Below are positions 1 to 45,747 of a DNA stretch of 45,747 nucleotides, one piece after another (position 1 is the stretch's first letter; each line of letters opens with the position of its first letter). Below the pieces are notes generated by a model. The model saw only the letters and a program-made list of their open reading frames with translations. It was not told the origin of the DNA and made no database searches. Source of the DNA: Bacteroidota bacterium (GTDB lineage Bacteria > Bacteroidota > Bacteroidia > Sphingobacteriales > Sphingobacteriaceae); contig JABDDX010000013.1 of the NCBI GenBank assembly GCA_013287375.1, positions 1 to 45,747 on the forward strand, read 5' to 3'. Both the position numbers and the translations under genes were made by a program.

Positions 1-3000
1 TAAATGAATCCTGGTACAAACCCCAGTTTTTATTTAATAAGTTGCCTACGTTAATAATATCCAATGATACCTCCAGAGTATTTTTAGTTTTTCCTGCCCT
101 AACATAAAAATCCTGGACAACTTTAAAGTCGAATCTTTTGTAATATGGTAATATTACGCCGTTTCTTTGAGCAAATTGCCCTCTGTGGTTTTTCAGATAT
201 TTATCCTGATTAATAAATGAATTTAACTGATTCCATTGTGCCTGGGCAGTACCTGGGTTAGTTGATGCATCAGGTACTAAAATAATGTCGCTTTGGCTTT
301 TTGGAATGTACATTAAATCGTTTGTGGCTCCATCATTATTAGGGTCGCCGCTGGTGATGTATGATACTGCGCCATTATTAGCCATTTCAAACAATAAGCC
401 TACAGATGTAGCGCCGTGGCCAAAATAGTCCTTTTTATACATTAACGAACCAATTACACGGTTAGGCTGAACGAATGTACTGTTTGAAAGATTATCGCCA
501 TTTGGATTGCCTGCAACATCGCGCGAGCTCCATATAGTACTCGCTGTTGAACCTCCATCATTAACATCCAGTGAACCGCTATGGGTATAGGCAACGTTAA
601 AATAGAAACCGCCAACAAATGTTTTTTGGATCTGGCCGGTAACGAAGTAAGAATCACCTCTATTAGTATTGGTTAAGTAATACAAGCCCGTGATTGATGG
701 ATTAGCAGCGGTAGCCGCTGATGCCGCAGGTGTTGTATTTTTTGAATTATAGCGAATTTGGCCGCCTGAATTAGGTAAGGTTACGTACCCATCAGATAAT
801 ACCAGGTTTTCTGTATAGATAGCATTAATATCTTTAGTGTATGCACCTTCAATTGTTGCTACAACACCCCAACCTAATTTTTGGTCGATGGCCAGGTTAG
901 ACCTGAATACTTTTGGATATTTAAGGTTCGGATCGGTAATATCCAACTCATAAGAAGTATTTGCTGCTGCTGCACCTATCGGGTGGTTCGCATTAACATT
1001 TGGGTTAAATATTAACTGGCTATTTTGAGCCGCTGTGTTTCCTGCAGCACCTTTCACTACAGTATATGAGCCAAATAACACACCATTGTTTGATGCCTGG
1101 TTTGATATCCATACAAAAGGAACAGTACCTGAGAATAAACCGGTACCACCGCGAACCTGGGTTGAACCATCGCCATTTACATCCCAGTTAAAGCCAACCC
1201 GTGGCGATAATTGAACACGATTTTTTGGCAATACTGATGGATTAACTTGTATACCTTGCTGGAAAGTAAGGCCGGTAACATTATTGTTTTGCGGTAGTGA
1301 TGTTGGGAAAGCATCATAATCTGCCCTGATACCATACGTTAACCTGATATTATCTGTTATATGATATTTATCCTGTGCATATAAGCTATATATACCTGCG
1401 CTAATTTTTGCATAAGGTAAAGAACCACCAGCTGCAGAATAACGAACTGTATATGCCGCTGCAGGTAAACCATGCAAGAAATCATACGCTGAGTTATAAG
1501 TATATAAACCATTATAATCGGGCGCGAAACCATTTTTGTAGCTCTGTATCTGGTCGCTGGTACCAAAAGTAAACTCGTGTTTACCTGCATACAAGGTTAA
1601 ATCATCAGAAAACTGGCCGATGTTGGTGTATAATAAGTTACCAACAGTATAAAGCTCAGAACCGAAGCTTGTTTCAACAGCGGTAGATTTAACAACATCT
1701 GTAGCGGTACCTACTGATGTACTGTTGCCAATATCAACAAAAGGAATACTTTCGCCACCTAACGCCGTACGGAAATCTCTTAAGGCAGAGTAACCAAGAG
1801 TAGCCCTGTTTGATAAGCTGCTGCTGATACGGCTATCCAACTCAATAATACCTATGTTGAAGTTATTATTAATGCGATATCCTGAACCATAGAAAGGTAA
1901 ACTGTTTACACCTGCATCGCGGGTGCTGCCATACCCAACAGCGGTAGTACCGTTTGAGTTTGATATACCCGAGTTGCTTGGCGGGTGATCTCCGTATGAT
2001 TTCAGATAAAAGTATTTAGCACTCAAAGTATTGTTTTTGTCGATATTCCAGTCGATTTTTACAGTTACTTTATCGCTGTAGGTATCAAAGCTATAACCCT
2101 GGTAAGGGCCTGCATTGTAACCGTAATGCTGAGCAAGATAGTTTTTAATCGAATCGAGGGTTGAGGCTTTAGCTTGTGATACAGAACCACTGGCGCCTGA
2201 ACCTGTAGCTACGTAAGGTGTAGCTGGTTGGCTTATGCGCTCCTCTTCGCCAGAAACAAAATAAAACAATTTGTTTTTAATGATGGGACCACCGAAGCTT
2301 GCACCTATCTGGTGATAATTAAAAGGTGTTTTAGTAACTGTTGTATTACCCGCGCTATAACCTGTGAGGCCGGTACTGCGCAAATAATCATAAACAGTTG
2401 CTTTAAACTCGTTAGTACCTGATTTTACAACGGTATTAACACCCGCACCTGTAAAGTTACCCTGACGAACGTCGTAAGGTGCGATATCAACCTGAATCTG
2501 GTCAATTGCATCTAATGAGATGGGTTGCGAGTTGGTTTGGCCACCAAGCGTACTTGCTAAACCAAAAGAGTTATTGAACAATGCACCATCTACGGTAATA
2601 TTGTTAAATAAGCTGCTTCGGCCGCCAAAACTCAATCCGTTTGCCGAGGGGGCAAGTTTTGTAAAATCACTTAATGATCGGTTTAAGGTAGGTAAACCAT
2701 CAATTTGTGAGCGGCTTACCGTTTCGCGGGCACCGGTGCGTGATGAGTTGATTACTTTTCCACTGGTACCTGAAATTTTCACTTCAGATAAGGTGGTGCT
2801 GCTTTCGGTTAATTTAGCATCAATGTGTTGATCCTGACCAATTGATAAAGTAATGTTTTCTTCAATAAAATCGGTGTAGCCTACAAATGCTACTTTAAAA
2901 GTGTAGGGGCCGCCTACTCTTAAATTAGGTAAGTTAAACCGGCCGTCGGCACGGCTTCCGGTAGAGTATACCGTTCCGGTTGGGATGTGTGTAACAATAA

Positions 3001-3142
3001 TGGTTGCTCCGGGTATCGGGCCTTTGCTATCGCTTACGATACCGTTGATTGATGCGGTTGTTACACCTTGCGCGCCAGCATTTTTCGAAGCGAAAAATGA
3101 TACACACATGACTAGTAGAAATAGAAGTAAATGCTTCCTCAT
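1..3142 (-). CDS. TonB-dependent receptor, Oar-like (C-terminus cut by window edge)
   Basis: Outer membrane TonB-dependent transporter; substrate not predictable. The frame is open from ATG at 3142 to the window edge, about 1047 codons. It starts with a signal peptide (MRKHLLLFLLVMCVSFFA, cleavage probably after GAQ). A carboxypeptidase-regulatory-like domain follows at about residues 28-105 (SINGIVSDSKGPIPGATI, GYTDFIEENITL). A plug domain follows at about 120-240 (TGARETVSRSQIDGLPTLNR, SLFNNITVDG, VDIAPYDVRQGNFTGAGVN). The rest is beta-barrel with RGGTGLFSGTVPFVWISNQ and, close to the edge, LEVSLDIINVGNLLNKNWG, which normally lies near the C-terminus, so only a few dozen residues are probably missing. 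This is the large Oar/OmpA-related receptor type without a SusD partner in view. It is transcribed divergently from lpdA. Confidence 0.93.
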   Translation of the reverse strand, partial: MRKHLLLFLLVMCVSFFASKNAGAQGVTTASINGIVSDSKGPIPGATIIVTHIPTGTVYSTGSRADGRFNLPNLRVGGPYTFKVAFVGYTDFIEENITLSIGQDQHIDAKLTESSTTLSEVKISGTSGKVINSSRTGARETVSRSQIDGLPTLNRSLSDFTKLAPSANGLSFGGRSSLFNNITVDGALFNNSFGLASTLGGQTNSQPISLDAIDQIQVDIAPYDVRQGNFTGAGVNTVVKSGTNEFKATVYDYLRSTGLTGYSAGNTTVTKTPFNYHQIGASFGGPIIKNKLFYFVSGEEERISQPATPYVATGSGASGSVSQAKASTLDSIKNYLAQHYGYNAGPYQGYSFDTYSDKVTVKIDWNIDKNNTLSAKYFYLKSYGDHPPSNSGISNSNGTTAVGYGSTRDAGVNSLPFYGSGYRINNNFNIGIIELDSRISSSLSNRATLGYSALRDFRTALGGESIPFVDIGNSTSVGTATDVVKSTAVETSFGSELYTVGNLLYTNIGQFSDDLTLYAGKHEFTFGTSDQIQSYKNGFAPDYNGLYTYNSAYDFLHGLPAAAYTVRYSAAGGSLPYAKISAGIYSLYAQDKYHITDNIRLTYGIRADYDAFPTSLPQNNNVTGLTFQQGIQVNPSVLPKNRVQLSPRVGFNWDVNGDGSTQVRGGTGLFSGTVPFVWISNQASNNGVLFGSYTVVKGAAGNTAAQNSQLIFNPNVNANHPIGAAAANTSYELDITDPNLKYPKVFRSNLAIDQKLGWGVVATIEGAYTKDINAIYTENLVLSDGYVTLPNSGGQIRYNSKNTTPAASAATAANPSITGLYYLTNTNRGDSYFVTGQIQKTFVGGFYFNVAYTHSGSLDVNDGGSTASTIWSSRDVAGNPNGDNLSNSTFVQPNRVIGSLMYKKDYFGHGATSVGLLFEMANNGAVSYITSGDPNNDGATNDLMYIPKSQSDIILVPDASTNPGTAQAQWNQLNSFINQDKYLKNHRGQFAQRNGVILPYYKRFDFKVVQDFYVRAGKTKNTLEVSLDIINVGNLLNKNWGLYQDSF

Positions 3143-3183
3143 ACGTTGTTGTTTTGTGTTAATGATAAGTCAGTTAATTGCAA

Positions 3184-3191
3184 CAAAAATA
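3184..3191 (-). promoter_or_regulatory. Candidate -7 box of the TonB receptor gene
   Basis: TATTTTTG on the minus strand, 41 nt upstream of the receptor ATG, fits the Bacteroidota -7 consensus TAnnTTTG. No convincing TTTG -33 element lies at the usual spacing, so this is tentative. The 320-bp gap (3143-3462) holds this box and the lpdA promoter; it is AT-rich and I see nothing else in it. Confidence 0.4.
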
Positions 3192-3402
3192 ATACATCCC
3201 GGTATCAATAATGTTACATTAATATTAATACTGATTAAGTATTTATTAACAATAAACACAAATTCAACATGATATGTTAAAAAATAGGTCAAATACCTAT
3301 CAAACTAGTATTTATCTATATTTTTAATATTTGTCTGTCAACCTCATTTATGGCGTCATTTTAATCTGAAAATCCTATTATTTAGTATGGCTGGGTAGCA
3401 TT

Positions 3403-3432
3403 TTTGCATATCGGGCTATTTACTTAGCTTTG
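3403..3432 (+). promoter_or_regulatory. Bacteroidota-type promoter of lpdA
   Basis: TTTG (3403-3406), an 18-nt spacer, then TAGCTTTG (3425-3432): a full match to the -33/-7 consensus of Bacteroidota primary sigma factors. It lies 30 nt before the lpdA ATG. It is the best complete promoter in the window. Confidence 0.75.
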
Positions 3433-3462
3433 CGCTAATTATATACATCATTAAATAAAAGC

Positions 3463-4851
3463 ATGAACTACGATTTAATTGTTATAGGGTCGGGCCCGGG
3501 TGGTTACGTAGCTGCCATTCGCGCTTCCCAACTGGGTTTAAAAACAGCAATAATTGAAAAAGAATCCCTTGGCGGAATATGCCTTAACTGGGGTTGTATA
3601 CCTACCAAAGCGTTATTAAAAAGCGCCCAGGTATTTGAATACCTAAACCATGCTGCCGATTATGGCATTACTGTAAATGGTGGCGAAGTTAATTTTGAGG
3701 CAATCGTAAAAAGAAGCCGCGGCGTTGCCGATGGCATGAGCAAAGGCGTTCAGTTTTTAATGAAGAAAAACAAAATTGACGTAATAAACGGCTTCGGTAA
3801 AATTAAAAGCAAAGGCGTTGTTGAAGTAAAAAGCAGCAATGGCACTACACAAGAAGTTACCGGAACTAACATTATAATAGCTACCGGCGGCCGCTCACGT
3901 GAGTTACCAAACATTAAACAGGATGGCGAGAAAGTAATTGGCTATCGCCAGGCGATGATATTACCTAAGCAACCAAAGAGTATGATTGTTGTAGGTTCGG
4001 GCGCTATTGGTATTGAGTTCGCTTATTTTTATAACTCAATTGGTACATCAGTTACTGTAGTTGAATATTTAGATAACATTGTGCCTTTAGAAGACGAAGA
4101 AGTGTCAAAACAACTTGGTCGTTTATTGAAAAAAGCAGGCATCAATATATTAACCGGTTCAAATGTTGAGTCTGTTGATACATCAGGCGCAGGCTGTAAA
4201 GTAACTGTAAAAACCGCGACCGGTATTGAAGTTTTGGAAGCCGATGTTGTTTTATCAGCGGTAGGCATATCAACCAACCTGGAAGGCATCGGACTTGAAG
4301 AAGTTGGCGTTAAAACCGACAAAGGAAAAGTATTGGTTGATGATTATTACAAAACCAACGTTGAAGGCATTTTTGCCATCGGCGATATTGTAAAAGGACA
4401 AGCATTGGCTCACGTAGCATCAGCAGAAGGTATCATTTGCGTTGAGAAAATCGCAGGCCATCATCCAGAACCTTTAAACTATAACAACATACCGGGCTGT
4501 ACTTATTGCGCTCCTGAGATTGCATCTGTTGGTTATACCGAAAAGGCGGCCAGAGAAGCAGGCTATGAGTTGAAGATTGGTAAATTCCCATTCTCAGCAT
4601 CAGGTAAAGCATCCGCCGCCGGCGCAAAAGATGGTTTTATTAAATTGATTTTTGATGCCAAATACGGCGAAATTTTAGGCGCGCATATGCTGGGCCATAA
4701 CGTTACCGAGCTGATTGCTGAAATAGTTACCGCGCGTAAACTGGAAGCGACCGGCCACGAGCTTATCAAATCTGTACACCCTCACCCAACAATGAGCGAA
4801 GCTGTTATGGAGGCTGCAGCTGAAGCATACGGCGAGTGCATACATTTATAG
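3463..4851 (+). CDS. lpdA: Dihydrolipoyl dehydrogenase (E3)
   Basis: FAD- and NAD-dependent E3 subunit that reoxidises dihydrolipoamide in 2-oxo acid dehydrogenase complexes and/or the glycine cleavage system, in the cytoplasm. 462 aa, the usual length. The FAD-binding GSGPGGY is at residues 9-15. The redox-active disulphide is C40/C45 in GGICLNWGCIPT (Trp replaces the more common Val). The NAD-binding GSGAIGIEF is in the middle, the second FAD motif AIGDI near 310, and the dimer-interface catalytic pair H441/E446 in HPHPTMSEA. The gene is alone, with its own promoter upstream and a hairpin terminator downstream, so E1 and E2 are encoded elsewhere. The start is fixed by the dinucleotide-binding strand beginning at residue 4. 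Confidence 0.97.
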   Translation: MNYDLIVIGSGPGGYVAAIRASQLGLKTAIIEKESLGGICLNWGCIPTKALLKSAQVFEYLNHAADYGITVNGGEVNFEAIVKRSRGVADGMSKGVQFLMKKNKIDVINGFGKIKSKGVVEVKSSNGTTQEVTGTNIIIATGGRSRELPNIKQDGEKVIGYRQAMILPKQPKSMIVVGSGAIGIEFAYFYNSIGTSVTVVEYLDNIVPLEDEEVSKQLGRLLKKAGINILTGSNVESVDTSGAGCKVTVKTATGIEVLEADVVLSAVGISTNLEGIGLEEVGVKTDKGKVLVDDYYKTNVEGIFAIGDIVKGQALAHVASAEGIICVEKIAGHHPEPLNYNNIPGCTYCAPEIASVGYTEKAAREAGYELKIGKFPFSASGKASAAGAKDGFIKLIFDAKYGEILGAHMLGHNVTELIAEIVTARKLEATGHELIKSVHPHPTMSEAVMEAAAEAYGECIHL

Positions 4852-4899
4852 TTTAAAGTTGAAGGTGTAAAGTTTAAAGCTTTCAATTACTGATAATTT

Positions 4900-4933
4900 A
4901 AAGATCAATGATTAATAGTCATTGATCTTTTTT
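4900..4933 (+). terminator. Rho-independent terminator after lpdA
   Basis: Perfect 12-bp stem (AAAGATCAATGA at 4900-4911 with TCATTGATCTTT at 4919-4930), 7-nt loop, followed by a T-rich tail. It lies 49 nt after the lpdA stop. Confidence 0.8.
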
Positions 4934-4994
4934 GTTTTAGGTAGATATTCAATCTTTTTTTTGACTTTTGAGTTTTAACTTTTGACTTTCACTT

Positions 4995-5834
4995 ATGAAC
5001 CTACATACCATTGATACCGGCTTTTTTAAATTAGATGGCGGCGCCATGTTTGGTGTAGTGCCCAAAACCATCTGGAACAGAACCAACCCGGCTGATGAAA
5101 ACAATCTTTGTACCTGGGCCATGCGTTGCCTGCTGGTTGAGGATGGCGATCGTTTGATATTGATAGATACAGGTATTGGTAACAAACAGGATGAGAAGTT
5201 TTTTAGTCATTACTATTTACATGGTGATGCTACTATTGATAAATCGTTAGCAGCTAAAGGCTTTCACCGTGATGATATTACGGATGTATTTTTAACGCAT
5301 CTGCATTTTGATCACGTGGGCGGCGCGGTTAAAAGGGAGGGTGATAAACTAAAGCCTGCTTTTAAAAATGCTTTTTACTGGAGCAATAAAGACCATTGGG
5401 AATGGGCCGTAAACCCGAACGAACGTGAAAAAGCATCATTTTTAAAGGAAAATATTTTGCCTATACAGGATAGTGGGCAACTGCGATTTATAGATAGTAA
5501 AGACGGCGTGCAGTTCTCCGAAAATTTTCAGGTAAAATTCGCATTTGGACATACAGAGGCAATGATGCTGCCACTACTCAATTACAAAGGCCATGAAATT
5601 TTGTATATGGCTGATCTGCTGCCATCTGTGGGGCATTTACCTATACCTTATGTAATGGCTTATGATATGTTCCCGTTGAAAACACTTACCGAAAAGAAGA
5701 TTATTTTAACCGAGGCCTTGGAAAAACAATATATTTTGTATCTTGAACACGACGCCATTAATGAGTGTTGTACACTACAACAGACAGAAAAAGGCATCAG
5801 AATAAAAGAAACATTTAACCTAAATATTGTATAA
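4995..5834 (+). CDS. MBL-fold metallo-hydrolase
   Basis: Cytoplasmic hydrolase of the metallo-beta-lactamase fold, 279 aa, no signal peptide. All dinuclear metal ligands are visible: HLHFDH (H102, H104, D106, H107), H186 in FGHTEAM, D207 in YMADLLP and H252 in LEHD. Overall organisation resembles the AiiB/AttM lactonase branch (VVPKTIWNR near the N-terminus), but the substrate cannot be decided from sequence, so quorum quenching should not be assumed. The leader before the ATG (about 4957-4994) is a T-rich run with repeated TTTTGACTTTTGA-like words, similar to the leaders at 28.4-28.6 kb. Monocistronic, between lpdA and rpoD. Confidence 0.85.
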   Translation: MNLHTIDTGFFKLDGGAMFGVVPKTIWNRTNPADENNLCTWAMRCLLVEDGDRLILIDTGIGNKQDEKFFSHYYLHGDATIDKSLAAKGFHRDDITDVFLTHLHFDHVGGAVKREGDKLKPAFKNAFYWSNKDHWEWAVNPNEREKASFLKENILPIQDSGQLRFIDSKDGVQFSENFQVKFAFGHTEAMMLPLLNYKGHEILYMADLLPSVGHLPIPYVMAYDMFPLKTLTEKKIILTEALEKQYILYLEHDAINECCTLQQTEKGIRIKETFNLNIV

Positions 5835-5997
5835 AAACAGGGAGCCTTATTACCACAAAAACCGTGCAATAGATTGCATCAAATCAAGTATAGACCTTCT
5901 TTTTTGAAAACTTTTTTTAGTTATTTTTTTTATAACAATTTTATAGCTTTACACGTTAATTTTTAGAAAATCCACTTAGAATCGAGGTTTTAAATAG

Positions 5998-6858
5998 ATG
6001 AGACAACTCAAAATAACCCAATCCATAACCAACCGTGAATCTCAATCACTTGATAAATACCTTCACGAAATTGGAAAAGTTGACCTGATAACTGCCGAAG
6101 AAGAAGTAATATTAGCACAAAAAATACGGGAAGGTGACCAGGCTGCCCTGGAACGTTTAACCAAAACCAACTTACGCTTTGTTGTATCTGTAGCAAAACA
6201 ATACCAAAACCAAGGCCTTACCCTTGGCGACCTGATAAACGAAGGAAATTTAGGTTTAATAAAAGCAGCTAAACGTTTTGACGAAACCAAAGGATTCAAA
6301 TTCATATCGTACGCCGTTTGGTGGATTCGTCAGTCCATTTTGCAGGCCATTGCCGAGCAATCGCGCATTGTACGTTTGCCTTTGAACCAGGTGGGTTCAT
6401 TAAGTAAAATAAGCAAGGCTTTCTCAAAATTAGAGCAGGAATTTGAGCGCGAGCCATCGCCGGAAGAACTGGCAGATATATTAGAGACTACCGTTGATAA
6501 AATATCTGATACTCTAAGTAATTCGGGCCGACATGTATCCATGGATGCGCCATTTGTACAGGGTGAAGAAAATACATTATTGGATGTATTGGAAAATCAC
6601 GAGCCGAATACAGACTCGAACTTAATTAATGAATCATTATCCGAAGAAATAAAACGTTCACTATCAACCCTTACCGAACGTGAGCGTGAGATAGTGGTAT
6701 TATTTTTTGGATTAGGGGCCAATTCGCCGTTATCATTAGAAGAAATTGGTGAGAAATTTAACCTTACCCGCGAACGTGTAAGGCAGATAAAGGATAAGGC
6801 ATTACAGCGGCTTCGCCATACTTCGAGGAGTAAGATTTTGAAATCATATTTGGGGTAA
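5998..6858 (+). CDS. rpoD: RNA polymerase primary sigma factor RpoD/SigA
   Basis: Sigma-70 family housekeeping factor, 286 aa. It is the short Bacteroidota form with no region 1.1. Region 1.2 is at about residues 17-45 ([20 protein letters not shown]). Region 2 is at about 55-125 ([36 protein letters not shown], the -7-reading [12 protein letters not shown]). Region 3 follows, and region 4.2 is at the C-terminus with the helix-turn-helix [20 protein letters not shown]. This protein should read the TAnnTTTG promoters found through the window. The 163-bp upstream gap is very AT-rich and contains TAGCTTTA (5944-5951), a weak -7 candidate. Ends at a strong bidirectional terminator. Confidence 0.96.
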
Positions 6859-6869
6859 TAGTCGCCCTT

Positions 6870-6914
6870 ATAAATAAGAAAAGCTTTGCATTTTGCAAGG
6901 CTTTTCTTATTTAT
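6870..6914. terminator. Bidirectional terminator between rpoD and threonine aldolase
   Basis: 20-nt arms (6870-6889 and 6895-6914) pair with a single G-U wobble around a 5-nt loop. The outer stem is A/T-rich (ATAAATAAGAAAAGC), giving a T-run on both strands, as expected between convergent genes. Confidence 0.8.
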
Positions 6915-6919
6915 ATTCT

Positions 6920-6996
6920 GTCATGCAGAACTCGTTTCAGCATCCCGCATGCATGATCGCTTGTCCTGAGGGATGCCGAAACAAGTTCGGCATGAC
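6920..6996. repeat. REP-like palindromic pair, GTCATGC type
   Basis: Imperfect inverted repeat: a 26-nt left arm (6920-6945, starts GTCATGCAGAACTCG) and a right arm (6971-6996, ends AAGTTCGGCATGAC), separated by 25 nt. Each arm contains a small ATGC/GCAT stem of its own. It follows the rpoD/aldolase terminator directly. Its GTCAT...ATGAC ends and internal stems match the other palindromes of this window. Confidence 0.7.
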
Positions 6997-7003
6997 GGTT
7001 TAA

Positions 7004-8023
7004 TTATTTAAGAGTCTTCAACACATCAACTGTATATTCAATTTGCTCGGGGTGTACATCAAGGTGCAATACAAAACGGATACGGTGTTTATCGGTGCTC
7101 ATGGCCCTGATTCCTTTCGCGGCGAGTTTTTCTAGGATGAGTGCAGCAGGTTCAACGGTATCAAATAGTATAAGATTGGTCTCAGCAGGTAAAACACCGC
7201 TTACCCAAGGAAGATTGCTTAGGGTTTCACTAAGTATTTGCGCGTGGGCATGGTCTATTTTTAGACGATCAACATGATTATCGAGCGCGTAGATTCCGGC
7301 TGCGGCTAAAAAACCGGCCTGGCGCATGCCTCCACCAAAAACTTTGCGGATTCGGCGGGCATATTTGATAGTTTCTTTATCAGCCAAAAAAACAGAACCT
7401 ATGGGAGCGCCTAAACCTTTTGATAAGCAGACTGATATTCCATTAAAGTATTTACCGTAATCAACCGCTCGGTCGCCGGTATGAGCAAGCGCGTTGAAAA
7501 TCCTCGCGCCATCTAAATGCAGCTTTAGGCCTTTATTCCGACATAAATCAGCAATTGGCTTAATCTGAGCCAGCGCATAGCAACTGCCTCCGCCTTTATT
7601 TACGGTATTTTCTAAGGCGACCAAGCTGGTATGTGGATGATGGATATTGTCGGCGTTAATTTCGGGTTCAATCATTTCGGCAGTGATGATACCGCGATAG
7701 CCATTCAGCAAACGAGTTGAAACTGCTGAGTTGAATGCTATTCCCCCACCCTCGTAACGATAAATATGAGCTGTTTGATCGGCAATTAATTCATCTAAAG
7801 GTTGTGTAAAGCATTTGATGGCGATTTGGTTGGTCATGGTTCCGGAGGGACAAAAAATCCCGGCCTCCATACCAAACATTGCCGCTGACTTCTCTTCGAG
7901 CTGGTTTACGGTTTCATCTTCGCCAAAAACATCATCACCAACTTTGGCATTCATCATGGCATCCAGCATGCCGGGGGTTGGTTTGGTAACGGTATCGCTG
8001 CGCAAATCGACAGTTAATTGCAT
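7004..8023 (-). CDS. ltaE: Low-specificity L-threonine aldolase
   Basis: PLP enzyme that cleaves threonine/allo-threonine to glycine and acetaldehyde. 339 aa, normal length. The N-terminus VDLRSDTVTKPTPGMLDAM is diagnostic of the family. Other motifs: GDDVFGEDETVNQLE (29-44), FCPSGTMTNQIA (57-68), the PLP aspartate D171 in HLDGARIFNA, and the Schiff-base lysine K202 in CLSKGLGAPIGSV. Convergent with rpoD and divergent from the secreted protein at 8186. The gene symbol is given by family; gly1 is also used. Confidence 0.94.
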   Translation of the reverse strand: MQLTVDLRSDTVTKPTPGMLDAMMNAKVGDDVFGEDETVNQLEEKSAAMFGMEAGIFCPSGTMTNQIAIKCFTQPLDELIADQTAHIYRYEGGGIAFNSAVSTRLLNGYRGIITAEMIEPEINADNIHHPHTSLVALENTVNKGGGSCYALAQIKPIADLCRNKGLKLHLDGARIFNALAHTGDRAVDYGKYFNGISVCLSKGLGAPIGSVFLADKETIKYARRIRKVFGGGMRQAGFLAAAGIYALDNHVDRLKIDHAHAQILSETLSNLPWVSGVLPAETNLILFDTVEPAALILEKLAAKGIRAMSTDKHRIRFVLHLDVHPEQIEYTVDVLKTLK

Positions 8024-8185
8024 AATTATTTTGATGTGGTTGGTTAAAAATTCAAAACTAATTGTTTTTGGTAAACCGATGAAACACCGGCTTGTAAAGA
8101 TGTTGAAACAAGTTAGTAATGAACATATAAAAAGTTATTTTTGTGGTAAGTAATTTTGCGATGAATACTACGTTTACCTACTATT

Positions 8186-8878
8186 ATGTTTAAAATAACC
8201 ACATTCTGCTTATCAATCTTTTGCCTTCTTTTCGTTTTCGAAAAATCACAGGCACAAACCTGGCAGTCGGGCTGCTATTACGATGTTAAAAACAACAAGT
8301 CGATAGGTTTGATTAAAATGAAAATGTCGGGAGCTCACCCCATCCCCGATGAAGCTTTTATTGAATATAAGCCTAATGACAAGGCAAATTCTATTAAAAT
8401 CAGCGCAAGCGAATTAAGCTCATTTGTAATGGGCCGTGATAGTTTTATAGTTGCCGTAGCACCAAGAATGGGTGTATGGAGCAAATACGAGCTGGATTTT
8501 GTGAAAGTTGTAGTTGATGCCGACCCTAAGCTTTATATGTTTAGGGGTAAAGTAAACGGCGGTGGTGGCGTACAGCCGGATGTTGGTGTAGGAATTGGCG
8601 GCGGTTTTGGTACCGGCGGCGGCGGTTTCGGTATGGGCTTAGGTGGTGGTATCAGCATCCCTTTGGGTGGATCAACAGCAACAGGTTATTATTACGGTGC
8701 TAATACAGCGGTAATGAAGCCTTTAACACCTGCTAATTTTATTGATGTAATGAGCGAAATTTTGGGTGATGAACCGGAGATTGTTGATCAGCTGCATCAG
8801 AATAAATACAATTTGCGTAATATTGATAAGCTGATAAACAACTATTATAAAGCGCAGGCTGCTCACGGAGTACAGTAA
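8186..8878 (+). CDS. Secreted hypothetical protein with a Gly-rich segment
   Basis: Unrecognised, 230 aa. A signal peptide occupies about residues 1-23 (ITTFCLSIFCLLFVFEKSQA, cleavage near AQA|QTW). The N-terminal domain (24-120) is probably beta-rich. A striking Gly-rich low-complexity stretch covers about 124-165 (GGGVQPDVGVGIGGGFGTGG and onward). The C-terminal part, about 180-228, is helical (NFIDVMSEILGDEPEIVDQL, NLRNIDKLINNYY). Probably periplasmic or surface-exposed; no function inferred. TAATTTTG at 8151-8158 may be its -7 box. A terminator follows. Confidence 0.8.
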   Translation: MFKITTFCLSIFCLLFVFEKSQAQTWQSGCYYDVKNNKSIGLIKMKMSGAHPIPDEAFIEYKPNDKANSIKISASELSSFVMGRDSFIVAVAPRMGVWSKYELDFVKVVVDADPKLYMFRGKVNGGGGVQPDVGVGIGGGFGTGGGGFGMGLGGGISIPLGGSTATGYYYGANTAVMKPLTPANFIDVMSEILGDEPEIVDQLHQNKYNLRNIDKLINNYYKAQAAHGVQ

Positions 8879-8914
8879 TTTTTAGATATAAGATACTTTT
8901 TAGAATCAAGATAC

Positions 8915-8966
8915 AAGAGTCAAGAATCAAGACGGGAACCCGACTTAGTTCTTGGCTCTTTCTTTT
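8915..8966 (+). terminator. Terminator after the Gly-rich secreted protein
   Basis: 12-nt arms AAGAGTCAAGAA (8915-8926) and TTCTTGGCTCTT (8949-8960) pair with one G-U wobble, followed by TCTTTTTTAT on the plus strand. The large 22-nt loop lowers certainty. Confidence 0.55.
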
Positions 8967-8992
8967 TTATCTTATTTAAAATGCTTAAAATC

Positions 8993-9026
8993 ATCGTCAT
9001 TGCCACGCTGCGCTCGCAATGACGAT
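8993..9026. repeat. Short palindromic repeat, GTCATTGC type
   Basis: Perfect 11-bp inverted repeat ATCGTCATTGC (8993-9003) / GCAATGACGAT (9016-9026) around CACGCTGCGCTC. A close copy lies at 18648-18673 and a fragment at 21124-21136. It shares the GTCAT/ATGAC ends of the other REP-like elements. It could also help terminate the flavoprotein gene that ends at 9050. Confidence 0.65.
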
Positions 9027-9049
9027 AGTTTTTTATATAATTCTTGAAT

Positions 9050-10264
9050 CTACAGTCCCTGAGCTATAACAAATCCGCAGGCCCAAGCCCATTGGAAATT
9101 GTAGCCACCGAGCCAGCCGGTTACATCTACACATTCGCCGCCGTAGTATAGGCCGGGTACTTTTTTAACTTCGAGGGTTTTGGAGGAGAGTTCATCGGTT
9201 GATACGCCGCCGCGCATTACTTCGGCTTTATCGTAGCCCTTATCCCCTGCAGGTTTTACTTTAAATTCGTGTATTAATGCGCTGATGTTCTCGATATCAG
9301 TTTTGGTTAATGATGCCAGGTTCTTTTCAACCGGGAGCTTATCACTTAAGGCTTCAGCAAATTTGCGGGTGTAGAGGCTGGCCAAATACGCCAATAGCAT
9401 CTTTTTACCGTTTGCTTCTTTTTCCTGTTGAATGAGATCGGCAATATTTTCGTTAGGCAGTAAATCGATATAAATAGATTCTCCCGGTCGCCAGTAGGAT
9501 GAAATTTGCAGGATAGCCGGGCCGCTTAAGCCCCAATGGGTGAAGAGGATATTTTCCTCGAAGCTGATCCTGTCATTCCAAACACGGCAGAAAATACTGT
9601 TGCCCGAGAGTTGCTCGTACCATGGTTGATCTTTACCAGTGATGGTTAAGGGCACTAAAGCGGGGGCTGTTTCGGTAAGATTCAGGTCAAATTTGCGGGC
9701 CATGCGAAGTCCAAAATCTGTCGCGCCTATTTTTTGGATAGGTAATCCACCAGAGGCGATAACAACTTTTGGTGTTTGCAGTTGATATTCCTTTTCACCA
9801 ATTTCATAAGTAACGATGAACTCATCGCCTGATTTGTCGATATTTTTTACGGTGACATCGCACTTAATTTCCTGACCGAGATCGCGGCATAAGCCGGTAA
9901 AAACCTCTACAACATCCTTCGCTTTGTTGGTTGTTGGAAACAGCTGACCTAAAGTTTTCTCCTGACCTTCAATACCATAAGTTTCGAAAAAGCTGATGGT
10001 ATCATCAACCGTCCATTGCGCGAAGGCGGATTTGCAGAAATGCTCGTTTGCAGAGATAAATTGCTGTGCCGAGGAATACAGGTTGGTATAATTACAACGC
10101 CCGCCGCCGCTGATGAGGATCTTGGCTCCTACCTTATCGTTCTTTTCGAGAATCAACGTTCGCTTGCCTAAAAAGCCGGCTTGAACTGCGGTCATTAAGC
10201 CGCATGCGCCACCGCCAATAATTATAGCGTCGAAATCTGTTTGTTTTATTAAATTTGTTGCCAT
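9050..10264 (-). CDS. BaiN/HI0933-family FAD-dependent oxidoreductase
   Basis: Flavoprotein of the HI0933/BaiN (aminoacetone oxidase-like) family, about 404 aa from MATNLIKQ. The Rossmann motif is FDAIIIGGGACGLMTAV near the N-terminus, followed by the family-specific KILISGGGRCNYTN, a mid-protein ASGGLP, and the C-terminal FAD motif GYNFQWAWACGF. The physiological substrate is not known for most members. I chose ATG at 10264 because it places the FAD strand at residue 10. The frame remains open upstream to 10381, but that stretch is antisense to nuoA. The start codon overlaps that of the divergent nuoA by two bases within CCATGG. Confidence 0.9.
   Translation of the reverse strand: MATNLIKQTDFDAIIIGGGACGLMTAVQAGFLGKRTLILEKNDKVGAKILISGGGRCNYTNLYSSAQQFISANEHFCKSAFAQWTVDDTISFFETYGIEGQEKTLGQLFPTTNKAKDVVEVFTGLCRDLGQEIKCDVTVKNIDKSGDEFIVTYEIGEKEYQLQTPKVVIASGGLPIQKIGATDFGLRMARKFDLNLTETAPALVPLTITGKDQPWYEQLSGNSIFCRVWNDRISFEENILFTHWGLSGPAILQISSYWRPGESIYIDLLPNENIADLIQQEKEANGKKMLLAYLASLYTRKFAEALSDKLPVEKNLASLTKTDIENISALIHEFKVKPAGDKGYDKAEVMRGGVSTDELSSKTLEVKKVPGLYYGGECVDVTGWLGGYNFQWAWACGFVIAQGL
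10250..10257 (+). promoter_or_regulatory. Candidate -7 box of nuoA inside the flavoprotein gene
   Basis: TAAATTTG matches TAnnTTTG and lies only 5 nt before the nuoA ATG, within codons 3-5 of the divergent flavoprotein gene. If used, the nuoA transcript would be leaderless or nearly so. No good TTTG at -33 spacing. Confidence 0.45.
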
Positions 10265-10871
10265 GGGCGATGTTGCGCAAATATCAGAATTTGGGAAGAT
10301 ACTTATCTTTTTAATTACAGGAATAATTATCGTGTGCGGTGTTTTCTTTGTGAACCGTGTTTTCTCGCCCAACCATCCCAATTTTGAGAAGCAAACTTCT
10401 TACGAATGCGGAGAAGAACCCATAGGCAGCGCATGGTTGCCTTTTAACTCCCGTTTTTATGTGATCGCGTTGGTGTTTCTGCTTTTTGAGGTAGAGATGG
10501 TATTTGTTTTTCCTTGGGCGACGGTTTTTGGGAGTCACGAAATAAATAAAGTTGAACCAAGATGGGGAATGTTGTCGTTAGTGGAGATGTTTATCTTTTT
10601 AGGGATATTGATACTTGGATTAGTTTATGTTTGGTGCAAAGGTGATTTGGACTGGATTAAACCAGCGGTAATTAAGCCTACTACTGATGTGCAAATACCA
10701 TCATCGCTTTATGATAAATTGAATTTGGAGCAGAGTTCTCATACGGTACGAAAATTCAGCATGGAGCAATCTATTTTAGTTACTGAGACCGCGAATGCTG
10801 CATCGGCAACTCCGCTACCGATCAGGAAGCCGATGTTTAAACCAACTTTTAAAAAGCCTGAAAATGAGTAA
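10263..10871 (+). CDS. nuoA: NADH-quinone oxidoreductase subunit A
   Basis: Small membrane subunit of respiratory complex I. Three transmembrane helices are visible: about 10-32, 68-88 ([20 protein letters not shown]) and 102-125 ([20 protein letters not shown]). Family motifs: [20 protein letters not shown] and [12 protein letters not shown]. At 202 aa it is longer than the roughly 120-150 aa usual for NuoA because of a hydrophilic C-terminal tail of about 70 residues ([11 protein letters not shown]... to FKKPENE). The reading frame overlaps nuoB by 8 nt, so the two are translationally coupled. No promoter space separates it from the divergent flavoprotein gene. Confidence 0.93.
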
Positions 10872-11385
10872 TGATATAACCAGTGAAAGTGGCGGTGTGG
10901 TAATCACCAAAATGGACGACCTGTTAAACTGGGCTCGCTTGTCATCGTTATGGCCTTTAAGCTTTGGTATTGCCTGCTGCGCTATTGAAATGATGGGCTC
11001 GTTTGCGTCTACTTATGATTTGGACCGCTTTGGCGTTTTCCCCCGCCCTTCGGCACGCCATGCGGATGTGATTATCATTGCCGGTACTGTTACTTTTAAA
11101 ATGGCTGAACGTATTAAGCGTTTATATGAGCAAATGCCCGAGCCTAAATATGTGATCTCGATGGGTTCCTGCTCTAATTGCGGTGGGCCTTACTGGCAGC
11201 ATGGCTACCATGTGGTTAAAGGTGTGGACAGGGTTATTCCTGTTGATGTTTATGTGCAGGGGTGTCCGCCAAGGCCGGAATCGTTGATTGGGGCTATTTT
11301 GGAATTGCAGAAGAAGATTGAGGGGGAAAGTTTGGCGGGTAGAGTCGGGAAGTCGGAAAAGTCCGGAAGTCCGGAAGTGGTATAA
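10864..11385 (+). CDS. nuoB: NADH-quinone oxidoreductase subunit B
   Basis: Peripheral-arm subunit that carries the N2 [4Fe-4S] cluster next to the quinone site. From ATG at 10864 it is 173 aa. The cluster ligands are C38 and C39 ([11 protein letters not shown]), C103 (MGSCSNCGG) and C134 (VQGCPPRPE). The start overlaps the nuoA stop (ATGAGTAA); a longer open frame starting at 10795 lies inside nuoA and is not credible. The last 15 or so residues ([16 protein letters not shown]) are encoded by a tandem AAGTCSGRA-type repeat at 11342-11380, so the natural C-terminus may have been altered. nuoC and later genes do not follow. Confidence 0.94.
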
Positions 11386-11400
11386 GCTGCTTGGGGCTCT

Positions 11401-11475
11401 TTCGCGCTTCGCTGACTCACCCCGACGGCGCTTCGCTGGTCGCCCCTCTCTTTCGCTGCGCGATATAGAGGGTGA
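11401..11475 (+). repeat. GC-rich dispersed repeat, module B (copy 1)
   Basis: Contains GACTCACCCCGACGGCGCTT and the following bases, identical over about 29 nt to the copy at 14712 onward and related to the one at 21276 onward. It ends with an imperfect hairpin CCCTCTCTTTCGC / GAGGGTGA. Strongly GC-biased against its neighbours. It fills most of the 185-bp gap between nuoB and the next gene; module A is absent here. Confidence 0.65.
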
Positions 11476-11570
11476 GCTGCATTTATTTCTTAATTTTATT
11501 TGCGCTCGTTTGCAACTAGTGCTTAAAATGGTTTGCGATTGCATCGCAAGATTTATATCTTCATTAATAA

Positions 11571-12065
11571 ATGAAACCTATTCTACTTTTGATTTTTATA
11601 GTATTGTTACTTATTAATGCAAACTGTAAACAGAAAGCAACAAACACTAGCATAAACCGTAATTGGACAAGTTTAACTATTGATGAGGAAGATCATCGTA
11701 CAGTAATAACCATTAACAACCAGAATGACACTTCAGATGTAAAGCTGAATGATTTTGGAAGCTTTTTCACGGGCTATCATAAAACTAAGGTTGATAGTTT
11801 AAAGACATATTTCACTCCTTTAGAAAAAGACACGATTTTTAATTTGGTTGAGGACATCATTTCAAAACCTGTTAGTAACCATAAAGCATGCACAGATTTT
11901 GTTGGCGATATTGAAATGACGGTTTATTACCACGGTTTTAAAGAACCGGGTTCATACAAACAGTCCATAGCTTATAGCGGTGTTTGCAATTGGGATTCTT
12001 TATCAGTTAAAACAGAGCAGTTGACGGCGTTGCTTAAACGGAAGATAAAGTTTAAGAAGAAATAG
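11571..12065 (+). CDS. Hypothetical lipoprotein
   Basis: Unrecognised, 164 aa. The N-terminus ILLLIFIVLLLINANCKQ is a lipoprotein signal with the lipidated Cys at about residue 19, so the protein is probably anchored in the inner or outer membrane, facing the periplasm. The remainder is polar with no domain I recognise. Single gene after repeat copy 1. Confidence 0.7.
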   Translation: MKPILLLIFIVLLLINANCKQKATNTSINRNWTSLTIDEEDHRTVITINNQNDTSDVKLNDFGSFFTGYHKTKVDSLKTYFTPLEKDTIFNLVEDIISKPVSNHKACTDFVGDIEMTVYYHGFKEPGSYKQSIAYSGVCNWDSLSVKTEQLTALLKRKIKFKKK

Positions 12066-12183
12066 ACATTTAACAGCTGTAGTTGCAAACTATACGCATG
12101 CTAAGCCCGCAGATCCAGTCTATACACATCTCTGTTAAACATATTAAACTTCCCGCATTTTACTTCAAAAAAATAATTGCAAA

Positions 12184-12234
12184 TAAATTTGCGCAACTCA
12201 AAAGTTGCATGTAACTTGCAACCTTAAAGTTGCA
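12184..12234 (+). promoter_or_regulatory. Promoter and operator array of the ArsR gene
   Basis: TAAATTTG (12184-12191) is a -7 match. Overlapping or just downstream of the expected transcription start are several copies of GTTGC/GCAAC: a perfect inverted repeat GCAACT-caaa-AGTTGC (12193-12208), a near-palindrome AGTTGCATGTAACT (12203-12216), and TGCAAC-N6-GTTGCA (12217-12234). The position suits autorepression by the ArsR-type protein encoded 15 nt downstream. Confidence 0.6.
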
Positions 12235-12248
12235 CAATTACATTAAAA

Positions 12249-12569
12249 ATGAAGCAAGATATATTTCAAGCTATAGCCGACCCAACCCGCAGGGCTATTT
12301 TAACTTTACTTACTATCCAGGCATTAACACCAAATGTAATGGCGGAAAAATTTGATATGAGCCGGCAGGCAGTATCGAAACATATTAAAGTATTACATGA
12401 ATGCGAATTAATCAGGCCTGAGCAATCCGGCAGGGAAATTTATTATCACTTTAATGCAAAAAAGATGCAGGAGTTTGACCATTGGTTGGCTCAATTCAGG
12501 CAAAACTGGAAAACTCAATTTAATCAACTTGACGAAGTATTATCAACAATTAAAGAACAGAAAAAATGA
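12249..12569 (+). CDS. ArsR/SmtB-family transcriptional regulator
   Basis: Winged-helix repressor, 106 aa. The typical start [17 protein letters not shown] is followed by the recognition region [20 protein letters not shown] and the wing [14 protein letters not shown]. None of the metal-binding cysteine motifs (such as ELCVCDL) is present. It therefore belongs to the group coupled to SRPBCC proteins rather than to metal sensors. Overlaps the next gene by 4 nt (ATGA). The GTTGC/GCAAC array upstream is the likely operator. Confidence 0.9.
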
Positions 12570-13060
12570 ACAACGATTTGCTATTTGATTTTAACGTTGA
12601 CAAGGCAACGAAAACAGTATCCATCACAAGGGAGTTTAATGCCGGTCAGGCTTTAGTATGGGATGCCTTTACCAAGGCCGAACTACTGGACCAATGGATG
12701 GCGCCGGCACCTATGCGCGCCAAAACCAAGTATATGAATTTTGAAGTAGGCGGCCGGCGGTTTTATGCTATGATAAGCCCCGACGGACAGGAGCGCTGGG
12801 CGGTGCAGGAATTTACTTCCATTACCCCGAAAACCAATTTTAAAATGTACAACGCGTTTGCGGATAAAGACGAAAATCGTGAACTGCCGGGTTCTGAATG
12901 GAATTACAATTTCAGCGAACAAAATGGCATAACCAAAGTGGACATTACCATTTTCAATGAATCGTTTGAGCGATTGGAGAAATTATTAGAGGGCTTCAAA
13001 ATAGGCTTCACCATGACCTTAAAAAACCTGGAAGAGTTGTTGGCGACCTTATCGCAGTAG
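12566..13060 (+). CDS. SRPBCC (AHSA1-like) domain protein
   Basis: 164 aa, one START-like/AHSA1 fold with a hydrophobic ligand cavity. Family hallmarks: [18 protein letters not shown] and [11 protein letters not shown] near the N-terminus, and [16 protein letters not shown]. The C-terminal helix is [20 protein letters not shown]. The ligand is unknown. Its coupling to an ArsR regulator and a following VOC protein is a common arrangement in Bacteroidota; the joint function has not been established as far as I know. Confidence 0.88.
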
Positions 13061-13095
13061 TTACAAGAAAAAATAACCATTAAAAAATAAAAATC

Positions 13096-13524
13096 ATGAG
13101 AACAATTAATCCATGGATCAACTTTAACGGCAATGCTGAGGAAGCATTCACTTTTTACAAATCAGTTTTTGGCGGAGAGTTTACAAAGATCGTTCGTTTC
13201 AAGGAGTTATCCAGCGCTGAATTTCAGGTAGCGGAAAATGAGGCAAACAAACTCATGTACATTGCTTTGCCTATTGGGAAACATAATATACTAATAGCCA
13301 ATGATGTGCCTGAATTTATGGGACGGGTAAGCGAAAACGAAAACAGGTCGAAAATAGTTGTTAGTGCAGAAAGTCGTGAAGAGGCCGACAAGGTATTTAA
13401 CAGCTTATCTGCAGGCGGTGATGTTGAAGGGCCAATTGGTGACAGTCCGTGGGGTACATACGCCGGAATGTTTAGGGATAAATATGGGATTGAATGGATC
13501 GTGGAGTTTGATCCGAATATATAA
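13096..13524 (+). CDS. VOC-family (PhnB-like) protein
   Basis: 142 aa, paired beta-alpha-beta units of the vicinal oxygen chelate fold. It begins INPWINFNGNAEEAFTFYKS, the signature of the PhnB/demethylubiquinone-like branch, and ends SPWGTYAGMFRDKYGIEWIV. In the second half the usual VOC metal ligands are not obvious, so enzymatic activity is uncertain. 35 nt after the SRPBCC gene; likely the third member of the same operon. Confidence 0.85.
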   Translation: MRTINPWINFNGNAEEAFTFYKSVFGGEFTKIVRFKELSSAEFQVAENEANKLMYIALPIGKHNILIANDVPEFMGRVSENENRSKIVVSAESREEADKVFNSLSAGGDVEGPIGDSPWGTYAGMFRDKYGIEWIVEFDPNI

Positions 13525-13560
13525 CGATAAGAATAACCGAATAAAACGAAGCCTAACATT

Positions 13561-13597
13561 TGCTCTTTACCTGTAGTAAATCTACAGGTAAAGAGCA
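13561..13597. terminator. Perfect 16-bp hairpin after the VOC gene
   Basis: TGCTCTTTACCTGTAG (13561-13576) pairs perfectly with CTACAGGTAAAGAGCA (13582-13597) around a 5-nt loop, 36 nt after the stop. No T-run follows, so it could be a processing or stability element instead of a Rho-independent terminator. Confidence 0.55.
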
Positions 13598-13775
13598 TGC
13601 TGATATTTCGTCAACGGATGGGGTAATGTATAATTTTCATTACATTATAAATTAACAATTTCATTATCAGGATATTGCAAAGTAATATTATTTGTAAGAC
13701 AGATGTGCGCTAAACCTTTCGTATTTCTGTAATATCTTACCAATAAATATTATTCAAATTTAATCCTTATCACCA

Positions 13776-14348
13776 ATGAAAAAACTACTCGTCCTGGTGC
13801 TGATTATTTTCGCTAAAAGCGCCTTCGCACAAAAAGATACTGTTGGTTTAAATATTCCTTTTGAGAATAATACCGTTGCTTATGAAAAGGTGGTCGATGT
13901 ACCAAATACTTCTCAAAACCTACTTTTCGGCAATGCCGGGCTTTGGCTTGCAGAAACTCGCCCTTATATCGCAGATACCCAGCTACAACTGGAAGACCCG
14001 GTTTTATCACGGGTGGTGGGCAGGGTGACCTCCTCTATTAGTGAGTCTTATAAAGTTTTGTGGCAAACTAATTACTTTTCGCACATTTATAATTTCACCG
14101 TACAAATTGATTGTAAAGACAATAAATATAGAATCCGCATTTATAATATCCAGGATGTGGTTGGCACCACGTATACGCCGATGGACAACCTGATGTTCGC
14201 GCTTATCAATTCAAAGTCATACACTTTAGCCAATGGCGGTGTTTTGAAAGTGTCGGACTTGAAGGACCGTTTTCAAACGTTAAATACCGTTATACATGAC
14301 GTAACCGCCGATATCACTAAAAGCATGACGGTAGATAACAGTTTTTGA
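13776..14348 (+). CDS. Secreted DUF4468-like protein
   Basis: 190 aa with a signal peptide (KKLLVLVLIIFAKSAFAQ). The middle (VAYEKVVDVPNTSQNLLF, FTVQIDCKDNKYRIRIYNIQ) fits the DUF4468/TBP-like pattern common in Bacteroidota: a short strand, a helix, then a conserved basic KDxKYR strand. Function unknown; presumably periplasmic. After the TGA the same frame stays open for 37 more codons to a TAA at 14458-14460, noted as a finding. Confidence 0.72.
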   Translation: MKKLLVLVLIIFAKSAFAQKDTVGLNIPFENNTVAYEKVVDVPNTSQNLLFGNAGLWLAETRPYIADTQLQLEDPVLSRVVGRVTSSISESYKVLWQTNYFSHIYNFTVQIDCKDNKYRIRIYNIQDVVGTTYTPMDNLMFALINSKSYTLANGGVLKVSDLKDRFQTLNTVIHDVTADITKSMTVDNSF

Positions 14349-14460
14349 TATAACAGCAAATTTGTAGCAACGGATTCGCACTATTTCAAAGAACTTGATT
14401 TACTCTTTTCGCAAGAGCTGTTGAGCGGGTATATACAAATTTCGGGAAATGGGTTAGGAT

Positions 14461-14482
14461 AAGTGCTGACACTGTTTTGTCA
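14461..14482. repeat. 22-nt dispersed motif with TGACA-N6-TGTCA (copy 1)
   Basis: AAGTGCTGACACTGTTTTGT followed by CA, differing in one base from 44859-44880. The core TGACA-N6-TGTCA is a short inverted repeat. Confidence 0.5.
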
Positions 14483-14488
14483 TATAGG

Positions 14489-14584
14489 TTGTCTGAACCT
14501 GAATTTATGGATTTTAAGAATGCGCAGAATAATTATACCCCCATTCGATAAATTAGTTAATTCAATAAATTCGGGTTCAGACAA
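14489..14584. repeat. Inverted repeat, TTGTCTGAACC type
   Basis: 20-nt arms TTGTCTGAACCTGAATTTAT (14489-14508) and its complement at 14565-14584, with one mismatch and a 56-nt AT-rich centre without a gene. From memory, similar TCTGAACC/GGTTCAGA repeats are abundant between genes in Bacteroidota. Part of the 514-bp gap 14349-14862. Confidence 0.6.
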
Positions 14585-14598
14585 TGACAACCAGCCCA

Positions 14599-14775
14599 CG
14601 TTAGCGATAGAAGTGGATACCAGCCTGAGCGTAATGCCTCCAGGCGTATGAACGGATAGCGCGGATCGGAGGCAACGCCAAAGCATGATTATGACTTTTG
14701 CGCGCTCCGTTGACTCACCCCGACGGCGCTTCGCTGGTCGACCCTCTCTTCGCCTGTGGCGGAACGAGGGTGAAA
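14599..14775 (+). repeat. GC-rich composite repeat, modules A and B (copy 2)
   Basis: Module A (14599-14679) runs from CGTTAGCGATAG to CGGAGGCAACGCC. Module B (about 14699-14775) contains GACTCACCCCGACGGCGCTT and a terminal hairpin CCCTCTCTTCGCC/GGCGGAACGAGGG. It matches copy 3 at 21163-21336 over its full length apart from a variable stretch in module A. The rest of the 514-bp intergenic gap holds the inverted repeat just upstream and the ABC-F promoter; I see no gene in it. Confidence 0.65.
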
Positions 14776-14825
14776 TACATGCCTTTTTCTTTACATTTCG
14801 ATAACTAATTCGGTCACCTTTTAGC

Positions 14826-14857
14826 TTTCAAATTTCAGTTCAAAAATCGTACCTTTG
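14826..14857 (+). promoter_or_regulatory. Promoter of the ABC-F gene
   Basis: TACCTTTG (14850-14857) fits the -7 consensus and is preceded at 20-nt spacing by TTTC (14826-14829), a near -33 match. The ATG follows after 5 nt, so the mRNA would have almost no leader. Confidence 0.6.
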
Positions 14858-14862
14858 CGGAA

Positions 14863-16791
14863 ATGATAGCTATAAATAACCTTACGTTTGAGATTGGTGC
14901 AAGAGCCTTATATGATGAAGCTAACTGGCATATTAAACCCGGAGAAAAGATAGGCCTTATTGGCGCTAACGGAACGGGTAAAACCACGTTGCTTAAAATA
15001 ATTGTAGGCGATTACAAACCTACATCGGGCACCATATCTATGGCGAAAGACCTTACCATGGGTTATTTGAACCAGGATTTGCTATCCTACTCATCCGACA
15101 AAAATATTTTGCATGTGGCTATGGAAGCTTTTGAGCGCCAAAACCAGTTGCATGATGAGATTGAGATATTGCTTAAAAAACTGGAAACAGATTATAGCGA
15201 TGATCTGCTAAACAAACTAAGCGACAAACAGCATGAATTTGAACTGCTGGATGGTTACAATATTGAATACAAAGCACACGAAATTTTAGCGGGTTTAGGT
15301 TTTAATGAGGCCGACACGCACCGCAAGCTGAGCACATTTTCGGGTGGATGGCGTATGCGGGTGATGCTTGCTAAGATACTTTTGCAGGCTCCCGATATTT
15401 TATTGCTGGATGAGCCTACAAATCACCTTGACTTACCTTCTATCCAATGGCTAGAGGATTATTTGAAGGCTTTTGAAGGCGCAGTAATCATCGTATCGCA
15501 TGATAGGTGGTTTTTGGATAAGGTGATCAACCGTACGGTTGAATCGCGCAAGGGAAAACTGACCGTTTACGCGGGTAATTATTCTTTTTACATAGAGGAA
15601 AAAGCACAACGTGAAGAAATTCAGCGTGGTGAGTTTAAAAATCAGCAATCAAAAATAAAACAGGAAGAACGTTTGATTGAGCGTTTCCGTGCTAAGGCAT
15701 CTAAAGCTAAAATGGCGCAATCGCGTATTAAGGCATTGGATAAATTGGAGCGCGTGGACGATGTGGATGATGATAACCCATCAGTAAACTTCAGCTTCCG
15801 TTTCTCGAAGCAATCAGGCAGAAACCTGATAACCTTAGAGAATATCACCAAGAAATATCCTGCTATCGACATTTTAGATGATGCTGAAGCTATCATAGAG
15901 AAAGGCGATAAAATCGCTTTGATCGGTGCGAATGGTAAGGGTAAATCGACCTTATTGCGTATTGTTGCCGGCGCCGATAATGAGTTTGAAGGTAAAAAAG
16001 AAACAGGTCATAATGTAACCCAAACTTTCTTCGCGCAGCACCAGTTGGAATCGCTGCATTTGGAGAGTCAGATTTTACAGGAGCTGCAGGCTTTCGCACC
16101 TAAACATAACGAAACTGAACTGCGTTCGATATTAGGTTCGTTCCTGTTTACCGGGGATGATGTATTTAAGAAGATCAAGGTACTTTCGGGTGGTGAGAAA
16201 TCACGTGTGGCTTTGGCTAAAGCTTTAACCGCGGATGCTAACTTTTTAGTACTGGATGAGCCTACCAACCACCTGGATATTGCTTCGGTTAATATATTGA
16301 TACAGGCTTTGCAGCAGTTTGAGGGTACATTTATCGTGGTATCGCACGATAGGTATTTCCTGGATAATGTGGCTAATAAGATCTGGTATATTGAAAATCA
16401 GAAAGTAAAAGTTTACCCCGGCACTTATGCCGAATATGAAGAGTGGAACGCTAAACGTAAGTTAGAGCAAAAAGGCTTACCTCCCGCACCTAAGGTTGAG
16501 AAGAAGGAAGAGAAAAAGCCTGAGCCTGTTAAACAACAACCTCAATCTGACAATAAATTTCAACAGTTGAAAAAGCTTAACCAGGATTTGGCTAAGATGG
16601 AAGAGCAAATGACTGAGCTTGAAAAACAAGTTAAGCAATTTGAAGCCCAACTGGCTGATGAGAAACTTTACAGCGATGCCAATAAATCAAAGGAAGTTAC
16701 ACGCAACTACGACATTAAAAAACTAGAATTAGGTGCTGTGCAACAACGCTGGGAGGCTTTGGCTGAGCAGATAATGGAATTGGAAGCGTAA
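14863..16791 (+). CDS. ABC-F family ATPase (Uup/YheS-like)
   Basis: Soluble twin-ATPase that acts on ribosomes in known ABC-F relatives; 642 aa, no membrane segments. First domain: Walker A GANGTGKTT at 34-42, signature FSGGWRMRV near 160, Walker B LLLDEPTNHLD near 182. Then an interdomain linker rich in charged residues (KIKQEERLIERFRAKASKAK). Second domain: Walker A GANGKGKST at 355, LSGGEKSRVALAK, FLVLDEPTNHLD. The C-terminal 90 residues form a Lys/Glu/Gln-rich coiled coil (DLAKMEEQMTELEKQVKQFE), as in Uup. Translation factor versus antibiotic-protection role cannot be settled; the housekeeping setting favours the former. Confidence 0.92.
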   Translation: MIAINNLTFEIGARALYDEANWHIKPGEKIGLIGANGTGKTTLLKIIVGDYKPTSGTISMAKDLTMGYLNQDLLSYSSDKNILHVAMEAFERQNQLHDEIEILLKKLETDYSDDLLNKLSDKQHEFELLDGYNIEYKAHEILAGLGFNEADTHRKLSTFSGGWRMRVMLAKILLQAPDILLLDEPTNHLDLPSIQWLEDYLKAFEGAVIIVSHDRWFLDKVINRTVESRKGKLTVYAGNYSFYIEEKAQREEIQRGEFKNQQSKIKQEERLIERFRAKASKAKMAQSRIKALDKLERVDDVDDDNPSVNFSFRFSKQSGRNLITLENITKKYPAIDILDDAEAIIEKGDKIALIGANGKGKSTLLRIVAGADNEFEGKKETGHNVTQTFFAQHQLESLHLESQILQELQAFAPKHNETELRSILGSFLFTGDDVFKKIKVLSGGEKSRVALAKALTADANFLVLDEPTNHLDIASVNILIQALQQFEGTFIVVSHDRYFLDNVANKIWYIENQKVKVYPGTYAEYEEWNAKRKLEQKGLPPAPKVEKKEEKKPEPVKQQPQSDNKFQQLKKLNQDLAKMEEQMTELEKQVKQFEAQLADEKLYSDANKSKEVTRNYDIKKLELGAVQQRWEALAEQIMELEA

Positions 16792-16815
16792 TATTTTTAT
16801 TGCCTTAATACGCAG

Positions 16816-16894
16816 TGCTTCTTTGTGCATATCTTTGAGTTTGATGATTAATAATCACCAACCAAGAGATTTACACAAAGAAGCATTTTTTTTA
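16816..16894 (+). terminator. Terminator after the ABC-F gene
   Basis: TGCTTCTTTGTG (16816-16827) pairs perfectly with CACAAAGAAGCA (16874-16885) and is followed by eight T. The 46-nt loop contains TATCTTTG (16830-16837), which could be a -7 box for the next gene. Confidence 0.6.
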
Positions 16895-16901
16895 TCCCAT
16901 T

Positions 16902-18158
16902 ATGAACAGATACCTTACCTTACTATTGCTGTTTATTTCGATAAGGGGCGTAGCCCAAACAGCGCCTTACGATAACAATGTTTATAATCCGGCTATAAAA
17001 ACCGTTGAGTTTTATAATACCAAAAAGGAACCCTCCTTCCCTATCGTCAACTTAAATAGTGCTGAGCAGGTACAACTGGCTTTTGATGACCTGCGTGGCG
17101 GTGTGCGCAATTACTATTATTCGATTGAGCATTGTGATGGGGATTGGAACTCGTCCAATTTATCACCTACCCAATATTTGCAGAATTTTACCGAGGATAA
17201 GATCATAGATTACACTTATTCATCGGCTACCTTTCAAAAGTATACGCATTATACTATTAAGTTCCCGAATGAGTATATCAAACCTAAAATATCGGGCAAT
17301 TATATTTTAAGGGTTTATGAAGATGATGATCCAACCAAACTTATTTTGACCCGCAGGTTTTATGTTTTGAACAGCAAGGTTACAGTAACTGGCGAGGTTG
17401 TGGCATCGAGTGATTTGGATAACAGAGCACATAATCAGAAAATCAACTTTCAGATTGATTATGGAACACTTAAAGTACAGAACCCGAATAACGACATACG
17501 TACCTGGGTAATGCAAAATCAGCGTAACGAGACAGGTAGCTTTACTACACAACCGCAATACATTCGTGGCTCGCAATTAATTTATGGTGATTTAAGCACA
17601 AATGAGTTTCCTGGCGGGAATGAGTTCAGGCATTTTGATACAAGAAGTTTGAGGCTGAATTCCGATAGGGTTTCGCGAATTTACAGGGATACCGCGAATT
17701 CGGTTGTATTGTTAACTGATGTGAGTCGCAATTTACCTAACTATACTTTTTTATATGATAACGATGGGCAATTTTACCCGCTAAATCAGGACGGGACAGA
17801 CCCAACTATTGATGCTGATTACGCGCATATGTTTTTTAGTCTGACCGCGGGAAAGACAGCGGCCGATGGCTCGGCTTATATAGTGGGCAAGTTTAACGAC
17901 TACAAACTGGATGAACACAGCAAGCTTGATTATGATGATAAAGGCAAATTCTACACCCACCTGTTCTTAAAACAGGGTGTTTATGACTACCAGTATGTTT
18001 GGATTGATAACGCCACTAAAAAGCCTGATTACACCCTTTTAGAAGGCAATTATTTTGATACAGAGAATAAGTACCAGGTATTGGTTTACTATCATCCGCC
18101 TGCGGCGCAATGGGAAGAATTGGTAGGGTATGTGGTTTTGAGTTCGGTGCAGAAATGA
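16902..18158 (+). CDS. Type IX secretion system Plug protein (DUF5103)
   Basis: 418 aa with a signal peptide (LTLLLLFISIRGVAQ). Family features: an N-terminal YDNNVYNPAIKTVEFYNTKK strand, FDDLRGGVRNYYYSIEHCDG and WNSSNLSPTQYL (all in about the first 100 residues), and a C-terminal YDYQYVWID and EGNYFDTENKYQVLVYYHPP. In Flavobacterium johnsoniae the DUF5103 protein closes the SprA translocon pore on its periplasmic side. Its presence implies a T9SS elsewhere in this genome; no other T9SS gene is in the window. The start is close behind the ABC-F terminator. Confidence 0.85.
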   Translation: MNRYLTLLLLFISIRGVAQTAPYDNNVYNPAIKTVEFYNTKKEPSFPIVNLNSAEQVQLAFDDLRGGVRNYYYSIEHCDGDWNSSNLSPTQYLQNFTEDKIIDYTYSSATFQKYTHYTIKFPNEYIKPKISGNYILRVYEDDDPTKLILTRRFYVLNSKVTVTGEVVASSDLDNRAHNQKINFQIDYGTLKVQNPNNDIRTWVMQNQRNETGSFTTQPQYIRGSQLIYGDLSTNEFPGGNEFRHFDTRSLRLNSDRVSRIYRDTANSVVLLTDVSRNLPNYTFLYDNDGQFYPLNQDGTDPTIDADYAHMFFSLTAGKTAADGSAYIVGKFNDYKLDEHSKLDYDDKGKFYTHLFLKQGVYDYQYVWIDNATKKPDYTLLEGNYFDTENKYQVLVYYHPPAAQWEELVGYVVLSSVQK

Positions 18159-18228
18159 GAACCAGGATTAAAAGAGCATTAACTGTCATACTGAGCGTAG
18201 TCAAAGTATGTGCGTCGGGCTAACGGAT

Positions 18229-18236
18229 TATTTTTG
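18229..18236 (+). promoter_or_regulatory. Candidate -7 box of the GIY-YIG gene
   Basis: TATTTTTG fits TAnnTTTG, lies 16 nt before the ATG and inside the inverted-repeat unit, so the gene could be expressed wherever the unit sits. Confidence 0.45.
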
Positions 18237-18252
18237 ACAACAAGAGCTTTAT

Positions 18253-18546
18253 ATGAACCAATACTTTGTATACATACTTCTATGCAGTGATAATTCCTAT
18301 TACACAGGTGTAACTAATGATTTGGAACGAAGATTATTTGAGCATCAAAACGGAATGAATCCGAATTCCTATACACATACCAGAAGACCACTCAAATTAG
18401 TTTTTCATGAGATGTTTCCAGATGTTAACCAAGAGATAGCTTTTGAAAAACAAGTTAAGGGTTGGACTAGGGTGAAGAAAGAGGCGATTATTAATGGAGA
18501 TTGGAAATCGTTGCCGAGAATAGCTAAGGAGAAGAAACAGCATTAA
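18253..18546 (+). CDS. Single-domain GIY-YIG endonuclease
   Basis: 97 aa, essentially only the nuclease domain. The FVYILLCSDNSYYTG block supplies the two motif strands, with Y7 and Y17-T-G. The catalytic-helix Arg is R27 in LERRLFEH, and the metal-binding Glu is E65 in EIAFEKQVKGW. This is the YhbQ/UPF0213-type branch, commonly annotated as 'GIY-YIG nuclease family protein' and, from memory, often multi-copy in Bacteroidota. There is no DNA-binding appendage like that of phage homing enzymes. It sits between 30-nt inverted repeats. Target DNA unknown. Confidence 0.92.
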   Translation: MNQYFVYILLCSDNSYYTGVTNDLERRLFEHQNGMNPNSYTHTRRPLKLVFHEMFPDVNQEIAFEKQVKGWTRVKKEAIINGDWKSLPRIAKEKKQH

Positions 18547-18604
18547 GGGCCTTTGCCCACATACTTCGACTACGCTCAGTATGACAGCCCTTGCACATTT
18601 TCTA

Positions 18605-18649
18605 TATAAAACAAAATCCCCGATTCACTTGAATTGCAAATCGGGGATT
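18605..18649 (-). terminator. Terminator of the DPP IV gene
   Basis: AATCCCCGATT (18615-18625) pairs with AATCGGGGATT (18639-18649). Read on the minus strand the hairpin is followed by TTGTTTTATA, right for the gene ending at 18694. Confidence 0.7.
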
Positions 18650-18673
18650 GCCACGCTATCGCTCGCAATGACG
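18648..18673. repeat. Palindromic repeat, GTCATTGC type (second copy)
   Basis: ATTGCCACGCTATCGCTCGC followed by AATGAC matches the 8993-9026 element except for a one-base insertion and a diverged first arm end. It overlaps the terminator of the DPP IV gene. Confidence 0.55.
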
Positions 18674-18693
18674 TGGTGGTTAATTAAATAACC

Positions 18694-20949
18694 TTACTGC
18701 TTATCATTCAAATTAGGCAGATCGCAAACGCCTTTTAAATAACGTTGTAAGTAGTTAAAGTTTACTTCTGATATCAAAATGTAACTCTGCATGTTGTATG
18801 CCGCGCCGTGTGCTCCCGGTGGATAGATGCGTAGGTCAACGTCTTTGCCGGCATTGGTTAAGGCAGTTAATAACTGCATAGTATTAGCCGGGTGTACGTT
18901 ATCATCGCTCATGGAGTGGATCAGCAGGAAGTGATCTTTTAATCCTGGAGCATGCGTTATGTCTGAACTATTTTTGTAGCCTTCCTGGTTATCATCTGAA
19001 GTGCCCATGTAACGCTCGGTATAGATATCATCATATAAGCGCCAGTCGGTTACCGGTGAATTGGCCATACCTACGGTAAAGATACCTGGGTGGGTTAATA
19101 AAGTGTAGGTGGTAATGTAACCACCGTAACTACCACCCATAATAGCTCTTTTTGTGCTATCAATAAATGGCATGGTACCCATATAATGCGCGGTTTCGGC
19201 GAAATCTTCGCTTTCAAATTTGCCTAGTTGTTTGTAAACGCCTTTCAGGAAAGCACTGCCATAGTTGGCGCTGCCCCTGTTGTTCACGTTTACTACCACA
19301 TAGCCATTTTGAGCCAGCCATTGTGCCCATGCGCCATCATTAAACTTGTTGAATACTTCGTGCGATTCCGGGCCGCCGTAAACATCCATTACCATTGGGT
19401 ATTTTTTATTTGGATCGAAGTTGAATGGTTTGATCATGTAGCCATCCAATTCAACACCGTCGCGGGTTTTGAAGTGGAAGTTTTCCTGCGGCGAATAAGC
19501 ATGAGTTGTTATGTAGTCGCTTACCGCTTTATTGTCTTCCAGTGTTTTAAGCACTTTGCCTTTGTCGTCGCACAAATCAACATGGGTTGGTACGTTTACA
19601 CTGCTGTATTTATCAATGTAGAATTTAGTATTTGGCGACATGTTGATGTCGTGATAACCCGGCTGCATGGATAACCTTGTTTTCTTGCTGCCGTCGTATT
19701 TTATAGAGTAGAATTGCTGCTCTATCGGAGAAGTTTCTGCAGACAGGTAATAGATGGTTTTTGAATCTGGATTGATGCCGATAACTTTTAGCATATCCCA
19801 GTCACCTTTTGTTACCTGGTTTAGCAATTTACCCTCATAGCTGTAGCGGTAAATATGATAGTAACCTGAACGGTCTGATACCCAGAAGAAGTCTTTTGAC
19901 TTTTCAGGGAAGTACAGCATATCATTGATATTGGTGTAGAAATTTGAGATAGCTACCCAGGTAGTGTTTTTTTCTTCTAAAACCACATGATGCTCACCAG
20001 TTTTTACATTGAAGAAGTACAGCTTCATATCGTTTTGCGCACGGTTTAGGGTAACCATGGCTAAAACGTCAGGATCGCTTGTCCAGTAGATACGTGGGAT
20101 GTAGAAATCACCTGTCTCATCAGGACTCAACCATACTTTTTTACCAGAGTTTACATCAATCACACCAATTTTTACTGATGGATTTGGATCGCCAACCAGT
20201 GGTATAGAGATGTGGATGTTATTCGGATGCTGACCTTCGTAGTTGGTCATCTGAAAATCGGGTACTTTGCTTTCATCAAATTGCCAGAAAGCCATGTATC
20301 TGTTATCAGGCGACCAGTTCCAGGCTTGTGATACTTCTAGTTCTTCTTCGTAAACCCAATCGCCATGGCCGTTGAAGATGCCATTTTCGCTGGTCGAATC
20401 ACTGGTCAGTTGCTTTTCCTGGCCGGTAGCAAAGTTGTATACGTACATATTGCCCCCACGCTCTATACCTACCATCGAACCATCCGGAGATAACTCGGCA
20501 GAGCGGGCATCTTTAGCGGCAACTTTTAATTGTTTGTTTTGAATATCGTAGATGTAATAATCTGACACCCCCGAGCGACGATAGATCTTACGGAAATTAG
20601 TTTGGAAAACCAGGTGTTTAAAATCATGCGTCCAGTCGAATTTTTCGTATTCGAAAGCTTTGTCGGTGCCGGGATATTTCAGATCGGCGTTGTTGAAGAT
20701 CACGCTTTCCTTTAAGGTAGCGGGATTCATTGAGCTGATGCCGTCTTTGCTAGCGAAGGAATATTGATCGCCGCCATTGATCCAGTCGACATTTTGAGGG
20801 CCTGATTTACCGCGAAGCATTCTGCCCGCCATTAAAGCATCGGTTAAACTGGTGTATTGGGTTTTAGTTTGCGCGATGGTATTTTGGGGTAATACACAGC
20901 CAAACAAACAAAGGCACGCCAACATGCCTTGTAAGGATTTATTTTTCAT
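18694..20949 (-). CDS. Dipeptidyl peptidase IV, S9 family
   Basis: Secreted serine exopeptidase releasing X-Pro (or X-Ala) dipeptides; 751 aa. Signal peptide at 1-27 ends QNTIAQ. An N-terminal eight-bladed propeller follows, with the substrate-anchoring double Glu at 201-202 in GDWVYEEELEVS, characteristic of DPP IV. The C-terminal alpha/beta hydrolase carries S607 (GGSYGGY), D682 (HSMSDDNVH) and H714 (PGAHG); the spacings of 75 and 32 residues resemble human DPP IV. Likely periplasmic peptide utilisation. Monocistronic, with a terminator downstream. Confidence 0.93.
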   Translation of the reverse strand: MKNKSLQGMLACLCLFGCVLPQNTIAQTKTQYTSLTDALMAGRMLRGKSGPQNVDWINGGDQYSFASKDGISSMNPATLKESVIFNNADLKYPGTDKAFEYEKFDWTHDFKHLVFQTNFRKIYRRSGVSDYYIYDIQNKQLKVAAKDARSAELSPDGSMVGIERGGNMYVYNFATGQEKQLTSDSTSENGIFNGHGDWVYEEELEVSQAWNWSPDNRYMAFWQFDESKVPDFQMTNYEGQHPNNIHISIPLVGDPNPSVKIGVIDVNSGKKVWLSPDETGDFYIPRIYWTSDPDVLAMVTLNRAQNDMKLYFFNVKTGEHHVVLEEKNTTWVAISNFYTNINDMLYFPEKSKDFFWVSDRSGYYHIYRYSYEGKLLNQVTKGDWDMLKVIGINPDSKTIYYLSAETSPIEQQFYSIKYDGSKKTRLSMQPGYHDINMSPNTKFYIDKYSSVNVPTHVDLCDDKGKVLKTLEDNKAVSDYITTHAYSPQENFHFKTRDGVELDGYMIKPFNFDPNKKYPMVMDVYGGPESHEVFNKFNDGAWAQWLAQNGYVVVNVNNRGSANYGSAFLKGVYKQLGKFESEDFAETAHYMGTMPFIDSTKRAIMGGSYGGYITTYTLLTHPGIFTVGMANSPVTDWRLYDDIYTERYMGTSDDNQEGYKNSSDITHAPGLKDHFLLIHSMSDDNVHPANTMQLLTALTNAGKDVDLRIYPPGAHGAAYNMQSYILISEVNFNYLQRYLKGVCDLPNLNDKQ

Positions 20950-21041
20950 GAATGAGGGTAATTAAAACTTGCTAAAACTAAACGTTTTTGGGGATGATTA
21001 CAAGTTTAGCGAAAATGTTATGAGCTTAATAGGCGCGATGG

Positions 21042-21113
21042 CTGTCATACTGAGGTAATCGAGGTGGAAGGGCAGGCCTTTATGCTTATGCTTCGAGTGC
21101 TTCAGCAGGACAA
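21042..21113. repeat. Degenerate REP-like palindrome
   Basis: CTGTCATACTGAG (21042-21054) has the same first 13 bases as the GIY-YIG-flanking repeat, and TTCAGCAGGACA downstream (21101-21112) is a decayed complement. Probably an old copy. It lies in the 615-bp gap 20950-21564, which holds repeats only. Confidence 0.4.
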
Positions 21114-21162
21114 TGCGCATGTTCCTCGCAATGACGTGCATTTTCAAGAGTTGCCGAAACTG

Positions 21163-21336
21163 CGTTAGTGATAGCAGCTGGTACCGGGCCTTGTGGCTAA
21201 GGCCGGCGCAGTATGAGCGGATAGCACGGGCCGGAGGCAACGCCCAAAACATATTTCAGACTTTGGCGCGCTCCGTTGACTCACCCGACCACGCTACGCT
21301 GGCCGACCTCTCTTCGCCTATGGCGGAAAGAGGTGA
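21163..21336 (+). repeat. GC-rich composite repeat, modules A and B (copy 3)
   Basis: Module A (21163-21244) starts CGTTAGTGATAG and ends CGGAGGCAACGCC; its variable centre forms a perfect GGCCTT-gtggct-AAGGCC hairpin. Module B (about 21264-21336) contains CGCGCTCCGTTGACTCACCC and ends in a CCTCTCTTCGCC/GGCGGAAAGAGG hairpin. A further CCCTCT/AGAGGG hairpin lies at about 21353-21382, and TCAGAATGACA-type fragments at about 21455-21490. No credible gene lies in this gap. Confidence 0.65.
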
Positions 21337-21564
21337 ATACACAAACTTATTTCCCTCTTTACCGCGCAGCGGAAGAGAGGGCAGGTTGAGCAGCTGAGCG
21401 ATAACCGGGTGAGTTATCTGCAAGCGTAAACCACCTTATAGGTTATTCGTTTCGCTCAGAATGACAAGACGTGATGCAGAATGACAATTGGTGAGCAATA
21501 AATCCGAAATCGAACTTCCAAAATCCGAAATTAAAGTATATTTACAGCTAAAATCACTGACCAG

Positions 21565-22086
21565 ATGCAAGGAAAAAGACCAAAGGACTCCTACACTATA
21601 ATGAATGAGCTGGTATTACCCAATGATACCAATACGCTGAATAACCTGATGGGTGGGCGTTTGCTGCATTGGATGGATATCGCGTCGGCTATTTCGGCGC
21701 AGAAGCATTGTAATAGGATTGTGGTTACGGCTTCGGTGGATAATGTATCGTTTAAGGCTCCTATCAAGTTGGGCGATGTGATTAGTATTGAGGCAAGGGT
21801 TAGCAGGGCATTCACTACTTCGGTTGAGGTGCGGATGGATGTTTGGGCAGAGAATATCCCCAGCGGTACGCGGGTAAAAAGTAACGAGGCTTATTATACT
21901 TTTGTAGCATTAGATAGCGATGGCAATACCGTGAAAGTGCCTGAACTGATACCGGAAACACCTGAAGAAATCCTGTTGTTTGAAGGCGCGCTTCGCCGCA
22001 GGCAATTACGTTTGATATTGGGCGGTAAAATGAGTCCGGATGATGCTACCGAATTGAAGGCCCTATTTTTCGCGGCGCAACAATAA
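21565..22086 (+). CDS. Acyl-CoA thioesterase, hotdog fold
   Basis: 173 aa. It contains a single ACOT/YciA-like hotdog domain: NELVLPNDTNTLNNLMGGRL places the catalytic Asn/Asp region, WMDIASAISAQKHC forms the central hotdog helix, and VSFKAPIKLGDVISIEARV the strands. The C-terminal 40 residues are a helical extension (EEILLFEGALRRRQLRLILG). It hydrolyses acyl-CoA; chain length not predictable. Six bases before the YfcC-like transporter gene, so probably one operon. Confidence 0.88.
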   Translation: MQGKRPKDSYTIMNELVLPNDTNTLNNLMGGRLLHWMDIASAISAQKHCNRIVVTASVDNVSFKAPIKLGDVISIEARVSRAFTTSVEVRMDVWAENIPSGTRVKSNEAYYTFVALDSDGNTVKVPELIPETPEEILLFEGALRRRQLRLILGGKMSPDDATELKALFFAAQQ

Positions 22087-22092
22087 CAGCCT

Positions 22093-23586
22093 ATGGCCAG
22101 CCTGAAGAAACTCCCCTCGCCTATTACCATACTTTTTATAGTGATTATTATAGCCGCGGCGGCCACCTGGCTGCTGCCTGCGGGTGAGTATGATACACTG
22201 AGTTATAACAGCGGATCATTTACGATCAACACTGTTAAGGGCGATAAAACCGTGCCGGTTACGCAGCATACTTTAGATAGCCTTAAGATTTTAATATCGC
22301 TTGATAAGTTTAAAAGCGGCGATATATTTAAACCGGTAGCTATACCGGGCACTTATCATCAGCTTAAAAGCAATAAACAGGGATTTTTGGAAGTGATACA
22401 AGCGCCAGTAAAGGGTTTGTATGATAGCAGCGATATTATATTCTTCCTGCTGTTTATTGGTGGTTTTATAGCCATATTTCAGCGGACGGGCGCTATGGAG
22501 GAGGGTGTTGCATGGCTGTCGCACAAAATGCGAGGGCAGGAAGCCTGGCTTATTATTATCATCACCTTCTTTTTTGCTTTTTGCGGCGCTGCCGAAGGTA
22601 TGGCCGAGGAAGGGTTGGCCTTCTACCCTATTTTAGTACCCTTATATTTAGTGGCGGGTTATGATTTGCTGGTGCCCGTAGCGGTAATTTTCGCGGGGAC
22701 CAATATTGGGAATATGGCATCGTTCAGCAACCCATTCTCTACAGTGATCGCTTCCAACGCGGCTGGAATTAACTGGACTGATGGCATTTATGAGCGTTTG
22801 CTATTTTTTGCGATTACTACCGCTATTACTATTTGGTATATAGTACGTTATGCGCAAAAAACTAAAAAACACCCGGAAACGTCATTGGTTTACCGGTTTG
22901 ATGGCGCGGTGAAATCGAATTTCCCGGCTTTCGATACCGAGGATGGCAAAAAAGTAAAACTGGAGCCGAGGAACGCCTTACAAATAATAATATTCCTGGG
23001 AACTATCGGTATTATGATCGGTGGGTTTATTGAGGGGTGGTCGATGATTGGGGCAACGGCTTTGTTTATCGTGGCTTCGGTACTGATCGCGGTGATTGCC
23101 CGGATGAAGGAAAAGGTGTTTATGGATACCTTTATTGAGGGTGTGAAATCGCTGGTGTCTGTAACGTTAATTGTGGGCGTAGCGCGCGGGGTTACCATTG
23201 TTTTGAATGACGGGCATATCAGTGGCACTTTGTTGTTTTACTCGGCCATGATGGTTGGTAAAATGCATGCGGTATGGTTTATTTTAATGATGATGGTGAT
23301 GTACATGGTGTTTACGCTATTTATTTCCTCATCATCGGGCATGGCGGTACTGACTATGCCGATATTCGGGTCGCTCGCGGTAATTGTGGGTGTGCCTGGT
23401 AAGGAAATTGTAAATGCTTACCTGTTTGGCATGGGGATAATGGGTTTGGTTACCCCTACCGGGATTATGCTGCCATCGCTGAATATTGCCAATGTAAGTG
23501 TAAAGGCCTGGCTGAAATTTGTGTATCCGCTGATGGTAATATTGTTGCTTGTTTCGGCGGCATTTTTGGTGGTTGGGGTATTGTAA
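22093..23586 (+). CDS. YfcC-family membrane transporter
   Basis: 497 aa integral inner membrane protein of the YfcC/C4-dicarboxylate-anaerobic-carrier-like (DcuC/ArcD-related) family, with about 12 hydrophobic segments. The first helix is followed by a family-typical WLLPAGEYD and a large loop up to FLEVIQAPVKGLYDSSDIIF. Other motifs: GTNIGNMASFSNPFSTVIAS, FISSSSGMAVLTMPIFG, and MGLVTPTGIMLPSL near the C-terminus. Substrate unknown; carboxylates or amino acids are the family's range. Cotranscription with the thioesterase might point to organic acid export, but this is conjecture. Confidence 0.88.
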   Translation: MASLKKLPSPITILFIVIIIAAAATWLLPAGEYDTLSYNSGSFTINTVKGDKTVPVTQHTLDSLKILISLDKFKSGDIFKPVAIPGTYHQLKSNKQGFLEVIQAPVKGLYDSSDIIFFLLFIGGFIAIFQRTGAMEEGVAWLSHKMRGQEAWLIIIITFFFAFCGAAEGMAEEGLAFYPILVPLYLVAGYDLLVPVAVIFAGTNIGNMASFSNPFSTVIASNAAGINWTDGIYERLLFFAITTAITIWYIVRYAQKTKKHPETSLVYRFDGAVKSNFPAFDTEDGKKVKLEPRNALQIIIFLGTIGIMIGGFIEGWSMIGATALFIVASVLIAVIARMKEKVFMDTFIEGVKSLVSVTLIVGVARGVTIVLNDGHISGTLLFYSAMMVGKMHAVWFILMMMVMYMVFTLFISSSSGMAVLTMPIFGSLAVIVGVPGKEIVNAYLFGMGIMGLVTPTGIMLPSLNIANVSVKAWLKFVYPLMVILLLVSAAFLVVGVL

Positions 23587-23652
23587 GGAAGCGAAGTAAT
23601 CGCATGACCATGTCAAGCAAATGAGCGCAAGATTAATAGCTAATTAATAATC

Positions 23653-24282
23653 ATGCTGAAATTAAAAATTTTAACTGTACCGATTTTATTTGTAAGCATG
23701 TTTTGGATGGGGTTTACTTTTAAATCTCATCAGTCACAAAAAGTTAGCAAACTACATAATGCGGCAGACACTGGAATTCTACATCTTAATGATTTAACGA
23801 AATCTGACAGAGCTAAATATAGCTTAACAATTATATTAGCCAAATTAACTAAAGACCCTTGTGGGCCTAATAATTACTTTTATCCTGTAACAGCGATACT
23901 TAAAAATAACTCAAAAGATACTCTAACATATTTAGATTATACATGTAGTCATTTTATTTGGGAAACAGATAATCAATTACTTTGGGCATACCAACCAACA
24001 GATGAATGTTATGGTTGTAATGCCAATTTTATGACCCACTTTATCGTACTTCCCGGGAAAAGTAAAACTATATTTTTGCACGCGATCTTTAGAAAAAATA
24101 TAAAACCAGCACAAACTAATTTTAGGGTGGGAATGATATTACAGCGGGTAATTAATTTCAGTGACGATAGGGTTTATTTCAGGTATTTTCAAGCACCTCA
24201 GTCAGATAATCGCTTAGATCATTTAAGTAAACAAAAACAGAATCTTATATGGTCTAATTTTGTATCTATTCACACGAATTAA
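23653..24282 (+). CDS. Hypothetical secreted or membrane-anchored protein
   Basis: Unrecognised, 209 aa. A signal or anchor segment covers residues 3-22 (KLKILTVPILFVSMFWMGFT). Four Cys occur in the middle (DPCGPNNY, DYTCSHF, DECYGCNA), possibly forming disulphides. The VTAILKNNSKDTLTYLDYTC strand and the later VLPGKSKTIFLHAIF suggest an immunoglobulin-like beta sandwich. More AT-rich than the preceding operon. Function unknown. Confidence 0.65.
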   Translation: MLKLKILTVPILFVSMFWMGFTFKSHQSQKVSKLHNAADTGILHLNDLTKSDRAKYSLTIILAKLTKDPCGPNNYFYPVTAILKNNSKDTLTYLDYTCSHFIWETDNQLLWAYQPTDECYGCNANFMTHFIVLPGKSKTIFLHAIFRKNIKPAQTNFRVGMILQRVINFSDDRVYFRYFQAPQSDNRLDHLSKQKQNLIWSNFVSIHTN

Positions 24283-24316
24283 TAATTTCAATAACATTGT
24301 TATCTAATTATTCAAT

Positions 24317-24355
24317 AAAAAACAGAACAAAAACATAAGAAAATCACTGTTTTTT
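24317..24355. terminator. Hairpin between convergent genes
   Basis: AAAAAACAG (24317-24325) pairs with CTGTTTTTT (24347-24355). The A-run/T-run arrangement would give U-tails in both directions, suiting the convergent pair. A further GTACC-GT-GGTAC hairpin lies near 24393. Confidence 0.5.
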
Positions 24356-24405
24356 AATGATTGGGCTTTTCTTGTACCAAGTGTTTCATCTGTACCGTGG
24401 TACAC

Positions 24406-25479
24406 TTATATTGTTTCTTCCTTTAGAATACTTAACACATTATTGTTATCAATGCCACCAAAAAAGGATACACCATGAGCGCCATTCTTTAGTGCTACCT
24501 GTATACCCTGACGGATCTCATCGTCATTCTTAAAGTTTGGCAAATACAGGCCTGCATATAGCGGGAACTTGCCTGCAAGGAAATGCGTGCCTTCTTTTAC
24601 CGCATAGCCTATCCAGCTTACCTGCTCGTTGTAGAAACCGTGGTAGATCATCGGACAAATGCCATCCAGGTTCCAGTTTGTCCAGTCCTGCCTTACGTTG
24701 CGGCGGGCAACTTCGGGGGTTGGGAACACAGCTGCGGTTATTACTTTATTCTTTTTGTGTGCGATGTCGGCCAAGCTATTCACCACCCGGGTTATGTTAC
24801 CATAGCGAAATAAACGCCATGACAGGCTTGCATCCGGATATTGCAGGGTGGTTACATCAATGTCATATTGATCTTTAAAATGCGCCTGACAAACCTCGCA
24901 GTAGCAAAAATCATAAGCCGGTAGTTCCTTGGTTTGGTCGAGGTTGTAATGGCTCCACAGGTTCACAGGCAGTATCACATCGCAGTAGCGCACGTAATCC
25001 AGATGGACACCGTCTATATAATCTTTGTTAATAATATCTGTTACCTGTTGCTCCAGGTACTGCTGTACTTCGGGGCGCGACGGGCATAGCCAGCGGTAGT
25101 AATCCACATAAGGCGGATGATCGACACAGGACTCCCCATTACGGTTTTTACTGTACCATTCCGGGTGAATCTTAAGTAATTCTGCGCGGTTAAAGGTCCA
25201 CATCCAGCGGTGGGCTTCCAATCCGTTAGCTTTTGCGGTACGGAAATGGATTTCGCTATCGTTTTCAAAAAGTATAGCGCTAATGCCGGCTGCTTTATAG
25301 CCTGCATAGCGAATATTTAACTCGTCCTGGGTATCCTTTAGGTTCGGATTAATCCAAACCCAGTTTTTTAGCTTGTGCTTTTTAGGGGCGGCTAAACTTA
25401 CTTCGGCTTTGCCTTTTAATGATAAGCCGGTAGCGGCACCTGCCAGTAATCCTGCTTTTATGAATTCCCGTTTATTCAT
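24406..25479 (-). CDS. GHL10-like family 10 glycosylhydrolase-type protein
   Basis: 357 aa. The N-terminus MNKREFIKAGLLAGAATG resembles the twin-arginine/lipidation-type export signals on Bacteroidota polysaccharide enzymes but has only one Arg. The body is a TIM-barrel of the GHL10 type: LKNWVWINPNLKDTQ, GISAILFEN, YRWLCPSRPEVQQYLEQQV, IDGVHLDYVRY (the most conserved block), FCYCEVCQAHF, LDGICPMIYHGF, GVSFFGG. The substrate is unknown, presumably a glycan. It overlaps the CBM9-like gene by 8 nt, so the two products probably act on the same polymer. Confidence 0.82.
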   Translation of the reverse strand: MNKREFIKAGLLAGAATGLSLKGKAEVSLAAPKKHKLKNWVWINPNLKDTQDELNIRYAGYKAAGISAILFENDSEIHFRTAKANGLEAHRWMWTFNRAELLKIHPEWYSKNRNGESCVDHPPYVDYYRWLCPSRPEVQQYLEQQVTDIINKDYIDGVHLDYVRYCDVILPVNLWSHYNLDQTKELPAYDFCYCEVCQAHFKDQYDIDVTTLQYPDASLSWRLFRYGNITRVVNSLADIAHKKNKVITAAVFPTPEVARRNVRQDWTNWNLDGICPMIYHGFYNEQVSWIGYAVKEGTHFLAGKFPLYAGLYLPNFKNDDEIRQGIQVALKNGAHGVSFFGGIDNNNVLSILKEETI

Positions 25480-26590
25480 TTTTCTTACTTATTTGATTGA
25501 TCGCGCTTTGCTGGTTGATAGTCCACACCTGGTTACTTTGCTTGTCATTTATCAGCCCCATAAACTGGTGTTTGGTAGCCTCTAGTTTTAATAAATTCGC
25601 TTTGCCATTTACCACTATTCTACTTTTAATTCCGAGTTGTTTTAACAATAAAGCATACCTGTGATGCTTTATGAAATATAGGTATTCGCGGTAATAGATC
25701 AACCACAAATATCGTTTCTGCAGCTCAGAATAAGGCATCGTAAAAGTATTATTATCTGTAGTACTTTTGATAAACTGCAAATACCCCCAACGCTCCGGGA
25801 AATGCATATCAATCACCCCCTGCGCCGACCATACCCAATTATGCTCCGGTTTTAAATCGCCAGATGCGGTAGTTTGCTTTACATATTTGCCATTATGCAC
25901 ATCGGTATCCCACTCCACACGCGAAAAATTAATGCGCCACAAATCACCATCAACTGGTATATTTATATTGTTACCCATGCTGATTGATTTAAAAGGAATA
26001 GCGATTTCAACTGTCCAACCTTTATCCTTATCGGCAGGATTATTTACGGTGCCTTGTACCTTTACCGCGGTTCGCAATCCCTCGGCATTATAATTTATCA
26101 TGGCATCGCCTCTATCCCTGTATGGGGTATTAAGAAAAAGATCGAAAATTGTATTCAGCGCATTTACCTCAAACTCGTAGTATTGATGTATGGTGTTATT
26201 GGGATTAATAAACACCTCAAAATCATTATCATGATAAACAATAGCATCATGCCTCGTTTCATAGGCCCAAACATTAGGTTCCTGTATTTTTGCTGCAATG
26301 TAAATGCAACTATCGCCCCAAAGCATTTTTACTTGGGTATGAAGTGTGGGATGTGGCTTTTTATCACCCTCAATATCCTGGAATTCATTCGTCCACGCTG
26401 CCTGGTTCCAGGTTGTATCATTAATATCACCATCAATTGCAGGTGGCGTCTTAGTATAATGAATAATGTAGTTGCGGGGAGTTGTAAATAGATTTTCAAG
26501 CCCATGAAATGGCGATTGCGCATTTACGCAAAACACCACAAATGAAAGGAATATGGTTATGAGTATTTTCCGATGGATATTTGATCTCAT
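25472..26590 (-). CDS. Secreted CBM9-like carbohydrate-binding protein
   Basis: 372 aa. Signal peptide KILITIFLSFVVFCVNAQ. A family 9-like carbohydrate-binding domain covers about residues 40-280: IHYTKTPPAIDGDINDTTW, CIYIAAKIQEPNVWA, DNDFEVFINPNN, YYEFEVNALNTIFDLFL, GWTVEIAIPFKSI, LWRINFSRVEW, HFPERWGYLQF. The C-terminal 90 residues are mostly helical and unassigned. Translationally coupled to the downstream GHL10-like gene; 15 nt follow the EVE gene stop. Probably outer-membrane or periplasmic glycan capture; ligand unknown. Confidence 0.82.
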   Translation of the reverse strand: MRSNIHRKILITIFLSFVVFCVNAQSPFHGLENLFTTPRNYIIHYTKTPPAIDGDINDTTWNQAAWTNEFQDIEGDKKPHPTLHTQVKMLWGDSCIYIAAKIQEPNVWAYETRHDAIVYHDNDFEVFINPNNTIHQYYEFEVNALNTIFDLFLNTPYRDRGDAMINYNAEGLRTAVKVQGTVNNPADKDKGWTVEIAIPFKSISMGNNINIPVDGDLWRINFSRVEWDTDVHNGKYVKQTTASGDLKPEHNWVWSAQGVIDMHFPERWGYLQFIKSTTDNNTFTMPYSELQKRYLWLIYYREYLYFIKHHRYALLLKQLGIKSRIVVNGKANLLKLEATKHQFMGLINDKQSNQVWTINQQSAINQISKKNE

Positions 26591-26605
26591 GCTGTCGTTT
26601 AATGA

Positions 26606-27010
26606 TCAGCTTCCTAATGCAACAATGCGATCAAACTCTTCGCGTTTTAAGCCCATTACTGATAATCTGCCCTGGCGCACCAATCCCACATCTTTTAATT
26701 GCGCATCTGCTTTTATGGTTTCGAGTGTTACAGGATTTTTGATGGTTTCGAATGGAACAAGATCAACCACCACCCAGTTTTTATCATCAGTTGTTGGGTC
26801 CTGGTAAGCCTCTTTTACAACTTTGGCTATGCCTACCACCTCTTTACCTTCGTTACTGTGGTAATATAATACCAGGTCACCCTCCTTCATCTCACGTAAA
26901 TTATTGCGGGCCTGATAATTGCGAACGCCGTCCCAAAAGGTGCGGCCGTCCTTATTAAATTTTTCCCAGCTATATTTATGCGGTTCACTTTTTACAAGCC
27001 AATAATTCAT
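26606..27010 (-). CDS. EVE-domain protein
   Basis: 134 aa, the whole protein is one EVE domain (PUA-like fold that reads modified bases, as in THYN1). Hallmarks: MNYWLVKSEPHKYSWEKF, WDGVRNYQARNNLREMKEGD, LVLYYHSNEGKEVVGIAKVV, and the C-terminal VGLVRQGRLSVMGLKREEFD. The natural ligand in bacteria is not established; 5-methylcytosine derivatives or modified RNA are candidates. A perfect 8-bp palindrome sits just before the ATG. It heads a three-gene minus-strand group with the CBM9-like and GHL10-like genes, with which no functional link is known. Confidence 0.92.
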   Translation of the reverse strand: MNYWLVKSEPHKYSWEKFNKDGRTFWDGVRNYQARNNLREMKEGDLVLYYHSNEGKEVVGIAKVVKEAYQDPTTDDKNWVVVDLVPFETIKNPVTLETIKADAQLKDVGLVRQGRLSVMGLKREEFDRIVALGS

Positions 27011-27013
27011 CTG

Positions 27014-27032
27014 CGGTATAATGTTTATACCG
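27014..27032 (-). promoter_or_regulatory. Palindrome at the EVE gene start
   Basis: CGGTATAA-tgt-TTATACCG, a perfect 8-bp inverted repeat with a 3-nt centre, beginning 4 nt upstream of the ATG. It could be an operator or a 5' hairpin controlling initiation. Confidence 0.4.
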
Positions 27033-27109
27033 TAAAGATGTTAAAAAGTACTGTAATTGTAAAGTTGAATTAAGAGTAGAAAGCAGTAATAAGATGTACC
27101 TATTACTTA

Positions 27110-27298
27110 TTATGACCTTTTAATGTATTTTTTATACAGGTGCTCAATGTAGCCTACGCTTACATAGTCCAGAAATTTCCAGCTTTCCTGAAAATACGTA
27201 CGTTGAATGTATTTAAGAATACTAAAAAGTATTACCAAAAAGATAAGCAATAGCCCCAGCGAGAATAAAACTATGCAAAAAATGATAAAAACATTCAT
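27110..27298 (-). CDS. Small membrane protein
   Basis: Unrecognised, 62 aa. A strongly hydrophobic N-terminal helix (FIIFCIVLFSLGLLLIFLVI, about residues 4-28) is followed by a basic/aromatic tail (YIEHLYKKYIKRS). The composition is plausible for a real single-span inner membrane protein, and no other gene competes for the space. It lies downstream of holA on the same strand, with 128 bp between. No homologue recognised. Confidence 0.5.
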   Translation of the reverse strand: MNVFIIFCIVLFSLGLLLIFLVILFSILKYIQRTYFQESWKFLDYVSVGYIEHLYKKYIKRS

Positions 27299-27426
27299 CG
27301 GAAAAAACTTAATGGTTAATTAATGCTTTTTACGATAATTTAACCAATAAGTTACCTTAGAGACAGAAATTCTATCTTTTTGTCTGAAAAACATATCCAA
27401 AGGCAAATTAAATACCTGGAAACGAT

Positions 27427-28443
27427 TTAATGCAGGATTTTAAACATTAGTTCTTTAAGCAATGCGCCATCTTCGGCGTTGGAATCAACACCTTTGCTTT
27501 TCAAATCATATTCGCGCAGGTAACTTATAATATTCATGGTTTTACCATAATCATAACTACGGGCAGCCTGCTCATAATCTTTTACAAAATAAGGGTTTAC
27601 GCCAATTTCGCGGGCTAGATTTGATTTGTCCTTCACATAATGGCATGCCAATACTTTGCTAAAGAAATTATTCAGGTTGCCTAATACCAAAACTATTGGG
27701 TTTGCTTTAGGGTTAGCTTCAAAATAATTAATGATTTGGTTTACCTTGAATGCGTTTTTTTGGCACAGAGCCGTTTGTAACTCAAATACATTGTACTCCT
27801 TACTAATACCTATATTATTTTGAATGTGTTCTAAGGTAATTTCTTGTCCTGCCGATATATTCAGCATTAACTTTTCCAGCTCGTTAGCTATCTTGGAAAG
27901 ATCGTTACCCAGATATTCAGCCAGCATTGCTGAAGCTTGCTGATTTATGCGATAACCTTTTCCTGTAATAAAACTTTCTATCCAGCCGGGTATCTTGTTA
28001 TCATATAATGTAGCTGATTCAAATATCAACCCATTCTTATCAATGGCTTTGTAAGTTTTTTTGCGTTTATCAAACTTGCCATATTTATAGCAAAATACCA
28101 GAATGGTACTTGGCAATGGATTTTCAAGATAAGCCAATAGTGGGTTGATGCTCTTTTTATCCTCATCGTCCTTCCCCCACTTCATATCCTGCGCCTCTTT
28201 TACCAATACAACCTGGTAATCAGCCATCATGGGGTAACGTTTGGAGGCATTAAGCACCGACATCAAATCGGTATCCTTACCATAAAACACGGTCTGATTA
28301 AAGCCCTTTTCAGCATCAGGCAATAATTGGTGCTCTACATAATTACTAACCTGGTCAATATAAAAAGGTTCTTCGCCATGTAACAAGTACAGGGGTTTAA
28401 ATTTGCGGTTTTTAAGATCTTTTAATATATCGGCAGCAGTCAT
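27427..28443 (-). CDS. holA: DNA polymerase III subunit delta
   Basis: Clamp-loader delta subunit that opens the sliding clamp; 338 aa. The N-terminus LKNRKFKPLYLLHGEEPFYI is the diagnostic family motif, followed by the clamp-binding region (ASKRYPMMADYQVVLVKEAQ) and an AAA+-like fold without Walker motifs. Then DKNGLIFESATLYDNKIPGW and the C-terminal collar domain LGNDLSKIANELEKLMLN. It is divergent from the HsdR-N gene. Its 5' leader is the mirror copy of the neighbour's leader (27-bp perfect inverted repeat). Confidence 0.93.
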   Translation of the reverse strand: MTAADILKDLKNRKFKPLYLLHGEEPFYIDQVSNYVEHQLLPDAEKGFNQTVFYGKDTDLMSVLNASKRYPMMADYQVVLVKEAQDMKWGKDDEDKKSINPLLAYLENPLPSTILVFCYKYGKFDKRKKTYKAIDKNGLIFESATLYDNKIPGWIESFITGKGYRINQQASAMLAEYLGNDLSKIANELEKLMLNISAGQEITLEHIQNNIGISKEYNVFELQTALCQKNAFKVNQIINYFEANPKANPIVLVLGNLNNFFSKVLACHYVKDKSNLAREIGVNPYFVKDYEQAARSYDYGKTMNIISYLREYDLKSKGVDSNAEDGALLKELMFKILH

Positions 28444-28446
28444 TTC

Positions 28447-28555
28447 AATTCAAAAATCAAAAGTAAAAATTCATAATCCAAAAGCACCATTCCTATCAAC
28501 AATATATTATCGCGATATAAATCCGCTTTGAATTTTTACTTTTGATTTTTGAATT
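28447..28555. repeat. 27-bp perfect inverted repeat at two divergent starts
   Basis: Arms 28447-28473 and 28529-28555 are exact complements. Read toward each gene, both arms give the same T-rich leader (TGAATTTTTACTTTTGATTT...) ending 3 nt before the holA ATG and 5 nt before the HsdR-N ATG. Confidence 0.75.
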
Positions 28556-28560
28556 ATAAC

Positions 28561-29028
28561 ATGGAACAACTGCAGCCGCTTAACTTACCTCCTTATCCTT
28601 TTAAAATAAGCGATAGCAACGGGCAGTTAACTTTGTTTGATGAGATAAGGAAAAAGCACCTCGTTATAACTCCCGAGGAATGGGTACGGCAGCATTTTGT
28701 CCAGTATTTAATCAATCAAAAAAAATATCCAAAAACGCTGATCAAACTTGAGGGCGGTGTAAAACTTAATGGTATGGCCCGCCGAACCGATATTGTTGTA
28801 TTTAACCCTGCCGGCGAGAAGATTTTGATGGTAGAATGTAAAGCACCATCTGTTGCCATTAATCAAAAGGTGTTTGATCAGGTTGCCCGTTATAATATCA
28901 CCCATAAAATAGGCTTACTTGCCGTTACCAACGGCTTACAACATTACTATTGCACAGTAGACTTCAACAATCATAATTACAAGTTTATTGAGGATCTGCC
29001 CGAATATAATATTTCGGCGAATAGTTAA
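28561..29028 (+). CDS. HsdR N-terminal-like (PD-(D/E)xK) protein
   Basis: 155 aa from ATG at 28561; a TTG 12 nt upstream is in the T-rich leader and unlikely. The protein matches only the N-terminal nuclease-fold domain of type I restriction HsdR subunits: LVITPEEWVRQHFVQYLI, GMARRTDIVVF (D77), ILMVECKAPS (E92-x-K94) and Q107 in FDQVARYN. It has no helicase domain and no hsdM/hsdS neighbour. Such stand-alone HSDR_N proteins are common and conserved in Bacteroidota next to holA; function unknown. Its stop codon overlaps that of the convergent kinase gene. Confidence 0.87.
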   Translation: MEQLQPLNLPPYPFKISDSNGQLTLFDEIRKKHLVITPEEWVRQHFVQYLINQKKYPKTLIKLEGGVKLNGMARRTDIVVFNPAGEKILMVECKAPSVAINQKVFDQVARYNITHKIGLLAVTNGLQHYYCTVDFNNHNYKFIEDLPEYNISANS

Positions 29029-30824
29029 ACCTGAACAGTCAGCGTTTGTATCTTCTCCAGCAATTCTTCTGGTTTAAATGGCTTGGATACATAATCATTC
29101 ATACCTGAATTAAATACGCGTTCTCTGATGTCAAATAACGCCGAAGCAGTTAGGGCGATGATAGGTATATTTGCTTTCTTGGGATCGGGCAGTTTTCTTA
29201 TCTCAATAGCCGCGTCAAATCCATTCATAATAGGCATTTGCAGGTCCATTAAAATAATATCGAAGTTGCCGTATTGGACGAGTTGAACCGCGCGTTCCCC
29301 ATTTTCAGCAATTGTTGGGGTGATATTCCATTTGGATAACAGTTTCTTCATCAGCATCACGTTAACCACATTATCTTCTGCAATAAGCATCCTGATATGA
29401 CTTAAGGCATCATTTGCAGGGAGCGGTAACTTATTATCAACCCTCGGAACGTGTTGTTCTGTCGATACCGGGAATTCCATATTAAATGAGAACTCAGACC
29501 CCTGCCCAAGAACGCTGTTAACATTCATCTTTAGGCCTTGTAACTCCAGCAGGCGTTTAATAATTGCCAGACCTAAACCCGTGCCACCATACTGACGGGT
29601 AGTGGTTATTGACTCCTGAGCAAAAGGTTCAAATATGGTATCTATATTATGCTGGTCGATACCTATACCGGTATCCTTAACCGCGAAGTTTACGGTGATG
29701 GTATTGTGCCTGTCTTCAATTACGGTACATCTTACGCCAATATTTCCTTCTTTTGTGAATTTTATAGCGTTGCTGATGAGGTTAAATATGATTTGTGTAA
29801 TACGGGTAGGATCACCAAATAAAACTTTCGTATCCAGACTATCATCAACATCAAGTTTAAACAGTAACCCTTTTTCTTCCGCTTTAATTTTTTGACCGCC
29901 GCAAATACCCTGCATTAGCTCGGTTAAATTAAAGCCTATATTTTCAAAAACAACCCGTCCTGATTCAATTTTATTAAAATCAAGCACATCGTTTACAATA
30001 GCCAGCAAATTTGCCCCCGAGAATTTTAGTATCTCCAGGTTTTCCCTTTGATCATGACGCGGGTTGCTCATCAGTAATAAATTACTCATACCGATAACCG
30101 CATTTAATGGGGTGCGAATTTCATGCGACATGGTAGAAAGAAATTCTGATTTTGCCTGCGATGATTTCTCTGCCTTATCAATAGCGGAGCCCAATTTTTC
30201 ATTTAACACGGACTGATCTTCAGATGTTTTTTTCAGCTCCTGTATGTTACGATAAAACGCAGTATAAAAATGGCTGTGAATGTATATAAGTACTATAAAA
30301 TTGGCAAATACCGCTATAATTATGGTTGATTGATCTACTTGCTCTGGCTTAAATTGAATAAAATACGCATTATTATATTGAACAACCAGGAAAATTAATA
30401 CGGGTATCAGGTTCAGTATGGAATAAAATATACCATAAGTTTGGCCCAGCATGTAAAAACTGAATATAACAACCAGAATAACCATTTGAATGGTTACGAT
30501 ATTTACATTTTGGAGCGTGTAAAATACATCGAATAAATTTACAACTGTAGCCAGTATAAGTAAGCCATGCGATATAACCCGCCAATTGCCATTATATGTT
30601 AAAAACTTAAAAGAGATTACCGTACAAACCAGCATCACGATAGCAGTGTAGGTAATTAGTGGCTGGTGCTGGTAATAAATATTGCTTAATAGCGAAGCAA
30701 GAGCAATAAATACAATGCCTAAACCATAATATAATAAGCGAATACGTGCCTGATCAAGAAATGATTGATCATCCGATAATATTTTATCAAGCGAGAAGTT
30801 GAAAAAGCCGGCACTTTTGCTCAT
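29025..30824 (-). CDS. Hybrid sensor histidine kinase
   Basis: 599 aa membrane kinase. The first 185 residues hold about six hydrophobic helices with little extracytoplasmic sequence, like 7TM-type or stress-sensing inputs. A short coiled linker is at 192-222. HisKA follows with phospho-acceptor H234 in FLSTMSHEIRTPLNA. HATPase motifs are FNLISNAIKFTKEG (N box), KDTGIGID (G1) and GGTGLGLAI (G2). The C-terminal receiver has EDN at 483-485, the phospho-acceptor D527 (ILMDLQMP) and K581 (SKPF). No DNA-binding or Hpt domain is fused, and no partner gene is adjacent, so its target is unknown. Confidence 0.93.
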   Translation of the reverse strand: MSKSAGFFNFSLDKILSDDQSFLDQARIRLLYYGLGIVFIALASLLSNIYYQHQPLITYTAIVMLVCTVISFKFLTYNGNWRVISHGLLILATVVNLFDVFYTLQNVNIVTIQMVILVVIFSFYMLGQTYGIFYSILNLIPVLIFLVVQYNNAYFIQFKPEQVDQSTIIIAVFANFIVLIYIHSHFYTAFYRNIQELKKTSEDQSVLNEKLGSAIDKAEKSSQAKSEFLSTMSHEIRTPLNAVIGMSNLLLMSNPRHDQRENLEILKFSGANLLAIVNDVLDFNKIESGRVVFENIGFNLTELMQGICGGQKIKAEEKGLLFKLDVDDSLDTKVLFGDPTRITQIIFNLISNAIKFTKEGNIGVRCTVIEDRHNTITVNFAVKDTGIGIDQHNIDTIFEPFAQESITTTRQYGGTGLGLAIIKRLLELQGLKMNVNSVLGQGSEFSFNMEFPVSTEQHVPRVDNKLPLPANDALSHIRMLIAEDNVVNVMLMKKLLSKWNITPTIAENGERAVQLVQYGNFDIILMDLQMPIMNGFDAAIEIRKLPDPKKANIPIIALTASALFDIRERVFNSGMNDYVSKPFKPEELLEKIQTLTVQV

Positions 30825-30853
30825 GCAATTATTGGGTATCTATAAATTAAAGT

Positions 30854-30922
30854 TCAGGTTGTTAAATATATAACACCTACGGCGTACAGCCAATAGATTT
30901 GCTATTATATTTAACAACCTGA
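30854..30922. terminator. Long inverted repeat after valS
   Basis: Perfect 17-bp arms TCAGGTTGTTAAATATA (30854-30870) and 30906-30922, with a 35-nt loop that itself contains GTACGCCGTAG-type self-complementarity. It lies between the end of valS and the kinase start, both minus strand. It may terminate valS transcription or insulate the kinase gene; the U-tail is weak. Confidence 0.45.
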
Positions 30923-30939
30923 TGGAATACCCTTTGCAA

Positions 30940-33588
30940 TTAGCAAGCCAAAGCCGCCAGGTTCTCTTCAATTATCTTCAACTTCGCTTCTGCGTCGTTT
31001 TTTTTCTTTAACTCGTTATCAATAATATCAGGTTTGGCATTGCTCATAAAACGCTCATTACTAAGCTTAGCATTAACCGAGCGTAAAAAGCCGTCGAGAT
31101 ATTCTTTTTCTTTTTTCAGTCTTTCGCACTCAACCGCAGGGTCAATCGTTTCTTCCATTGGGACGAAAAACTCATCTGTACCCACCATAAAGCTAATTGC
31201 ACCACTAATTTTATCTTCGACAGTAGTAAGCTCAGTTACGTTACCCAGCTTTGAAATAATGGAACCATAAGTGGTATAATTAATATTACCGCTTGGTTTC
31301 ACAGCAAGCGGCAATGTTTCCTTCGGTGATATTTGTTTACTGTTACGTACATTCCTTATTTGGGTAACCACTTGCTTAATACTCTCAGTAGCAGCAAGCA
31401 AGTGAGTATTTATTTCCCCATTTTTCGGCAATTGCGCAACAATACAACAATCCATCTCGCTGCGTTCACCAAACAATTCGTCGTGCCATAACTCCTCAGT
31501 TATAAAAGGCATAAACGGATGAAGTATTTTCAGGATGTTTTCAAAGAACGAAACGGTTACGGCATAAGTCTCTTTATCTATAGGTTGCTGATAAACAGGC
31601 TTAATCATCTCCAGGTACCAGGCACAATAGTCGTCCCATACCAGTTTATAGGTAGCCATTAATGCTTCCGATAAACGATATTGCTTAAAGTTATCTTCAA
31701 TTTCGGTTAAAGCCTGATTAAAGCGACTATCAAACCACTCAATAGCTATTTTATTAGGATTAGATAGGTTTTCGTCAATCTCCCATCCCTTTATCAATTT
31801 AAAGGCATTCCAAATTTTGTTGGCGAAGTTTCTTCCCTGCTCACAGTAGCTTTCATCAAACATCAAATCATTCCCCGCAGGTGAACATAACAGCATACCT
31901 ACCCTAACGCCATCAGCACCAAACTTTTCGATCAGCTCAATCGGATCAGGAGAATTACCCAATGATTTGGACATTTTACGCCCCAATTTATCACGAACAA
32001 TACCTGTTAAATAAACATTCTCAAACGGCAGTTTACCACGGAACTCATGCCCCGCCATAATCATCCTCGCTACCCAGAAAAATAAGATCTCAGGCGCGGT
32101 AACCAAATCATTTGTTGGGTAATAATAATTAATGTCGGCATTCTCAGGATCTTTAAATCCGTCGAAAACAGATATAGGCCATAACCATGATGAGAACCAG
32201 GTATCTAAAACATCTTCATCCTGTATTAAATCAGCAGCGGTTAAACTAGCGTTGTCAGCTGATAGCTTTTTGGCTTCTGCTAATGCTTCCTCATTTGTTT
32301 TGGCGATAACGTATTGCCCATTTGGTAAATACCAGGCAGGTATCTGCTGCCCCCACCATAACTGGCGACTAATACACCAATCCTTCACATTCTCCATCCA
32401 GTGGCGGTAGGTATTGGTGAATTTTTCGGGAATCAATTTAATATCACCATTCAAAACATAATCCAATGCGGGTTTAGCCAACTGATCCATCTTGCAAAAC
32501 CACTGCATAGATAGTTTAGGCTCAATAACCGCATCGGTACGTTCAGAAAATCCTATTTGTGATTTATAATCTTCAACTTTTTCTAATGAACCGGCTTCTT
32601 CCAATAGTGGTGCAATTTTCTTACGTGCCACAAAACGATCTACCCCAACTAAAATTTGTGCTTTTTCATTTAGCGTACCGTCATCATTCAAAATATCAAT
32701 AACCGGCAAATTGTGTTTGATGCCGAGCTCATAATCATTCAAATCATGCGCAGGAGTAACTTTTAAACAACCTGTACCAAAATCCATGGTCACATATTCA
32801 TCCAGAATAATTGGTATCTCCCTATTTATTAAAGGGATGATTGCTTTTTTACCATGCAGATGCAGATAACGCTCATCATTAGGATTAATACAGATAGCCG
32901 CATCAGCCATTATGGTTTAAGGGCGTGTTGTGGCTACGGTTAGATAAGTTGGCGAACTTTGCTCTCCGCTCCCCGCCACTTCATACTTAATATAATAAAG
33001 CTTCTGATTTACTTCCTTGCGAATAACTTCCTCATCAGATACCGCTGTTTTCCCTTGCGGATCCCAGTTCACTATACGCACACCGCGATAGATAGAATCT
33101 TTTTTATACAGATGGATAAACGTTTCAATTACCGCGTCAGATAATTCCTCATCCATGGTAAAACGCGTACGATCCCAATCACAGGATGCACCCAATTTTT
33201 TAAGCTGATCTAATATAATACCACCATATTTTTCCTTCCACTCCCAGGCGTAGCTTAAAAATGCTTCGCGACTAAGGTCTTTTTTAGCGATGCCGCGCTC
33301 TTTAAGCATGGCAACAACTTTAGCTTCGGTAGCAATACTGGCGTGGTCTGTTCCCGGTACCCAGCAGGCATTCTTGCCTTGCATACGGGCACGACGGATC
33401 AGTACATCCTGTATAGTATTGTTCAACATATGGCCCATGTGCAAAACGCCGGTAACATTTGGCGGCGGCATTACTATGGTATAAGGCTCGCGCTCATCAG
33501 GCACCGACCTGAAAAACTTGTGCTGTAACCAATAGCTGTACCATTTATCTTCTGCTTCTTTAGGCTGATATGTTTTAGAAATACTCAT
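30940..33588 (-). pseudogene. valS: Valyl-tRNA synthetase with an in-frame TAA
   Basis: Class I synthetase for tRNA-Val; the two open parts read in one frame as about 882 codons, the expected full length. N-terminal part (33588-32917): [12 protein letters not shown] with HMGH at 50-53, [13 protein letters not shown], ending TVATTRP then TAA. The next codons, ACC ATA ATG GCT GAT, continue the family sequence TTRP-E-TxMADAA, so the stop replaces the conserved Glu of the editing domain (GAA to TAA is one change). C-terminal part (32910 on): CISRQLWWGQQIPAW, GRKMSKSLGN, and the C-terminal coiled coil. The upstream TTG at 33597 lies in the promoter; I start at ATG 33588. An essential gene, so error, suppression, reinitiation or a second copy must be considered. 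Confidence 0.88.
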
Positions 33589-33594
33589 AGTTTG

Positions 33595-33602
33595 CAAAAA
33601 TA
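33595..33602 (-). promoter_or_regulatory. Candidate -7 box of valS
   Basis: TATTTTTG on the minus strand, 6 nt before the ATG at 33588: a nearly leaderless arrangement. Confidence 0.5.
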
Positions 33603-33852
33603 ATCAATTAGTTTATAGTTACGCTTCGTGGTTAATAGTAATTGCAATTTATGTATAGAATTAGCCGGCTACAGCTTGAACTATCAAATTATAATTGCGG
33701 GCCTTGTGCGATACCTTCCCATAGAATAGGGAAAGGAGGCGAATCGGGTAAAACAAGCGACAGACTTTAAAAGCGATTCCATTTCAAATAATTCTTCTCA
33801 TCAATAGCTTTTTCCAATATTTTATTACCTTTAAGCTTAATTTGATCTCATT

Positions 33853-35934
33853 ATGGAATTTAAGTACTCGAATTTGGTACTTGCTGGAGTTTTATGCATT
33901 TCGGTAAGTGCTTTTGCAGTAGATGGTGGCAAAAAATCTAAAACTCATCATCCTGCCCCTCCCGCACATCCCAGAAAATTTATTGATTCGGCCAATATGG
34001 ACTTGTCCATTAAGCCGGGTGATGATTTTTATGATTATGCCGATGGTAACTGGATAAAAAACAATCCTATACCAGCTAAAGAAACCCGTTGGGGCAGCTT
34101 TAACACCCTGATACAGGATAACACAACCAAACTACTAAACTTACTAAAAGAGGTTAGCGCTACATCTGCGCAGCAACCAAAAGGCAGCTTAAAACAACGT
34201 GTGGGCGATTTATATGCCAGCGGAATGGATAGCGTAACTATTGAAAAAGCAGGCTATACCCCAATCCAGCCGGATTTGAAACGTATTGACAGAATCTCAT
34301 CTACCCAAGGCGTTATTAATGAAATGGTTTTCCAGCGCGTACATGCATTGGGCAGCCCATTATTCAGGTTTGGTGTTGGTGGCGATGATAAACACCCTAA
34401 CGTAAACATCGTAGGATTGGATCAAGGCGGCACCAGCTTGCCTGATCGCGATTACTATTTAAAAAACGATCCTCGTACTTTAAAAATTCAGGAAGCTTAT
34501 AAAAACTACCTGATAAGCTTATTCACACTGACCGGGACCAGTGCTGATGAAGCTGCAAAAAATGCCGCTATTGTTTTTGATATTGAAAAAGCTTTGGCTA
34601 AAGCACAATTAAGTCGTGTCGCGCTGCGCGATCCAAACGTTACTTATAACAAATTTTCAGTTGTTGAATTCAGCAAAACTACTCCGCATTTAAACTGGGT
34701 ACAATTATTACCTGAGATGAAAGCACCAGGCCAGGATACCATATTGGTAGGCGAGCCTGCATTTTTCAAAGCCGCGGATAGCTTAGTAGCTGCCACACCT
34801 GTAAACGATTGGAAAGTTTACCTAAAATGGAACATTCTTAAAGGTTCAGCAGGATCATTAAGCTCACCGTTTGTTGCTGCCAGCTTTAAATTTAGCCAGG
34901 CATTAAGCGGCCAAAAAGTTCAGGCACCTCGCACTGAGCGTATGTCGGGTATGGTTGATGGAAGCCTTGGCGAATTGTTGGGCCAATTATATGTAGAGAA
35001 ATACTTTACACCAGCGGCTAAGCAATACATGGTTAACCTGGTTAACAACTTAAAAAGCACATTGGGCGATCGCATACAACGCCTTGATTGGATGAGCGAT
35101 GAAACCAAAGCTCATGCACTTAAAAAGCTAGCTGCATTCACTGTAAAAATTGGTTATCCTGATAAATGGCAAACTTATGATGCCGTTATCATAAACCGTG
35201 GTGATTATGTTGGCAACTTAAGAAGTATTGGCGAATGGCGCTATAATTACATGGTAAGCCAATTAGGTAAACCTGTTGATAAAACCCGTTGGGGAATGAC
35301 ACCACCAACTGTTAACGCGTATTACAACCCGTCAAATAACGAAATCGTTTTCCCGGCAGGTATATTACAGTTCCCTTTCTTTGATTTCGATGCGGATGAC
35401 GCTGTAAATTATGGCGGTATTGGCGCTGTAATAGGCCACGAAATGACACATGGTTTTGATGATGAAGGTCGCCAGTATGATGGTGATGGTACATTACGCG
35501 ATTGGTGGACAAAAACTGATGCCGACAGGTTTAAAGTACGTACCGACCAAGTTGTTGCACAATACAATGCCTTCACCGTATTAGATACTATCCATGTAAA
35601 TGGTAAATTAACTTTAGGTGAAAACCTTGCCGATTTAGGCGGTGTAAACATTGCTTACGAAGCATTTAAAAAGACTAAGGAAGGCCAATCAACAGACACT
35701 AAAATTGATGGCTTTACTCCTGATCAGCGTTTCTTCTTGTCATGGGCCCAGGTATGGAGAGGCTCACAAAGACCGGAAGCTGCCGCTCAGCGCATATTAA
35801 CTGATCCGCACTCACCTGAGAAATACCGCTGTAATGCACCTATCAGCAATGTAGATGCATGGTATGCTGCATTTGATGTGCAACCGGGCGACAAAAACTA
35901 CAAAGCTCCTGCCGACAGGATAAAAGTTTGGTAA
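33853..35934 (+). CDS. pepO: M13-family zinc metallopeptidase (PepO/neprilysin-like)
   Basis: 693 aa exported oligopeptidase. Signal peptide about 1-22 (SNLVLAGVLCISVSAFAVDG). A basic/Pro-rich linker KKSKTHHPAPPAHPRK is followed by the M13 N-domain (FYDYADGNWIKNNPIPAKET). Zinc ligands are H529 and H533 in GHEMTHGFDDEG and E590 in GENLADLGG. The substrate-binding NAYYNPSNNEIVFPAGILQ and the C-terminal RCNAPISNVDAWYAAF are typical. Ends at a strong terminator. Likely periplasmic or surface peptide degradation. Confidence 0.94.
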   Translation: MEFKYSNLVLAGVLCISVSAFAVDGGKKSKTHHPAPPAHPRKFIDSANMDLSIKPGDDFYDYADGNWIKNNPIPAKETRWGSFNTLIQDNTTKLLNLLKEVSATSAQQPKGSLKQRVGDLYASGMDSVTIEKAGYTPIQPDLKRIDRISSTQGVINEMVFQRVHALGSPLFRFGVGGDDKHPNVNIVGLDQGGTSLPDRDYYLKNDPRTLKIQEAYKNYLISLFTLTGTSADEAAKNAAIVFDIEKALAKAQLSRVALRDPNVTYNKFSVVEFSKTTPHLNWVQLLPEMKAPGQDTILVGEPAFFKAADSLVAATPVNDWKVYLKWNILKGSAGSLSSPFVAASFKFSQALSGQKVQAPRTERMSGMVDGSLGELLGQLYVEKYFTPAAKQYMVNLVNNLKSTLGDRIQRLDWMSDETKAHALKKLAAFTVKIGYPDKWQTYDAVIINRGDYVGNLRSIGEWRYNYMVSQLGKPVDKTRWGMTPPTVNAYYNPSNNEIVFPAGILQFPFFDFDADDAVNYGGIGAVIGHEMTHGFDDEGRQYDGDGTLRDWWTKTDADRFKVRTDQVVAQYNAFTVLDTIHVNGKLTLGENLADLGGVNIAYEAFKKTKEGQSTDTKIDGFTPDQRFFLSWAQVWRGSQRPEAAAQRILTDPHSPEKYRCNAPISNVDAWYAAFDVQPGDKNYKAPADRIKVW

Positions 35935-35959
35935 GCCATTGGTTTTACAGCATTAATTA

Positions 35960-36005
35960 AACTAACAAAGCCCGGTAATAATCGGGCTTTGTTAGTTGTT
36001 TTTAT
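35960..36005 (+). terminator. Terminator after pepO
   Basis: Perfect 15-bp stem (AACTAACAAAGCCCG at 35960-35974 with CGGGCTTTGTTAGTT at 35983-35997), 8-nt loop, then GTTTTTAT. Confidence 0.88.
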
Positions 36006-36083
36006 ATTGATAACCTGTGATCCCTATGGTTTTGATTACAAACCACTGACCTGTATTGATTACACCATCTAAAAGCAAACATA

Positions 36084-36091
36084 TATCTTTG
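36084..36091 (+). promoter_or_regulatory. Candidate -7 box of the MBL-rhodanese gene
   Basis: TATCTTTG, 8 nt before the ATG at 36100; matches TAnnTTTG. No -33 element at the usual distance. Confidence 0.5.
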
Positions 36092-36099
36092 CCCCGAAT

Positions 36100-37440
36100 A
36101 TGATTATCCATCAATTTTATGATAAAGGCCTGGCGCATGCCTCCTATGCGATCATCAGGACCGGGAAAATGATTGTTATTGATCCTTCCCGTGATCCCCA
36201 ACCATACTATGACTTTGCCACCCTGCACGAAGCCGATATTACAGGTGTGATAGAAACCCACCCGCATGCGGATTTTGTAAGCTCCCATTTGGAAATACAT
36301 CAAACTACCGGTGCTACAATTTATGTAAGCAAACTTACCGGCGCAGCATATCCGCATGAAGGTTTTGACGATGGAGATGTTATTGAACTGGATGACATTA
36401 AGCTAAAGGCTATCAATACCCCCGGCCATTCACCCGATTCCATTTGTATTTTATTACAGAATGAGAGTGGGCACGATGCCGCTATTTTTACAGGTGATAC
36501 TTTATTTGTTGGCGATGTTGGCCGCCCTGATTTACGCGAGGATGTAGGTAATATCACCGCTAAAAAAGAGGAACTGGCGAAGCAGATGTATCACTCAACA
36601 AGAGATAAACTGATGCAGTTGCCAAAGAATGTAATCGTTTATCCCGCACATGGCCCCGGCTCGCTATGTGGTAAAAACATGAGTGCTGATCTGCAAAGCA
36701 CCATCGGTCGCGAATTACGCGAAAACTATGCGCTGCAATTGATGAGTGAGCTACAGTTTGTTAAAACACTAACTACCGATCAGCCCTTTGTGCCTAAATA
36801 TTTCGGGTACGATGTGGAGTTGAATAAGTCTGGCGCAACGCAGCTTAAAAACAGTATTAGCGCAATAGATAAATCGGCATCAATATCGGACAAAAACACA
36901 CTCATCATTGACACCCGTCCAAAAGCTGATTTCAGAAAAGGACATATCAAAGGCGCTATCAATTTGCAAAACGGCGAAAAATTTGAAACATGGTTAGGTT
37001 CAATTATCGGCCCTAATGAAAAATTCTACCTGATTGCTAACACCGATGGTGATTTGGACATCATGATAAAAAAAGCTGCCAAAATTGGTTACGAAAGCAA
37101 TATAAAAGCTGCTTTATTAACACCAGATAATATAACTGAAAGATCGGCTGATCTTGATCTTGCAGATTTTCAAACCAACCCGGAAAACTATACTATTGTG
37201 GATGTACGTAACTGGGGCGAGGTGAATGATGGAACAATGTTTATCAATCCGGTTATTATCCCACTGCCTGAATTACGCGAACGCATAAACGAAATCCCAA
37301 CTAATAAACCCATCGTAGTACATTGTGCTGCTGGCTATCGCTCGGCTGCGGCTTCGAGTATTATTGCCGCGCGGATAAAATCTGTACCTGTTTATGATTT
37401 GGGCGAAGCAATTTTGGATATAGCTAAAATCAACGCTTAA
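36100..37440 (+). CDS. MBL-fold / double rhodanese protein (persulfide dioxygenase-like)
   Basis: 446 aa cytoplasmic fusion. An ETHE1/BlrB-like MBL domain (1-240) has ligands H54, H56, D58 (THPHADF), the GHSPDS His near 113, and FTGDTLFVGDVGRPDL. Rhodanese domain 1 (about 262-345) has LIIDTRPKADFRKGHIKGA but Ala (about A313) in place of the active Cys, so it is probably structural. Rhodanese domain 2 (about 350-446) keeps C409 in VVHCAAGYRSA. Family members oxidise glutathione or other persulfides to sulfite. One base precedes the mnmD start, so the two are coupled; both concern sulfur chemistry in a broad sense (mnmD acts on 2-thiouridine). Confidence 0.9.
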   Translation: MIIHQFYDKGLAHASYAIIRTGKMIVIDPSRDPQPYYDFATLHEADITGVIETHPHADFVSSHLEIHQTTGATIYVSKLTGAAYPHEGFDDGDVIELDDIKLKAINTPGHSPDSICILLQNESGHDAAIFTGDTLFVGDVGRPDLREDVGNITAKKEELAKQMYHSTRDKLMQLPKNVIVYPAHGPGSLCGKNMSADLQSTIGRELRENYALQLMSELQFVKTLTTDQPFVPKYFGYDVELNKSGATQLKNSISAIDKSASISDKNTLIIDTRPKADFRKGHIKGAINLQNGEKFETWLGSIIGPNEKFYLIANTDGDLDIMIKKAAKIGYESNIKAALLTPDNITERSADLDLADFQTNPENYTIVDVRNWGEVNDGTMFINPVIIPLPELRERINEIPTNKPIVVHCAAGYRSAAASSIIAARIKSVPVYDLGEAILDIAKINA

Positions 37441-37441
37441 C

Positions 37442-38104
37442 ATGCTCGAAATTGTAAAAACCTCCGATGGTTCAAACACCATTTTCAATAGCGAAGTAGG
37501 CGAAAACTACCATTCGCGCCACGGCGCTTTGCAGGAGAGTAAGCACGTATTTGTAAAATCGGGTTTACAATATTTCTTGGATAAGACTGAAACTAAGCAA
37601 ATTTCAATTTTAGAAGTAGGTTTTGGCACCGGACTAAACTTTTTACTAAGTGCCGATTACTGTACCAAGGAAAATATACAGCTTGATTATACCGGCATTG
37701 AAGCATATCCGCTAACGGATGAAATGATAAGTCAGACTGGTTATGATGAATACGTTACCGCAGACTTATGGCAACAATTTCTTAGTAATTATCAGGCAGC
37801 ACTTAAAAGCCCTATTGAACTCAATAAAGCTTGCCACCTGCAAATTGCAAACGTCAAACTGATGGACTTTCAATCAAATCAAAAGTTTGATGTAATTTAT
37901 TTTGATGCATTCGCTGCCATCCATCAACCCGAAATGTGGGATGAGGCTGCAATCACTCATACGCTCCAATTTTTAAAACCGGGCGGCGTATTTGTCACCT
38001 ATGCCATTACCGGAAACCTGAAACGCATAGTTAAAGGCTTAGGCCTAAAAGTTGAAAAAGCCCCCGGTGCGCCAGGTAAGCGGGAAATGTTGAGAGCTTA
38101 TTAA
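37442..38104 (+). CDS. mnmD: tRNA mnm5s2U34 methyltransferase MnmD
   Basis: 220 aa stand-alone version of the N-terminal (DUF752) half of E. coli MnmC. It methylates nm5(s2)U34 of tRNAs using SAM. Motifs: SEVGENYHSRHGALQES at the N-terminus, the SAM loop ILEVGFGTGLNFLL (57-69), IYFDAFAAIHQPEMWDEAAI (catalytic/Asp-rich loop), LKPGGVFVTYAITGNLKR, and the C-terminal GAPGKREMLRA. There is no fused MnmC FAD domain, as usual in Bacteroidota. Starts one base after the MBL-rhodanese stop. Confidence 0.92.
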   Translation: MLEIVKTSDGSNTIFNSEVGENYHSRHGALQESKHVFVKSGLQYFLDKTETKQISILEVGFGTGLNFLLSADYCTKENIQLDYTGIEAYPLTDEMISQTGYDEYVTADLWQQFLSNYQAALKSPIELNKACHLQIANVKLMDFQSNQKFDVIYFDAFAAIHQPEMWDEAAITHTLQFLKPGGVFVTYAITGNLKRIVKGLGLKVEKAPGAPGKREMLRAY

Positions 38105-38105
38105 T

Positions 38106-38227
38106 GTGTTGATGTGCAGATATGCGTATATGCAGATTATTTATTTATAAATCCCATTAATTCACTAATACCTGAGCTAACAATTCGTTAAAATCCGCAC
38201 ATTTGCATATATGCACATTAACAACAC
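38106..38227. repeat. Imperfect inverted repeat upstream of mazG
   Basis: The left part 38106-38138 (GTGTTGATGTGCAGATATGC...) and right part 38192-38227 (...GCATATATGCACATTAACAA) are imperfect complements built from TGCATAT/TGCAGAT words. The right arm touches the mazG start codon. Confidence 0.5.
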
Positions 38228-38228
38228 T

Positions 38229-39032
38229 ATGCCACTAACCCCTCCTATTACATCCACCACCCCCGCAGGCGCTTTTGAAAGATTGCTTACCATTATGGAT
38301 GATCTGCGCCTGAATTGTCCATGGGATAAAAAGCAGACCTTAGAAAGCCTTCGTCATTTAACTATTGAAGAAGTATACGAGCTATCAGATGCTATTTTAA
38401 GCGGTGATATGCCCGAGATCAGGAAAGAATTGGGCGATGTAATGCTGCACCTTGTTTTTTATGCGCGAATTGGCTCAGAAACTAACGATTTCAATATTAC
38501 CGATGTTTTAAATGGTATTTGCGATAAACTGGTGAACCGTCACCCGCATATTTATGCTGATGTTGACGTGCAGAATGAAGATGATGTTAAACGTAACTGG
38601 GAGCAGATCAAACTAAAAGAAGGCAACAAATCTGTTTTGGGTGGCGTACCGGCATCATTACCGGCATTAGTAAAAGCATCGCGCATACAGGAAAAAGCCC
38701 GTGGTATTGGTTTCGACTGGGAAGAGAAAAGTCAGGTATGGGCAAAGGTTGAAGAAGAGCTGCAAGAGTTTAAAGATGAATTTAATGTAGAAGACGAAAC
38801 AACTATAGATCATGATCGTGCCGAAAGTGAATTTGGCGACCTGTTGTTTTCATTGATAAATTATGCCCGCTTCATTAACATCAACCCCGAAGATGCTTTA
38901 GAAAAAACCAACCGCAAGTTTATCAAACGATTTCAATACTTAGAAACTAAAGCCAAAGAGAACGGCCAGGAACTCCAAAACATGAGCCTTGCCGAGATGG
39001 ATGTGTATTGGAACGAAGCTAAAAAATTGTAG
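38229..39032 (+). CDS. mazG: Nucleoside triphosphate pyrophosphohydrolase MazG
   Basis: Housecleaning enzyme hydrolysing (d)NTPs to NMP and PPi; 267 aa from ATG 38229. An in-frame ATG at 38211 lies in the inverted repeat, so I prefer the later one. Two all-alpha MazG modules. The N-terminal one has CPWDKKQTLESLRHLTIEEV (E47, E48, E51) and RKELGDVMLHLVFYARI (E67, D70). The second has VEEELQEFKDE and ESEFGDLLFSLINYARF. The bridging VNRHPHIYADV and WEQIKLKE are classical. Monocistronic. Confidence 0.94.
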   Translation: MPLTPPITSTTPAGAFERLLTIMDDLRLNCPWDKKQTLESLRHLTIEEVYELSDAILSGDMPEIRKELGDVMLHLVFYARIGSETNDFNITDVLNGICDKLVNRHPHIYADVDVQNEDDVKRNWEQIKLKEGNKSVLGGVPASLPALVKASRIQEKARGIGFDWEEKSQVWAKVEEELQEFKDEFNVEDETTIDHDRAESEFGDLLFSLINYARFININPEDALEKTNRKFIKRFQYLETKAKENGQELQNMSLAEMDVYWNEAKKL

Positions 39033-39067
39033 TAAAAATGTATATTGCAGATAATACCTAAATTTTT

Positions 39068-39775
39068 ATGAAAAAGGCAATTATCACATTTTTAATTATT
39101 TCCTCATGTATATCAGTGCTTAAAGCACAAACTTCAGAATTTTCAGTTCAAGCAAATACGGGACTATCTCATTTTTTTGGAACAGGAACTTTAAATAGCA
39201 CTTTTTTGAACGCTGATGATCAGCAGCACACTGGTTATCCAAACGGTAGTGGAAATAAAAACGCAGTTATTTTTGGCGGAAACATACAATGGCAATACAC
39301 TTTTAAATGCAATTTTCTATTAGGCCTGCAAGCAGGTTATGAAGCATTAGGTAGCAAGATAAATATTTCAAGCGTCTATTCGGAAGGCGTTCCTATGCCC
39401 GCTACAGGAAGTTTTACAGAACATTTAAATTATATCAATTTAAATCCTTTTATAGGTTACCGGTTTGATGTAGATAAAGTACATCTGGATGTTATGCCGG
39501 GGCTTGATATTGCCTTGGGTCTTAATTCAAAACTAACAGGCAAAGCTGTTACCAATAATAATGTGGTTTACTCGCCAAGTTCTGTAATCAATGGCAAGCC
39601 AGATGACGATGTCCGGATTAGATTGGGTTTGGCTGCTTATTATCAAAGGTTTGGCATCATAGCAAGTTACTCACGCGGCTTGGCTGATTTCAATTCCGGA
39701 GAAATTGCAGATGCGCCCGTCCCCGCTATGCATCTTGAAGCGTTTCGTTTAGGTGTATCTTATCGAATAAAATAA
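39068..39775 (+). CDS. Outer membrane beta-barrel protein
   Basis: 235 aa with a signal peptide (KKAIITFLIISSCISVLKAQ). Alternating amphipathic strands and a terminal aromatic-free strand FRLGVSYRIK indicate a small (about 8-strand) barrel of the PorT/OmpW-like 'outer membrane beta-barrel' group. QWQYTFKCNFLLGLQAGYEA and YINLNPFIGYRFDVDKVHLD are strand pairs. Function unknown. Ends directly against the convergent permease gene (stop at 39775, neighbour stop at 39776). Confidence 0.8.
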   Translation: MKKAIITFLIISSCISVLKAQTSEFSVQANTGLSHFFGTGTLNSTFLNADDQQHTGYPNGSGNKNAVIFGGNIQWQYTFKCNFLLGLQAGYEALGSKINISSVYSEGVPMPATGSFTEHLNYINLNPFIGYRFDVDKVHLDVMPGLDIALGLNSKLTGKAVTNNNVVYSPSSVINGKPDDDVRIRLGLAAYYQRFGIIASYSRGLADFNSGEIADAPVPAMHLEAFRLGVSYRIK

Positions 39776-40990
39776 CTATTTAAACCTGATTGCCTTTACA
39801 GGGGATATTTTGCTCACCAGCATTGATGGTATCACTAATACAACAAGACAAACTATCAAAATACCTAAATTAAGTTCGATAGCATCCAACCAATTAAACT
39901 GAATAGGTACAAAAGGCATATAGTACGATGCGGGATCAAGTTTGAAAGTATGGGTAAGATTTTGAAATATCCCAATCCCGAATCCAAACAAATTCCCCAA
40001 TACCATCCCTACTCCCACCAAGTACAACGCATTTATCAGAAATATCTGCTGAATACTCCAATTGGTTGCCCCCATAGCCTTCAGCATACCGATCATGGAG
40101 GTGCGTTCCAATATCATAATCAACAAAGCCGATATCATATTAATTACTGCTACAATCAGCATCAGAGCCAGCATTACTACAGTATTAGTATCAAGCAAGC
40201 TCAGCCATTCAAATATAGTCGGATAGGTTTGTTCAACGGTGTAAGCTTTAAGCTTGGTTGGCAAAACATCGTTTATACTATTTTCAGAATAATTAAGCAG
40301 ATCAAAGTCCTTTACCCTTATTTCATAACCACCAATTTGAGTTGGTAGCCAATCATTAAGGCGCTGGATCAATGATAATGAGCCAACCACATAAGTTTTA
40401 TCCACCTCATCAACCCCTGAGCTAAAAATGCCCACAATTTTAAACGGACGTTTGCGTAAAGGCATGAAATACATCAGCATATTATCGCCAACTTTTAATT
40501 TAAGGCGGTCAGCGGTTTGCTGGGAAATCATAATCTCCTTTTGCGCGGCAACGGAATCAGAAAAATCCATCACCCTACCAGAAAGCAATATCTTCTTAAA
40601 AAAGGTCCAGTCGTAATTTTTATCGACGCCTTTTAACACAACACCTTCAATTTCGTTATTGGCTTTTATAATACCCGGCTTAGTGGCAAATGGCATTACG
40701 TTAGTGATTGTTTTTTTATTAAGGGCTTCTTTTACAAATTTGGGATCTGATAAAAATGGAGAATTTTCGTAGGAATTATTGAGATCATACTTTACCACCT
40801 GCATATCGCCGGCAAAACCACGCATCTTTTCACGGATTTCCTGCTTAAAACCACGCACAACAGCTAACGATAATATCATTATACCCAAACCGAGCATAAT
40901 GCCCACAATAGCTATCCGCACGATGAGTTTTGAAAACGTGCGTGTAGACTTAAATGTTATTCGACTGGCTATGAAAGATGCGAAACTCAA
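39776..40990 (-). CDS. LolC/FtsX-like ABC transporter permease
   Basis: About 404 aa, with four transmembrane helices in the MacB/FtsX layout: one near the N-terminus (LIVRIAIVGIMLGLGIMILS), a large periplasmic domain (about 55-265), and three C-terminal helices (VVMLALMLIVAVINMISALL, IFLINALYLVGVGMVLGNLF, LNLGILIVCLVVLVIPSMLV). LIMILERTSMIGMLKAMGAT is the conserved cytoplasmic coupling loop. Probably lipoprotein release. No ATG precedes the first helix; TTG at 40990 (MSFASFIASRI) is my choice, with TTG at 41017 as alternative. The ATPase partner (LolD) is not adjacent. Confidence 0.85.
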   Translation of the reverse strand: MSFASFIASRITFKSTRTFSKLIVRIAIVGIMLGLGIMILSLAVVRGFKQEIREKMRGFAGDMQVVKYDLNNSYENSPFLSDPKFVKEALNKKTITNVMPFATKPGIIKANNEIEGVVLKGVDKNYDWTFFKKILLSGRVMDFSDSVAAQKEIMISQQTADRLKLKVGDNMLMYFMPLRKRPFKIVGIFSSGVDEVDKTYVVGSLSLIQRLNDWLPTQIGGYEIRVKDFDLLNYSENSINDVLPTKLKAYTVEQTYPTIFEWLSLLDTNTVVMLALMLIVAVINMISALLIMILERTSMIGMLKAMGATNWSIQQIFLINALYLVGVGMVLGNLFGFGIGIFQNLTHTFKLDPASYYMPFVPIQFNWLDAIELNLGILIVCLVVLVIPSMLVSKISPVKAIRFK

Positions 40991-41046
40991 TGCAGGGATG
41001 TTTTTGTACCTTCGCAAATATGCGCTTTTGCAGTTAAAAATGCAGT

Positions 41047-42261
41047 ATGATTATGATAAGGATAAACACTTTTAGATTAATAACCCTTATTGCCTGCTTT
41101 AGCAGTGCTATTGCTTTTGGACAAGGCAGTTTACACCATCAATTTGCAAAAAAAATCATCCCGGGTGCCGATCAAACCAACCTGTACCTTAATTACCTGA
41201 AAGGCAAAAACATCGGAATGGTGGTTAACCAAACCTCGGTAATCGGTGATAAACTTACGCCGAGTGTTGACAGCTTATTAAAATTAGGTATCAACATAAA
41301 AAAGATATTCGGACCCGAACATGGTTTTAGAGGCAATGCCAGCAATGGTGCAACAGTTAATGATAGTGTCGACCCAAAGACAGGCTTACCTGTCATCTCA
41401 TTATATGGCAAACATTATAAACCAACACCTGCTGATTTAAATGGGATTAACCTGATGATATTTGATATACAGGATGTAGGTGCACGCTTTTACACCTACC
41501 TGTCTACCCTACAATACGTAATGGAAGCCTGCGCAGAAAATCATATTGAACTATTCATTTTAGACAGGCCAAATCCCAATGGTTTTTATGTTGATGGACC
41601 GGTACTGGATACCACTTACAAATCATTTATCGGAATGGATGCCGTACCCATTGTTTACGGCATGACAATAGCCGAATACGCCCAGATGATTAATGGTGAA
41701 GGTTGGCTTAAAAACCATGTACAATGCAAATTGAAAATTATTAAGGTTGCTAATTATAACCATAATTCGGCTTATACATTGCCGGTTAACTCATCGCCAA
41801 ATTTAAATACGGCACAATCGGTTTTATTATACCCAAGTTTGTGTTTGTTTGAAGGTACTACTTTAAGTTTAGGCAGGGGAACTTATACTCCATTTGAAGT
41901 AATTGGGCATCCATTATTAAAAGGAAAATACGCTTACAACTTCACCCCGGTAAGCATCCCGGGGATGAGCGAAGATCCGCCGCAAAAAAACCAGGTTTGT
42001 TATGGCATCGACCTAAAAAAGTATGATACAGGCATCATCCGCAGCAGCGGAAAATTAAATTTAACATGGCTGCTGGAATTATATAACGCTTTCCCGGATA
42101 AAACCCATTTTTTTAACGCGTACTTTGTAAAACTTGCAGGCACGGATCAGTTACGTAAACAAATTGAAATCGGAAAAACAGAACGTGAGATCCGCGAAAG
42201 TTGGGAACCGGCATTAAGCAAATTTAAAATTACGCGCCGCAAATATTTGTTGTACAACTAA
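41047..42261 (+). CDS. namZ: DUF1343 exo-beta-N-acetylmuramidase NamZ-like
   Basis: 404 aa exported hydrolase. Signal peptide about 1-26 (LITLIACFSSAIAFGQ). DUF1343 (GH171) features: LKGKNIGMVVNQTSVIG, KKIFGPEHGFRGNASNGATV with E91-H92, DPKTGLPVISLYG, LMIFDIQDVGARFYTYLSTL, LFILDRPNPNG, LCLFEGTTLSLGRGT, and a C-terminal helical lid. Known members remove non-reducing MurNAc from peptidoglycan fragments, which suggests cell-wall recycling. ATG at 41053 is an equally possible start. Divergent from the permease gene, with only 56 bp between the chosen starts. Confidence 0.9.
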   Translation: MIMIRINTFRLITLIACFSSAIAFGQGSLHHQFAKKIIPGADQTNLYLNYLKGKNIGMVVNQTSVIGDKLTPSVDSLLKLGINIKKIFGPEHGFRGNASNGATVNDSVDPKTGLPVISLYGKHYKPTPADLNGINLMIFDIQDVGARFYTYLSTLQYVMEACAENHIELFILDRPNPNGFYVDGPVLDTTYKSFIGMDAVPIVYGMTIAEYAQMINGEGWLKNHVQCKLKIIKVANYNHNSAYTLPVNSSPNLNTAQSVLLYPSLCLFEGTTLSLGRGTYTPFEVIGHPLLKGKYAYNFTPVSIPGMSEDPPQKNQVCYGIDLKKYDTGIIRSSGKLNLTWLLELYNAFPDKTHFFNAYFVKLAGTDQLRKQIEIGKTEREIRESWEPALSKFKITRRKYLLYN

Positions 42262-42356
42262 GCATTTTTTTTGCTAAATTGTTGGCTATAACTGAACCTG
42301 TACTTCAATTAACTAAAAACACAATATTACACAACTAAAAAAGAAAGATATATAGC

Positions 42357-43274
42357 ATGAGAATTGTATTTATGGGCACACCCCAATTTGCTGTAACATC
42401 GCTTGATGAACTATTAATGGCAGGTTGTGATGTTGTTGGCGTAGTTACCGCACCTGATAAGCCGGCGGGCCGTGGTCAAAAACTAACCCAATCTGCTGTC
42501 AAGGAATATGCTGTAGCCAAAGGAATAAAGGTTCTACAACCTGAAAAGTTGAGAGACCAATCTTTTTTAGATGAATTAAAAGCCCTTGAAGCCGACTTAT
42601 TCGTAGTAGTGGCTTTCCGTATGTTACCCGGCATAGTTTGGACGATGCCTATCCGTGGTACTATAAACTTACATGCTTCGTTATTGCCTCAATATCGCGG
42701 CGCAGCTCCTATTAACTGGGTTTTGATTAACGGTGAGAAAGAAACCGGTGCCACCACATTTTTCCTGAAACAAGATATTGATACCGGGAACTTATTATTC
42801 ACCGAGAAAATAACCTTAACCGGTGCCGAAACTGCAGGCGAATTACATGACCGCTTAATGAATAAAGGCGCAGGCTTATTAGTTAAAACCGTAAAAGCCG
42901 TTGAAAGCGGCCGTTACAGCGAACTACCTCAGCATGAACTTGTTGATGGTATGGAATTGAAGCATGCCCCCAAAATTTTCAAAGAAGATTGCCTTATCGA
43001 CTGGAATAATACTACCGAAACAGTATTTAACCTGATTCGTGGCTTAAGCCCCATCCCTACTGCCTTTACCAAACTGAATGATAAAACATTCAAAATATAT
43101 TATGGCCAACAGGAAGTTACCCAAACTACTGAACAACCCGGAACTTTTTTGACCGATAATAAAACTTACCTGAAATTTGCTTGTACCGATGGCTACATAA
43201 GCGTTACGGATGTTCAACTAGAGGGTAAAAAACGGATGAGTATTGAAGAGTTTTTACGGGGAGTAAAATTATAA
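42357..43274 (+). CDS. fmt: Methionyl-tRNA formyltransferase
   Basis: 305 aa. Formylates Met-tRNAi with 10-formyl-THF. The N-terminal hydrolase-fold domain begins MRIVFMGTPQFAVTSLDELL; the catalytic triad N104, H106, D142 lies in TINLHASLLPQYRGAAPINW and QDIDTGNLL, with spacing equal to that of the E. coli enzyme. The C-terminal OB-fold contains LIRGLSPIPTAFTKL and ends KKRMSIEEFLRG. Monocistronic; a REP-like palindrome follows. Confidence 0.97.
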   Translation: MRIVFMGTPQFAVTSLDELLMAGCDVVGVVTAPDKPAGRGQKLTQSAVKEYAVAKGIKVLQPEKLRDQSFLDELKALEADLFVVVAFRMLPGIVWTMPIRGTINLHASLLPQYRGAAPINWVLINGEKETGATTFFLKQDIDTGNLLFTEKITLTGAETAGELHDRLMNKGAGLLVKTVKAVESGRYSELPQHELVDGMELKHAPKIFKEDCLIDWNNTTETVFNLIRGLSPIPTAFTKLNDKTFKIYYGQQEVTQTTEQPGTFLTDNKTYLKFACTDGYISVTDVQLEGKKRMSIEEFLRGVKL

Positions 43275-43287
43275 CCACCCTCTTCTA

Positions 43288-43379
43288 CTGTCATTTCGAA
43301 CGTAGAGAGAAATCTTCTAAATCCTGCACGACGAACTTTGCATATTGAAGAAGATTTCTCTCTACGTTCGAAATGTCAG
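43288..43379. repeat. REP-like palindromic pair, GTCATTTCGAACG type
   Basis: 31-nt arms (43288-43318 starting CTGTCATTTCGAACGTAGAG, and 43349-43379) complement each other with one mismatch around a 30-nt spacer. Each arm has an internal ATTTC/GAAAT stem. Same design as the pair around the GIY-YIG gene, with an empty centre. It may also act as the fmt terminator. Confidence 0.75.
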
Positions 43380-43476
43380 CACTTTAAAAACTCCATCAAA
43401 CCAAAGTCAAAAAATCCTCAGGTATAACATTTTCTGTTTTATGTCGTTATTTTTACGCACTAATTAATTTACAGGC

Positions 43477-44274
43477 ATGGTATTTTACACCGACAGGATA
43501 GAGCGCTTAAAAGCAGGGATAGAGCCACTTCGCAAACAACTTATAGAGCACCCTTTATATAAACATATCAATTCCCTGCAGGACTTAAGCGTTTTTATGG
43601 AGTATCATGTTTTCGCTGTATGGGATTTTATGTCGTTGTTAAAATCGTTGCAACAAAAACTCACCTGTACTACCTTACCCTGGATGCCGGTTGGTAATGC
43701 CAATACCCGCTACCTGATAAATGAAATTGTAACCGGTGAAGAAAGTGATATTGATGAGCACGGTAACCGCACCAGTCACTTCGAGCTTTATTTAAAAGCG
43801 ATGGAGCAGGCAGGCAGCCCTGCAAATGCTATTAACGATTTGTTTGACGAATTAAATTACGGCAAACTGATTGACGAAGCATTGATTATCGCCAATATCC
43901 CAAAACCTGCACGTAATTTTGTACAACATACCTTTGATGTAATAGACGCAGGCAAAGATCACGTAACTGCCGCGGTATTTACTTTTGGACGTGAGGATCT
44001 AATACCCGGTATGTTTATTAGTATAGTAAAAGAGCTTAATCAACAGTTACCAGGTAAAGTAGAAACATTACTATATTACTTGGAAAGGCATATTGAAGTT
44101 GATGGCGATCATCACTCCCACCTTGCCTACCAAATGACTGCCGAACTTTGCGGCGATGATGACCAGAAATGGCAGGAAGCGTTTATTGCCGTTGTGGAAG
44201 CCCTTACCTCGCGAATAGCACTTTGGGATGGTATTTTAGCTGCTATAAAAGCATCGGTGGCTGTTGAAGCGTAG
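43477..44274 (+). CDS. DUF3050 protein (heme-oxygenase-like fold)
   Basis: 265 aa. Starts [20 protein letters not shown], then [33 protein letters not shown] with H44 in the position of the family's metal or cofactor ligand; later [23 protein letters not shown], and [13 protein letters not shown]. The all-helical composition matches the DUF3050 / heme-oxygenase-like diiron superfamily. Activity not established. Its TAG stop shares one base with the GTG start of the following lipoprotein gene. Confidence 0.9.
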
Positions 44275-44690
44275 TGGCAAATAACATTAAACTTTATAGC
44301 TTATTGTTAATAAGCATAATGACATTTGGAGTAACATCTTGTAGTGAAAAGAAAACTGATGATGCTGTAAAAAGCTATACCTATTGGGCAGATGCACCTC
44401 CTCAAAATGATCTTAAAGTCATTCATGGCAAATATTGGCAATCTGCAAATTTCACCAAAGAATATATAGTCTATCTTGAGTTAGCTGCTTCCTCTACATG
44501 GAAAGAAGATTTTATCAAGCAAAATCATCTCGTTGTATCAAAAGATGAGCTATCAATTCCAACAGATGCTCCATCGTGGTTTAGATTTCAAAAGACTATC
44601 AGGGTATGGAAACAAAACGAAAATAACCAGTCTCAATATATTGAGGATTTACAAACTGGCCATTGGTTTATATTTGAACAGCAATTATAA
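44274..44690 (+). CDS. Hypothetical lipoprotein, GTG start
   Basis: Unrecognised, 138 aa. The start codon is GTG at 44274, overlapping the DUF3050 stop (TAGTG). It is chosen because it supplies a full lipoprotein signal (LYSLLLISIMTFGVTSCSEK, lipidated C23); the first in-frame ATG would remove it. The mature part is polar with several Trp and no known domain. Translational coupling suggests coexpression with the DUF3050 protein. Confidence 0.7.
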   Translation: MANNIKLYSLLLISIMTFGVTSCSEKKTDDAVKSYTYWADAPPQNDLKVIHGKYWQSANFTKEYIVYLELAASSTWKEDFIKQNHLVVSKDELSIPTDAPSWFRFQKTIRVWKQNENNQSQYIEDLQTGHWFIFEQQL

Positions 44691-44858
44691 CTTATTGCAG
44701 CCTATGGTAAATAGTATTACGCTACCATAACTCAGTTGAAAAAATGTCAAAGAATATAAGCTTCGCTTTCACAAGCGAATAGTCGAACCAATAAAGGATT
44801 TGTTGTTTGCGGGATGTTCCGCTTAGGATACTCCAAATTTACGGAGTATAAATTAAAG

Positions 44859-44880
44859 AAGTGCTGACACTATTTTGTCA
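44859..44880. repeat. 22-nt dispersed motif with TGACA-N6-TGTCA (copy 2)
   Basis: Differs from 14461-14482 in one base (A for G). A TACTCC...GGAGTA inverted repeat lies just upstream (about 44829-44848). Both are in the 194-bp gap before the aminotransferase fragment. Confidence 0.5.
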
Positions 44881-44884
44881 GTAA

Positions 44885-45391
44885 TTATAATTTATTCAAT
44901 TCCTCAACCAGCGTCTTGCTTAGTTTATTAAAATAACGCTTCACCCCATATCCCATAACACATTGAATACCGCGGGTAGCATTCGTCAGGAAAACTTCAT
45001 CAGCTTCGTATAGTATATCCGGGTTTATTTGTGCTTCAGTTACGCCTATATTATTTTCTTTGGCAATATTGATAATCACCTGACGCATTATGCCTTCCAC
45101 GCAACCCTCGCTAAGTGCAGGTGTATATAAATGGTTATTATACCACACAAAAACGTTTGAACTACCGGCTTCGCACAAAAAGCCATTCTGATTTAACAGG
45201 AAAACTTCGTCAAGCTTATTTTGCTCTTTGAAAATCCCCGCCATTACATAAATAAGCGAATTGCAGGTTTTTATATTGGATAGATAATTAGTAGCCTTCG
45301 GCAGATCAGTAAAAATATCCATGATCAAACCCTTGCTATTTAAAAAATAGCGTGGCTCATCTACCGATTGCATCTCTATGCAATACCCCAT
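44885..45391 (-). pseudogene. Class IV aminotransferase, 3' part only
   Basis: 168 codons matching the C-terminal two thirds of a PabC/IlvE-type class IV PLP aminotransferase (usual total about 275-285). It has the Schiff-base lysine K41 (LSNIKTCNSL), E74 (NGFLCEAGSSNVFVW) and GCVEGIMRQVIINIA. Homology begins abruptly: the first codons NK-MGYCIEMQ correspond to mid-protein family sequence, and upstream the frame stops at 45410-45412. The missing N-terminal third is exactly what begins on the opposite strand at 45547. Probably one gene split by an inversion; a separate degraded paralogue is possible. Confidence 0.75.
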
Positions 45392-45402
45392 TTTGTTTAA
45401 CG

Positions 45403-45528
45403 ATGGGCTTTATACATCCCACGCAAAAAAAATATATTCATTTCGAATCTCCTCTACCGCAGGATTTTGAAACCGTTTTAGAAAAATGGCGAAAATATAT
45501 TGCTGCAACCGTAGATCAAAAAGGATAA
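45403..45528 (+). pseudogene. 3' end of an RluA/RluD-family pseudouridine synthase
   Basis: About 41 codons, MGFIHPTQKKYIHFESPLPQ onward to KWRKYIAATVDQKG and a stop. This is the typical C-terminus of RluD-like enzymes (...LGFIHP...hFESPLPxD). The rest of the gene, including the catalytic Asp domain, is absent upstream, where the sequence becomes the reversed aminotransferase fragment. Recognised from family resemblance only; short. Confidence 0.65.
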
Positions 45529-45533
45529 TTTTG
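45526..45533 (+). promoter_or_regulatory. Candidate -7 box before the aminotransferase 5' part
   Basis: TAATTTTG fits TAnnTTTG, overlaps the rluD-type stop codon, and lies 13 nt before ATG 45547. Confidence 0.4.
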
Positions 45534-45546
45534 TGTTGATAATACC

Positions 45547-45747
45547 ATGACATCGGCTTTCATAAATTTTAATAGCGAAATAGTACCTGCAAGTACGCAA
45601 CTACTAACCACGGCTAACAGGGCTTTTAGGTATGGTGATGGGTTATTTGAAAGTATGCGCCTGATGAAAGGCCAACTTAAATTTGCCGACCTGCATGCCG
45701 ACCGTTTACAGCGCGGTATGAAAGCATTGAAGATTGATGGTTACTCG
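45547..45747 (+). CDS. Class IV aminotransferase, 5' part (runs off the window)
   Basis: 67 codons to the window edge: FINFNSEIVPASTQLLTTAN then RAFRYGDGLFESMRL (the strongly conserved class IV GDGLFE block) and FADLHADRLQRGMKALKI. Substrate class (branched-chain or aminodeoxychorismate lyase) is undecided. It begins 18 nt after the rluD-type stop, as in an intact rluD-aminotransferase pair. Whether the gene continues normally past the edge or breaks, as predicted from the reversed 3' part at 44885-45391, cannot be seen. Confidence 0.8.
   Translation, partial: MTSAFINFNSEIVPASTQLLTTANRAFRYGDGLFESMRLMKGQLKFADLHADRLQRGMKALKIDGYS

Follow-up and report, generated by a model that had tools for sequence, protein, structure and literature searches.

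A GIY-YIG nuclease gene packaged between CGTC/TGTC-type palindromes in Mucilaginibacter: a probable nuclease-REP pair

The unit and its neighbourhood

The window, by which the whole analysed stretch of 45,747 nucleotides is meant, is contig C13 of an incomplete Mucilaginibacter genome (G000; 58.5% complete, 188 contigs). Between two convergent genes, encoding a T9SS plug domain protein (16902-18158) and an S9 peptidase (18694-20949), lies a small GIY-YIG nuclease gene enclosed by two palindromes (Table 1). The palindromes are inverted, differ at 1 of 30 positions and delimit, from arm to arm, a unit of 405 bp. An earlier note on this DNA had described 30-nt inverted repeats with one mismatch around a 97-aa nuclease gene, and both the coordinates and the identity of the arms agree with that description. 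The pattern of the palindrome occurs exactly twice in the window and never in shuffled sequence.

Table 1. Positions of the nuclease unit and of other palindromes in the window
Feature	Position	Strand	Remarks
Gene-less palindrome pair, another family	6920..6996		G079 has a different pair at the same site
Lone GTCATTGCGAG-type palindrome	8996..9023		Absent in G076; gene-less pair at the same site in G079
Left palindrome	18183..18212	+	CTGTCATACTGAGCGTAGTCAAAGTATGTG; 30 nt; GTC tag outward; hairpin CATACT/AGTATG
TATTTTTG, proposed -7 box	18229..18236	+	Not significant; not kept in G076
GIY-YIG nuclease gene	18253..18546	+	97 aa, UPF0213 type
Right palindrome	18558..18587	-	Reverse complement CTGTCATACTGAGCGTAGTCGAAGTATGTG; GTC tag outward; 29/30 identical to the left arm
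Lone palindrome, family of the L003 nuclease	18647..18672	-	Adjacent to the unit but outside it
Lone GTCATTTCGA-type palindrome, family of the L004 nuclease	43290..43313	+	Kept in G076 and G079

The product of the open reading frame matches the Pfam GIY-YIG family (E 1e-16) and the UPF0213 structures 1zg2 and 1ywl; a group I intron endonuclease model is matched only weakly. The protein fits the UPF0213 type of GIY-YIG nuclease, a stand-alone domain of about 90-100 aa with two Tyr, a Gly, an Arg and a Glu in the active site, and the corresponding residues Y7, Y17, G19, R27 and E65 are kept in 98-100% of the homologues (n=118). A role in defence was dropped, as the nuclease has no match to the PADLOC defence protein models. 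The proposal that the gene has its own -7 box was likewise abandoned: the motif TAnnTTTG is at chance level in the window (66 seen vs 59.8 expected), and the position of the box reads TATTTTAA in G076.

Two further points of the earlier note stand in part. Each arm had been called a hairpin, and a 6-bp stem of CATACT/AGTATG can indeed form in a single arm, but the folding is barely better than that of shuffles (z -1.2 to -1.6). The gene-less pairs, folded as DNA, are strong against shuffles (z -8 and -5). Equivalent gene-less pairs had also been reported elsewhere in the window; one is present and equivalent in layout, but its sequence is that of another family. In the gaps at 6900-7030 and 8880-9065 of the window, the orthologous sites of G000, G076 and G079 are occupied by different palindrome pairs or by none, which points to fast turnover of palindromes at fixed sites.

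Association with GIY-YIG genes and cognate pairing

The association between such nucleases and palindromes is specific. GTCA-tagged hairpins within 300 nt were scored as present on both sides with their tags outward, the controls being taken from the same loci. This arrangement was found at 50 of the 86 GIY-YIG genes of the genus (58%) and at a single one of 244 control ORFs (0.4%), and although the p value of 2e-34 overstates independence, because the GIY-YIG genes share ancestry, the difference is very large. One tagged hairpin on any side is common among both groups (89.5% of GIY-YIG genes vs 24.6% of controls), and therefore only the two-sided arrangement is distinctive; for about one third of the GIY-YIG genes of the genus, one side or both are without a tagged hairpin. 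A second test, with controls again from the same loci, asked for inverted arms with a score of 18 or higher no farther than 350 nt away and gave a similar picture (49/114 GIY-YIG genes vs 2/292 controls). These counts answer the check suggested in the earlier note, namely whether palindromes flank GIY-YIG genes more often than other genes, and both sets of controls contradict the possibility, raised there, that random genes are flanked equally often. Homologues at a conserved locus without repeats, also envisaged there, were not seen, and those of G076 and G025 at the locus keep their repeats.

Palindrome flanking of GIY-YIG genes recurs in other phyla. A GTCA-tagged hairpin lies within 300 nt of nine of 12 homologues, and four are flanked on both sides, compared with 7/45 and 0/45 of the controls. 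A deltaproteobacterial locus (L177) has perfect 44-nt arms, and at two loci (L187 and L209) such nucleases occur alongside GTCATTCCCGCG..GCGGGAAT. In a Dojkabacteria MAG (L167) the flanking palindromes carry a GTAG tag with a similar TGAG..TCGAA loop (GTAGTGGTGAG..CTCGAACCACTAC), and judging from this locus the type of tag may switch within the family.

The window genome encodes four GIY-YIG genes of this size, each with a different flanking palindrome (GTCATACTGAGCG.., GTCATGCTGAGGC.., GTCATTGCGAGCG.. and GTCATTTCGACCG..), and a fifth match is located inside a 466-aa frame. When the genes are arranged in the order of the nuclease tree, the palindrome type changes along with the clade. Distances between proteins and between palindromes are correlated (Mantel r 0.55, 0/2000 permutations), and the same holds when only different genomes are compared. 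For all 47 of 47 genes, the palindromes resemble those of homologues in other genomes more closely than those of paralogues in the same genome (47:0), a result that persists when only non-syntenic homologues are considered. The palindrome type thus follows the nuclease clade, not the genome. The window palindrome itself is restricted to four of 101 genomes (G000, G076, G025 and G079). The first three encode a nuclease with at least 80% identity, and the sister genome G079 has five copies of the palindrome and no such nuclease. Taken with the control genes and the clade-matched palindromes, this restricted distribution lends strong support to the partnership that the earlier note had inferred, and enzyme and repeat are very probably partners.

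Copy numbers, taken from genome searches and sequence stretches, vary widely: the window palindrome has four exact copies in its own incomplete genome, and one palindrome family ranges from 0 to 164 copies per genome across the genus. Genomes with the cognate clade have more palindrome copies (p 0.02 for clade I, 0.002 for clade II and 7e-5 for the closest subtype of clade II), where the p values ignore relatedness and clade membership was set by score cut-offs. A simple dependence of repeat number on the presence of the nuclease was rejected, the link being only modest. In G006 and G036, which have no intact cognate nuclease, 39 and 30 clade I palindromes are present, and G006 has 23 of clade II as well; palindromes evidently outlive the nuclease. 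In G030, a truncated GIY-YIG gene (969969-970202) has beside it five copies of the clade II palindrome in direct orientation, with a period of 147 bp (C1:970238-970855).

The hairpin itself is under constraint. All three variable stem positions are complementary at 201 of 231 distinct sites, in 14 combinations, where chance would give 1.6%; in a second family, 83 of 96 sites are fully paired, in three combinations. The search pattern fixes the tag and the loop and leaves the stem free, so that these numbers show compensation in the stem and not conservation of the loop; pattern 'I', which is out of register, was left out. The hairpin matters, whether as DNA or as RNA.

Presence, absence and movement of the units

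G000 and G076 both carry the unit at the window locus, and in G025 it adjoins the same plug gene. G079, which by DNA identity is closer to G000 than G076 is, has 78 bp at this locus compared with 521 bp in the window, and the edges are not clean. On the simplest reading of these alignments, G079 has apparently lost the unit, and the residence of the unit at one locus in three species suggests that it is old there and, for that reason, not very mobile. Gene-less pairs of the window palindrome lie scattered through G079 and G000; they consist of GTCATACTGAGCGTAGTCGAAGTATG, about 19 nt and a second palindrome in the opposite orientation.

Presence and absence vary at other loci as well. In G081 one unit (L021) has the form REPIN-gene-REPIN, and the same site holds one REPIN in G021 and none in G041, G051, G070 and G016. 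Two paralogues of G027 (L084 and L089, 88.8% identical) lie at unrelated sites, and in this example the homology is confined by the palindromes, as the common DNA starts 1 bp before the left palindrome and stops 11 bp after the right one. Among non-syntenic pairs of close nucleases (n=79), the palindromes are 84% identical, compared with 68% in distant pairs, and the outside flanks are 51-53% identical, which is about the level of distant pairs. In these comparisons, gene and palindromes travel together and leave their surroundings behind.

Mobility had been proposed in the earlier note, and variable presence and homology bounded by palindromes speak for it indirectly, but the compared loci yielded neither a target-site duplication nor a clean-edged empty site, and the window locus itself points to old residence with one loss. 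A candidate empty site for L066 in G021 was rejected, as the left side aligns and the right side does not. Several GIY-YIG regions are tandemly duplicated or rearranged, with many internal repeats (L208 in G253, L210 in G153, and L134/L138), and at L209 (G174) two GIY-YIG genes that share 99% identity over 420 bp are located within arrays of about 20 dRS3-like repeats of the GTCATTCCCGCG..GCGGGAAT kind. The tandem duplicates in G253, G174 and G153 are messy and did not serve as evidence.

Interpretation and comparison with known systems

We consider it probable that the unit is a nuclease-REP pair, in which two copies of the CGTC/TGTC-type hairpin that the nuclease recognises enclose its gene. 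We infer that the enzyme would read the GTCA tag and the hairpin loop in single-stranded DNA, as exposed during replication, repair or DNA uptake, and would cut one strand at the palindrome. Palindromes, REPINs (the gene-less pairs) and REP-gene-REP units would then appear, move and disappear between genes as such cuts are repaired or recombined and as repeat copies recombine with one another. As each clade has its own palindrome, several pairs coexist in one genome and do not mix.

The main rival to spread driven by the nuclease is that the palindromes are cut sites maintained for a host function, such as limiting DNA uptake, as is reported for Ssn of Neisseria, and that movement is due to ordinary homologous recombination or to other enzymes, the nuclease not being the agent of spread. 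This explanation is plausible, if somewhat doubtful in our judgement. It accommodates the fact that G000, G076 and G025 keep the window unit at a single locus and that gene-less palindromes persist without a nuclease; moreover, the two REPINs of L021 are direct repeats, so that the single REPIN in G021 fits recombinational loss, and recombination between repeats accounts for some of the polymorphism without any action of the nuclease. However, close nucleases at non-syntenic sites are flanked by the same palindromes, near which the homology ends, and this means that some agent moved them.

A further explanation is that a RAYT or another transposase encoded elsewhere in the genome mobilises the palindromes, with the nuclease gene as a passenger. 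The layout resembles that of REPIN-RAYT systems, and it has been suggested that various transposases may move CGTC REPs (Di Nocera et al. 2013, PMC3733652), but a passenger would not give one palindrome type per nuclease clade, and a RAYT gene flanked by CGTC units was not found in that survey (PMC3733652); we regard this explanation as improbable. Coincidence in intergenic hotspots, where palindromes and a small gene would both settle in tolerant gaps, is more improbable still. The different palindrome pairs in the orthologous gaps of G000, G076 and G079, and the quarter or so of control ORFs (24.6%) with one tagged hairpin nearby, are what such hotspots could produce, but they do not produce the excess of two-sided outward flanking (58% vs 0.4%) or the match of palindrome to clade in 47 of 47 genes.

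As regards known systems, the nuclease-REP pair shares with REPIN-RAYT systems an enzyme gene flanked by its own palindromes, gene-less dimers spread in the genome and a lineage-specific pairing of enzyme and repeat. It differs in that the enzyme is a GIY-YIG nuclease and not a tyrosine transposase of the IS200/IS605 type, and in that the tag is GTC(A) and not GTAG. The comparison with REP and RAYT in the earlier note is therefore apt for the layout, but membership among the RAYTs was rejected because both the enzyme and the tag (GTCA) are wrong. GIY-YIG homing endonucleases have the catalytic domain and the selfish-looking spread of a nuclease gene in common with the present genes, whereas here there is no intron or intein context and the gene is flanked by its presumed targets. 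Literature searches found no publication linking GIY-YIG nucleases with REPs.

The palindromes are of the type of the CGTC-tagged REPs, which often begin with TGTC, have A-T and then T-A as first stem pairs, and measure 20-40 bp (Di Nocera et al. 2013, PMC3733652). Those REPs mostly form head-to-head dimers, occur in five phyla including Bacteroidetes, were equated in Neisseria with dRS3, and were concluded to be without a dedicated transposase (PMC3733652). Palindromes of the window type share the CGTC/TGTC tag, the A-T/T-A first pairs, the length of 20-40 bp and the dimer layout, and the arms read TGTC-AT..AT. Families 1-4 of the survey have a stem of 8-9 bp and a loop of 4-5 nt (PMC3733652), whereas the window arms have a 6-bp stem and a 12-nt loop; they are therefore called CGTC/TGTC-type and are not assigned to any of the four families. 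A second difference is that here each palindrome type has a nuclease, in contrast to the survey's REPs with no dedicated enzyme. CGTC/TGTC-type REPs are known in several phyla, and the 2013 survey left open what makes or moves them; the cognate pairing described here names an enzyme family to examine. A wider proposal, which we put forward tentatively and rate a little short of an even chance, is that UPF0213-type GIY-YIG nucleases are the missing mobilising enzymes of these REPs across bacteria, with a spread driven by the nuclease and free of transposases, several mutually exclusive pairs in one genome and the autonomous copy packaged as REP-gene-REP. Several natural pairs of nuclease and palindrome within one genus are also a resource for mapping specificity.

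The nearest known system is Ssn-NTS of Neisseria, in which Ssn is reported, in a 2025 study in Nat Commun, to be a site-specific GIY-YIG nuclease that cuts single-stranded DNA at the many-copy repeat NTS. The study also reportedly describes an effect of Ssn on transformation and many homologues. The dRS3-type repeat has the same GTCAT start as the palindromes studied here. Both systems combine a small stand-alone GIY-YIG nuclease with a many-copy cognate palindromic repeat, but here the lineage and the palindromes are different, four pairs are present in one genome and the gene is packaged as a dynamic unit. If Ssn works as reported, a partnership of this kind between nuclease and repeat is already known, and the additions beyond Ssn are the packaged unit, the several pairs per genome, the compensation in the stem, the dynamics at orthologous sites and a connection with CGTC-type REPs. 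The biology of REPs would thereby be linked with that of the Ssn single-strand nucleases, enzymes that hold interest as tools, as each clade seems to read its own hairpin.
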